Assembly: GCA_026983735.1 (NCBI GenBank)
Contig: JALSTN010000197.1
Coordinates: 1-47,917 of the forward strand
Source: Saprospiraceae bacterium
GTDB lineage: Bacteria > Bacteroidota > Bacteroidia > Chitinophagales > Saprospiraceae
Reading direction: 5' to 3'
DNA: 47,917 bases
Shown here: in pieces, positions 1 to 47,917 of the stretch
Position numbering within the stretch: the first letter of the stretch is position 1
Layout: each line of letters begins with the position of its first letter
Notes under the pieces: generated by a model
Seen by the model: the letters and a program-made list of their open reading frames with translations, nothing else
What the model was told of the DNA's origin: nothing
Database searches by the model: none
Position numbers and translations under genes: made by a program

Positions 1-105
1 TAAAGCGGTAGAAGGCTTCATAAAAATAACAGGAGAAGAGGGAACAGCATTTTTAAGTTCCTTGGCGTGATTGATGTAATTGCGGCCTATACAGAATATT
101 TTCAC
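1..105 (-). CDS. Fumarylacetoacetate hydrolase family protein (N-terminal part, runs off window)
   Basis: This is a partial gene at the left edge, read leftwards. The first 35 codons translate from a GTG at 105-103 and include the stretches [16 protein letters not shown] and [11 protein letters not shown]. They match the conserved N-terminus of the FAH family (acylpyruvate or fumarylpyruvate hydrolases and related isomerases), where the typical pattern is CIGRNY..HA.E and P.IF.KP. No in-frame ATG lies just upstream. GTG puts the usual 'MKI-CIGRNY' start in place, so I choose it. A good -7 box lies about 45 bases upstream. The catalytic metal-binding acidic residues lie outside the window, so the exact substrate cannot be judged. 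Family assignment is fairly secure. Confidence 0.8.
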
Positions 106-148
106 AAGCTTAGGTTTTTGTACAACAATGATTTTAAAACAAGGTAGG

Positions 149-156
149 CAAAGATA
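149..156 (-). promoter_or_regulatory. Bacteroidota -7 box (TATCTTTG) for the FAH-family gene
   Basis: Read on the minus strand this is TATCTTTG, an exact fit to the Bacteroidota TAnnTTTG -7 element. Transcription would start near 141-144, giving a leader of roughly 37 bases before the GTG start at 105. No clear -33 TTTG box was found. Confidence 0.5.
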
Positions 157-303
157 AAAAAATTCCCCCTATCTCAGGGGGGACGGCTCTTCAAAATCGT
201 ATTCTAAAACTCGCATTCTGAGATAGATGCTCCAAACCGGGTCTGTACCCTTCACAAGAAATACGGAATAAAACAGGATGAAAGCCTGTCGGATTAGCCA
301 ATA

Positions 304-337
304 GAAAAGCCCCGAAATATGCATTCCGGGGCTTTTC
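304..337. terminator. Bidirectional terminator-like hairpin between the FAH-family gene and purM
   Basis: The arm GAAAAGCCCCG (304-314) pairs perfectly with CGGGGCTTTTC (327-337) around a 12-base loop. The A-run before and T-run after the GC core make it a plausible intrinsic terminator on either strand. Between 106 and 464 I see only this hairpin, a weaker C5/G5 hairpin at 165-182 and the two promoters. Confidence 0.6.
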
Positions 338-437
338 ATGAGGTTGATTTAACAGTTGCAGCTTAATAGCAGCAAAAAGTTCGATTTCGTTTTCCGTCTT
401 TACAGGTGCAAATGATGTGCCAAACTTTCTTTTTTCA

Positions 438-445
438 TACCTTTG
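438..445 (+). promoter_or_regulatory. -7 box (TACCTTTG) for purM
   Basis: TACCTTTG fits TAnnTTTG and lies 20 bases before the purM start at 465. The 5' UTR would therefore be only about 12 bases. No convincing -33 TTTG was seen. Confidence 0.5.
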
Positions 446-464
446 TCTCCATAACTAATAATGC

Positions 465-1646
465 ATGACAGAGAAGAGCAAGTATGAAATGCGGGGTGTT
501 TCCGCTACCAAATCAGAAGTACACGATGCCATCAAACACCTGGACAAAGGCTTGTACCCCACTGCATTTTGTAAGATTTTACCGGATATTGTCGCCGGTG
601 ATCCTGACTTTTGCAATATCATGCATGCAGATACCGCCGGAACAAAAACAAGCCTGGCCTATATGTATTGGCGCGAGACCGGGGATATGTCTATCTGGTC
701 AGATATCGTTCAGGATGCCATCGTGATGAATACGGACGATATGGGTTGTGTAGGCTGTGTTGACAATATCGTCATTTCCTCTACGATAGGACGCAACAAA
801 CACCTTATATCAGGTGAGATAATCGCAGCACTCATTCGTGGAGCCTCTTCCTTTTTTGAAGGTATGAAATCGTTGGGTGTAGGAATTCATTTAGCCGGCG
901 GAGAAACTGCGGACGTTGGGGATATTGTTCGAACACTAGATGTAGGATATACCACCTTTGCCCGGATGCGAAAGGAGGCATTGGTCATTAATACTATTCG
1001 CCCCGGTGATGTCATCGTAGGTCTTTCTTCCTCCGGTCAGGCAAGCTATGAAACACGTTATAACAGCGGCATCGGTAGCAATGGACTCACTGCTGCACGT
1101 CATGATGTCTTAAACAAACAGTATCGCTCCAAGTACCCCGAAGCCTTTGACCCCAATACGCCCGAAGCCTATACTTTTACCGGAAGTCGATCTCTGCTGG
1201 ATAAAGTCAAGACCGATTATGGCACTTTTACCGTAGGCCAATTGCTGCTCTCCCCGACCAGAAGTTATTTGCCATTGCTCAAAAAAATCCTGGATGCCGC
1301 TCAAGATAAAATCCACGGAATCATTCATTGTACGGGAGGTGGCCAAACCAAAGTATTGAAGTTTGTTGATCAGGTCCATATCATCAAAGACCAATTGATG
1401 GATATCCCGCCGGTCTTTCAACTCATTCAAGAAGAATCCGGAACTTCCTGGCAAGAGATGTATCAAGTATTCAACATGGGACATAGACTAGAGTTTTACC
1501 TCGATGAAAAAGAGGCTTCTACCCTTATCGATATCGCAGCCTCTATGCATGTGGATGCCCAAATTATAGGTCGGGTAGAGAAAGCCGAGAACCGTCATCT
1601 CACTATCCAATCCCCCTATGGAACCTTTCAATATTCAGAAGGATGA
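465..1646 (+). CDS. purM: Phosphoribosylformylglycinamidine cyclo-ligase (AIR synthase), Bacteroidota type
   Basis: PurM makes aminoimidazole ribotide from formylglycinamidine ribotide with ATP, a cytosolic step of purine synthesis. The 393-aa protein has the long Bacteroidota form. Visible landmarks are MHADTAGTKTSLAYMYW (about residue 53 on), NTDDMGCVG, SSTIGRNKH, the GGETADVGD motif (about 145) and MGSNGL-like GIGSNGLTAARHD. The C-terminal half includes HCTGGGQTKVL and YQVFNMGHR, both typical of the AIR-synthase C-domain. An ATG at 461 opens only a short frame, so 465 is the start. The gene overlaps the next by ATGA, which suggests translational coupling. Classical PurM is about 345 aa; the extra length is usual in this phylum. 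Confidence 0.93.
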   Translation: MTEKSKYEMRGVSATKSEVHDAIKHLDKGLYPTAFCKILPDIVAGDPDFCNIMHADTAGTKTSLAYMYWRETGDMSIWSDIVQDAIVMNTDDMGCVGCVDNIVISSTIGRNKHLISGEIIAALIRGASSFFEGMKSLGVGIHLAGGETADVGDIVRTLDVGYTTFARMRKEALVINTIRPGDVIVGLSSSGQASYETRYNSGIGSNGLTAARHDVLNKQYRSKYPEAFDPNTPEAYTFTGSRSLLDKVKTDYGTFTVGQLLLSPTRSYLPLLKKILDAAQDKIHGIIHCTGGGQTKVLKFVDQVHIIKDQLMDIPPVFQLIQEESGTSWQEMYQVFNMGHRLEFYLDEKEASTLIDIAASMHVDAQIIGRVEKAENRHLTIQSPYGTFQYSEG

Positions 1647-1930
1647 GTACCCCCCCAATAAAAGATGAAGACCTTATCCTCCTGTATTACTCCGGAGCAT
1701 TGGATGACCTTACGCGCCAATCTGTTGAAGAAAGAGCCAAAAACGATCCAAAATTCGGAGCATTGTTCCAACTTTATAAAATAGAATCTTCTGATAGTTT
1801 AAATTTTCCTACTATGCCAAATATCAAATTCACTCCTCCCGACCACAAAAAACCCAAACCCCGATACAATGTACTTATTATTCTCATCTTGTTATTAATC
1901 CTGGTTCTAGCCATTTTATTCTTCTTATAA
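1643..1930 (+). CDS. Small tail-anchored membrane protein with degenerate anti-sigma-like N-terminus
   Basis: This 95-aa protein begins inside the purM stop codon (ATGA overlap). The first 50 residues (pattern L-LYYSGALDD-RQSVEERAKNDPKF) resemble the N-terminal helices of many Bacteroidota anti-sigma factors, which usually read 'L-Y-G-L---E---VE--L--D'. The zinc-binding His/Cys residues of the ZAS fold are absent. A proline-rich linker (about 55-75) leads to one C-terminal membrane helix (about 76-95, nearly all Ile/Leu/Val). It is therefore probably a cytosolic domain anchored by its tail. No sigma factor lies directly beside it; the nearest is the ECF gene at 2893. The gene looks real, but its function is unknown. 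Confidence 0.6.
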   Translation: MSTPPIKDEDLILLYYSGALDDLTRQSVEERAKNDPKFGALFQLYKIESSDSLNFPTMPNIKFTPPDHKKPKPRYNVLIILILLLILVLAILFFL

Positions 1931-1941
1931 TCACCCTAAAT

Positions 1942-1968
1942 CCCGTTTAAACAGCGGAAGGTGGGGGG
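1942..1968 (+). repeat. Interspersed GTTTAA-CAGCGG repeat, copy 1
   Basis: This copy has CCCGTTTAAACAGCGG followed by AAGGTGGGGGG. It aligns with a shorter copy at 2101-2125 and, more closely, with a reversed copy at 43221-43249. It lies just after the small membrane-protein gene. It is probably one member of a genome-wide intergenic repeat family. Confidence 0.45.
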
Positions 1969-1998
1969 TTTACCAACGGATTTGATGTAGAATATATC

Positions 1999-2026
1999 GT
2001 AGAGACGGGAGGTTTCCCGTCTCTAC
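1999..2026. repeat. Perfect palindromic element (12-bp arms, GGTT loop)
   Basis: GTAGAGACGGGA (1999-2010) and TCCCGTCTCTAC (2015-2026) are exact reverse complements around four bases. Palindromes built on GTAGAGAC...GTCTCTAC are common as dispersed REP-like elements in bacterial genomes. There is no T-run, so a terminator is less likely. Confidence 0.6.
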
Positions 2027-2100
2027 AGGATGGTTTATTTGAACACCAGGATTTGGTTTCAAATAAATTGGAAACGCCATTAGGGGAGGGCCTTGGAACG

Positions 2101-2125
2101 CCGTTTAAACAGGGGGCGGCAAGGG
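2101..2125 (+). repeat. Interspersed GTTTAA-CAG repeat, copy 2 (divergent)
   Basis: CCGTTTAAACAGGGGGCGG followed by CAAGGG shares the first 14 bases with copy 1, then diverges into another G-rich stretch. Confidence 0.35.
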
Positions 2126-2619
2126 AAACCAGGGGATAAAAAAAAGGCCCGAATTCACACTACTGCAAATCCAGGCTCTTCGACTAAGGTCTCAAAATAA
2201 GAAAACTACTTCTTTGAGTCTATAATAAACGAAACGCTACTCGTTTCTACACTCTTTTAGAATATGAACATGGGTATTATCGGTGGGATATTAAAGGGTT
2301 AAAAAATCTTACTTTCCACCCTTTAACGGCGTAAAGGTACAAAAAGTTTTATGTTACGAAGAAAAATAATATATCTTTTTTTATAATTTTTAAGTAATAA
2401 GCTTATAACGGGTTATCACTCAAGGAGGGGGGACGCAAAGCAAAATAAAAAATGCCAATCCCAGGGGATTAACGATCTGAGCATTGGGATGCTTATCGGG
2501 GTATGGGGAAACCTTATAAATAAAGGGAGGACAGATAAAAGGGAATAACTTCCAAAAGGATTCTTTAGCGAAATTTGTATTTTTTCAGGGAAAGCGGGCA
2601 TTAATTCCTACAAAGCCTC

Positions 2620-2627
2620 TATCTTTG
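2620..2627 (+). promoter_or_regulatory. -7 box (TATCTTTG) for tRNA-Leu
   Basis: TATCTTTG lies 14 bases before the mature 5' end of the tRNA, leaving a short 5' leader of a few bases for RNase P to remove. It is an exact TAnnTTTG match. Confidence 0.6.
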
Positions 2628-2641
2628 CACTCCGATTTTAT

Positions 2642-2730
2642 GCCCAGATGGTGAAATTGGTAGACACGCAAGGTTGAGGGCCTTGTGCTCGATTTAGGGC
2701 GTGCAGGTTCGACTCCTGTTCTGGGCACCA
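2642..2730 (+). tRNA. tRNA-Leu (anticodon GAG)
   Basis: The acceptor stem GCCCAGA/TCTGGGC is followed by discriminator A and an encoded CCA. The anticodon arm CAAGG-TTGAGGG-CCTTG gives anticodon GAG (2675-2677 region), which reads CUC and CUU. A long variable arm and the T-arm GCAGGTTCGACTCCTGT fit a class II leucine tRNA. It stands alone, not in a tRNA cluster. Confidence 0.95.
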
Positions 2731-2892
2731 TTTTCCTTCCTTTTTTTAAATACTGACCCAACCCATTTAATTTTTTTTCAGTCTATACATCAGAGCATTG
2801 GGAAAAAAGTCCTATTTTGTGGTGTAATTACTTCAAAGCCAAATTAAATGGATGAATCAGCTAGTCGTTATTAGCAGATTGATGTAGCGGGT

Positions 2893-3435
2893 ATGACCAA
2901 AAAGAAAGACATACTGGAACTTATCGAAGGGTGCAAGCAAAATGACCGCCGCGCACAGGAGGCTATTTATCGGTTGTATTTCCCAAAGATGTTTGGGATG
3001 TGTATGAAGTATTTAAAAGAGGAAAACAAGGCTATTGAAGTATTAAATGATGGATTTATGCGTGTTTTTCAAAAGGTGGACACCTTTGGTTTCAACGGTT
3101 CATTTGAAGGGTGGGTACGAAGGATCGTCTATCGCTGCATCATGGATCATTTTAACCGACATTCGAATTACAAAGAAAATGTCTTATTGCAAGAGCATGA
3201 AAAGCAAACCAATGAAACCGCCTTGGATAAGCTGTATTCCGAAGATCTGTTGACATTGGTACATGCATTGCCACCACAAGCACAGCGAGTCTTCCGGCTT
3301 TTTGCGCTTGAGGGATTTAGTCATAAGGAAATAGCAGACCAACTCCAAATAAGTGTTGGGACTTCCAAATGGCTGTACTCCAATGCACGTCAACGCATGC
3401 AAAAATTAGTACAACAAAACGGCTTATCTCTATGA
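2893..3435 (+). CDS. ECF-type RNA polymerase sigma factor
   Basis: This 180-aa sigma-70 family protein has only regions 2 and 4, the extracytoplasmic-function layout. Region 2 (about 20-95) includes RLYFPKMFGMC, LNDGFMRVFQK and SFEGWVRRIVYRCIMDHFNR. Region 4 (about 120-175) includes LPPQAQRVFRLFALEGFSH followed by KEIADQLQISVGTSKW, the -35-binding helix-turn-helix. It should direct RNA polymerase to a stress or envelope regulon. Its stop overlaps the start of the next gene (ATGA), so the two are made together. The partner looks like a trans-envelope anti-sigma factor that would hold this sigma factor inactive. The regulon itself cannot be read from the window. Confidence 0.9.
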   Translation: MTKKKDILELIEGCKQNDRRAQEAIYRLYFPKMFGMCMKYLKEENKAIEVLNDGFMRVFQKVDTFGFNGSFEGWVRRIVYRCIMDHFNRHSNYKENVLLQEHEKQTNETALDKLYSEDLLTLVHALPPQAQRVFRLFALEGFSHKEIADQLQISVGTSKWLYSNARQRMQKLVQQNGLSL

Positions 3436-4784
3436 GAAAACAACAATCCTATAATCGACTGCCCGTAGATAAGGGCTGGGAAAAGATGCAGGTATTGCTG
3501 GATCAAAATATGCCTGTTGCAAAATCCGATAAACGGAAAAAATGGCTATACTTATCCTTGCTTGTACTCCTTCTAATATCATTAAGCGGGGGTGTCTTCT
3601 ATTGGTATTTCCCGAAAGAACACATACCACCTTCCCGTCCTTCCATTTCCTCCGATCGAATTGAATCTCCATTATTTCTCCGTAGTATACCGAAGACCTC
3701 AACCTTCGAAAAAAGCCATTCTTCTGCTCCTACTACCGAAACTTCTACTCAAATACCTCCTTCGACAAATAAGCCAATAACCTCTGTCAAACAAACGATT
3801 CTCAGAAACTCCGATTCGTACTCAAATAAGCTAGATGACCAAGCCACTGCTCTGTCAGTTAAATCAAAAGTTCTTTCTACAAGAACTAATAAAAGTACTT
3901 TCTCTACCTCAAAGAAAGTCGCTTCACTTGTGCTGTCTACCGAATCAAAACAATCCTCCCACATTTCATCCTCTAGCACCGTGGTTCCTATAAATACCCT
4001 TAAGTCAACCATTTCATACCCCAAAAAAATAATCCATACTATCCAGCCCACCATCATCAATACTCCATCGCGACTATCTATATCAAAGAAACCGATATTG
4101 GCAGTGCATGTCGGTTATACGGGGATTGAACAAAAAGGGGGATGGGCTGGAATGAGCTATGATAAAAAATTAAATGACAGATGGGCGTGGACTACGGGTT
4201 TGGAAGTAGCCGGTTTGTACAATAAAAACTTGCTTCACACCAGTACAATACGTCAAGAGCAGTTCGAAATATATCCCGGACCAATATTGCCTCACAATAA
4301 TCCGCCAACTTCAACCAGAAATCAAGCATATGAGTATCAAAGGGAGAGCCTGAACACCACAAAGACACTTTCCGAAACGCTTCACTCAGGTATCCGTTAC
4401 CGATGGACTCCCCATACTACCTTAAGTATCGAAGGGGTACTTACTGCTTATCAATATAAAATAGCCTATATGGAAAACTTCGTATTGACAGATCCAGAAC
4501 AAATTAATCAACAGGTAAATAGTGATGTCTTACCTTCCTTCACCCTGCTCTATCCCGAACGCGACCTAAAAGACAAGGGCGTCCTGGCCGGTCTACAAGC
4601 GGGTATTTCACAAAAACTTTTCAACCGCTTGCATCTATTCCTACACGGAAAGTGGTTAAGACCTATTGTACCAAATTCCAAGACATCCCTTGATAACGGA
4701 AGGGTTGTTCAACCCAATAATACGCCGTACCAACCTGATTTGCTCAACGTCTCGTTAGGTCTAAGTTATCATTTTACTTTGTAG
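3432..4784 (+). CDS. Probable dual-membrane-spanning anti-sigma factor (Dma-like)
   Basis: I start the gene at the ATG at 3432, which overlaps the sigma-factor stop, rather than the in-frame ATG at 3369 deep inside that gene; this gives 450 aa. The layout has four parts. Residues 1-37 are a charged cytosolic segment with VDKGWEKMQVLLDQNMP, a motif common in Bacteroidota proteins next to ECF sigma genes. One membrane helix follows (about 38-60). Residues 61 to about 213 are a Ser/Thr/Lys-rich low-complexity stretch. Residues 215-450 alternate beta strands in beta-barrel style and end in a terminal aromatic/leucine strand (SLGLSYHFTL). This matches anti-sigma factors of Bacteroides that reach from cytosol to outer membrane. 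Barrel formation and sigma binding are inferred from layout, not shown. Confidence 0.65.
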   Translation: MRKQQSYNRLPVDKGWEKMQVLLDQNMPVAKSDKRKKWLYLSLLVLLLISLSGGVFYWYFPKEHIPPSRPSISSDRIESPLFLRSIPKTSTFEKSHSSAPTTETSTQIPPSTNKPITSVKQTILRNSDSYSNKLDDQATALSVKSKVLSTRTNKSTFSTSKKVASLVLSTESKQSSHISSSSTVVPINTLKSTISYPKKIIHTIQPTIINTPSRLSISKKPILAVHVGYTGIEQKGGWAGMSYDKKLNDRWAWTTGLEVAGLYNKNLLHTSTIRQEQFEIYPGPILPHNNPPTSTRNQAYEYQRESLNTTKTLSETLHSGIRYRWTPHTTLSIEGVLTAYQYKIAYMENFVLTDPEQINQQVNSDVLPSFTLLYPERDLKDKGVLAGLQAGISQKLFNRLHLFLHGKWLRPIVPNSKTSLDNGRVVQPNNTPYQPDLLNVSLGLSYHFTL

Positions 4785-5119
4785 ATTTATCGAAGAATTG
4801 TATTCATCTTAAGACCAAAGTATTAACACTATTTAGAATGGAAAGCCCTACGATCACAGTGTCGATACAAAATTAGCCATTTTACATTGTACTTATATCG
4901 CACATAAGAGATTAGACCTCCAATAAGGGTAAATGAAGGAGTTCTTAAATATAGTCAAATAGAAATACCAAAAATGGCTCAGCATCTAGCATGTTGTTTG
5001 GCTTAGGACGCTTTTCATTCCCCCATGTTGCATTTCAGCTGAATTAGCAGTAAAAATACGCGCTAAAATTCCCTAGGGGCAGCCATAGATTTGCATCTTT
5101 GCAGGCATAAATAAAAACT
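4785..5119. other. Intergenic gap without a recognised gene
   Basis: AT-rich sequence with no long frame, no strong hairpin and no repeat found elsewhere in the window. Only the tatD promoter region at its right end is interpretable. Confidence 0.4.
5086..5093 (+). promoter_or_regulatory. -7 box (TAGATTTG) for tatD
   Basis: TAGATTTG fits TAnnTTTG. A second near-match, CATCTTTG, follows immediately at 5094-5101. Both lie within 35 bases of the ATG at 5120. Confidence 0.45.
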
Positions 5120-5899
5120 ATGTTTGTAGATACACACACGCATCTGGATGCATCAAAATTTGAAGAGGATATAGATCTCGTGATCCATAATGCATTGGAA
5201 AAAGGAGTTGAGATTATGATGATGCCCAATGTCGACCCATCCACGCATCAGGGAATGATGTCTGTTCATATGAAATGGCCGGACAATTGCCTTCCTATGA
5301 TCGGGATACACCCATGCTCTGTAAAAAAAGACTTTAAAAGTCAAATCGAATGGGTCAAACGGGAAGTTGCATTGGGGAAATACTATGCGGTCGGGGAGAT
5401 TGGTATTGACCTGTATTGGGACACCTCCTTGAGAAAGGAACAAGAGGAGTGCTTTAGAAGCCAAGTAGAATTAGCAGCAAATCATCAACTTCCCGTCAAC
5501 ATTCACTCTAGGGAAAGTATCGATTTATGCATTGAACACATAGAGGATTTAAAGAAGTCAAATCCTGAACTCACCGGAATTTTTCATTGTTTTACAGGCA
5601 CGGCGGAGCAAGCGAAGCGAATAGTAGACATCGGTGGGTTTTTGATGGGTATCGGCGGAGTCTTGACCTTCAAAAACTCCAATCTCAAGGAAGCAATTCG
5701 GGAAATTTCCCTAGATTATATTGTTCTTGAGACAGATGCCCCTTATCTTACCCCACACCCTTACAGAGGCAAGCGCAATGAACCAGCATACATTCCATTC
5801 ATCGCTCAATCCTTGGCGGAGTTGTATGAATTGCCTCTTGCTGTAATTGAGGAGCGGACGACAGAAAATGCGTTGCGCATTTATAAATTAACCCACTAG
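5120..5899 (+). CDS. tatD: TatD family metal-dependent hydrolase / DNase
   Basis: This 259-aa protein of the amidohydrolase TIM-barrel superfamily has metal-dependent nuclease activity in characterised members (3'-5' DNA exonuclease or D-aminoacyl-tRNA-related roles). Metal-ligand motifs are in order: FVDTHTHLD (His6 and His8), GIHPCSV, AVGEIGID (the bridging Glu), LPVNIHSRES (His), GIFHCFTG (His), and LETDAPYLTPHPYRGKRNEP (Asp) near residue 205. Length and motif spacing are normal for the family. It stands alone between two intergenic gaps with its own promoter. The cellular substrate cannot be deduced here. Confidence 0.92.
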   Translation: MFVDTHTHLDASKFEEDIDLVIHNALEKGVEIMMMPNVDPSTHQGMMSVHMKWPDNCLPMIGIHPCSVKKDFKSQIEWVKREVALGKYYAVGEIGIDLYWDTSLRKEQEECFRSQVELAANHQLPVNIHSRESIDLCIEHIEDLKKSNPELTGIFHCFTGTAEQAKRIVDIGGFLMGIGGVLTFKNSNLKEAIREISLDYIVLETDAPYLTPHPYRGKRNEPAYIPFIAQSLAELYELPLAVIEERTTENALRIYKLTH

Positions 5900-6016
5900 C
5901 AATAAAGTCGGCGTCTAATATCAGAGTATCGTATAAGAGGGATTATAATTTAACCAGAATAAATTCAACTGTTCTATAGTATTAGGACAATAACCATGTG
6001 ATATCCCACGTATGAT

Positions 6017-6024
6017 TATCTTTG
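6017..6024 (+). promoter_or_regulatory. -7 box (TATCTTTG) ahead of the sugar-nucleotide/export gene run
   Basis: TATCTTTG lies 23 bases before the ATG at 6047. With gaps of only 12-23 bases or overlaps downstream, it could drive the six genes to recO as one transcript. Confidence 0.5.
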
Positions 6025-6046
6025 GGGGTACTAAAGAACGAAGAAC

Positions 6047-6988
6047 ATGTCAAAAACAGTCTTAATAACAGGAGGAGCGGGATTTATCGGCTCTCATTTA
6101 TGTGATCGATTTATAGAGGAAGGTTATACAGTCTATGTTATGGACAACCTGATTACGGGGACATTGGACAATATAGAGCATTTGTTTGGTCATCCTTCCT
6201 TCCGCTTTTATCACCACGACGTCAGCAATTTTGTACATATACCAGGACCTTTGGATTATATTCTACATTTTGCTTCTCCGGCCTCGCCTATCGATTATCT
6301 CAAGATGCCGATACAGACTTTGAAGGTAGGATCATTGGGGACACATAATTTACTTGGTTTGGCCAAGTCCAAGGGAGCGCGGATTCTCATCGCCTCAACA
6401 TCGGAAGTTTATGGGGATCCTGAAGTGCATCCTCAGACGGAGGAGTATTGGGGGCATGTCAACCCGATAGGGCCGAGGGGGGTGTACGATGAAGCCAAGC
6501 GATTTCAGGAAGCTATGACGATGGCTTATCACACCTATCACGGATTAGAAGTGCGGATAGTTCGTATCTTTAATACTTATGGACCCAAGATGCGATTAGA
6601 TGACGGGCGTGCGTTACCCAACTTTATGAGCCAGGCACTGAAGGGGGAAGACATCACTATATATGGAGACGGGAGCCAGACGAGATCCTTTTGTTATGTA
6701 GATGATCTAGTGGAGGGAATCTATCGCTTGCTACTGAGTGACTATAGCAATCCGGTAAATTTGGGCAACCCGGAAGAAATAACTATTTTGGATTTTGCCA
6801 AAGAGCTTATTGCCCTGACCGGAAGCCGATCTAAAATCGTTTATCGGCCACTTCCGGAGAACGACCCATTGCGCCGAAAGCCTGATATTACTCGAGCGCA
6901 AGAGATATTGGGGTGGTCTCCGGTCATTGGTCGGGGAGCGGGATTAAAAAAGACATTATCTTACTTTGAACATGCTGTAAAGGCATAA
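6047..6988 (+). CDS. UDP-glucuronate decarboxylase-like SDR epimerase (UDP-xylose synthase type)
   Basis: This 313-aa extended short-chain dehydrogenase has the NAD-binding Rossmann motif [11 protein letters not shown] at residues 8-18. The catalytic Ser/Thr lies in [10 protein letters not shown], and the YxxxK pair lies in GVYDEAKR. Signatures such as [11 protein letters not shown], the P-G-R-G-VYDE loop, RIFNTYGP and [18 protein letters not shown] match UDP-glucuronate decarboxylases, which make UDP-xylose from UDP-glucuronate. The neighbours are a dTDP-glucose dehydratase 15 bases downstream and a polysaccharide export protein, so the sugar probably enters an exported polysaccharide. It could be a related NDP-sugar epimerase, but the signature set favours the decarboxylase. 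Confidence 0.85.
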
Positions 6989-7003
6989 AATTATTCTACA
7001 ATT

Positions 7004-8068
7004 ATGACATCCTCAACTAAGAGAAAAGTACTTATTACCGGGGGGGCGGGATTTATCGGTAGCCATTTGGTCAGAAGAATGGTCAACAGGTATCCGGAAT
7101 ACGAAATATTCAATCTGGATGCATTGACCTATGCAGGTAATCTAGCAAACTTAAAGGATATCGAGTCGCAGCCAAACTACCATTTCATACGAGCAGATAT
7201 CAATGATTTTAAACAAATTCTCGAACTTTTCAAGACACACGTCTTTGATGGAGTTATTCATTTGGCAGCAGAGTCACATGTAGACCGGTCTATTACTGAT
7301 CCGCTTGCATTTGTACACACCAATGTACTAGGGACGATGCATTTACTGTATGCAGCAAAACAAGTTTGGGGGAAGAATTTTGAAGACAAGCGCTTTTATC
7401 AGGTATCTACTGATGAAGTTTACGGCAGTCTCGGGGATACCGGTCTATTTAGGGAAGATACGCCTTATGATCCCCGTTCCCCTTATTCAGCATCTAAGGC
7501 TTCGGCGGATCACTTTGTCAGGGCTTATTTTCACACTTATCATATGCCGGTGGTGCTGAGTAATTGCTCCAATAATTACGGTCCATACCAATTTCCTGAA
7601 AAGCTCATTCCTCTAGTGATTAATAACATCCTTCACCGTAGGAATCTTCCTGTATATGGAGATGGCACTAATATTAGGGATTGGTTGTGGGTAGAAGACC
7701 ATGCGGAGGCCATAGATGAGATCTTTCACCGAGGAATAACGGGAGAAACCTACAATATCGGAGGAAATAACGAAATGCAAAACATCGAGTTGGTGCGATT
7801 GTTGTGTGATATAACGGATAGGGCCTTAGGGAGGCCGGAGGGGCAAAGCCGCGAATTAATCACTTTTGTCAAAGATCGACCGGGACACGACCAAAGATAC
7901 GCTATCGATGCTTCTAAAATAAAGAAAGACCTCGGATGGGAACCAAGGACCGTACCCGAGGAAGGATTTGGAAAGACAGTGGAATGGTATCTCAAAAATG
8001 AATCCTGGCTCAAGGCGGTAACGAGCGGAGCGTATATGAAATATTATGAAAAGCACTACACTTCTTAA
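7004..8068 (+). CDS. rfbB: dTDP-glucose 4,6-dehydratase
   Basis: This 354-aa SDR enzyme converts dTDP-glucose to dTDP-4-keto-6-deoxyglucose, the entry to dTDP-rhamnose and other deoxysugars. Motifs are [14 protein letters not shown] near residue 12, LAAESHVDRSI, STDEVYGSLG (the catalytic Thr-Asp-Glu), YSASKASADH (Tyr and Lys), NCSNNYGPYQFPEKLIP, and RDWLWVEDH. These together are diagnostic of RmlB/RfbB. The partner genes rmlA, rmlC and rmlD are not in the window. It sits 15 bases after the decarboxylase and 17 before the export gene, so co-transcription is likely. A paralogous Rossmann start ([10 protein letters not shown]) in the two neighbours reflects shared family, not recent duplication. 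Confidence 0.93.
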   Translation: MTSSTKRKVLITGGAGFIGSHLVRRMVNRYPEYEIFNLDALTYAGNLANLKDIESQPNYHFIRADINDFKQILELFKTHVFDGVIHLAAESHVDRSITDPLAFVHTNVLGTMHLLYAAKQVWGKNFEDKRFYQVSTDEVYGSLGDTGLFREDTPYDPRSPYSASKASADHFVRAYFHTYHMPVVLSNCSNNYGPYQFPEKLIPLVINNILHRRNLPVYGDGTNIRDWLWVEDHAEAIDEIFHRGITGETYNIGGNNEMQNIELVRLLCDITDRALGRPEGQSRELITFVKDRPGHDQRYAIDASKIKKDLGWEPRTVPEEGFGKTVEWYLKNESWLKAVTSGAYMKYYEKHYTS

Positions 8069-8085
8069 ATAACGTCTGTCTAATT

Positions 8086-10764
8086 ATGTACAAGGTTATA
8101 GTATTCATCGTAGTTTTATTTTGCATTCCTACCACGTATGGTCAAACAATAGATGAAGACCTGATACACAAGGAACTCCAAGGGAGAAATATCGATGAAG
8201 AGGAACTTATGAAGCGGTTGGAGGCAAAAGGTGTGCACACGGATCAGCTCTCTGAATTGACGCCGGAAGAATTGGTCGATCTGAAAGGAGTAGTAGAAGA
8301 GACCGTCAAAGAGATGGAGGAGGAGAAGGATAAGACTCCTGTTTTATCAGAAACAGAGGTTCCTCCCCCGGTTAAAAAATCTCAATCAAACGTGGATAAA
8401 ACCCCACCTACCCAGACAGATCCGATTAAAAAAACAATTTCCAAAAAAGTAATTCCTGTCTATGGCAAATCTATTTTTACGGGGAGCCTTCCTCTATTTG
8501 AAAGGACGGATGACGCCAATGTCCCCGACCAGTATGTACTGGGATCAGGAGATCAAATCAGCGTTTCGATTTGGGGTATCTCACAATTGAATAGAAATTA
8601 TGAGATCAACTCTGCCGGATATATCCACCCACAAAAAATGCCAAGACTGTACCTAAAGGGATTGACCTTACTTCAAGCAAAACAACTGCTTCGGGACAAG
8701 TTTCGTCAATTTTATCCATTCAATAAACAAGAATTTGAAGTCTCACTTAACCATATAAGGACTATCACTGTACATATTTACGGCGAAGTCAATCACCCCG
8801 GAGGGTACAACATTCCGGCAACCAACACCGCTCTGAATGCTTTGGTTGCTGCCGGTGGGCCGGATTCGTTGGGTAGTATTAGAAAAATCACTTTAAACCG
8901 GGGGCAACAAAAAATAACAGTTGACATCTACAAATGGCTCGATCATCCGGAGTATGCATATCAACTCTATCTGAATGATAATGATGTCATTTATGTACCT
9001 GTGGCCAATCATATCGTGGAGATAAAAGGAGCCGTTTATAGGCCTATGCAGTATGAAATGGTAAAAGGAGAACAATTATCTGACCTATTGGGGTATGCAG
9101 GGGGATTGAAGCCTAATGCTTATCGAGAAAACATCAATATTACTCGTTATGAAAAGGGTAAAAAAATTATAAAGAGTATTCCTTGGACCCAACTTCAAAA
9201 AGAACATCGTGATTTTCAACTAATGCCGGGAGATCAAATCGAAGTAAAAACACTCAATGAGCTCGATAAGGAGCTGGTTAGCATCCAAGGTGCCGTAGAA
9301 TATCCGGGCAATTATGCCTGGACCCCTCAGACACATATTGCAGATATCCTGGACAAAGCAAAGCTATTAAAGCGAGCAAAGCTGGATATAGCTTATGTAA
9401 CGAGGTTCCATCCTGACAGTAGTTCTGAGATGATTAAAGTACGGCTTTCACCTGCGCTTTCTGACCCGGACGACAAGAATAACATCTTATTACTTCCCAA
9501 TGATTTGATTTCTATTCTGGATATGAAGAAATTAATGAAAGAACAGTATATTGAGATTATTGGCTCAGTATACCGACCCGGGAAATTACCGTATGACAAG
9601 AGTCAAAGTATGCGGGTATCAGATGCCATTTTTCTTGCTGACGGACTTAAAGATGATGCATTTAGCATCGCCTATATCGAGCGAAAAGATCCAAACGACA
9701 TCAATCATACCCAATACATCCGAATAAACATTCAACAAATCATGCAACAACCGGGAGGAAAGGATGATCTCATTTTGTATCCCAATGACCGGATCATCAT
9801 CGAGTCCAACGATCGATTTAAGGAAGATCAATTCTACAAGATATCAGGTGAAGTAAAGAATCCCGGGTCTTTTAAATACAGATCGGGCATGACAGTGGAA
9901 GATGCTATTCTCCAATCCGGAGGTTTGAGTCCATTAGCGGATAAGCGTAAAATTGAGATTTTTCGAGTCTCCCAAAATACTCGAAATCAAAAATTGACCT
10001 TAATGGTAGATGATAATTATCGGCCTATAGGCTCAAAAAATATAGAATTAATGCCTGATGATCACATTGTCGTTAGACGTCTACCCAATTACGCACAACA
10101 ACGCTTGGTGTTCATAAAGGGCGAGGTCAAATACCCGGGCGAATACGCATTGTCGAATCCTAACCTAAAACTGTCTGACATTATCGCAGAAGCAGGAGGA
10201 CTTACACAAGAGGCTTTTCCGGAAGGAGCATCTCTGTATCGTCAGAAAGACAGTTTAGGATTTGTAGTCATAAAACTCAAAGAAGCCTTATCAAAGCCTA
10301 GCTCTAGAAATAATATCTACCTGGCTGAACAAGATGTAATAAATATCCCGAAGAAAAAGGATTTAGTTACGATAGAGGGTGCCACCAATGCTTCAGAGGT
10401 GTATTTTGGTGGAAATATAGATAAAGGGAGTAGGATTTCCGTCCCATACTTGCCGGGGAAAAATGCTAAGTTCTACATCGATGAATATGCTGCAGGAATC
10501 TCCAAGAGAGGGAATAAAAACGATATTACGGTAATTGACCCCAATGGAAAAGTTAGCCATACGGTCAACTACTTATTCTTCAAGAAATACCCAAAAGTAA
10601 GAAAAGGGTCTGTCATAAGAGTAGGTTATAAAGTTACCAAAACAAAAAAATCAAATGGAAAAGAGAAGAAATTTGATTGGGAGAAAGTAGCAGATAACAC
10701 ATTGAGACAAGTGACGACAATACTCTCATTGGTCATACTTGCGAAGTCCGCTTCTTCTTTGTAA
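8086..10764 (+). CDS. Large multi-SLBB polysaccharide export protein (Wza/GumB family)
   Basis: This exported 892-aa protein starts with a signal peptide (to about GQ, residue 20). An acidic region with E-rich helices and a Pro/Lys linker follows (about 20-125). Next is the polysaccharide-export domain, recognisable from YVLGSGDQISVSIWG (about 150). Then come about six SLBB repeats, each beginning with a strand like GEVNHPGGY, GAVYRPMQY, GAVEYPGNY, GSVYRPGKL, GEVKNPGSF or GEVKYPGEY and ending near an 'AGGL' turn. A hydrophobic segment (about 873-889) lies at the C-terminus. Wza itself is about 380 aa with two SLBB units, so this is the long form common in Bacteroidota. It probably forms the outer-membrane or periplasmic export channel for the polysaccharide made by its neighbours. 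No chain-length kinase (Wzc) is visible here. Confidence 0.85.
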   Translation: MYKVIVFIVVLFCIPTTYGQTIDEDLIHKELQGRNIDEEELMKRLEAKGVHTDQLSELTPEELVDLKGVVEETVKEMEEEKDKTPVLSETEVPPPVKKSQSNVDKTPPTQTDPIKKTISKKVIPVYGKSIFTGSLPLFERTDDANVPDQYVLGSGDQISVSIWGISQLNRNYEINSAGYIHPQKMPRLYLKGLTLLQAKQLLRDKFRQFYPFNKQEFEVSLNHIRTITVHIYGEVNHPGGYNIPATNTALNALVAAGGPDSLGSIRKITLNRGQQKITVDIYKWLDHPEYAYQLYLNDNDVIYVPVANHIVEIKGAVYRPMQYEMVKGEQLSDLLGYAGGLKPNAYRENINITRYEKGKKIIKSIPWTQLQKEHRDFQLMPGDQIEVKTLNELDKELVSIQGAVEYPGNYAWTPQTHIADILDKAKLLKRAKLDIAYVTRFHPDSSSEMIKVRLSPALSDPDDKNNILLLPNDLISILDMKKLMKEQYIEIIGSVYRPGKLPYDKSQSMRVSDAIFLADGLKDDAFSIAYIERKDPNDINHTQYIRINIQQIMQQPGGKDDLILYPNDRIIIESNDRFKEDQFYKISGEVKNPGSFKYRSGMTVEDAILQSGGLSPLADKRKIEIFRVSQNTRNQKLTLMVDDNYRPIGSKNIELMPDDHIVVRRLPNYAQQRLVFIKGEVKYPGEYALSNPNLKLSDIIAEAGGLTQEAFPEGASLYRQKDSLGFVVIKLKEALSKPSSRNNIYLAEQDVINIPKKKDLVTIEGATNASEVYFGGNIDKGSRISVPYLPGKNAKFYIDEYAAGISKRGNKNDITVIDPNGKVSHTVNYLFFKKYPKVRKGSVIRVGYKVTKTKKSNGKEKKFDWEKVADNTLRQVTTILSLVILAKSASSL

Positions 10765-10787
10765 TCTAACGATGGGATGTAAGTATT

Positions 10788-12308
10788 ATGCTCAAGATAA
10801 CTAACACATTAGTAAAGCCGTACCTCAGATACAAATACAATAAGCTGAGTTACTCTACGATGCACTCCTCTCTCAGTCAAAACAGCCAATTTGACTTTCT
10901 GATGAGCGGGCTTTGTAATACTGCTATAGGAAATCAGTATTCCATTGTTGAAGATACGAGTTTGGATGTATTTCAAGCCAGAATGCCACTGCATCATTAC
11001 GACGATATCAAGCCGTATATACAGCGGATGTTGAATGGAGAAGAGCACGTCTTATGGCCTGGCAAGATTACTATGTTTTCCAAATCCTCCGGGACGACGA
11101 GCGATACGAGCAAATACATTCCTGTCAGTACAGAGAACTTATATGGGAATCACATCAAAGGGGCTTGGGATACCTTGGGAATTCTTTACAACAACCATCC
11201 GGATCTAAGGATTTTTGCCGGTAAAAACCTATTGATTCCCGGATATATTGAGCGGTATGAAAATAATCCTGAGGTGATGATCGGTGATATTTCTGCATTG
11301 ATGACCTATCATATGCCCATGATTGGCCGTCCGTTTTTTGTACCGGGAATAGAGACTGCATTGATGAAGGACTTTGAAGAAAAGATCAATTTGATGGCTA
11401 CTTTGCTGGCCGATGAGGATATTGTGATGTTCGGAGGAGTACCTACCTGGAATGTCGTCTTATTTAGGAAGATACTATCCTATACAGGTAAAAAAAACTT
11501 GCTGGAAATCTGGCCGGATTTGCAAGTGTATATTCATGGGGGAGTCGGATTTGAACCTTATCGAGAACAATTCAAAAGATTTATACCCAAAGAGGATTTC
11601 ATCTATCAAGAAGTATACAATGCTTCAGAAGGGTATTTTGCAACACAGGATCAAAAGGACAGCAAAGGACTGTTATTACTTCTAAACAATGGCGTATTCT
11701 ACGAGTTTATCCCCTTAGGGGAAATCCATAAAGACAATCCTCGAGTATTAACTCTGGAAGAAGTCAAAGAAGGCCCAACCTATGCCCTCGTTATCAGTAC
11801 CAATTCGGGATTGTGGCGATATATCATCGGGGACCTTGTTCGTTTTGTTTCAATCGATCCCTTCCGGATTGTAATTGAGGGAAGGACAGCACAGTTTATC
11901 AATGTGTTCGGGGAAGAAGTGATGGTATCCAACACAGATAAAGCCATTTCGATCGCTAGTCAAAAAACCGGAGCTCGCGTCTCCGACTATACGGTAGCAC
12001 CAATTTTCTTTGAACCCGGACAACCCGGTGGCCACGAATGGTTAATCGAATTTGATGTACCTCCCAATGATGAAACTAAATTTGCAGTAATACTGGACCA
12101 GTCCCTCAGAGATATCAACTCTGACTATAATGCCAAAAGGTATAAAGACATGGCTCTTCGACAATTAACCCTCCACTCTATCCCGAAAGGCACCTTTGTC
12201 CGATGGTTAAAAAAACGAGGAAAATTAGGCGCCCAATCCAAAGTTCCACGACTATCCAATGATCGAAAACTCTTCTCTCAACTCCTACAATTTATAGCTG
12301 ATGAATAA
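10788..12308 (+). CDS. GH3 family adenylate-forming acyl-amide synthetase-like protein
   Basis: This 506-aa protein of the GH3 family is named from plant auxin-conjugating enzymes, which adenylate a carboxylic acid and join it to an amino acid. Visible signatures are the phosphate-binding FSKSSGTTSDTSKYIPVS (about 103-120), the central YNASEGYFATQ (about 280), and GLWRYIIGDLVRFVS (about 345). The C-terminal domain carries INVFGEEVMVSN and a late GAQSKVPRLSNDR lysine-containing segment. Bacteria lack auxin signalling of this type, and the substrate of bacterial GH3 proteins is unknown. It follows the export gene by 23 bases and overlaps the next gene by 8, so a link to surface polymer modification is possible but only inferred. 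Confidence 0.88.
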   Translation: MLKITNTLVKPYLRYKYNKLSYSTMHSSLSQNSQFDFLMSGLCNTAIGNQYSIVEDTSLDVFQARMPLHHYDDIKPYIQRMLNGEEHVLWPGKITMFSKSSGTTSDTSKYIPVSTENLYGNHIKGAWDTLGILYNNHPDLRIFAGKNLLIPGYIERYENNPEVMIGDISALMTYHMPMIGRPFFVPGIETALMKDFEEKINLMATLLADEDIVMFGGVPTWNVVLFRKILSYTGKKNLLEIWPDLQVYIHGGVGFEPYREQFKRFIPKEDFIYQEVYNASEGYFATQDQKDSKGLLLLLNNGVFYEFIPLGEIHKDNPRVLTLEEVKEGPTYALVISTNSGLWRYIIGDLVRFVSIDPFRIVIEGRTAQFINVFGEEVMVSNTDKAISIASQKTGARVSDYTVAPIFFEPGQPGGHEWLIEFDVPPNDETKFAVILDQSLRDINSDYNAKRYKDMALRQLTLHSIPKGTFVRWLKKRGKLGAQSKVPRLSNDRKLFSQLLQFIADE

Positions 12309-12639
12309 AAATCTGGAAGCTTGGAAAGCTATTAATCGTATATTTGATAACGAACTTCCTGTTACTCCTCCCGACTTTGAAGAAGAGATGATTCAGCTCA
12401 TCAGAAAGCGAGTTACCCAACTTATGCATGCCGATATGGGTTTGCTCCTCTCTCATTTGTATAGATTGGACGTAGAAGAAAAAAAGGTGGAAGCCGTGCT
12501 CTTTCAAGAGGAACATTCCGGATCCGTAGAATACAATCTCGCTAAGTTAATATGGGATAGACAGAAAATGAGAATCCAAACAAAGGACGCCTATAAAGCA
12601 TTTAACCCAGATGACATCCCTGAAGACTATAAGTGGTAA
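12301..12639 (+). CDS. Conserved small protein between GH3 and recO
   Basis: This 112-aa acidic, helical protein starts inside the GH3 stop region (8-base overlap), so it is translationally coupled to GH3. It has no signal peptide or membrane helix. The C-terminus ends FNPDDIPEDYKW. I recognise no catalytic motif. The tight position between GH3 and recO supports a real gene. Confidence 0.6.
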   Translation: MNKNLEAWKAINRIFDNELPVTPPDFEEEMIQLIRKRVTQLMHADMGLLLSHLYRLDVEEKKVEAVLFQEEHSGSVEYNLAKLIWDRQKMRIQTKDAYKAFNPDDIPEDYKW

Positions 12640-12651
12640 ACTCGTTAGACT

Positions 12652-13368
12652 ATGTTGCACACTGAGGGCTTAGTACTTCGTACGGTTAAATATGGTGAAA
12701 CCAGCTTAATAGCTGAGATTCTCACATTAGAAAAAGGGATTCAGAGCTTTATAATCGGAGGTGTGCGAACACCTAAAGGAGGGCGAAAAAAAAGTATTTC
12801 CCAACTCATGTCTTTTGTTGATTTGGTCAGCTACTTTCGTACATCCAATCAGTTAAACCGAGTTAAAGAAGTAAGTTTTAATGTAGTTTATCGCAATTTG
12901 CCTTTTGATTTGATTCGGCGCTCTGTCGGGTTGTTTATATTGGAAATCATAAGGAGTACGATTATAGAGTCAGAGTATGAACCTGAAATTTACCATTTCA
13001 TAAAAAAGCATTATTTGCTATTGGATGAAATACCCATAGTTCCATCGATATACCCTATAAAGTTTATGTTGGAATTCACAAGATTTCTCGGTTTTTATCC
13101 GGGTGCTTATCCGGATAGAGGAGTGTATTTTGATTTACAGAATGGTGTTTTTACTAAGGAAATGCCCGGACATGTATTGTATGCACTTCCGGATCTAGCC
13201 GCCTCACTAGAAGCACTAAGAGTCATGGATCTCAGTGCTACGTCCCCCTCTCCGCCTAAAGCTGTTCGCGAAGAACTTTTCAACCTACTATTGGATTACT
13301 ACGCTCTACATATGGAGCATTTTAAAGAACCTGTATCCCGCGCTATCCTCAAAGAAATCCTCACCTAA
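12652..13368 (+). CDS. recO: DNA repair protein RecO
   Basis: RecO helps load RecA onto single-stranded DNA coated with SSB, together with RecR (and RecF). The 238-aa protein begins MLHTEGLVLRTVKYGETSLIAEILT, the N-terminal OB-fold strand pattern of RecO. It continues with GVRTPKGGRKKSISQLMSFV and a helical middle domain (about 90-160). The region around FTRFLGFYPG is typical of the family C-domain. The Cys-rich zinc motif seen in some RecO proteins is not present. Start 12652 is the first ATG and lies 12 bases after the previous gene, at the end of the likely six-gene run. Assignment rests on the N-terminal pattern and length. Confidence 0.85.
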   Translation: MLHTEGLVLRTVKYGETSLIAEILTLEKGIQSFIIGGVRTPKGGRKKSISQLMSFVDLVSYFRTSNQLNRVKEVSFNVVYRNLPFDLIRRSVGLFILEIIRSTIIESEYEPEIYHFIKKHYLLLDEIPIVPSIYPIKFMLEFTRFLGFYPGAYPDRGVYFDLQNGVFTKEMPGHVLYALPDLAASLEALRVMDLSATSPSPPKAVREELFNLLLDYYALHMEHFKEPVSRAILKEILT

Positions 13369-13529
13369 AATTCAACGCGAAAAATCAAGCACATGTACCT
13401 CCTACTTACATCTAAATATGCATCTTTGCACTTTAAAATAAGGATTATCAAGTTGCATTTACCGCTACAAAACTAAGCGAGCAAACGCACCTGTATCCTG
13501 AGCTATTTTTTATACCTCAACCATCAGAT

Positions 13530-15530
13530 ATGGCCTCAACGTCATTGGATATTAACATTAGCTATGATCGGGCAGATCTTCAAGATGAAGTTTTGCTGGA
13601 TCTCTACTATAAAATGCTACTCCCTCGACTTATCGAAGAGCGGATGCTCTTGGAGTTGCGTAGTGGGAATGTGAGTAAATGGTTTAGCGGGATAGGCCAA
13701 GAGGCTATTTCGGTCGGTGCAACAGCAGCATTACTTCCTACCGAACACATCTTTACAATGCATCGAAACCTCGGTGTTTTTACTACGAGAAATATTCCAT
13801 TGGTCAAACTTTTTGCACAGTGGCAAGGAAAAGCCGATGGATTTACTAATGGAAGGGATCGGTCTTTTCACTTTGGTGCACCGGAGTACCATATCATCGG
13901 GATGATCTCTCACCTCGGGGCTCAATTATCCTTGGCAGATGGTGTTGGACTGGCATATCGATTGGAAAAAGCTAAAAAAGTAACTCTAGCATTTACCGGG
14001 GAAGGCGGGACCAGTGAAGGGGAGTTCCATGAAGCTTTAAATACCGCCGCAGTATGGGAATTACCGGTCATCTTTTTGGTAGAGAATAACGGATATGGTC
14101 TATCGACTCCTTCCTCTGACCAGTTCAAATGCGAACAAATCGCCGATAAAGGTCGAGGATATGGTATGAAAAGTTTGACCATAGACGGCAACAATATTCT
14201 CGAAGTGTACAATACTGTGAAGTCGCTTGCTTCGGAAATGCGGCATCATCCCCGACCGTTATTACTCGAGTGTATGACCTTCAGAAGAAGAGGCCACGAA
14301 GAAGCATCCGGGGTAAAATACGTTCCAAAAGAACTCATCCGACACTGGGAGCAAAAAGATCCTATAAAAAATTATGAAATTTATTTAATAGACGAAGGGT
14401 TGTTGTCTCCGGAAAAGATTGATTCGGTGAGGAGTCAACTCAAAGCCGAAATCAAAAGAGCATGGAAAGAAGCAAGTAATCTTCCGGAGATAGCGTCCAA
14501 CAGACAAAAAGAGTTAAATGATGTCTTTGCTGCTCACCATTTCATACCTGTCCTACCCGGTAAATCAACCAAGGAAATTCGATTTGTAGAAGCGATAAAG
14601 GAGGGATTGGAAGCTGGGATGGATCGGTTTGACAACTTGGTGTTAATGGGACAGGATATCGCAGAATACGGTGGAGTTTTTAAGGTTACAGAAGGATTTG
14701 TAGCAAAATATGGCAAGGAGCGGGTGCGCAATACGCCTTTGTGTGAAAGTGCCATAGTCGGGACTGCCCTTGGACTTTCTTTAGAGGGTTTTAAGGCTAT
14801 GGTGGAAATGCAGTTTGCGGATTTTGTGTCCGTCGGTTTTAATCAAATCGTAAATAACCTCGCTAAAGTACATTACAGATGGGGACAGACCGCAGATGTC
14901 GTTATCAGAATGCCTTGTGGTGGTGGGATGAGTGCCGGTCCTTTTCACAGCCAGACAAATGAAGCTTGGTTTGCGAATGTAGCTGGGTTGAAACTCGTCT
15001 ATCCCTCCACGCCAGAGGATGCCAAAGGATTGCTTCTATCTTGTATCGAAGATCCTAACCCCATCTTATATTTCGAGCATAAAGGGCTCTATAGGAGTAT
15101 AAAGTCTTCTGTTCCGGATGGATATTACAACATTCCTTTAGGTGTCGGGAAGCTTGTAACCACAGGTAATGACTTGACTATTGTGACTTATGGAATGGGG
15201 GTTCACTGGGCGCAGCAAATACTAGACAAAATGAATGTCCACGGAGATATAGTCGACCTTCGCACCTTAGTCCCGCTAGATAAAGAAATCATACACGCAT
15301 CCGTTAGAAAGACCGGTAGATGTCTGGTATTGCATGAAGATAGTACCTTTGCAGGCTATGGAGCAGAGCTTGCTGCCATGGTCGGAGAAGAGATGTTTGA
15401 ATGGTTAGATGCACCGGTTCTGCGGGTTGGGAGTATGCATACGCCGATTCCATTTGCGGCGACACTCGAACAACAATACATGGCACAAAGCATATTAGAA
15501 GAAAAAGTCAATGAATTATTGGACTATTAA
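13530..15530 (+). CDS. 2-oxo acid dehydrogenase E1, fused alpha and beta subunits
   Basis: This 666-aa thiamine-diphosphate enzyme carries the E1 component of a pyruvate or branched-chain 2-oxo-acid dehydrogenase complex in one chain. The alpha half (about 1-330) has GIGQEAISVGATAAL, TMHRNLGV, and the TPP/Mg motif GEGGTSEGEFHEALN ... VENN (about 153-187). The beta half (about 345-666) has LMGQDIAEYGGVFKVTEGF, NTPLCESAIVGTALGLSLEG, and PCGGGMSAGPFHSQTNEAWF. The fusion is frequent in Bacteroidota. Substrate cannot be fixed from motifs; a branched-chain role is plausible. E2 and E3 are not in the window. The start at 13530 is about 100 bases after a near-consensus CATCTTTG box (13421-13428). Confidence 0.88.
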   Translation: MASTSLDINISYDRADLQDEVLLDLYYKMLLPRLIEERMLLELRSGNVSKWFSGIGQEAISVGATAALLPTEHIFTMHRNLGVFTTRNIPLVKLFAQWQGKADGFTNGRDRSFHFGAPEYHIIGMISHLGAQLSLADGVGLAYRLEKAKKVTLAFTGEGGTSEGEFHEALNTAAVWELPVIFLVENNGYGLSTPSSDQFKCEQIADKGRGYGMKSLTIDGNNILEVYNTVKSLASEMRHHPRPLLLECMTFRRRGHEEASGVKYVPKELIRHWEQKDPIKNYEIYLIDEGLLSPEKIDSVRSQLKAEIKRAWKEASNLPEIASNRQKELNDVFAAHHFIPVLPGKSTKEIRFVEAIKEGLEAGMDRFDNLVLMGQDIAEYGGVFKVTEGFVAKYGKERVRNTPLCESAIVGTALGLSLEGFKAMVEMQFADFVSVGFNQIVNNLAKVHYRWGQTADVVIRMPCGGGMSAGPFHSQTNEAWFANVAGLKLVYPSTPEDAKGLLLSCIEDPNPILYFEHKGLYRSIKSSVPDGYYNIPLGVGKLVTTGNDLTIVTYGMGVHWAQQILDKMNVHGDIVDLRTLVPLDKEIIHASVRKTGRCLVLHEDSTFAGYGAELAAMVGEEMFEWLDAPVLRVGSMHTPIPFAATLEQQYMAQSILEEKVNELLDY

Positions 15531-15569
15531 CAGAAAAGATACAACCAATTACAGAGAAAATATATTACT

Positions 15570-15971
15570 ATGAATTTGAAAGACATCGTATCCGTAAGTG
15601 GAATGCCCGGGCTATATAAAATGGTTACACCCAGATCCAATGGATTAATTATACAAGAGTTTGATACGGAGAAACGCCGTTTTGTATCCGTGCGAAAACA
15701 CCATATTACTCCGATGGAGTCCATCTCGATCTACACGATAACAGACTCAGTAGAAATGCAAGTTATATTCCGTCGAATGCTTGAACAGATCGAAGATAAT
15801 CCCGTACCTTCTCCAAAAGCACCGGAAAATGAAATTATGGAATACTTTGAAGATATCGTACCTGATTATGACAAGACCCGTGTATATGCCAAAGATGTAA
15901 GAAAAGTAATCAAATGGTTTTTATTTCTTCATGCCAGAGGCATTTTGCAAAGGAGCGAAGAAGAGGAATAA
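15570..15971 (+). CDS. DUF5606 domain protein
   Basis: This 133-aa cytosolic protein contains LKDIVSVSGMPGLYKMVTPR and an SVRKHHITPMESISIYT strand set, typical of the small Bacteroidota DUF5606 family. The C-terminal half is helical and acidic, with PDYDKTRVYAKDVRKVIKWF. Function is unknown for the family. It follows the E1 gene by 39 bases and may be cotranscribed. Confidence 0.8.
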   Translation: MNLKDIVSVSGMPGLYKMVTPRSNGLIIQEFDTEKRRFVSVRKHHITPMESISIYTITDSVEMQVIFRRMLEQIEDNPVPSPKAPENEIMEYFEDIVPDYDKTRVYAKDVRKVIKWFLFLHARGILQRSEEEE

Positions 15972-16107
15972 AAGGACTTATGACCTTTAAATCCAGCCCA
16001 AATGCGACTGGAACCCATAGCCAAAAATCATAACTCTGATATTTTACCCAACTTATACATAATAATTTATTGACATATATAAAGCAATAAATTATAAAGG
16101 GATTCGT

Positions 16108-16115
16108 TATCTTTG
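16108..16115 (+). promoter_or_regulatory. -7 box (TATCTTTG) four bases before the mnmA start
   Basis: TATCTTTG ends only four bases before the ATG at 16120. The expected transcription start lies at or next to the ATG, so mnmA may be read from a leaderless or nearly leaderless message. Confidence 0.5.
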
Positions 16116-16119
16116 CACC

Positions 16120-17253
16120 ATGAATAGTAAAGGACGTGTTTTAGTAGCCATGAGTGGCGGAATCGATAGTACCGTAACGGCATTGCTTTTGCATGAAGCC
16201 GGTTATGAGGTAGTGGGTGTAACCATGAAGACATGGGACTATGCACAGTCAGGTAGTAGTACTTCTACTAAGAAAGAGACGGGCTGTTGTAGCTTGGATT
16301 CTATTAACGACGCTCGAGCGTTGGCGGTGCAAGAGGGGTTTCCGCATTTCATACTAGATATAAGGGAGGAGTTTGGGGATTATGTCATTGACAATTTCGT
16401 CGAGGAATACCTGGCAGGGCGGACCCCTAACCCCTGCATCCTATGCAATACTCATATCAAATGGGAAGCATTATTGAAGCGTGCAGAGATGTTGGACTGT
16501 GCATTCATTGCTACGGGACATTATGCGATTAAAGCAAAGCACAACGATAGATATTATGTAAAAAAGGCCCGGGACAACTTTAAAGACCAATCGTATGTAC
16601 TGTGGGGATTGTCACAGGAATGTCTATCCCGCACGATTTTTCCGATTGGCCATATGACCAAGTCAGAAGTTCGGCAGATAGCAGCAGATAGAGGATATAC
16701 CGAACTTTCGAAAAAGGGGGAGAGTTATGAAATTTGTTTTGTCCCCGACAATGATTATCGCGGATTTTTAAAGCGGCGCGTAAAGGGTTTGGAGGAAAAA
16801 GTTGCGGATGGATTATTTGTCGATAAAGAAGGTATCGTATTGGGCAAGCACCAAGGTTATCCCTTTTATACTATCGGACAGCGAAGGGGGCTGGGGATTG
16901 CTACAGGAGAGCCCATTTATGTCACTCACATAGACCCGGCCAACAATACTGTGACATTGGGTCCGGCAAGTGATTTGTTAAAAACCGAGATGAAGGTGGG
17001 TAAGACCAACTTGCTCAAATACGCAGAGTGGCCTCAAGAAGTCGAGGTATTGGCCAAAGTGAGATATCAGGATAAAGGAACACCTGCGCGCTTAAAAGTG
17101 CTATCGGACGGCACATTATATGTGACCTTCTACGGTGATGTCAGAGGGATAGCGCCAGGTCAGTCTGCGGTATTCTACGAAGGAGATGATGTAATCGGAG
17201 GTGGAATTATTAGTAGAGAGGAGATAGGGACTCTAAACCCTGCTAAGTCATAG
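16120..17253 (+). CDS. mnmA: tRNA-specific 2-thiouridylase MnmA
   Basis: MnmA thiolates U34 of the tRNAs for Lys, Glu and Gln using ATP and a sulfur-carrier persulfide. The 377-aa protein has the PP-loop MSGGIDSTVTALLL at residues 11-24. It has the GCCSLDSINDARALA segment, the catalytic cysteine Cys106 in NPCILCN, and the second catalytic Cys206 in YEICFVPDNDYRGFL. GRTPNPC, ATGHYA, DQSYVLWGL and FYTIGQRRGLGI all match. The C-terminal barrel ends with GQSAVFYEGDDVIGGGII. Start 16120 follows from motif spacing. It stands alone with its own promoter. Confidence 0.95.
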   Translation: MNSKGRVLVAMSGGIDSTVTALLLHEAGYEVVGVTMKTWDYAQSGSSTSTKKETGCCSLDSINDARALAVQEGFPHFILDIREEFGDYVIDNFVEEYLAGRTPNPCILCNTHIKWEALLKRAEMLDCAFIATGHYAIKAKHNDRYYVKKARDNFKDQSYVLWGLSQECLSRTIFPIGHMTKSEVRQIAADRGYTELSKKGESYEICFVPDNDYRGFLKRRVKGLEEKVADGLFVDKEGIVLGKHQGYPFYTIGQRRGLGIATGEPIYVTHIDPANNTVTLGPASDLLKTEMKVGKTNLLKYAEWPQEVEVLAKVRYQDKGTPARLKVLSDGTLYVTFYGDVRGIAPGQSAVFYEGDDVIGGGIISREEIGTLNPAKS

Positions 17254-17329
17254 AACCTGCTTATCGAACTCAAAATATAGTTCCCTAGGGAATTATTATC
17301 TGTATAATTATTAAAAAAACAGTTAAACC

Positions 17330-18100
17330 ATGAAAAGAATTCATTTTGCCATCTGGGTTGTAATTTTGGTATTGTCGGGCTGTCGAGAACAAAAGTTGAA
17401 GCCAATAGATGATACCTTGTTAGGTCGAGAATACTTTCCTGTAAGTGTGGGTAGCTGGTGGGTGTACCAGGTGGATTCTATCCTCTACGACTTGCAAAAA
17501 AATGGAGTTATACACGATACTGTTCACGTAATGGTCAAGCAGGTCATCACCGATACTTTTCCTTTGGGCGATGATGTAATGGCATATAAGATGGAACGTT
17601 TTCAGCGTTCAGATGAAGCAAGTCCGTGGCAAGCGCTCGATAGTTGGTGGATATCTCAAGATGAAGTGGGAGCATGGTCAAATGAAGGCAATATCCTTTT
17701 CCAAAAACTGGCTTTTCCGGTTAAAAAGGGACTTAAATGGTTTGGGAATGCCAAAATTGGGACACGGGTAGCCGTCAAGGTGAGAGGAGATCTACTGGAA
17801 AAAGCATTTGAAGGATGGGAATACAAGTATTTATCAGTAGATGAACCGGACCAAATCGGAGGACAGACTTTCGGGCAAGTGGCTACGGTTTTAGAAACAG
17901 ATAATGCTGCCGAATTTACCCCTGTTATCGCCCTTCGTCAAGCTATGTCCAAATACGCAAAAAATGTAGGGCTGATCTACAAAAAGTGGACATTACTCGA
18001 TGATATAGATAAAGAGCCCAACTTTAACACTCCATTTGAAGAGCGAGCCGAAGAAGGATTTATACTAGAGCAAACCCTCCTAGACTATCACATTCAATAA
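17330..18100 (+). CDS. Predicted lipoprotein of unknown function
   Basis: This 256-aa protein has a lipoprotein signal MKRIHFAIWVVILVLSGC, with the lipobox LSGC and lipidated Cys18. The mature part starts RE, without an Asp at +2, so outer-membrane transfer is possible. It is beta-rich with paired motifs such as YFPVSVGSWWVYQVDS, and an AEFTPVI..R segment near residue 200 suggests a soluble periplasmic or surface domain. I do not recognise a family with confidence. It lies 7 bases before rimM, so the two are probably cotranscribed, an unusual partner for a ribosome-maturation gene. Confidence 0.75.
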   Translation: MKRIHFAIWVVILVLSGCREQKLKPIDDTLLGREYFPVSVGSWWVYQVDSILYDLQKNGVIHDTVHVMVKQVITDTFPLGDDVMAYKMERFQRSDEASPWQALDSWWISQDEVGAWSNEGNILFQKLAFPVKKGLKWFGNAKIGTRVAVKVRGDLLEKAFEGWEYKYLSVDEPDQIGGQTFGQVATVLETDNAAEFTPVIALRQAMSKYAKNVGLIYKKWTLLDDIDKEPNFNTPFEERAEEGFILEQTLLDYHIQ

Positions 18101-18107
18101 TTGCAAA

Positions 18108-18626
18108 ATGCTCGATCTCGTTCAGGTAGGATTTACCCAAAAGACTTATGGACATAAAGGGGAAATAAAAATTTCAATGGACCTTCCGTTGGAAGCGTTG
18201 ATCTCAGAAGAACAACCCTTTCTTTTTCTTCAAATCATCGGGAGTACTGTTCCTTATGCGGTAGAATCCTACATGGAGCTAGGAGAAGACTACCGAGTCA
18301 AGTTCAAATATATCGAATCTCCGGAACAAGCCTCTGAATACACACATACCCCGATATATGTCGAGAGAAACAGATTGCCGGAGGATCTATTCGAGGAAAT
18401 ACCGGAAGACATTCTACGCTTTACGATAGTGCGTCATCCGGATGGAAAGTATATCGGTCAAATAGAAGAAATCTTAGAATATCCACAGCAATATATGCTA
18501 TTTGTCCGATCATCAAACAATCAGATTCATATGATTCCATGGGTAGAGTCCTGGATAGTAGCTTTGGAGCCGGAAGCGCAAATCATTAAGATGCAGTTAC
18601 CGATGGGCTTAGGGGAAGAAGAATAG
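18108..18626 (+). CDS. rimM: Ribosome maturation factor RimM
   Basis: RimM binds 30S precursors via S19 and aids 16S rRNA processing. The 172-aa protein opens with LVQVGFTQKTYGHKGEIKIS, the N-terminal RimM pattern (VGKI...HGLKGE). The first barrel runs to about residue 88. The PRC-barrel-like C-domain carries HPDGKYIGQIEEILEYP and ends with IPWVESWIVALE. Similarity is moderate, but order and length (about 170 aa) fit. Usual partners rpsP and trmD are not adjacent; a lipoprotein gene precedes it. Confidence 0.8.
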   Translation: MLDLVQVGFTQKTYGHKGEIKISMDLPLEALISEEQPFLFLQIIGSTVPYAVESYMELGEDYRVKFKYIESPEQASEYTHTPIYVERNRLPEDLFEEIPEDILRFTIVRHPDGKYIGQIEEILEYPQQYMLFVRSSNNQIHMIPWVESWIVALEPEAQIIKMQLPMGLGEEE

Positions 18627-18750
18627 GTCTAAATTGAAGGAATTAATCCACGTTTCAGAGTAAATATAGCACACATTAGGAGATGGGTATTAGATTCAAC
18701 CCAAACCATTTTGAAGGCGGAAAAGGAGACTACTCGATTGGCCATAATAA

Positions 18751-19413
18751 TTATTTAGAGGGTTTATTAATTTTAGAGACTAGGCCGTCTATATGCTCAA
18801 ATAGATGTGGTTTAATAGGATTCCACATTGGGTCTAGTAAAAAATCAATTCCCTCACGTCTTGCCAATTTAGAGGCAGGTACAAAATCACTATCTCCAGA
18901 TACTAAAATGATTTGTTCAACTTGTTTCTTAATTGCCATGGAGGCTATGTCAAGTCCAATTTTAATATCAACTCTCTTTTGGGTAAAATCGAAAAGAACA
19001 TCTTCTTCTTCTAAATCATCAACTGTAATTTTTTTAGTCAACAATTCTTTAGTTTTAGAGGGTTTTATAATCCAACGTTTTTTATCCTCTAATATACCCA
19101 GTCGAAGCGCAACTTTTCTTTTCTTTTTTAGCTCCTCAAAAAAAGCCAATTGAAATTTATATTGATCAGTTTTGGCAAAGTCAATCGCCTTACCTGTTAC
19201 AGGGTTATGCTGTTTTTTATTGTAAGGTAAACAGTCATAATAGAAAATTCGATAAAGGTCAAAGCACTCGCCTTTTGCTTGCTGCAAATGTCCAAGACAC
19301 ATCTCCCAAAGGTCATTGGCAGTTCTTTTGGGGTCAAGCTTTTTTATTCTCTTTAATGACCGGTATCTTTTCAGAAAAAAGCCCCCGTCTACTAATATTG
19401 CTGTTCGTTTCAT
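18751..19413 (-). CDS. NYN domain protein (PIN-like ribonuclease family)
   Basis: This 220-aa protein of the NYN/DUF88 family has a PIN-like fold and probable metal-dependent RNase activity. The acidic pocket residues are visible: Asp9 in AILVDGGFFLKR, Asp149 and Asp155 in VDIKIGLDIASMAI, and Asp174/Asp176 in VSGDSDF. A basic stretch with KKKRKVALRLG (about 95-108) may touch nucleic acid. The gene is alone, downstream of groEL on the same strand, behind two terminator-like hairpins. Its leader is unusual. The last 24 bases before ATG nearly match the leader of the FnIII gene at 32226, and a block farther upstream matches the leader of the gene at 47559. RNA substrate unknown. Confidence 0.85.
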   Translation of the reverse strand: MKRTAILVDGGFFLKRYRSLKRIKKLDPKRTANDLWEMCLGHLQQAKGECFDLYRIFYYDCLPYNKKQHNPVTGKAIDFAKTDQYKFQLAFFEELKKKRKVALRLGILEDKKRWIIKPSKTKELLTKKITVDDLEEEDVLFDFTQKRVDIKIGLDIASMAIKKQVEQIILVSGDSDFVPASKLARREGIDFLLDPMWNPIKPHLFEHIDGLVSKINKPSK

Positions 19414-19438
19414 ATCTTTAAAAATTTCTAATAAATTG
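19414..19438 (-). promoter_or_regulatory. Proximal leader module of the NYN gene
   Basis: On the minus strand the gene is preceded by TTAGAAATTTTTAAAGA and then ATGAAA. Counting the start codon, 26 of 28 positions equal those before the FnIII gene (32224-32251). The sequence is AU-rich and probably aids translation initiation in the absence of a Shine-Dalgarno site. Confidence 0.5.
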
Positions 19439-19477
19439 TAAATAAATGTATTATAAATTTTCTACAGCTATGTAACC

Positions 19478-19500
19478 GCTTTGCACTCACATGATTTTTT
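19478..19500 (-). promoter_or_regulatory. Distal leader module shared with the gene at 47559
   Basis: On the minus strand this reads AAAAATC followed by ATGTGAGTGCAAAGC. The gene at 47559 has the same block, with one base changed, at 47475-47496. In both genes it lies about 65-80 bases upstream of the start and is followed by (G/T)TTACA-like sequence. Confidence 0.5.
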
Positions 19501-19538
19501 TACACATATTTCTGTGTGAAATTTATGTTTAATAAAAT

Positions 19539-19553
19539 TCATGTTCGTTTCAT
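19539..19553 (-). other. Five-codon copy of the NYN gene start (MKRT-stop)
   Basis: ATGAAACGAACATGA on the minus strand repeats the first four codons of the NYN gene (MKRT), then stops. A 14-bp direct repeat (19402-19415 and 19542-19555), 140 bp apart, underlies it. It may be a relic of a duplicated start region. Confidence 0.4.
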
Positions 19554-19559
19554 ATGCTT

Positions 19560-19626
19560 AAAAAAAAAGCTCTAGGTTAGGCATTCTCGCTATTGTATAT
19601 CAAATTGAGAATACGTTGCCAAGAGC
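19560..19626 (-). terminator. Imperfect long hairpin with T9 tail
   Basis: Arms 19569-19588 and 19607-19626 pair at 14 of 20 positions around an 18-base loop. On the minus strand the hairpin is followed at once by nine Ts. It has the form of an intrinsic terminator, but the long interrupted stem could instead mark a small RNA end. Confidence 0.4.
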
Positions 19627-19862
19627 ATTATATTATGCAAAAATACAATTTTTATTTTATATCATAGTAAAATTTCCTAGGTTAAACGTATTGCGATACT
19701 GTGCGTACAAATTATTACTTTTCGGCTTTCTTAATGGAAAAACCAGGGACTTAGATATATATTGGATAATCGCAAAGGGGGGGCTTTAGCGGATAGATAT
19801 ATTCCTCTACAAATACCTATTCTTGGCTATCTTTTAACGCCTTCTGAATTGCAGGTAAAAAC

Positions 19863-19894
19863 AAAAAGGCCTTCCAATGATGGAAGGCCTTTTT
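19863..19894. terminator. Strong bidirectional terminator after groEL
   Basis: AAAAAGGCCTTCC (19863-19875) and GGAAGGCCTTTTT (19882-19894) form a perfect 13-bp stem with a 6-base loop and a T-run. It lies 30 bases past the groEL stop on the minus strand. From 19414 to 19862 no gene is seen; that stretch holds only the hairpins and leader modules listed here. Confidence 0.85.
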
Positions 19895-19924
19895 GTTGTC
19901 TGTATATAAGATATTACAGGGTTT

Positions 19925-21559
<1,635 letters not shown>

Positions 21560-21585
21560 TTAATTGTGTTTTTTAGTGAATGAAT

Positions 21586-21605
21586 AAAAAAACAGGCTTA
21601 GCCTG
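21586..21605 (-). terminator. Short hairpin with T7 tail between groES and groEL
   Basis: On the minus strand CAGGC-TAA-GCCTG is followed directly by seven Ts. The stem is only 5 bp, so it may be a weak attenuator or a processing site rather than a full terminator. It lies in the 59-base groES-groEL spacer. Confidence 0.4.
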
Positions 21606-21615
21606 CTCCTAGTTG

Positions 21616-21882
21616 TTAGTCGATGACAACCAAGATGTCATCTTCTCTCATGATAAGATAATCCTTGCCTTGGTACTGGATTTCTTGACCGGCGTATTTG
21701 CCGTACAATACTACATCTCCTTTTTTAACCGTCATCTTTTGGTCCTTCTTACCGGGCCCTACAGCGATAACTTTGCCTTTTTGCGGTTTTTCTTTAACCG
21801 TGTCCGGAATGATAATTCCGCCTTGAGTTTTTTCTTCCGCTTCAAAGGGTTCGACAACGACTCTATCTCCAATTGGTTTCAT
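21616..21882 (-). CDS. groES: Co-chaperonin GroES (10 kDa, Cpn10)
   Basis: This 88-aa lid of the GroEL chamber has the expected strand motifs: [19 protein letters not shown], the mobile-loop [16 protein letters not shown] (about 22-37), VIAVGPGK, and [23 protein letters not shown]. The C-terminal [11 protein letters not shown] is typical. It is the first gene of groES-groEL, about 45 bases behind a sigma54-like element. Confidence 0.97.
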
Positions 21883-21936
21883 AATTCTAATTTTGTTTAA
21901 AAAATGAATAAAAAATACCTTGTATGCTAGGTAGTA

Positions 21937-21951
21937 TCAAATGGTGTGCCG
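21937..21951 (-). promoter_or_regulatory. Sigma54-like promoter for groESL
   Basis: On the minus strand CGGCACACCATTTGA has the -24 GGCAC and a -12 TTG at the correct GG-N10 spacing, but ends GA instead of GC. It lies 55 bases upstream of the groES ATG. Two TGACA words at 21964-21968 and 21984-21988, 20 bases apart, sit just upstream and could bind a regulator. Confidence 0.4.
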
Positions 21952-22021
21952 ACCCCTAAAAACTGACAAAATAGCAGTCGATATGACAGATTAGGTATTT
22001 TAGAAGCCGTGTAATGTTCTT

Positions 22022-23080
22022 TTATACTTTTACGGGTCCCATACCTACCTCATCACGAACTATCTTATCGGATTGAAGGTATTCGGGCAGTTCTTTCTCC
22101 ATCCATTGTAGGACCCTATCCGCATGGGTTGAGGGATAAAGTAAATGGACATTGGGACCAGCATCTAAGGTGAAATACACGGGAACATCGGCTTGCCTTC
22201 TCCATCTCCTCAAGGATTGGATAATCCGTACAGTCTCCGGCAATAACAGCATAAAGGAAGGTCTGGAATTCATCATCAATCCGTGCAGGGTTAGCGCTTC
22301 TTCTTCGACGATCGTCCCAAACGCACCGATGTCTCCTTGCTGCATGGCGACAGTGATGCGCCGGATATTCGCACGAGCCTGCTTGAACCGCGTTCGCGCA
22401 AAAGGATGATTTTTCATCAATTGGTGACCGGCAGAACTAGAAACCGCTTTTACTTCATCACTTACCAGGAGAATACTATCTTTCCAATTGTCAAACGATG
22501 AATGAAGCTCAAATGGAAAGCTAATCGCATACCGATCGCTGGATCCAGGTATATCCGGATGAGCACCCCAAATCCCAATAGGAGCTACGACAGATCTCGA
22601 AGCAGAGCCACTACCCAAGCGTGCAAACTCAGACACTTCATTTATTGTATCTTCCAAATCAAAAGAATCCCCTTTAAGGCGTTGTCGACCTTCGACCAGG
22701 CACAAGGCTAACGCGCTCATAGCAGAAGCAGAAGAGGCAATACCGGCCGAATGGGGGAATGAATTGACGGAGCTAATATCGAGTTGAAGTTGCTGCAAAA
22801 ACGGCAGTTTATCGGTAATTTGTTGGAGAAAGGTTTCAATGCGCCTTGCAAAAGCTTGATTGGTTTTTCCTTCGAACAAAAAGGATTTGACAATAGGAGT
22901 AGCGCTATCCCTTCTCGGTGTAAAAAGAACAGTCGTCTCCGTAAAAGCGCGCGAAAGGGTAAAACTAATAGAGGGATTGGAGGGGAGTTGGCGCCCATGC
23001 TTTCCCCAGTATTTGACAAGTGCAATATTGGAAGGGCTCCTCCAGGTCATCTCTAACAAGGCCTCATTATCTACTTCCAT
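22022..23080 (-). CDS. mvaD: Diphosphomevalonate decarboxylase
   Basis: This 352-aa GHMP-kinase-fold enzyme gives isopentenyl diphosphate from mevalonate diphosphate with ATP, the last step of the mevalonate route. Signatures are SPSNIALVKYWGKHG (about 15-29), LPSNPSISFTLS, and the phosphate loop HSAGIASSASAMSALAL (about 112-128), followed by ARLGSGSASRSV. The catalytic Asp region is FTLDAGPNVHLL. The other mevalonate genes are not in the window. It follows DUF4294 by 20 bases on the same strand, so the two are probably cotranscribed. An alternative start is the Met at residue 11. Confidence 0.93.
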   Translation of the reverse strand: MEVDNEALLEMTWRSPSNIALVKYWGKHGRQLPSNPSISFTLSRAFTETTVLFTPRRDSATPIVKSFLFEGKTNQAFARRIETFLQQITDKLPFLQQLQLDISSVNSFPHSAGIASSASAMSALALCLVEGRQRLKGDSFDLEDTINEVSEFARLGSGSASRSVVAPIGIWGAHPDIPGSSDRYAISFPFELHSSFDNWKDSILLVSDEVKAVSSSAGHQLMKNHPFARTRFKQARANIRRITVAMQQGDIGAFGTIVEEEALTLHGLMMNSRPSFMLLLPETVRIIQSLRRWRRQADVPVYFTLDAGPNVHLLYPSTHADRVLQWMEKELPEYLQSDKIVRDEVGMGPVKV

Positions 23081-23100
23081 TACGGGATTTTTTAAAGGGA

Positions 23101-23781
23101 TTAATCATCGCATTGCTCCTCCTCATCGAGAGGTTTAGTTATATCAAAGTCCTCCAGAACAATGTCCAGGATGGGATCTTCGCCGCGAAGATAGCCTTTT
23201 TTGAGATGATAGCCATATACGCGCCCCAATGTGCTGTAATACGTCGCCGTCCATGCCCCTTTGGTCTGTCTAATCAGCTTATAAAACGGGATTTGGAGTT
23301 CACGTTCTATCATTTTGACCAGGATATATCCTTGTGTCTTAGTTAGATTTTTTAGTGGCTCTTTGTATTGCTTTTTAAGATTTTTATTCAGGTGAGCGAT
23401 ATATCTACGCCTTTTCCACCAGCCCATATCTTTGGTATCCGCTTCGATCTTGCGATAAACGCGCATAGATTCTACGGCGTAGGGATAGACGACTTTGGCG
23501 TATCTCATATATCTCTTGTATTTGATATATTCATCCACATTCTTAAACACGCGTTTTCGTACCACGCGCACTGTAGGCAGGTCGTAGAGAATCAACGTAT
23601 CATTGCCATTGACCATAGCCGTTACGACTTCCCCCTTGAGATGGATGCGTTTTTCTTCAAATCCATCCTGAGCCCTAATTTTACTCCCTCCGAACAAGAT
23701 AAAGAACAGGATAATAGTGTAGTATGAAATGGTAGAACTCCTACCTCCCGATAACATAATATGTTGCGATGTACTTCTCAT
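23101..23781 (-). CDS. DUF4294 family exported protein
   Basis: This 226-aa protein has an N-terminal hydrophobic segment (about 19-37, ending near AQ) that fits a signal peptide or anchor. The mature part carries GNDTLILYDLPTVRVVRKRVFK, then RYMRYAKVVYPYA and KRRRYIAHLNKNLKKQYKEPL. These match DUF4294, a Bacteroidota family of unknown role. The acidic tail (EDFDITKPLDEEEQCDD) is unusual. The start could be the Met at residue 9, which would leave a shorter signal. It is cotranscribed with mvaD. Confidence 0.82.
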   Translation of the reverse strand: MRSTSQHIMLSGGRSSTISYYTIILFFILFGGSKIRAQDGFEEKRIHLKGEVVTAMVNGNDTLILYDLPTVRVVRKRVFKNVDEYIKYKRYMRYAKVVYPYAVESMRVYRKIEADTKDMGWWKRRRYIAHLNKNLKKQYKEPLKNLTKTQGYILVKMIERELQIPFYKLIRQTKGAWTATYYSTLGRVYGYHLKKGYLRGEDPILDIVLEDFDITKPLDEEEQCDD

Positions 23782-24155
23782 ATAATTCGTCCATTTAATT
23801 CCCCCTAAGGAAATACAACTATGACCGTAATGCTATAACTTAGATTTTCTTCATTTTGTTGTGAAAGGACAACAATGGCTAGATGGTAGGACTACTCTTA
23901 GAGGGTTATAAGTCTATAAGAAGAAGCGAGGTGCTAGATATCTGAATGATTTTGCTTTCGAACAGGTTTTGGGTTATTGACAAGTCGTTTACAAATCCAT
24001 TGCGAGCCATTGCCACTTCCTACTTCGTTGCAAAGCCTCGCCACAGCTATGGCTGCGCCTACGTTTTGTGCAGCGCCTCAAACCACTTTGGCCTCGCACT
24101 TACTTTTGTCTACCGCTTACCGCCGGGTATATATCTGAAGAGGTAGTAACAGTAT
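23782..24155. other. Intergenic gap with GC-rich stretch at its right end
   Basis: No supported gene. From about 23985 to 24125 the sequence is GC-richer than its surroundings and contains the local inverted repeat AGCCATTG/CACAGCTATGGCTG-like words. A 66-codon plus-strand frame there has no recognisable protein signature. It may be an intergenic repeat family; no second copy is in this window. Confidence 0.35.
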
Positions 24156-25052
24156 CTAGGATTTTGAAAACTGCTCTTGCAATGCCAAAATAGCAGCGGC
24201 TAATCGTCTTTCTTCCTTTTGGAGGTATGTTTGTGCCAATCGTTCGAGGTCCTGCACAATCGCTCGGGAATTTTCGAGAAGCTCCTGAACTTCTTTTAAG
24301 GATTTGACATCAATGATATCAGATGGCTCCGGCCATTTGGGTAAGCCGGACAACATAGCAATATCGTTGGCAGTAAGTATTTGGCTGCGCTTGACATAAT
24401 CCGGCAAGGCATCATATCCTATAACCATCTGAGTAACGGGTTGGACAATCGTATGAATGGCATCGCCGCTACACCGTACATAATACGCCCTACCCAATCG
24501 TCCCATCAAATCAATCTTATGCGGGTCAATCCTATCATTTTCATCGAGAATATCGGTACTGATATGCATCCGCACGACTTCACATATAATCAAATGTCCT
24601 GCCCCACCATGCGTCCCCAATGTCTGCACTTCCTTAACCTTACATTCCATCTGGACAGGAGATTCTTTCACCCGGAAGGGCTTTACAAGGTCGGAAGGGA
24701 TGGGAGTCAATCCGGATTTTTCAAATTCGCTAACCCCTGCATCAAACTGAACCGAGCTGATGGTCATCTGTCGAACGATGGGATAGGTGACGGCATTAAT
24801 TACACATTCACGGGTTTGCAAAATATTGTGTAAAGTATCCTTGGTCGTATTATCTACAACTCTTCTGTTGGAAGAAAAAACTAAGATAGGAGGATTGGAG
24901 CTAAAAGCATTGTAAAAGCTATATGGAGCGAGGTTGGACCGTCCAGAAGTATCCAATGTGCTAACAAAAGCAATCGGTCGAGGTGCCACCGCTCCCAATA
25001 AAAACTGATGAAAATCCCGAGTGGGCGTGGTTTTGGGGTCAATAATCCGCAT
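24156..25052 (-). CDS. Flavin reductase family protein (FMN-binding split barrel)
   Basis: This 298-aa cytosolic flavoprotein resembles the DIM6/NTAB flavin-reductase family. Signatures are LLGAVAPRPIAFVSTLDTSG (about 18-37), NLAPYSFYNAFSSNPPILVF, and VDNTTKDTLHNI with TRECVINAVT. The C-terminal 70 residues form a helix-rich extension (KSLKEVQELLENSRAIVQDL) ending LQEQFSKS. The actual electron partner is unknown. It stands alone between two gaps, with its own -7 box. Nearest known functions include flavin reduction for a monooxygenase, but this is not shown here. Confidence 0.85.
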   Translation of the reverse strand: MRIIDPKTTPTRDFHQFLLGAVAPRPIAFVSTLDTSGRSNLAPYSFYNAFSSNPPILVFSSNRRVVDNTTKDTLHNILQTRECVINAVTYPIVRQMTISSVQFDAGVSEFEKSGLTPIPSDLVKPFRVKESPVQMECKVKEVQTLGTHGGAGHLIICEVVRMHISTDILDENDRIDPHKIDLMGRLGRAYYVRCSGDAIHTIVQPVTQMVIGYDALPDYVKRSQILTANDIAMLSGLPKWPEPSDIIDVKSLKEVQELLENSRAIVQDLERLAQTYLQKEERRLAAAILALQEQFSKS

Positions 25053-25423
25053 TGTAAGATTTATTTTTATTGCACAAAAGTAATCGTTTTTGCCGGGTTT
25101 GGGTTAGTAGTTGGTGTTCTAATCTCTACACTATCAATAGAAGGAATATCACCCCGGATGCTAAATTATGAACTACTAAAGTGTAAAAAAAGTGCTTTAA
25201 ATAGCACGATCGAACTGAACGACACGATACATCTGCCAATGCTCAATTTATGGCTAATAAAATCATATCTTTGTGTCGGGCTGGAGATGATGTTCCAGCC
25301 TATACTTGCGAATCATTTCCACATTCTGGTAGATTTCTTAAGGCAATGGAAGGTCTCGGTAGTACGTTGATAATCTTATCTGTCTCTTAGTAGGCGATCA
25401 AATCTACATATAAATTACAAGCG
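25053..25423. other. Intergenic gap between flavin reductase and the beta-helix gene
   Basis: Contains the minus-strand promoter at 25075-25082 and nothing else I can support. A long open frame across it on the plus strand is an extension of a shadow frame of the flavin-reductase gene. Confidence 0.4.
25075..25082 (-). promoter_or_regulatory. -7 box (TACTTTTG) for flavin reductase
   Basis: On the minus strand TACTTTTG fits TAnnTTTG, about 22 bases before the ATG at 25052. Confidence 0.5.
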
Positions 25424-27151
25424 ATGAAGAATTGTATATTCTTATTTCTCCTAGTCTGTTCTTGGGCTACAATAGGTCAAGGTCAAACGGCCTACTATGT
25501 ATCCACGAAGGGCGACAACCAAGCATCGGGAACATTAAATGCACCTTGGCGAACCATCCAATATGGGATAGAGCAAATCCAACCGGGAGATTCCTTATTG
25601 ATCATGGAAGGAACTTATTATGAAAAGCTCGATTTATCAAAGTCCGGTATCCCGGGGCAATATCTCACACTCAAGTCTTACAACGAGGCAGAAGTCATTC
25701 TAAGTGGAAAACAATCCCGGGATAATGTTCCGTTAATCTTTATTGGCGGGGCTTTTATACGGGTCGAGGGATTGCATATTACAGACTTCAAACAGAATGA
25801 TGCCGAAGGAATATCTATACAGGGTACTGCACATGATATCGTCATCCAAAACAATAGAATCAGCCAAATAAAATTCTCTAAAAATCCAAATGCACCCGTA
25901 AATGAAAACACCAATGCAGTGCCATTGGGAGTGTTAGGGGATGTGAGTCCTGATTCTATTTACAACATTTTTCTTCTGGACAATGAGCTGTTTGACAATC
26001 AGACAGGATACAGTGAAAATCTAACTTTGGGGGGCAATGTAAGTGGTTTTGTGGTAGAGGGAAATCTCATACACGATAATACCAATATTGGAATCGACGT
26101 TACCGGCAACTATTTGGAATGCCCGGATCCACATTATGACCATGCGCGCAATGGGGTGATCCGCAAGAATACGGTTTTCAACTGTTATGCGGAATACAGC
26201 ACAGCTGCAGGAATATATATAGACGGCGGATGGAACATCATCGTTGAGAACAATGTGACCCATCACAATGGATATGGAGGAGAGATCGGCTGTGAAGAAA
26301 ATGGAGAAACCCGCCATGTCACATTCCGCAACAATATATTTTACAATAATAGAATAGCCGGGATGCACATCGGAGGATATGATCGAAATACTACGGGCAA
26401 TGTGATTCAATCAGCAGTTAGGAACAATACTTTTTATCACAATGATATCAACGAGACCTATAACGGCGAACTTATCTTGTCTCAATCTGTAGACTGTTCT
26501 ATCGAAAATAACCTCTTCTATCTCTCTACTCAAAATGTGTATTTGGCCATGGATAGAACCCAAAAAGGTTTAAAATTCGATTATAATCTAGTGTTTGCGG
26601 ATGCAGGCAAACAATCGATAATGACCGCCGGAAACATCGAAGTGGAAGGGCTGGATGTATTTTACAGAAAGTCCGGTTACGGAATGCATGATACCTGGGG
26701 AAATCCTCAATTTTTCGATGCGGGAAAAGACTTTCATCTCTCTCCCGGATCGCCGGCTATAAATGCCGGAAACCCTGTTTATACTGCGGCTACAGGAGAA
26801 AAAGATCTCGATGGTCAGAACAGGATAAATGAGGGTAGAGTGGATTGTGGAGCAGATGAATTCTATGTCTCTACAAGGGCAATAACCGAAGGGGTTGAGC
26901 ATAAAAATTCCCCTTGGATTTATCCTCTTCCAGCGGGAGATTATATTTTTATATCCGGCCTAAATCCGAGTTGGGAAAGTTATCGCATCTCTACGCTTGA
27001 TGGAAAAATAATACGTGAAAGCAGATGGAGATTAGGTGGAGGTCTTGTACATGAAAAAGGCATAGATATCTCTGATTTATCTCCGGGAACATATCTGATA
27101 CTTCTGCGGAAAAATAAACTAAATTACACGATCCCTTTTGTTAAGCTATAA
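25424..27151 (+). CDS. Secreted right-handed beta-helix protein with T9SS sorting domain
   Basis: This exported 575-aa protein has a signal peptide (1-21, ending GQGQ). A DUF1565-like opening follows: AYYVSTKGDNQASGTLNAPW and IQPGDSLLIMEGTYYEKLDL. A long parallel beta-helix spans about 70-430, with repeated Asn-rich turns such as NNRISQI, GNLIHDNTNIGID, RKNTVFN, ENNVTHHNGYGGEIG and RNNIFYNNRIAGMH. The next segment, with SPAINAGNP and DLDGQNRI, is typical of extracellular polysaccharide-active beta-helix proteins. The last 70 residues resemble a type A T9SS C-terminal domain, with SGLNPSWESYRISTLDGK and ISDLSPGTYLILL. A polysaccharide lyase or hydrolase role is possible; no catalytic site is assigned. 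Confidence 0.82.
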   Translation: MKNCIFLFLLVCSWATIGQGQTAYYVSTKGDNQASGTLNAPWRTIQYGIEQIQPGDSLLIMEGTYYEKLDLSKSGIPGQYLTLKSYNEAEVILSGKQSRDNVPLIFIGGAFIRVEGLHITDFKQNDAEGISIQGTAHDIVIQNNRISQIKFSKNPNAPVNENTNAVPLGVLGDVSPDSIYNIFLLDNELFDNQTGYSENLTLGGNVSGFVVEGNLIHDNTNIGIDVTGNYLECPDPHYDHARNGVIRKNTVFNCYAEYSTAAGIYIDGGWNIIVENNVTHHNGYGGEIGCEENGETRHVTFRNNIFYNNRIAGMHIGGYDRNTTGNVIQSAVRNNTFYHNDINETYNGELILSQSVDCSIENNLFYLSTQNVYLAMDRTQKGLKFDYNLVFADAGKQSIMTAGNIEVEGLDVFYRKSGYGMHDTWGNPQFFDAGKDFHLSPGSPAINAGNPVYTAATGEKDLDGQNRINEGRVDCGADEFYVSTRAITEGVEHKNSPWIYPLPAGDYIFISGLNPSWESYRISTLDGKIIRESRWRLGGGLVHEKGIDISDLSPGTYLILLRKNKLNYTIPFVKL

Positions 27152-27266
27152 GGAGGTGTAGATCCGTCAAAGCTATAAATAGGCTTTGTATAGGTCAGCT
27201 AAAATCAATGCTATATCGAATAGTAGCAACAATTCTTTAGGGATATTCGTCCTTTTACAATAAGAA

Positions 27267-27300
27267 GGAACCCCATCCTAAAGCAGAAAAATGGGGTTCC
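27267..27300. terminator. Hairpin between convergent genes
   Basis: GGAACCCCAT (27267-27276) and ATGGGGTTCC (27291-27300) form a perfect 10-bp stem with a 14-base loop. No clear T-run follows on either strand. Its place between two convergent stops supports transcript ending. Confidence 0.5.
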
Positions 27301-27369
27301 TCGCATACATCCGGAATACAGTTACACTCTTCCGTTCTAGCTCATATTAATTATGAATAAGCCCTTTTT

Positions 27370-27858
27370 TTATCTCAGTACTATAAAGGACACCCATTGA
27401 GGATGCCGTTTTACATTATAGCCCGATATTTTCATATAATATTGTCCTTCTTGAAGGGGTTGGACATGCAATCGCGCAATAGAAGAGTGTATTTTTTGTC
27501 GGAACAAAAATTTGCCTAAAGCATCATAGACATCTAAATATCTAATCAGCTCAGAATCAGACTCGACATATAGATCTATCTGAGCGGGATTGGGATACAA
27601 GTGAACTTTAGCAGGATTTTTCAATTCCTTAACCAGTGTAGAAATAGATATGTCCGGCTGTTGAAAACCCTGTGTAAGAACATAGTTTGATTTCCTTAGT
27701 GATTGAATAGAAGCTTCCCCAACGGTCGAGCTTATGTGATACTGCCCGACAGTAATATCTGCCCCCATGGATGCGACAACCTCAATATTTTGAGATTGCG
27801 CACTACCCCATGGTATAAGCAGAAAAGTAAACAGTATGAAAAAGATGTATTTTAGCAT
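27370..27858 (-). CDS. Short exported protein with T9SS type A sorting domain
   Basis: This 162-aa protein has a signal peptide (1-20, ending GSAQ). A compact N-terminal part with QYHISSTVGEASIQS and NYVLTQGFQQPD follows, as seen in many short Bacteroidota cargo proteins. The C-terminal sorting domain (about 78-162) has VHLYPNPAQIDLYVES, YLDVYDALGKFLFRQ and LQEGQYYMKIS. The T9SS would carry it across the outer membrane and attach or release it. It is the last gene of the surface operon, 52 bases after the tail-fibre-like gene. The N-terminal part has no known function. Confidence 0.8.
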   Translation of the reverse strand: MLKYIFFILFTFLLIPWGSAQSQNIEVVASMGADITVGQYHISSTVGEASIQSLRKSNYVLTQGFQQPDISISTLVKELKNPAKVHLYPNPAQIDLYVESDSELIRYLDVYDALGKFLFRQKIHSSIARLHVQPLQEGQYYMKISGYNVKRHPQWVSFIVLR

Positions 27859-27910
27859 GACAATTATTTTATATTAGAAAATTTCAAGTTGATACTATTC
27901 TTACACAATA

Positions 27911-30097
27911 TTATTTGGCATTTGAGTTCTGTTGTTCGAGGGCTTCAACTCTTTGAAGCAATTGTTGAATAATTTTTTGTTGTTGTTCTATGGTCTTGTT
28001 TTGTTCTTGTATAGCACCTACCAGTCTAGGGAAAAGAGCATCTAGGCTTAATACTCTAAAATCATTGAGTTTTTTACCCTCATAAGTCTCTTGAACCTTG
28101 CTGACCATCTCGGGAATTACTGTTTCAACTTCTTGAGCAATAAACCCGGATTTATGGCCGTGGTTGCCTTCATAGTTCTTCTTCCAATCAAATTCAACAG
28201 GACGTAAAGCCAATATTTTACCCAAGCTGTTCTGCAGGTCGAGAACATGTTCTTTAACCCTTCTGTCAGAACTAGTTGCCCAGGTAGATTGAGTTGATCG
28301 CGCAGGTCCTCCCACCTGAAAAACATGGGTCACATTGGAAGTCCTTGTTCCCACAACTAATTTTCCACCATCGTCCTGCATATATAAAATACCGGGTGTA
28401 TTGCCGGATCCCTTACATAATATTTCATTGGGATCAAAAGCTATATGTTGGTTGTTTGGATCTCCTATAGCTAGAAAACCACTATTTAAGAACCCAGATC
28501 CAACATCGGTTCCTCCCTCAACTATCAATCTTAATCCGTCATTAGGAGAATCGCTGCCAATAAATACGCTTCCACCAGTTCTTTGAAGGTTCAGATCAGC
28601 TTTTCTTATAGGCGTACCTTTTGCCAAAATATCATTGGCGTCGAAGGCTAGTTGTTCGCCGTTAATATCACCTATAATCACACGACCAGAAACCTCAGTA
28701 TCATTGACATCCGTTCCAAAGAAAAAATTGGTAGGATACAAAGCTCCAAGACCGGATCCCCATCCTGGGACATCTAGATTCAACAGAAAATCCCCATCGT
28801 TTTGAAAGGCGTTTATCCATTGGTCCATTCCAGCATCATACACAATAGCTTGACCTAGCAGTGGATTAGTAATCGACAGATTATATCCATCGAGTTTATT
28901 TGCATTCCATAAAGGATCGGCATTTTTGGCATTGATAGTCGTTGTTGTTTGTGAGCCACCACCAGATAGTCCAGTGCCTGCGACAATTTCTTGTACTCCA
29001 GGGTCACTCGGTTGCCATTGGCTTCCATTCCATGATAACATATCCCCTTCATTTGCATTTTGTTGAGCAATATCGAGAGGGTTATTATTTGTACCATCTC
29101 CTGTTAATCTATCTGAATGAGAGACGGATTGGTTGCCCCAGTTATCACCTTCGGGTAAAATAGGATTTAAGTCAACATTGTTGCCATTGGATATAGAGAG
29201 AACGGTACCGGTAAGGGATAGGTTTTGTTCATCTTCATCCTTTTGCGGTTTCCACTTTTGACCGTTCCATTTTAATATTTGACCACTGACCGCATTTTGC
29301 TGAGCTATTTTAAGCGGATTTTGGTTAGTTCCATTTCCTTCTAGAGATCCATCTTGTTTAACGGATTGGTTGCCCCAGTTATCACCTTCGGGTAAAATAG
29401 GATTTAAGTCAACATTGTTGCCATTGGATATAGAGAGAACGGTACCGGTAAGGGATAGGTTTTGTTCATCTTCATCCTTTTGCGGTTTCCACTTTTGACC
29501 GTTCCATTTTAATATTTGACCATTGGCCGCATTTTGCTGAGCTATTCTAAGCGGATTTTGGTTAGTTCCATTTCCTTCTAGAGATCCATCTTGTTTAACG
29601 GATTGGTTGCCCCAGTTATCACCTTCGGGTAATTGGTCGAGCACCCATTCTCCATCATCGTAAACTAAGATATCTCCATTGGATGCATCCGTTTCATTTA
29701 TATTATTAATATCTTTAGTAGTAAGTCCCGGCACTTTCAATGCGAAAGGGACCGCCACAAGTGGACGAGAACCAAAGTCAATATTTCCATTTCCAAAATC
29801 CATTGAAACATGCATAGATATCTCGCCATAGTTCCAAGGAATATCCTCAAATGCAGCTTTTTCGACTGAACCAATTAGAAGGTTAATAAGTCCAAAATCA
29901 TTCGTTTTCACCTGGTGAACCTCTCGAAAAACATTAGATCCTGAAAGGATATCAATCGTCACTTTAATCTCCTTATTTTTAACGACACCTTTGGTATCAC
30001 GTACGATGGTTTGATAGTGAATTCCTTTGCTAAAGCTTTGAGCAGAAAGACAAGTAGCAAGGAAAATTAAAATAATGCAACAGAGTAAATTTTTCAT
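27911..30097 (-). CDS. Exported tail-fibre-like protein with S74 intramolecular chaperone domain
   Basis: This 728-aa protein has a signal peptide (1-20) and a beta-sandwich N-domain (GIHYQTIVRDTKGVVKNKEI and NDFGLINLLIGS). Two almost identical 79-aa repeats (about 157-235 and 236-314) and a degenerate third follow. A long beta-rich middle part includes GDINGEQLAFDANDIL-type repeats. Near the C-terminus is a Peptidase_S74-type chaperone domain. Ser610 and Lys615 in SDRRVKEHVL form the self-cleavage pair, and GFIAQEVETVIPEMV follows. A final coiled coil (about 690-725) would trimerise. In phage fibres this domain folds the trimer and then cuts itself off. Here the gene is cellular, with a signal peptide and operon partners. 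Ligand unknown. Confidence 0.82.
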   Translation of the reverse strand: MKNLLCCIILIFLATCLSAQSFSKGIHYQTIVRDTKGVVKNKEIKVTIDILSGSNVFREVHQVKTNDFGLINLLIGSVEKAAFEDIPWNYGEISMHVSMDFGNGNIDFGSRPLVAVPFALKVPGLTTKDINNINETDASNGDILVYDDGEWVLDQLPEGDNWGNQSVKQDGSLEGNGTNQNPLRIAQQNAANGQILKWNGQKWKPQKDEDEQNLSLTGTVLSISNGNNVDLNPILPEGDNWGNQSVKQDGSLEGNGTNQNPLKIAQQNAVSGQILKWNGQKWKPQKDEDEQNLSLTGTVLSISNGNNVDLNPILPEGDNWGNQSVSHSDRLTGDGTNNNPLDIAQQNANEGDMLSWNGSQWQPSDPGVQEIVAGTGLSGGGSQTTTTINAKNADPLWNANKLDGYNLSITNPLLGQAIVYDAGMDQWINAFQNDGDFLLNLDVPGWGSGLGALYPTNFFFGTDVNDTEVSGRVIIGDINGEQLAFDANDILAKGTPIRKADLNLQRTGGSVFIGSDSPNDGLRLIVEGGTDVGSGFLNSGFLAIGDPNNQHIAFDPNEILCKGSGNTPGILYMQDDGGKLVVGTRTSNVTHVFQVGGPARSTQSTWATSSDRRVKEHVLDLQNSLGKILALRPVEFDWKKNYEGNHGHKSGFIAQEVETVIPEMVSKVQETYEGKKLNDFRVLSLDALFPRLVGAIQEQNKTIEQQQKIIQQLLQRVEALEQQNSNAK
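29153..29626. repeat. Two tandem 237-bp coding repeats
   Basis: Copies at 29153-29389 and 29390-29626 are almost identical. Differences are a few bases, such as around 29285 against 29522, and change only three residues between copies. A partial third copy lies leftward (about 29095-29152). Each unit encodes 79 residues. Confidence 0.9.
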
Positions 30098-30120
30098 AAT
30101 TAAATAACTTTTTAAGTGAA

Positions 30121-32226
30121 CTAATTTTTAGTGTATGAAATAGTGACAATTACAGATTTGGCTATCAAATGGTGATTTTGATCACGAACAAGAATTTGAT
30201 AATTATATTGAGCATTTTCGTTAATACGATAATCTAAGTATGTATTCTTTAGATAAGGAAAGGACTTATAGAGTTTGAGACCCTTATTACGCACTGATCT
30301 GTAGAGGAAGACCGACTTCTTATCCGAATTGTTTATTGAAGGTAGATGGAGTTCGATACCTTGTTCTTTTGGGATGTAAGCGCCGGTTAGAGGAACGAGT
30401 TGTACCGGCCGATTCAAAGGCATACTTTTCAAGGTCAATTCAGAAGAAGCTTTAGAATGGAGGCCATCATCATCCACGGCGATCAATCTATAGGTGTATT
30501 GTTTTTGTGCCTCTACACTTCGATCAAAACACACATTTTTATCAATGGACAAAACCAGAATATTTTTCCAAGTTGAATTTCCCTTTTCTTTTCTTTGTAC
30601 CAGAGTGCTTACTGCATCTGAGCTAGAAGATGGGATAATATCAAAGCGAATGGCACTATCCAAAACTTCATACTTTTCAAATTGAGGTGTAACCGGAGGT
30701 ATTAAGTCAGGTTTTTTTACCTTTAGAGTTTTTGTAGGTTCACTTGGGTTGCGGTTTTCATCAAAAGCTACAAGTTTATAATAAATATTTTCTGTCAAAG
30801 TATGAAGACCAATAGTATCTTGAAATACAGTATCTGTAATAAATCCCCCTTGGATAGGTTGAAAAATATCAGTCGGATTATTGGCAAAGGAAATGACATA
30901 TCCCTTTAGGTCGGGTTCCGGTCCTAAATCCCAAACAAAATAAACAATTCCATTAGAGTCAATCTTGGCTTGAAAGTGAGTAGGAACAGCAGGTGGAGAA
31001 TGATCATGAATGACTACATAAGTAGGTATATCACTAACGTAATTTCCAGCTGTATCAAAGGTCATCACCCTATAAAAATTTTTATCATTGACTAGCACAG
31101 ATGTATCAATATATTGTGTGGTCAAAGGGGAGAGTAGTTTGGCAGTTAGAAATTTAAATGGGCCTTTAAAACTGGTTCCACGGGAGACCATGTATCCTTT
31201 GATGTCAGAAGAAGAGCTCTTGGTCCAACGGAGCTTAACGTTGCCTTGTCCCAAATCCTTCAATTCTATTAGAGTACCAGGCTGAGGGGGTGTCTTATCT
31301 ACGCCCATTCCCTCCACTACGTTAGAATATTCGCTCAAATCACCAAAGGCATCATACCCTTGCATTCTAACTTTTATTTTATGATAATTAGTTATTGGGA
31401 TATCATACTGGTATTCCCTTCTCATATCATACTTGTTATTTTCCGGGAAAAAAGGTTTGTTAGAGATGCGCTTAAACCCACCAGTAGTGCCATCATCTAC
31501 TTCGAAATAAAATCCAGTGTAATAGCGCGTAAAATCAAACCATTTTACTCTGACCTTACTTTCCATTGGTTCAATAGTCAATGTAGGAATCGGGCGTGCA
31601 ATATTGCCACCGGAAATGCTTGCGCAGTGTGCCTTTAAGTATTGGGATGAATCTATGGGATTCTGAACACGAATTTCATACATCACGACTGTATTCGTTC
31701 TCTTTAAGCTATCAAGGAATCCCATGCCCAATCCAATTGCTGTATGAAATGAGCGATCAGCGGCTAATAGAGCAAAGATATGGCGGTTAGTTCGGTCGTT
31801 TTCTTGATATATAGCAGCATCAAAGGTGATGCCCTTCGGAGCATTTTTTGATTTTCCATAAAGAACTTGAGCTGCCATCATGGCTGTAGTGTCATTGCGA
31901 TTGCATTTAGACTTCCATTCCGACAAAGTCCAAGGATAAATACGCCTAACGAATGAATCCACTTTAGAAGTGAGGGTGTCAAGAGCATATTTGACTAGTA
32001 TATACCCACTATCATTGGCGTGCTGCCAGGTCTTAGGGTCGTTGACAGCCCATCTTAATTTAACAATTTCGCCTTCTTGTTTCATGATAATTGCTATTGT
32101 TGTATCCTTATTTTCTAAGACAGGGACATTCTTTGTTTGAGCAGATACGAGCGCTGTTATTGGAATAAATAAAACTAGGATTAGGTATAATCTTATTCTT
32201 GTATAGGTACGATTTACGCCTTTCAT
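30121..32226 (-). CDS. Exported protein with about five fibronectin type III-like domains
   Basis: This 701-aa protein has a signal peptide (1-30, ending VSAQ). A first domain (about 31-205) contains VKLRWAVNDPKTWQHAND and RLHALLAA-like helices. Then follow about five FnIII-like units, starting near residues 213, 312, 410, 507 and 604. Their marks are KVRVKWFDF, NVKLRWTKSSSSDIKGY, YFVWDLGPEPDLKGYVIS, the Y-L-A-D pattern (YRLIAVDDDG, YKLVAFDENRNPSEP), and PP-leading linkers. No sorting domain is seen, so it may stay in the periplasm or be surface-bound by a partner. It lies between the TANFOR-like gene (98 bases away) and the S74 gene (23 bases). Enzyme activity is not apparent. Confidence 0.8.
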   Translation of the reverse strand: MKGVNRTYTRIRLYLILVLFIPITALVSAQTKNVPVLENKDTTIAIIMKQEGEIVKLRWAVNDPKTWQHANDSGYILVKYALDTLTSKVDSFVRRIYPWTLSEWKSKCNRNDTTAMMAAQVLYGKSKNAPKGITFDAAIYQENDRTNRHIFALLAADRSFHTAIGLGMGFLDSLKRTNTVVMYEIRVQNPIDSSQYLKAHCASISGGNIARPIPTLTIEPMESKVRVKWFDFTRYYTGFYFEVDDGTTGGFKRISNKPFFPENNKYDMRREYQYDIPITNYHKIKVRMQGYDAFGDLSEYSNVVEGMGVDKTPPQPGTLIELKDLGQGNVKLRWTKSSSSDIKGYMVSRGTSFKGPFKFLTAKLLSPLTTQYIDTSVLVNDKNFYRVMTFDTAGNYVSDIPTYVVIHDHSPPAVPTHFQAKIDSNGIVYFVWDLGPEPDLKGYVISFANNPTDIFQPIQGGFITDTVFQDTIGLHTLTENIYYKLVAFDENRNPSEPTKTLKVKKPDLIPPVTPQFEKYEVLDSAIRFDIIPSSSSDAVSTLVQRKEKGNSTWKNILVLSIDKNVCFDRSVEAQKQYTYRLIAVDDDGLHSKASSELTLKSMPLNRPVQLVPLTGAYIPKEQGIELHLPSINNSDKKSVFLYRSVRNKGLKLYKSFPYLKNTYLDYRINENAQYNYQILVRDQNHHLIAKSVIVTISYTKN

Positions 32227-32251
32227 GTCTTTAAAAATTTCTAATTAATTG
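32227..32251 (-). promoter_or_regulatory. Proximal leader module of the FnIII gene, shared with the NYN gene
   Basis: On the minus strand AATTAGAAATTTTTAAAGAC precedes ATGAAA; 26 of 28 positions including the start codon match the NYN gene leader at 19411-19438. Confidence 0.5.
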
Positions 32252-32324
32252 ATCAGCTATTAACTTATGTGAGAATAATTTTTATACTGAATACAAATCA
32301 TGTCTACTCAGGTATTACTCTCAT

Positions 32325-35300
32325 TTATTTAGGACTAAACACCTTATAGTACGTCCCTTTGGGAGTACTCACATCCAATAGTTTAGTTAAGCGGCCCCCG
32401 CCATTGTATTGCCATAAATCAGGCCTTCTATATTCCATATTCATTTTCCAATTTCCTTTACGAGCAAATTGGTGGGGCCACCATAAATATTTGTATCTAT
32501 TGCTAAAAAATAAGTAATTCTTAAAATCATCTTTATGAGAACTATAATAAGGAAAAATAAAATGAAGGATATAATTTGATTGAGCATTTGATTCGATAGA
32601 ATACCAGTCGTTAAGTACTTCGAATGGTACTCCATAGACGATCTGAAAGGAAGTAGCATATCCTCTTTGAAAACTACCATAGTCAAATCCAGCAAAACGA
32701 GTGTCCCCATTTTTAGTATTACTTGGGGTAGAAATTGCTTTCAACAGATCAGCTAAATTTAAAGGTGGGTCAAATCCATCTAGAAAATTTGGCCTTGTAG
32801 GAGGATAGTAACCTATTCTTTTGCCATCTGTTTCGGTCCGAATAGGGCGAGCATCTCCATAGACATGATGAGCTCTATTATAAACCTTGGTAAGATAAGA
32901 GAAATAGGCATTTCTATCTGTTTTTAACCATGTTCGAACCAATGGAAATACATAATAATCCGGGTCTGGAAATTGTGCATTACGATGTTTGTAAAGTATA
33001 TGACCCTTTCCTTCCAGAACGTCAAATCCCTCATTTATTGGGTAATGGTTTACGACGATCCCAAATGAGGCGGAGGAGGAGGGGTCTCGAGGTGAACCGG
33101 ATATTTTTTGTCTAAAGGTATTGTATTCACTCGTTTTAAAAACCATATCAAATAGAGGAACATCCCCATTACGTATGTAACCATAATTTATCTTTAATCG
33201 AGAATATTCTACACGATTATCACTAGTTATGAATCTATTACTTTTGTATTTTTCAAGATTAGATACTTCTTTCTTTTTAGATATTAATCCACTCCCCTTT
33301 TTCTTGGTTTGCTTGCGCCTTTTAATCATCTTCAACCAATAAAGGGTATTATTTTGAAGATCTTGAGGAATATCATAAACCAACTTATTATTTTTCATAC
33401 TCAAATAAACAAGATGCTGCTCTCGAACATTGCTCATATTGATATAGATGCCATAATAGTTGTAGTGCTTATCACTGGTAATGCAACCAATTGATTTGGT
33501 GAGTAGCACAAACCCATCATTACTCTCTCCTTTCAGAAAGTATCTTTGTTTTGAGATCGGATAAGTATATAAAATATGTTTAGCAATATCTGCCACACAA
33601 TCTCCAGTAGTAAAAGTAATTACTAATTTTTCTTTTACCGCTTTTCGTTTATAAACCAATTTAACTTTTCTTCCATTGATTATTTTCCATGCAGAAACCT
33701 TGATAATCATCTTATATTTAGAATTAGGGCGCAATGCAAAATCATAATCCAATCTTGCTGCCCGATTGTCTGATCCCCATTTGGCGTCTGTTCGGGTAGC
33801 TTGAGTATTTGCTCCTTTTAATAGTTTGAATTCATCAAGCTGAATATAAAAGGAATGGTATTTCCCCTCCTCATCCTGTATTGATATTTTTCTATCCACT
33901 GGATAATTGAATGTCACCTGTGGCATAATCATTATATCAACTTTATTAGTCATGTTTTTTCTTGGATTGGAATCATCAATGATGGGTAGAGCCGCAAATG
34001 GATTAAATTCTTCTTTTATAGGAATACATTTCTCACCAAGTTCAAATGAAAAATTCATCCTTCCACTTATCAACCCACCCAATACAGAATAATGTGCCTG
34101 CAATGTTCCTTTGAACCAGTTGGGATGTGGTAATTTTGCTTCCAAAATGGCTGCTATATCTGCCTTTCCTGCACTGACTCTTCCTTCATAAAACCATACA
34201 TCTACCTCTAACCCAAAATCAATGCCGCCATATAAATAAGCTTGCCCTTGTGCATACCATCCATTTACTCCAATAGGTGAATTTCCATGATTTGAACATC
34301 GAATATCTTGGTGAGTCAAATTAATGTCAAAACCTATTCCTGCATATGTTTTAAGGTAGAAAATGGCAAATGTTTTATCAAAATTCATATTTAAGGATGC
34401 GCCAAAAGCAATGCCGCTCCCTTTCTTCATTGCTTCTAGGTTAGTAGGAGAGGAAGTAGGATATCCCGGGACGGCTATTGAAGGTAAACTTGTACTTATG
34501 TCTGTTCCCATAACAAAATACATCTTTCCTTTGGCGGTTAAAATATCTGGCAGAATAGAAATATTGGGTTTTTTATTCATGGGGTCTCCTATAGCGAAAT
34601 GCCAATTAGTACTATTCCCATAACTAAAGAGCATGTCGAAGGAGACATGACCGTCCAAGACTGGTTTATAATCTATATTTACACTATTAGCAGAGTGAAA
34701 GATTTTTCGACCAAAATCCAACTCTGTATTACTCATTGCTGTTATCAATGCATCCTTTGTGCTATTGTGCTTTGTTATTATTCCTAGTTCGGCATCCATA
34801 GAAATCTTTCGAACTGTGTATCCACTACCAAACTCCATTCCGAGTTTTCCCATCAGGTTAAGACTATAACCATCTGCCAACCCGATAATAGTTGAAGCAG
34901 AAAACCCAATGCTTCCTTTCCTAAAATCAAACAAGTCTATAGTTGAAGCATTCTTATTTTTATAATTCGAAAGTTCATTTGCATTCGGAATAGGTTTCCT
35001 AGAGAGATTATAATATGCACCTCCTCCAAACCCCTTAATATAAAATGGGGTTGTACCCAATTGAATACCTGGCCCGGGTAAACCAAGTAATCCATCTACC
35101 ATCCAATACGAAGTATTATTATTAGAACCGAATAGCGCCAAGGCATTAATTGTAATCAAATCGGCTATTTTTGCCTCGAGCTCTCCACTAATTCCCTTGC
35201 CCAATTTTTTACTTTCATAGAATTCGATATTCCCATTTAGATCCAATGGACCTACAGAACCAGCCACACTCACCTTTTTTACTTTTACTTTATCAAATGT

Positions 35301-37931
35301 CCATTTTTGGATATGTGTGGTATTAATTTTTGATAAAATGGTCAGAGTGCTGCTTGCTTTTAGTCCATTATCTTCACTTATATCACCTAAGAGTCCAATC
35401 GCTAAATCAATCTGGAGACCAATTTTTCCGTTATCACTAACCAGTTTAGGGTCTTTGATTGAAACGGGGAGACCGGAAACAAATTTCGGAGGACTATTCA
35501 AACCCGCTGTGAATGCCTTAACTTGAAGATAGGGCTGTTGATTACTCAAATGAAGGTCTTCAAAAGACATGGCTTGAAAATTCAAGCTAAGATTTTGGAC
35601 CTTAGGAGAAGAAATGTCCAAATGACCATATAGATGTGCATCTGCCTTAATGTTATTAGTTTTACTATATTTAACAGAAATACTAGACGTATTATCTAGG
35701 TTAAACTTGGCCAACCACATAGGAACTTCAAGATTATCTATTTGCGTGACCTGAAAGGTATAGTTCCCACTATTGACATCAAGGAATGCAGTATATTGAA
35801 GAGGAGTTTCAGAGACTGGCAGCTTAATATCCCCGCCAAACCCTGATTTAGTCAAACTATTATACTTAAAAGTAGCAAAGAGTTGTTTGATGGAATAGGC
35901 CCAACCTCCCAAATTTCCATTATTGATAGACAATACATTATCTACCATAATATTGGCGGTTACTCCTTTGCTATCAAGGATTACATCCTTAGATTTCACT
36001 TTTGAAATACCCATAAATTCTGGTAGTTCAACGGATAATTCGGGTATAAACACACCTCTCCAATACAAATTGGAAGATGCATCTGTATAATTCTTGGGAA
36101 GCCCTTTGGGATTCTCAAGATCGGAGTGATCATAAATTGCCTTAGATGGGAAAAAACTAAAATCTTGAATCCCTTTAATGCTAAATGGAGTAAGCTGAAC
36201 ATCAGCCATCCATTCACTCCAATCTATTAGGGTCGTCCGCAAGGTTGCAGTAGCAGGTTTAGAAGGAGTTGCAGCATTATGAACTAATGACTGAGGCAGC
36301 GTATAAACGGCATCTAAATGCATTTCCTGAAACCCGTTTTTATCTATAGAGATAAAAGTGCCTGAACCATTATTGTATTTTAATAATTTTAATCCGGAAG
36401 AGAGAAGATCTACATCTTCTGATAAAAAGAGTTTACCTTCTCCACATAATCCATCCTTACTTATACATATTCCTGAACCACTCAATGCAATAATATCGGG
36501 ATGTTCTCCAGGTAAGTCAAAAGAAACAGCTGCATCTATTGCAGCATTTTTTGGGGTAATATACAGGCCTGTAATGGCAACTATATGCTCCCCCGCACCT
36601 TGATCCATACCGATCGGGAGATCATAATTCAACGAGCTTTGATTGATACGGCTTAATAATTTATTTTTATTTTGTATGAAATAGTTGTCTAGTTGTTGGG
36701 CTTTGTCTTTATTCAAAGGTGCAGTTTTGACTTCCGGCACCTCAAAGACAGGTAAAAAAGATGCGTTATCTGCTAGGACACCCCGAAGCGAACCATTGAT
36801 AATTTGATCTTGGATATTTAATTGAATTTGTGTAAAAGAGACATTTACGCGTATATGACTACCCAACCACGGGAGGTTTACACTTCCACTACCTGAAAAC
36901 TTCCAATTAGGAGCGGAAGGCTGAACCACAATTTCATCCACTTTGAGAGTGAAACCATTCACGGTATAGCTTGAACCCTTAGATATCTGATAGTTCTTCT
37001 TGATCTCCCCGCTCACTTCTGTATTACAGGAACAATGTTTAAAAGGGGGGAGGGCTTGTGGCATAATTACCGATCCTTGGAAATTAGTTTTCTCCTTTAC
37101 GACAAAGCTACATACCTCGCTAAATCCATTATTTCGATACAGCTTTTTCCCCATTGGATCAATGGATTGTACTCTAAAGGCATATTCTTTGCCTTTTTCC
37201 AGAGGTGCATCGGAGAAGCTATAGACATAAGCATTGCCTTGAATTACTTTTTCAAATAGGGGAGGCTCAACAAGGGCTTCCATTGCTTCCTCCGGAGACT
37301 GTCCTTTGAGTACTTCTGTCAGTTGAAGCAAATATTGGGTACCTGGGAGCGCACCAGCGCTAATAGACCAAGAAAATAGAATGTTTTGAGGATCCGAAAC
37401 CTCGATTTGGGTTCCGCATAAAGGAGTAATTATTTCTGCCGGATGTATATGTTCTATCCTTAAATCCGGACTGCACCCCAACGGTGCTTCTTGACTCAGT
37501 GGAAGATCAGAATTCCAATCAAAAGCCTGAAGGCAAATTTTATAATTTCCTTCAGGTAATCCACTGGCTTGTATTAACTCCTGGCGGGTTATACCGGTGA
37601 GATTGACATCCTCAAAATCAAGGATTCCCTGCAGGTCCCCACCAAATAATTGTAGTACTCCATGAGATTGGATTGTAAAGGGAGTAGCAGGCTTGTAGTC
37701 AGACTTCGTAATGGCTTCGAGTCCATTGTCACTTGTGAGAGCGCCATGCATATAGAATTCTATATTCTTATCTGTAGTATTATTGATTATTATGACGACT
37801 TTATTATCAAACTGGAGGTAATCCTCAAAATAGGGAGAAAAAGGAGGTTGTACTACTATGTTAATAGATAATTGGCTCCAGGTAGTTACTGATAAAAAGA
37901 AGAAAGGCAAGAAAAGGCTTAGTATTCTCAT
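32325..37931 (-). CDS. Giant exported TANFOR-like protein
   Basis: This 1868-aa protein has a signal peptide (1-19, ending TWSQ). The N-domain (about 20-160: VVQPPFSPYFEDYLQFDNKVV, HGVLQLFGGD, GLPEGNYKICLQAFDW, APLGCSPDLRI) matches my memory of the TANFOR domain, common in large Bacteroidota proteins. An FnIII-like unit follows (about 165-290). Then come about 1000 residues of beta-rich, Gly/Asn-rich sequence, and a Lys-rich C-terminal third ending in FSPK. No sorting domain is seen. It overlaps the previous gene by ATGA and is followed by the FnIII gene. A cell-surface scaffold or adhesin role is inferred. The exact family needs a profile search. Confidence 0.7.
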   Translation of the reverse strand: MRILSLFLPFFFLSVTTWSQLSINIVVQPPFSPYFEDYLQFDNKVVIIINNTTDKNIEFYMHGALTSDNGLEAITKSDYKPATPFTIQSHGVLQLFGGDLQGILDFEDVNLTGITRQELIQASGLPEGNYKICLQAFDWNSDLPLSQEAPLGCSPDLRIEHIHPAEIITPLCGTQIEVSDPQNILFSWSISAGALPGTQYLLQLTEVLKGQSPEEAMEALVEPPLFEKVIQGNAYVYSFSDAPLEKGKEYAFRVQSIDPMGKKLYRNNGFSEVCSFVVKEKTNFQGSVIMPQALPPFKHCSCNTEVSGEIKKNYQISKGSSYTVNGFTLKVDEIVVQPSAPNWKFSGSGSVNLPWLGSHIRVNVSFTQIQLNIQDQIINGSLRGVLADNASFLPVFEVPEVKTAPLNKDKAQQLDNYFIQNKNKLLSRINQSSLNYDLPIGMDQGAGEHIVAITGLYITPKNAAIDAAVSFDLPGEHPDIIALSGSGICISKDGLCGEGKLFLSEDVDLLSSGLKLLKYNNGSGTFISIDKNGFQEMHLDAVYTLPQSLVHNAATPSKPATATLRTTLIDWSEWMADVQLTPFSIKGIQDFSFFPSKAIYDHSDLENPKGLPKNYTDASSNLYWRGVFIPELSVELPEFMGISKVKSKDVILDSKGVTANIMVDNVLSINNGNLGGWAYSIKQLFATFKYNSLTKSGFGGDIKLPVSETPLQYTAFLDVNSGNYTFQVTQIDNLEVPMWLAKFNLDNTSSISVKYSKTNNIKADAHLYGHLDISSPKVQNLSLNFQAMSFEDLHLSNQQPYLQVKAFTAGLNSPPKFVSGLPVSIKDPKLVSDNGKIGLQIDLAIGLLGDISEDNGLKASSTLTILSKINTTHIQKWTFDKVKVKKVSVAGSVGPLDLNGNIEFYESKKLGKGISGELEAKIADLITINALALFGSNNNTSYWMVDGLLGLPGPGIQLGTTPFYIKGFGGGAYYNLSRKPIPNANELSNYKNKNASTIDLFDFRKGSIGFSASTIIGLADGYSLNLMGKLGMEFGSGYTVRKISMDAELGIITKHNSTKDALITAMSNTELDFGRKIFHSANSVNIDYKPVLDGHVSFDMLFSYGNSTNWHFAIGDPMNKKPNISILPDILTAKGKMYFVMGTDISTSLPSIAVPGYPTSSPTNLEAMKKGSGIAFGASLNMNFDKTFAIFYLKTYAGIGFDINLTHQDIRCSNHGNSPIGVNGWYAQGQAYLYGGIDFGLEVDVWFYEGRVSAGKADIAAILEAKLPHPNWFKGTLQAHYSVLGGLISGRMNFSFELGEKCIPIKEEFNPFAALPIIDDSNPRKNMTNKVDIMIMPQVTFNYPVDRKISIQDEEGKYHSFYIQLDEFKLLKGANTQATRTDAKWGSDNRAARLDYDFALRPNSKYKMIIKVSAWKIINGRKVKLVYKRKAVKEKLVITFTTGDCVADIAKHILYTYPISKQRYFLKGESNDGFVLLTKSIGCITSDKHYNYYGIYINMSNVREQHLVYLSMKNNKLVYDIPQDLQNNTLYWLKMIKRRKQTKKKGSGLISKKKEVSNLEKYKSNRFITSDNRVEYSRLKINYGYIRNGDVPLFDMVFKTSEYNTFRQKISGSPRDPSSSASFGIVVNHYPINEGFDVLEGKGHILYKHRNAQFPDPDYYVFPLVRTWLKTDRNAYFSYLTKVYNRAHHVYGDARPIRTETDGKRIGYYPPTRPNFLDGFDPPLNLADLLKAISTPSNTKNGDTRFAGFDYGSFQRGYATSFQIVYGVPFEVLNDWYSIESNAQSNYILHFIFPYYSSHKDDFKNYLFFSNRYKYLWWPHQFARKGNWKMNMEYRRPDLWQYNGGGRLTKLLDVSTPKGTYYKVFSPK

Positions 37932-39652
37932 CTTTTTTTATGTTTATTGGTAGTAAAGTTATACGTATAGCTCAATCTTAAATTTGACTCACTAAAGGAT
38001 CTGGAAACTTGGTCATTTTTTGATAAATTAATCATATGGTAGACCAACAGTCGGAAACTGTGGCTAGAATAAGGAGACCATTGAGTTTGAAAAGAAATGC
38101 GTTTAGTGGAGCCATTGGAAGTTTCTTCAAATGAGTTAATATTATAATTGAGATTTGCGTTAAAGAAGAGATGTTTAGATTTATAGTTTTTAGTTAATCC
38201 GAGTAAAACACCATTGGATAGCGTCTTTCCTAAGGATAATTCTGATTGGGTTCTATTTAAACCAGCTACAACGGACAGGCCATTAGGTCCAAGGTTCAAA
38301 TTGTAATTCAGATTTATCGTTTTGCTCTTTATAGAAGTATACTTTACTGTGTATTTATTTTTGTCGTCGAGTGTCTGGTCAGAATAGACCACTGAAATGC
38401 TATGATTAAAAACACCCGTTCTAAAAAGTAAATTGGGATTAATAACCAGACTTTTGGTGATGTTATTTAGTCTTATGGTATCAGAAATTTTAATTTTGGT
38501 TCCGACCTGCGTAAGACCATAATTAGCGTATTGTGCATTGACGTTAATATGCCTATTGAATCTAAGGTTTAGGTTAGAAGAGAAGATCTTGCGTTGTGTA
38601 GTACTTGTTTTTGTAAGGTTAATATTATTATTTTCCAAACCAAATCTACCGGAGAGATTTAATTGACCCTTCCAGATTCCTAAGGACATTCCTAGGCTTT
38701 TTTGTTCAACATCAGACCGAAAGTAATAGCTTCCCTGGGACACATAGCCCGGTTCGATGTGTTTATAATTTACATCTACTCCAAAACTTCGAATATTCAG
38801 GGCAATTTTTCCTTCTCCAGCCAAGTTCACTTGAGTAGATATATTAGGAGTAAGAATGGATTGTACAAAGGTTGGAATATTCGCCGAATCAATTGGGAGT
38901 GCATTTGCTCTTAAGTCTCTAGTTAATCCGGAAATACCTAGGTCAATTTGTGCACTGAAGTACTTGATAAATCCCACTCTTGCTTTTAGCCCAAGAACTG
39001 CATTTTCGGAGGGTTTTAAATAGGTCTCTCTAGGTGTAGTAGGAATAGAATGTAGATCGTCCTTGGCTTTGAAATAGATTAAATCCAAATAGGTCTTAGC
39101 ATTTCCTATTCCTATTTTTGCAGCCCAACCATTCCTTGAAAAGGCGGGATTGAAACCTAGAATCTTTTTAGAAGTGTCTACAGGTATTGATTTAAGAAAT
39201 CTTCCTTTGACAAAACCCAATCGAAAAATCCCAAGCCGACCATCCACTCCAGCACCTAAGAACCGATGTCCACCTAGCGAGTATTTGGACCAATTCATAG
39301 ATCTATATCCCAAATGAAACTGGATTGTTTTGTAACGGGGACTTACTCCAAACTGGTTAAATGGTTGTCTAAATGTACGCCCATAATTAGATAGTATAAA
39401 TGAAAAGGGAAGGTCGATGCCATAAAGACTGAGCACAGGATTCCCTGCAATACTATACCCAAAGGGAGGTCGTCGAGCATTTATACCTCGAATGGAATTT
39501 AAATCACTCGTTAGTGTAATACTCCCTTTTAATTGGACATTCTTATTTTGTGCATTTAAATCAATATTGCATGTACCTGACAGAAGGTAGAATATTGCCC
39601 AGATACGATAGTCCAAAAGCGACGTAAATATGGATGACATGAATCGTTTCAT
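37928..39652 (-). CDS. Probable outer-membrane beta-barrel protein of the surface operon
   Basis: This 574-aa protein has an N-terminal signal-like segment (hydrophobic about 15-30, cut near NAQ). The sequence then alternates short beta strands and turns through the whole length, such as YSLGGHRFLGAGVDG, RLGIFRLGFVKG, SFGVDVNYKHIEPGYVSQG and LSLNLRFNRHINVNAQY, up to a final LRLSYTYNF strand. A short basic tail, TTNKHKKR, follows, which is unusual for a barrel C-terminus. It could be a channel, a T9SS or SusC-unrelated anchor, or a partner for the giant protein that starts inside its stop codon (ATGA overlap). No family name is recognised with certainty. Confidence 0.6.
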   Translation of the reverse strand: MKRFMSSIFTSLLDYRIWAIFYLLSGTCNIDLNAQNKNVQLKGSITLTSDLNSIRGINARRPPFGYSIAGNPVLSLYGIDLPFSFILSNYGRTFRQPFNQFGVSPRYKTIQFHLGYRSMNWSKYSLGGHRFLGAGVDGRLGIFRLGFVKGRFLKSIPVDTSKKILGFNPAFSRNGWAAKIGIGNAKTYLDLIYFKAKDDLHSIPTTPRETYLKPSENAVLGLKARVGFIKYFSAQIDLGISGLTRDLRANALPIDSANIPTFVQSILTPNISTQVNLAGEGKIALNIRSFGVDVNYKHIEPGYVSQGSYYFRSDVEQKSLGMSLGIWKGQLNLSGRFGLENNNINLTKTSTTQRKIFSSNLNLRFNRHINVNAQYANYGLTQVGTKIKISDTIRLNNITKSLVINPNLLFRTGVFNHSISVVYSDQTLDDKNKYTVKYTSIKSKTINLNYNLNLGPNGLSVVAGLNRTQSELSLGKTLSNGVLLGLTKNYKSKHLFFNANLNYNINSFEETSNGSTKRISFQTQWSPYSSHSFRLLVYHMINLSKNDQVSRSFSESNLRLSYTYNFTTNKHKKR

Positions 39653-39673
39653 GTTGTAAAACTCGAAAGAATC

Positions 39674-39706
39674 TACTAACTAAACAAGCTAAACTTAATA
39701 CCTAAC
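39674..39706. promoter_or_regulatory. Cluster of TACTAAC / CTAAAC words upstream of the surface genes
   Basis: Plus-strand words: TACTAAC (39674-39680), CTAAAC (39680-39685), CTAAAC (39689-39694) and CCTAAC (39701-39706), in the 81-bp gap between the LytTR gene and the barrel gene. TACTAAC also occurs in the array before the gene at 47559. Candidate LytTR-binding site. Confidence 0.35.
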
Positions 39707-39733
39707 ATTATAGATGTATAAGTGCCGTCTATT

Positions 39734-40447
39734 CTATCGTAATCTACATATTAAGTCTTCTTTTCTAGAGCGAGAAACATTTAGAAGAGTCCCGTTTTCC
39801 AATACCACATAACCACCATCTCCTTTAACATATTTTGATATGGCATCCAAATACACGATATAAGAGTGATGAATGCGAACAAAAGGAAGTGCTCTTAGCT
39901 GAATTTCGATTTCTTTTAAACTTTTGGCACATAATATGGTTTTTCTATTTTTAGTAAATATTCTGACGTAATTTCCATCCGCTTCTATATAAAGTATATC
40001 TTTCATCATTAACATTTCAAATCCAGACATACATGGAATAGCAATTTTTTGAATACGCGATACCAAGGGGTGTTGATTGTTTACCTTTATTGAGGTGGAC
40101 ACCTTTTTTAAACGTCCCAATGTGGCTAACAAATCAGTTTTCCCTATAGGCTTTAGTAAATAATCAAAAGCATTCAATTTAAATGCCCTTATTGCATATT
40201 CATCGTATGCCGTAGTAAACACTATATGACAACTATTACAGTCAATAGCGTTTACAAATTCAAGCCCATTCAATTCTGGCATTTCGATATCGATAAATAA
40301 TATATCAAAATCCAACTGTTCAATAACTTTTAATGCATCTAATGGATTGTAAAATACACGAGTTACCTTGACATCTGAGTATTTCTCTAGCAAAATGGAC
40401 AGGGATTCTGTACAGTGTACCTCGTCGTCTATGATTATAGCCTTCAT
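39734..40447 (-). CDS. LytTR-family response regulator (first pair)
   Basis: This 237-aa regulator has an N-terminal receiver domain (1-120) with the acidic pair in IIIDDE, phospho-acceptor Asp53 in FIDIEMPELNG, and FTTAYDEYAI. The Lys switch lies in YLLKPIG. The C-terminal LytTR DNA-binding domain (about 140-237) carries MLMMKDILYIEADGNYVRIF and VRIHHSYIVYLDAISKYVKG, ending in NVSRSRKEDLI. It starts 24 bases after its kinase, and lies 81 bases before the barrel gene. The kinase should phosphorylate Asp53 and so allow binding to repeats such as those at 39674-39706. Self-regulation and control of the surface operon are inferred from position. Confidence 0.93.
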   Translation of the reverse strand: MKAIIIDDEVHCTESLSILLEKYSDVKVTRVFYNPLDALKVIEQLDFDILFIDIEMPELNGLEFVNAIDCNSCHIVFTTAYDEYAIRAFKLNAFDYLLKPIGKTDLLATLGRLKKVSTSIKVNNQHPLVSRIQKIAIPCMSGFEMLMMKDILYIEADGNYVRIFTKNRKTILCAKSLKEIEIQLRALPFVRIHHSYIVYLDAISKYVKGDGGYVVLENGTLLNVSRSRKEDLICRLR

Positions 40448-40471
40448 AATAAAGATGTTTTATTTTATGAA

Positions 40472-42673
40472 TTAACTAAGCTTGGTAACTTGGTTTGAAA
40501 CTTTTCCAATTGGCTTTAGAAACTTCTCCAATCGGATAATTACTTTTGTGCCACATGCTACTTTGTCTGTAATTAAATCGATAATTTCCAAAGTGGCATT
40601 TGTATTGTACATTTGATTAATATAGTATATGCGATCTTTGGTAATATTCGTTGACATAGATTTTTTTGTGCCTTGTTTTAGTTGCTTTTTAAGACGAGAC
40701 ATTGCCCTTCCTATTCCATTGTCTTCAATAATAAAAGTCAGCATACTATCCTCTTCTATTACATTAAGATGAAGCATTCCTCCACCTTTTTTGGGCATTA
40801 ATCCATGCCATATTGAATTCTCAATAAAGGGTTGAAGAAGGGAGGGAGGAATAAGCAGGGTTAAACTGTCAGATACTATCTGAATTGTAATTTCAAAGTT
40901 AAAACGGTTATGAAATCTAATTTTTTCCAGATCCAAATACAGTTGAATTGTATCTAACTCTTCTGATAATGGGACAAGATTGCATGCAGAATTTTGAAGA
41001 ACGGATCGCATTAATTTTGAAAATTTAGTGAGGTATTCAGAAGCATTTTCTACTTGTTCTTTTAATATAAAATTGTTAATACTGCTCAATGAATTAAATA
41101 TAAAATGTGGATTCATTTGATAGCGCAATGATTTCATTTCAAGTTCTACAAGTTGTAGATAGTGTTCCTTTTCTTGTTTTATTTTTCTGAACTTATTATA
41201 TCTATACAACAGATAACCTATTACGCTAAACAGAAAAATTCCTGCAAGTACATTTCTTATAAATGAGGCATGCAAATAAAATGGCCGTTCATAAAAGGCT
41301 TTCAATATCTGTCCATTGCGCCATGCTAACCCCTCTAAAGATGCGGCAAACTCAATGGTGTTGTGACCGTAACTCAAGTCTTCAACTGGTATTTCCCGTT
41401 CGGGTGAAGGTTTTGACCAATTCCCCTTATTCAGCTTCCATCTGTATAGCCATTTTTCATTAGGTTTGGGATTAGCTATTCCTATTTGGATAGAAGAAGA
41501 TGATGATTCGGCATTAAACTCTAAAGATTGTGTATTCAAGAAACTACTCGTCCCCTCCTTTGTCTTTACTCCCATAAATATGGGTTTTGTATTTGATCTG
41601 GAGTTTGGAGAAACGATGGGAGTTTTTGATTTTAGTAATGCATTATAGGCAGCAATCCAAAGGCAGCCATTTCGACCTACTAACGTTTGTTGAATCCAAC
41701 CGATCTTTTTTAATTCTAACGCTTCCAGTAAAATTAATTTCTTCTTTTTTATGTCTAGCTTGCCCCATCCAAGATCACTTGTATAATATATTTTATTTTT
41801 ATCAATAGGTACTATGCTCATAACCCCATTGCCTTTATATGGGTGACTTGGATCATGCTGATATAAAAATTCCGACCACTCTTTGCTCATTATATCATAT
41901 TTTAAAATCCCTCCAGATGACATTCCGGCCATCCATAATATATAATGGTCATCCAAATATATGTCCCATACTACAAAGTAGTGCCATTGAGGATTAATAG
42001 AGTGCCATTTATTAATATTTTTGAGTGGTAAGTAGGCCTTTGTTGTCAAATCAAATAACTTCAATCCATAAGAAGTCCCTAACCACAGTTGGTTAGCGTA
42101 GGGGTCTTTAACTATTTTGTATACTATATACCTCACGTCCGGTGTGTTGGGCGGAATATCCAGTATAGGGTAATGGTGATAGGTCTTATTAATTTTTGAA
42201 TAGGAGGCTAATCCATATGTGATCCCAAACCATATACGATCTTTTGTCTCATAATAGGATGTAAAGAATGTTTTGTTTAAAAATGTGTTGATCGTATCCT
42301 GTAATAGATGACGTGCAAAGTGGTTTGTTTTTAAATCGATCTCTCCAAATCCACCTCGAAATGTAAAAATTATATGTCCATTTCTTAATTGATAAATCCT
42401 ACTAATATCATTAAAAGGTAATAGAATACTATCTTTTAATTGATTTGTGTAGTTTTGAAAATTAAATCCGTCATACATAAATAGTCCGGCCGATCTTGTA
42501 CCAATCCATATTCTACCTTCTTCATCCTCAAATACTGCATTTAGATCAGTTAATCCTTCTACGTCAGCACCGATCCGAACGAATTTTGCACTATCAGCGC
42601 TCACTTGACCTGAAGTGGTGTTTATTGAGATACAGGCCCAACATCCAATGAGAAAAACTATTACCCTACACAT
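40472..42673 (-). CDS. Propeller-sensor LytS-like histidine kinase (first pair)
   Basis: This 733-aa membrane kinase has a signal peptide (1-22, ending SGQ). Beta-propeller repeats (about 30-370) carry marks such as DEEGRIWIGTRSAGLFMYDG and KDPYANQLWLGTSYGLKLFD. A Y_Y_Y-like domain (about 385-465) ends FEAKYERP-like, and one membrane helix follows (about 475-491). Then a coiled linker leads to the His_kinase core with QMNPHFIFNSLSSINNF (phospho-His523) and HATPase motifs with PFIENSIWHGL and IIEDNGIGRA. The propeller is shorter than in many relatives. In this class the sensor faces the periplasm and reads an unknown extracellular or envelope ligand. Its partner regulator follows by 24 bases. 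Confidence 0.9.
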   Translation of the reverse strand: MCRVIVFLIGCWACISINTTSGQVSADSAKFVRIGADVEGLTDLNAVFEDEEGRIWIGTRSAGLFMYDGFNFQNYTNQLKDSILLPFNDISRIYQLRNGHIIFTFRGGFGEIDLKTNHFARHLLQDTINTFLNKTFFTSYYETKDRIWFGITYGLASYSKINKTYHHYPILDIPPNTPDVRYIVYKIVKDPYANQLWLGTSYGLKLFDLTTKAYLPLKNINKWHSINPQWHYFVVWDIYLDDHYILWMAGMSSGGILKYDIMSKEWSEFLYQHDPSHPYKGNGVMSIVPIDKNKIYYTSDLGWGKLDIKKKKLILLEALELKKIGWIQQTLVGRNGCLWIAAYNALLKSKTPIVSPNSRSNTKPIFMGVKTKEGTSSFLNTQSLEFNAESSSSSIQIGIANPKPNEKWLYRWKLNKGNWSKPSPEREIPVEDLSYGHNTIEFAASLEGLAWRNGQILKAFYERPFYLHASFIRNVLAGIFLFSVIGYLLYRYNKFRKIKQEKEHYLQLVELEMKSLRYQMNPHFIFNSLSSINNFILKEQVENASEYLTKFSKLMRSVLQNSACNLVPLSEELDTIQLYLDLEKIRFHNRFNFEITIQIVSDSLTLLIPPSLLQPFIENSIWHGLMPKKGGGMLHLNVIEEDSMLTFIIEDNGIGRAMSRLKKQLKQGTKKSMSTNITKDRIYYINQMYNTNATLEIIDLITDKVACGTKVIIRLEKFLKPIGKVSNQVTKLS

Positions 42674-43516
42674 ATCATCGGCAAAATACGGTTTTTCTTT
42701 AATTCTAAAGGCATCTTATTATTCACTTCCCTTGGATAAATGTATATCTGGTAGCAAATGCAGGATAACTTACTTGGCAATGCTGTTCTGTCAAGTAGTG
42801 TAACCTGCATCATCTCAAATAAAATAGAGTATACCCTCTTGTCCCAACATTCCCTAAGTAGTTTTACACTTGAATCAATAGGACATCAATTTAGGGTGAA
42901 TGTAACTAGCACTAGAAAGTACAATCACTAAATAGCTATATGAAAAATTATTCTATCTTGTAGTAAAAGAAATGAGATATTAAATAACACAACGGAAGAA
43001 GGGTTGGCACTCATTCGAGACTTTTACAATACTTTTATCCGTAATGTTGCTATTTGTCGTAAATCTTCTGGCCTTGCTTATTTAAATGAGGTTTTGCAAG
43101 GGCGTTTCAAATTTATTTGAACCATAAAAAGAGCAGCTACTTTAGGGATAAAATATTATCGTCATGAAAGTGCCAGAGATAAAAATCGGACATAAAATAA
43201 ATTCTAAAAGGATAACTAACTCCCCCAGCTTCCCGCTGCTTAAACAGGGTTTTCATAGCAATCCAGGTCAAATGCTATACCCATAAGCTATCTTTTCACC
43301 GTTGTTGAGAAGAAGCAGGAGATCGAAGCAGATTGGACGATTATTGGTTTTAGAATGGTAAGGAATGGAGACTCATGAAGCAAGGAGCATATCCTACTCA
43401 AACGTTCTTAATAATACCTCATAGGTACTCAATACTCATTTCGTACAACTGATTTACTGGATATTTTCATACATTGTGATTTGTTTTAATTTTGTGTTTA
43501 ACAAAACCTTCTTTCA
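42674..43516. other. Gap between two divergent kinase genes, with gene-fragment-like frames
   Basis: No intact gene. Two open fragments without start codons are visible: one at about 42971-43122 ending in GLAYLNEVLQGRFKFI and stop, and one at about 43259-43378 including FTVVEKKQEIEADW. They may be remnants of a lost gene. A reversed copy of the GTTTAA repeat lies between them. Confidence 0.35.
43221..43249 (-). repeat. Interspersed GTTTAA-CAGCGG repeat, copy 3
   Basis: On the minus strand it begins CCTGTTTAAGCAGCGGGAAG and then CTGGGGG. It aligns with copy 1 at 1942-1968 across the whole length, with one inserted G and three or four changes. Confidence 0.45.
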
Positions 43517-46500
43517 ATGGGTGGTGTGCCCTTGCGGATATTCTATGCTAAATACCTCTCCATGGTGTATAACCGTAGTGCCATTCTGGGGTATCTCGTC
43601 GGGCTGGTTTTCTGGTGTAGTCCGGGGTCTTCCCAAGAGCGATTTATCAGTTATGATCGTCATTCCGGTCTGGATGCGGATCATATTACTTGTATCGCTG
43701 AGGATAGTTTGGGGTACATGTGGTTTGGGTCTAACAATGGGTTGATACGGTATGATGGGTATCAATTTGAGTATTTTTATACGCGCCAAGGGGACAGTGC
43801 TAGTTTATCCGGTAATTATATTATAGATATCCAAACCGGTCCCAAAGGGCGATTGTGGATAGCCACTCATGATCGTGGTATATGCGTATATGATTATAGC
43901 ACAGAAAAATTTACTCGTATTCCCTTTTTGGATGTCTACGGTACACCTATTGATCCCACTCCCATTTGGAAAGTATGGATTGACAAGACGGGGCAGGTAT
44001 GGTTGGCGACGTCTAAGTACGGCATTGTCAGATTGGACAAGAAGAATTATCATTGGGTACTGCCAGCGGATTCGAGAAGGTATCTCCATGCACGTGATAT
44101 ATATCCCGACCCTAATGATGATAAGCATTTTTACTCTGCCAGCAGTACTGAACTCAGATATTATTCCATCGAGACGGGGGACTACCGAGTGGTTAAAAAA
44201 AAGGAAGATTGGGACTGGAATCATCTCCTCGTAGATACATCGGGAGACATCTGGAATACGCTTTATCTGGATGGTCTTACTCATCTAAGTACTAAAAATA
44301 AAAGGACCTGGAAAAAGAATTGGACCGGAGCTGTAACTCTAGATCTTATTCGAAAAGATGAAGAAACCCTTTGGATGGCCACGGAAGGCCAAGGGATAAG
44401 AGTCTACCATACGCGCACCCATACATCTGAGCGGATACTTCCTAAACCATTTGATCGATCTTCCCTTCCATGTAAATTTATCTTGTCTCTGCACAAAGAT
44501 AAGAGCGGTAAAATATGGATAGGGACGGCCATTGGAATTAGTCTATGGGATCCTAAACAACAACAGATAAAAGCACACCTAGTCAATTACCCTGCATCTG
44601 CAAATCCTTTAATGGTGAGTGATTATTGGGAGGTGCCCGGAAGAAAAACATTAGTTGCAGGGTATTATTATGACAGATTACTACATCTTAATTCGATCGG
44701 GCCTGTCACTTCTGATGTAGAGGTATCTCCTTCGGCTCGACATCTAATTAAGCCCTACAATATCTATCCCGCAGCCGGAAAGATATTTGTTTTCTACAGC
44801 AATGGAATAGGCCTCTATGATCCTTCTAAAGACCTTATTCGCCCTTATCGGGTATCACATTTTCAAGAGGTCTTATCGCGTAGAGGTGCGGGGGATGTCC
44901 TCCAAGATCCTCATCAACACTTTTGGCTAACACGGCCTCCAAACATCTTGATTCATCTCAATCCGTATTCCGGAGATATAGACACCTTTCATATCGGATA
45001 CCCTTCCAATATTTATTTTTCTCGTTCCCTCTACTATCAAAATGACAGTATCATATGGCTCGAACACAACGGAGAGCTCTTCCGACTCAATACGCTCAGT
45101 AGGCGAAGACATAAGTTTTTCCCTTCTGCAAATGACAAAATAGACCGATTGGGGATCAACGACATAAGGGTTACTCCGGACAATACCGTCTGGCTGACGA
45201 CGGATACCAGGGCGCTGTTAAAACTGGGTTACACCCATGATACTTTAAAAGAATTAGACCAATTTGAACATATCAACGGATTGCCTAGTGATGTATTGGG
45301 GGATATCATTCAAAGTAAGGATGGGAGATTGATGGTGGGTACCAATCAAGGAATTGGTGTTTATTTGCCTAAATTCAATGGATTCTATACCGTTGACAAA
45401 AGTTATGGATTGCTAGACAATGAAGTCTTATCCCTCAGGGACAAAGGAAAGGTCCTTCTCGCTACTCATAAAATGGGTTTCTCCATAATCCGGCCTGAAC
45501 ACCTCATCCAAGAGCACACTCCCCCCCAAATTCATATCCAATACATTAACTTTTCAAACGAACATGCTCAAGTGTACTCGACTTCATTTCATATAAAAAC
45601 ACCTGTCCCCTACACTCATAACGATGTTTCCATTGGTTATTTAGCGTTCCATTATAACGCTTTGTCAACCATTTCATACCGATATAAACTCTCCGGTGTA
45701 CACGACTGGATAGTGGGTTCCCAACTCGAAAGAGTCGCCCGTTATAATAATTTACAACCCGGCAAATATCGATTTGAAGTAGAAGCTAAACGTAAAGATG
45801 GAATCTGGAGCTCCCCTGCCCGGATCGACTTTGAAATCAAGGCTCCTTTCTGGAGGACAACCTGGTTTATCATCGGGAGTACGCTTTTTATCGCTACCAT
45901 CATATACGCTTTGCTCATGTGGAGGTGGAGGCAGGTGAAGGAGAGAGAAAAACTCAAAAACAAGTACGAATTACAGATCTCCCAAATACAACTTCAGGCT
46001 CTAAGGGCGCAAATGAACCCGCACTTTATGTTTAATAGTCTCAACTCTATCAAAAACTATATTTTAAAAAATGAAACCACCCTCGCTGCAGAATATCTAT
46101 CCAGCTTCTCTCATCTAATACGAATGATCTTACAATTCTCCAAGTCCACTACGATAAGTATGAAGGAAGAAATTGAGGTGCTTCTGCTTTATATCGATCT
46201 TGAAAAGTTGAGATTTAGAGATACGTTTTCTTTTCAATGTCAGATTGACAAGGAAATAGATATGACCCGACTCCAAATTCCACCTATGCTTCTCCAACCC
46301 TATGTCGAAAATGCCATCTGGCACGGGTTATTACACAAGAAAGAAGATCGTATCCTAAATATAAAACTATATCGCTCTGATGCTAATATCATTTGTGAAA
46401 TAGAAGACAACGGCATCGGAAGAGATGCTGCAAAGCTGCTGAAATCCAAATCCGCTTCTCGATATAAATCAATGGGGATGAGTATCGTAAATGACCGTAT

Positions 46501-46627
46501 TCAACTCCTTAATTCCTCTAATTCTATTAATATTAACATAGAGGTGACGGATAAAGTTTATCCAGATGGATCTGCTGCCGGTACCCTCATCAAATTAATT
46601 ATCCCCTATGCGTACTATAATCATTGA
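43517..46627 (+). CDS. Propeller-sensor LytS-like histidine kinase (second pair)
   Basis: This 1036-aa kinase may really start at Met16 (ATG at 43562), which gives a cleaner signal peptide. A long beta-propeller (about 45-670) repeats units such as EDSLGYMWFGSNNGLIRYDG, KSGKIWIGTAIGISLWDP and KDGRLMVGTNQGIGVY. A Y_Y_Y domain (about 700-775) with YRYKLSGVHDWIVGS is followed by a membrane helix (about 782-803). The His_kinase core has AQMNPHFMFNSLNSIKNY (phospho-His836), and the ATPase lid has PYVENAIWHGLLHKKE and EIEDNGIGRDAA. It overlaps its regulator by 20 bases. The sensed ligand is unknown. Confidence 0.92.
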   Translation: MGGVPLRIFYAKYLSMVYNRSAILGYLVGLVFWCSPGSSQERFISYDRHSGLDADHITCIAEDSLGYMWFGSNNGLIRYDGYQFEYFYTRQGDSASLSGNYIIDIQTGPKGRLWIATHDRGICVYDYSTEKFTRIPFLDVYGTPIDPTPIWKVWIDKTGQVWLATSKYGIVRLDKKNYHWVLPADSRRYLHARDIYPDPNDDKHFYSASSTELRYYSIETGDYRVVKKKEDWDWNHLLVDTSGDIWNTLYLDGLTHLSTKNKRTWKKNWTGAVTLDLIRKDEETLWMATEGQGIRVYHTRTHTSERILPKPFDRSSLPCKFILSLHKDKSGKIWIGTAIGISLWDPKQQQIKAHLVNYPASANPLMVSDYWEVPGRKTLVAGYYYDRLLHLNSIGPVTSDVEVSPSARHLIKPYNIYPAAGKIFVFYSNGIGLYDPSKDLIRPYRVSHFQEVLSRRGAGDVLQDPHQHFWLTRPPNILIHLNPYSGDIDTFHIGYPSNIYFSRSLYYQNDSIIWLEHNGELFRLNTLSRRRHKFFPSANDKIDRLGINDIRVTPDNTVWLTTDTRALLKLGYTHDTLKELDQFEHINGLPSDVLGDIIQSKDGRLMVGTNQGIGVYLPKFNGFYTVDKSYGLLDNEVLSLRDKGKVLLATHKMGFSIIRPEHLIQEHTPPQIHIQYINFSNEHAQVYSTSFHIKTPVPYTHNDVSIGYLAFHYNALSTISYRYKLSGVHDWIVGSQLERVARYNNLQPGKYRFEVEAKRKDGIWSSPARIDFEIKAPFWRTTWFIIGSTLFIATIIYALLMWRWRQVKEREKLKNKYELQISQIQLQALRAQMNPHFMFNSLNSIKNYILKNETTLAAEYLSSFSHLIRMILQFSKSTTISMKEEIEVLLLYIDLEKLRFRDTFSFQCQIDKEIDMTRLQIPPMLLQPYVENAIWHGLLHKKEDRILNIKLYRSDANIICEIEDNGIGRDAAKLLKSKSASRYKSMGMSIVNDRIQLLNSSNSININIEVTDKVYPDGSAAGTLIKLIIPYAYYNH

Positions 46628-47354
46628 TGATGAACTTGACAGCCTCGAATCCTTGTCCGCTGAACTCAAAATCTATTGTCCGGAACTTCAGATTGTTGCT
46701 ATTTGCAACTCTGCTCAAGAGGGCAGAAAAGCTATTCTGGAACATGAACCCGAACTGGTTTTTCTTGATATTGAGATGCCTTATATGAATGGGTTCGAAC
46801 TATTGGAGTCTCTGGATGATATATTCTTTAATATTATATTCGTTACGGCCTACAACGAATATGCTGTGCGTGCCTTTGAATTTAATGTGGTCGATTACAT
46901 CCTTAAGCCTATTATGAAAAGTAAACTTATTAAAGCAGTTAACAAAATTAGAAGTAAACCCAATCTGTCACTTGACAAAACCAATTTGAAAGCACTTATT
47001 AATAACATGCAGCTTCATACCGGTCATATAATGGAGAGTATTGCTTTTCCCTCTTCTGACGGTTTTATCTTTGTCCACATTAATGAAATCATCTATATCC
47101 AGGCTGAAAACAATTATTCCTGGGTCTATACTGATTCTGGAGATAAACACCTCCTATCAAAAACACTCAAAGAAGCTGCCGGGCTTATCCCTTTTCCTCA
47201 ATTCTTTCGACCCCACCAATCCTATTATGTCAACATGAACTTCGTCAAACAATACATCCGGGGGAAAGGCGGATATCTCATGCTTAGAGATGGAACTCAG
47301 ATCCCGGTCAGTAGAAATAATCGCAACGCGCTTCTCGACTATCTAAACAGATAA
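46608..47354 (+). CDS. LytTR-family response regulator (second pair)
   Basis: This 248-aa regulator has a receiver domain (1-120: TIIIDDELDS, phospho-Asp54 in VFLDIEMPYMNG, FVTAYNEYAV, DYILKPIMKSKL) and a LytTR DNA-binding domain (about 145-248: IHVNEIIYIQAENNYSW-like strands, FFRPHQSYYVNMNFV, YIRGKGGYLML). It starts 20 bases before its kinase ends, so the pair is tightly coupled. A row of 10-bp-spaced repeats lies just downstream, before the next gene, and is a good target for it. The two LytTR proteins of this window are close relatives, about one kb apart in gene order but facing away. Confidence 0.93.
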   Translation: MRTIIIDDELDSLESLSAELKIYCPELQIVAICNSAQEGRKAILEHEPELVFLDIEMPYMNGFELLESLDDIFFNIIFVTAYNEYAVRAFEFNVVDYILKPIMKSKLIKAVNKIRSKPNLSLDKTNLKALINNMQLHTGHIMESIAFPSSDGFIFVHINEIIYIQAENNYSWVYTDSGDKHLLSKTLKEAAGLIPFPQFFRPHQSYYVNMNFVKQYIRGKGGYLMLRDGTQIPVSRNNRNALLDYLNR

Positions 47355-47404
47355 GAGCTGTTTTTCTCTCCAATTTATTACCCGGATATCACAATATATT
47401 ACCG

Positions 47405-47447
47405 AATACTAACGGATACTGCCAAATACTAATTTGCACTAACTAGA
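47405..47447. promoter_or_regulatory. Array of four 10-bp-spaced ATACTAAC-type repeats (candidate LytTR operator)
   Basis: The words ATACTAAC, ATACTGCC, ATACTAAT and GCACTAAC have their ACT centres at 47408, 47418, 47428 and 47438, exactly one helical turn apart. The array lies 51 bases after the LytTR regulator stop and 17 bases before the -7 box of the next gene, on one DNA face. Confidence 0.55.
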
Positions 47448-47463
47448 TAGGGGCATTCCTGCA

Positions 47464-47471
47464 TAGCTTTG
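47464..47471 (+). promoter_or_regulatory. -7 box (TAGCTTTG) for the gene at 47559
   Basis: TAGCTTTG fits TAnnTTTG. Transcription from about 47477 would give a leader of some 82 bases containing the shared block at 47475-47496. Confidence 0.55.
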
Positions 47472-47474
47472 TAT

Positions 47475-47496
47475 AAAAATAATGTGAGTGCAAAGC
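47475..47496 (+). promoter_or_regulatory. Distal leader module shared with the NYN gene
   Basis: AAAAATA followed by ATGTGAGTGCAAAGC is equal, except for one base, to the minus-strand block at 19478-19500. A GTG at 47484 is in frame with the ATG at 47559 and no stop lies between. Confidence 0.5.
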
Positions 47497-47558
47497 ACTT
47501 ACAGGATTCAGATATATTAATTTACAATTATTTTCATTTTATTAAAAATTTATTAGTT

Positions 47559-47917
47559 ATGAAATGGTTCCATCCTTTTATCGTCTTATTCTGCTTGATT
47601 TCCCTTTCCCTTTCCGCACAAAACGTCGGTATCGGCACCACCACACCCGATGCCAGCGCCAAGCTCGACATCACCAGCACCGACAAGGGACTCCTTATCC
47701 CTCGACTCACTAGTGCCCAGCGCACCGCCATCGCCTCGCCGGCTACCGGGCTACTGGTCTTTCAGACCGATGCGACGGCGGGATTCTACTACTACGACGG
47801 CACGGGCTGGGTACAACTCAACGACGCTTCCTCTACCGTCACCAAGATCAACGACCTCAGCGACGGCAAGTCAGACGACGATGGGACGGACGACGGCTCC
47901 TCCGTCTTCCTAGGCCT
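47559..47917 (+). CDS. Exported tail-fibre-like surface protein, N-terminal part (runs off window)
   Basis: A partial 119-residue frame starts at ATG 47559 with signal peptide [40 protein letters not shown] and [15 protein letters not shown] follow, then [20 protein letters not shown] and the acidic [18 protein letters not shown]. This opening (GIGT-P-A-L-I-S---G-L-PR-T--QR) is typical of Bacteroidota cell-surface proteins that often end in S74 or tail-fibre domains. The ATG is chosen for the signal peptide. In-frame GTG 47484 would add 25 residues. Base composition changes sharply here to about 60 percent GC, against about 40 percent just upstream. It lies after the second LytTR gene and its candidate operator. 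Confidence 0.8.

Follow-up and report, generated by a model that had tools for sequence, protein, structure and literature searches.

The window, meaning the whole 47,917-nucleotide stretch analysed here, belongs to a Saprospiraceae genome (contig JALSTN010000197.1 of assembly GCA_026983735.1; 3.32 Mb in 314 contigs). It holds an ECF sigma factor gene followed directly by the gene of a likely anti-sigma factor, a pair that can be read from the sequence itself (Table 1). The sigma factor was assigned with Pfam (Sigma70_r4_2, E = 1.9e-13; Sigma70_r2, E = 4.1e-9; Sigma70_ECF, above the cut-off) and NCBIfam (TIGR02937, above the cut-off), and its match to TIGR02985 was sub-threshold (83 bits, cut-off 126). 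The other searched genome of the same genus (L002) served as the reference for conservation; its orthologous sigma factor is 79% identical, and the two grouped together in both builds of the sigma tree. The anti-sigma start codon (ATG 3432) lies within the end of the sigma gene, giving a 4-base overlap (ATGA). A longer frame of 471 aa from an upstream ATG (3369) was also found in the open reading frame listing, and ATG 3432 is the most likely start. The gene at 5120, downstream of the anti-sigma gene, was assigned by eye as TatD-like. With this gene on one side and a tRNA-Leu gene on the other, the operon looks like two genes.

Table 1. Features of the sigma/anti-sigma locus, in positions of the window.
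Feature	Position	Strand	Basis or remark
tRNA-Leu	2642-2730		Upstream of the sigma gene
Conserved promoter-like block, GCATTGGNAAAAAAGTCNTATTTTGTG	2795..2821	+	Common to the L002 operon
ECF sigma factor gene, 180 aa	2893..3435	+	Pfam, NCBIfam
Likely Dma-type anti-sigma factor gene, 450 aa, stop 4782-4784	3432..4784	+	Start overlaps the sigma stop
Residues 1-37, putative sigma-binding segment on the cytosolic side, with an AlphaFold2 helix at 10-26	3432..3542	+	Conservation
Residues 34-59, predicted inner-membrane helix	3531..3608	+	AlphaFold2, sequence
Residues 60-217, predicted disordered Ser/Thr-rich periplasmic tether, 158 residues	3609..4082	+	pLDDT, composition
Residues 218-450, predicted eight-stranded outer-membrane beta-barrel	4083..4781	+	AlphaFold2, VIA-align
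Residues 441-448, SLGLSYHF, candidate BAM-type C-terminal beta-signal	4752..4775	+	Motif definition from general knowledge

The promoter-like block upstream of the sigma gene was aligned with the L002 operon at a local score of 72, where 200 shuffles gave at most 36, and the spacer around it is otherwise diverged between the two genomes. Its 27-base pattern is unique within the window. At up to 3 mismatches, the window's genome and that of L002 each contain the 24-base core once; the reversed pattern, used as a control, gave 0 matches. Among the sigma-upstream regions of loci that were long enough, the block was found with up to 8 mismatches only at L079 (8 mismatches), no better than in the shuffles of that locus. 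The block may be the operon's own, autoregulatory promoter. No regulon could be named from it, because the core was present only at the window-type operon in both genomes.

The structure of the anti-sigma factor was predicted with AlphaFold2 from an alignment of 21 proteins, namely the window protein and 20 relatives (13–19% identical to the query) that had been picked from 69 complete downstream proteins for the LLD-EMP motif. The model has a mean pLDDT of 62, a pTM of 0.46 and 103 residues at a pLDDT of at least 90, and its high-confidence regions are limited to parts of the barrel and the membrane helix. At the N-terminus, the motif is GWEKMQVLLDQNMP; in the 21 aligned sequences W16, L23 and P28 are invariant and M19 is conserved in at least 90%. 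The membrane helix, whose hydrophobic run is WLYLSLLVLLLISLSGG, is preceded by KSDKRKK, and by the positive-inside rule these basic residues suggest an N-in orientation. In the tether, pLDDT falls below 50 at residues 60–99, 101–107 and 112–206, and Ser and Thr make up 35% of the tether and 52 of the 146 residues in 60–205. No Pfam match of the anti-sigma factor was obtained at E ≤ 1. A match to FliL in NCBIfam (E = 0.028, far below the cut-off) was discarded as a membrane-helix artefact. An earlier note, made from the DNA letters alone, had read the locus as an ECF sigma factor and a second protein with an N-terminal motif, a membrane helix, a disordered Ser/Thr-rich stretch of about 150 residues and a C-terminal beta domain; both reading frames, the motif, one AlphaFold2 helix (34–59), a disordered stretch (60–217) and a beta domain covering 218–450 were recovered here.

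In the model, the C-terminal domain has eight main strands (residues 222–231, 234–246, 251–264, 300–324, 329–352, 383–395, 400–411 and 437–449) and two short loop strands (274–278 and 369–373). The main strands are connected by 2, 4, 35, 4, 30, 4 and 25 residues, with the three 4-residue turns on the side of the N- and C-termini and the connections of 2, 35, 30 and 25 residues on the opposite side. As the N-terminus of the domain would lie in the periplasm, the 4-residue turns would be periplasmic and the long loops would point outward. Short periplasmic turns and long outer loops are the arrangement of OmpA-type proteins, and SLGLSYHF in the last strand fits the pattern of the BAM beta-signal. 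The order of the domains and the barrel fold are supported as structure predictions.

The anti-sigma factor was searched for in 60 genomes, 19 of which (the host genome included) had a match, giving 22 loci. One of these is the window, and one (L022) was dropped because its weak match covers only the linker and contains stop codons. A sigma frame was detected upstream with a profile in 20/20 other loci, all in genomes of the same family, so the pair is no chance arrangement. The anti-sigma start overlaps the sigma gene by 4 bases in two loci and by 11 bases in ten (19 of the 20 loci compared). When named genomes were scanned with the anti-sigma factor alone, 65 stretches matched the pattern and none was confirmed as a relative. 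With a 17-sequence sigma alignment, the best 80 of 581 loci across Bacteroidota were taken; a frame lies directly downstream of the sigma gene in 74 of these 80, and three more have such a frame without an early ATG. Three of the 80 run off their contig, and in 74 of the 77 readable loci the W-motif and then a membrane-like segment follow the sigma factor, the exceptions being L039 (helix below the threshold), L101 (lacking the motif) and L079 (where the protein is unrelated). One of the similar pairs, L067, comes from Saprospira grandis. In hhalign, the window clade's profile of the N-terminal segment matched that of 12 barrel-bearing anti-sigma factors, mostly Bacteroidales and Marinilabiliales records, at 94.6%. 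The host genome itself has 16 matches to PF08281, and five sigma factors besides that of the window precede a similarly built protein (C150, C54, C194, C276 and C237). The barrel profile confirmed two of these (C194 and C54), with a weak barrel match in Pfam for C194 (E = 0.007); for C150, C276 and C237 the assignment was visual, and the locus ends within three of the five frames.

By identity to L002, the N-terminal segment is the best conserved part of the chain (20/37 residues), with 6/21 identical residues in the membrane helix, 43/124 in the barrel strands, 24/105 in the barrel loops and 31/137 aligned residues in the tether, where there are also 21 gaps. The length and composition of the tether are retained more than its sequence. 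Its length was 83–164 residues (median 118) in the 21 aligned proteins. Textbook polymer constants give a computed stretch of ~30 nm for 83 residues and ~57 nm for 158 residues, and a relaxed size of ~7–11 nm. The shortest tether could therefore bridge a periplasm 20–30 nm wide, but only if extended beyond its relaxed size. Among the 21 pairs, sigma distances correlated with those of the barrel (r 0.63) and of the N-terminal segment (r 0.37); Mantel tests gave p values of 0.0005 to 0.021 for the correlation of the four anti-sigma regions with the sigma factor, and the barrel correlated best. As the N-terminal segment is not singled out, coevolution was not used as evidence for sigma binding.

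The founding paper on Dma1 is said to have appeared in PNAS in 2024. According to a published description, a Dma-type anti-sigma factor consists of an N-terminal sigma-binding segment, a transmembrane helix, a disordered tether and a C-terminal beta-barrel, Dma2 acts through Das2 in Bacteroides thetaiotaomicron as judged by genetics, and dma2 sits in a three-gene operon (PMC13088901). By the same description, Dma1/Das1 and Dma2/Das2 of B. thetaiotaomicron have the order of parts seen in the window pair, and the single helix, the tether and the barrel are present in the window protein by prediction. The Dma description has an ECF21-family sigma factor adjacent; the adjacent sigma factor of the window was placed at the ECF level by Pfam. 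The hosts (Bacteroides and Saprospiraceae) and the operons (three genes for dma2, an apparent two-gene unit here) differ. No tested defining Dma feature was found absent, so the window protein is likely a member of the Dma type, and the pair is likely a further example of a design already known from gut bacteria.

A similar barrel-bearing anti-sigma architecture has been described (PMC9308784), and in that work, interruption of the barrel-bearing anti-sigma factor of Phocaeicola vulgatus leads to an active sigma factor and longer O-antigen. The paper also gives a 33-fold rise of the P. vulgatus sigma gene under BcpT attack (PMC9308784), which fits autoregulation. The name ecfO-reo is used for a sigma/anti-sigma pair in PMC13114119. 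EcfO/Reo and P. vulgatus M0N98_03761/03760 likewise comprise a sigma factor and then a large anti-sigma factor predicted to span the periplasm and to end in an outer-membrane barrel; they come from Bacteroidales of the gut and have phenotypes in envelope or oxidative stress, whereas the window pair is known from sequence alone. Barrels of the OmpA/OprF type share the fold, the short turns facing the chain termini and a C-terminal beta-signal, but have a cleaved signal peptide, whereas the N-terminus of the window domain continues through the tether into the inner membrane and the protein has no Pfam OmpA domain.

The two proteins are very probably an ECF sigma factor and its Dma-type anti-sigma factor, with N-terminal sequestration, a one-chain tether, a BAM-inserted barrel and release at an outer-membrane signal. 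Residues 1–37 would hold the ECF sigma factor at the cytosolic face of the inner membrane, and the chain would cross this membrane once and continue as the disordered periplasmic tether of about 158 residues, at the end of which the eight-strand barrel would be inserted into the outer membrane by BAM. A trigger at the outer membrane, which might be damage, a bound ligand or a failure of barrel insertion, would alter the barrel or expose the tether. The anti-sigma factor would then be lost, most likely via cutting of the tether and the membrane segment, and the freed sigma factor would transcribe an envelope regulon in addition to its own operon. We infer sigma binding, outer-membrane insertion, proteolytic release, autoregulation and the signal partly from characterised relatives. 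Among sequestration, the barrel signal and proteolysis, the predicted structure lends support only to the barrel. The published relatives support the logic of the mechanism, since the interrupted P. vulgatus anti-sigma factor leaves its sigma factor active and Dma2 acts via Das2.

If the C-terminal domain were a soluble periplasmic barrel, resembling lipocalins or YceI and sensing a ligand in the periplasm, the protein would be an ordinary single-membrane anti-sigma factor. The top ten Foldseek matches of the model were all outer-membrane proteins, and VIA-align gave Z scores of 17.8 for a designed membrane barrel, 17.4 for OprF, 16.7 for OmpA, 16.0 for OmpW and 15.9 for NspA. Barrels that we take to be soluble or at least not outer-membrane proteins aligned too: 6ohh (a designed mFAP, Z 15.3), PsbO chains (9.7–10.5), VtrA/VtrC (9.7) and a YceI-like protein (9.2). 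Since the soluble designed barrel scores 15.3, the fold match alone is no proof of membrane insertion; the four natural membrane barrels are nevertheless well over the natural soluble ones. A point for the soluble barrel is that no outer-membrane Pfam family matches the window protein itself, but PF13568 was matched at E ≤ 0.01 by 14 of the 21 aligned family members, and the family profile matched Opa60, TbuX and CymD (E 3.5e-4 to 5.8e-4). Among the window protein and the 69 complete frames, PF13568 was matched by 35/70 and PF13505 by 16/70 (E ≤ 0.01, overlap possible). Among the 25 window frames of at least 200 residues, the barrel profile matched only the anti-sigma factor, which is one of the 21 rows of that profile. 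The beta-signal pattern was present within the last 16 residues of 28/72 family proteins, a set with at least one duplicate locus (L050 = L017), vs a mean of 6.1 and a maximum of 15 in 1000 rounds of shuffling, and in 101/1728 internal 16-mers. The turn/loop asymmetry and this C-terminal signal fit an outer-membrane protein, and a soluble barrel is improbable. The eight-strand barrel that the earlier note had proposed for residues 215–450 was thus borne out as a structure prediction, and the soluble periplasmic domain, which it had named as the contrary outcome, is disfavoured by the scores of the natural barrels, the asymmetry and the beta-signal. Its broader reading as a Dma-like trans-envelope anti-sigma factor stands at the level of architecture, from the order of parts, the barrel prediction and the published descriptions.

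Alternatively, the second protein could be a tethered structural outer-membrane protein with no regulation of the sigma factor, as might be argued from a cytosolic segment of only ~37 residues and from sigma distances that track other regions better than the N-terminal segment. Against this, the genes overlap at ATGA, a sigma gene lies upstream in all 20 other loci, the N-terminal segment is the best conserved in the chain, and in published work the Phocaeicola anti-sigma factor is genetically shown to restrain its sigma factor and Dma2 acts via Das2; this explanation is highly unlikely. The chance is slighter still for FecR-type cell-surface signalling, in which an inner-membrane anti-sigma factor works with a separate outer-membrane receptor. 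Many such systems exist in Bacteroidota, and the sub-threshold TIGR02985 match of the sigma factor points the same way, but the window chain has a predicted barrel of its own. FecR/FecI systems carry a FecR domain in the anti-sigma factor, whereas the window protein, having no Pfam match at E ≤ 1, does not match that domain. Among frames of at least 90 aa in window positions 1–9000, with the upstream neighbour scanned, no receptor gene was recognised by eye beside the pair.

Besides the Dma-type reading of the window pair, the sigma alignment led to relatives of a different kind, which are a more surprising and more novel lead than the window pair itself. In nine of the best 80 of 581 loci (L081, L082, L083 from Crocinitomix catalasitica, L088, L094, L097, L099, L112 and L118), a sigma factor of the same family is followed by an anti-sigma factor with an N-terminal segment, a membrane segment and a long tether, and a sorting domain stands in place of the barrel. 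PF13585 was above the cut-off in all nine (L082 only just), and TIGR04131 was matched at E ≤ 3e-4 in all nine and above the cut-off in four; neither was matched by the window protein in the Pfam and NCBIfam searches. These CHU_C-ended pairs (Flavobacteriales-type) share the sigma family, the membrane segment and the long disordered tether with the window pair, but have the barrel replaced by a type IX secretion system (T9SS) type B sorting domain. Their N-terminal segment matched that of the 12 barrel-bearing anti-sigma factors at 98.7% in hhalign, and gave no match (2.6%) when compared directly with the profile of the window's clade. Their sigma factors form one group (98/55, one change), as they do in a tree from a quick method (support 89, 1 change).

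The order of L118, which holds Crocinitomicaceae, was surveyed in 150 genomes, 83 of which matched the T9SS-type N-terminal segment. At the 32 loci examined, a sigma gene was upstream in 32 and a sorting domain was found in 31 with a profile made from those nine proteins. The 32 include three members of that training set; of the remaining 29, 28 carry the domain. These 28 are the best-scoring new loci and so a non-random sample, and the one locus without the domain is L122, which shares its genome with L118. In an AlphaFold2 model of L088, predicted with the other eight, the C-terminal domain has a pLDDT of 88–95 at residues 291–380, and residues 36–250, including the membrane helix, are below 50. 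A Foldseek search with the T9SS-type model yielded generic Ig-like matches; PorU and PorZ were in this set, though not ahead of the others. SprA was found in 147/150 genomes of the order and, being nearly universal there, says nothing on T9SS dependence. Among the best matches in the literature on anti-sigma factors and type IX secretion or CHU_C, no title or abstract described an anti-sigma factor with a T9SS domain.

These relatives raise a tentative and rather doubtful proposal of a phylum-wide modular family, in which the outer end of the anti-sigma factor would be a client of a delivery machine (a barrel for BAM, a sorting domain for the T9SS) and the sigma factor would report on delivery. 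Failed insertion or export would expose the tether, the anti-sigma factor would be destroyed and repair genes would be turned on. For the T9SS-domain pairs, the architecture is supported; the part in which the client acts as the sensor is speculation.

The window pair is a well-supported environmental case of a single-chain anti-sigma factor predicted to link the outer membrane and the cytosol, which suggests that this design also occurs outside gut Bacteroides. Such a chain could let the outer surface signal straight to the genes. The relatives suggest that the sensing end was swapped from a barrel to an apparent type IX domain while both the sigma family and the N-terminal segment were retained. 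Such proteins, if this is true, could read out outer-membrane assembly and type IX secretion.

The genome that holds the window encodes further pairs built in the same order (Table). Five more ECF sigma genes are each followed by a protein of similar architecture, two of which are confirmed by a barrel profile. At another locus, the 223-residue protein encoded after the ECF sigma gene had no Pfam match. Upstream of the window's own sigma gene, a 27-base block that also occurs at the genus orthologue is a candidate ECF promoter, and its core is unique in both genomes of the genus. The 95-residue protein encoded farther upstream had no Pfam match.

Features of the window and of related sigma/anti-sigma loci (L, loci in the searched genomes, most from the best 80 of 581 sigma matches across Bacteroidota; C, contigs of the window's genome)
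Feature	Location	Strand	Remarks
AIR synthase-related gene	window 465-1646		end overlapped by gene for 95-residue protein
95-residue protein	window 1643-1930	+	hydrophobic helix at C-terminus
27-base block	window 2795-2821	+	5' of sigma gene
Five more ECF sigma genes	C150, C54, C194, C276, C237		L026, L027, L028, L031, L034
ECF sigma, then 223-residue protein	C174, L033 1724-2392		membrane helix and C-terminal domain
Long-tether anti-sigmas	L055, L057, L060, L061, L062, L064		Taibaiella and relatives
T9SS-domain anti-sigmas	L081, L082, L083, L088, L094, L097, L099, L112, L118; about 3500-4700		3' of sigma; PF13585

In the sigma clade closest to that of the window (Taibaiella and relatives), the anti-sigma factors are 603-928 residues long, and their tethers, at very roughly 290-620 residues, greatly exceed what crossing the periplasm requires. 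The N-terminal W..I..L segment seems, by eye, to form a tandem repeat ahead of the membrane helix at nine loci (L072, L073, L080, L085, L091, L104, L109, L111, and L115); such repeats could possibly serve the binding of more than one sigma factor.

At nine loci with a same-family sigma, the outer-membrane barrel at the anti-sigma C-terminus is replaced by a type B sorting domain of the type IX secretion system (T9SS). The N-terminal segment of these proteins was matched in 83 of 150 genomes drawn from the order that holds Crocinitomicaceae. Same-family sigmas are also paired with short anti-sigmas of 132-306 residues (L075, L087, L103, L108, L110, L111, L114, L115, and L116), and no full barrel was seen by eye in these nine; in L110, the gene may originally have encoded a barrel and been truncated. 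On the sigma tree, the short-anti-sigma label requires at least four changes, which suggests that the outer part of the anti-sigma factor has been repeatedly lost or gained.
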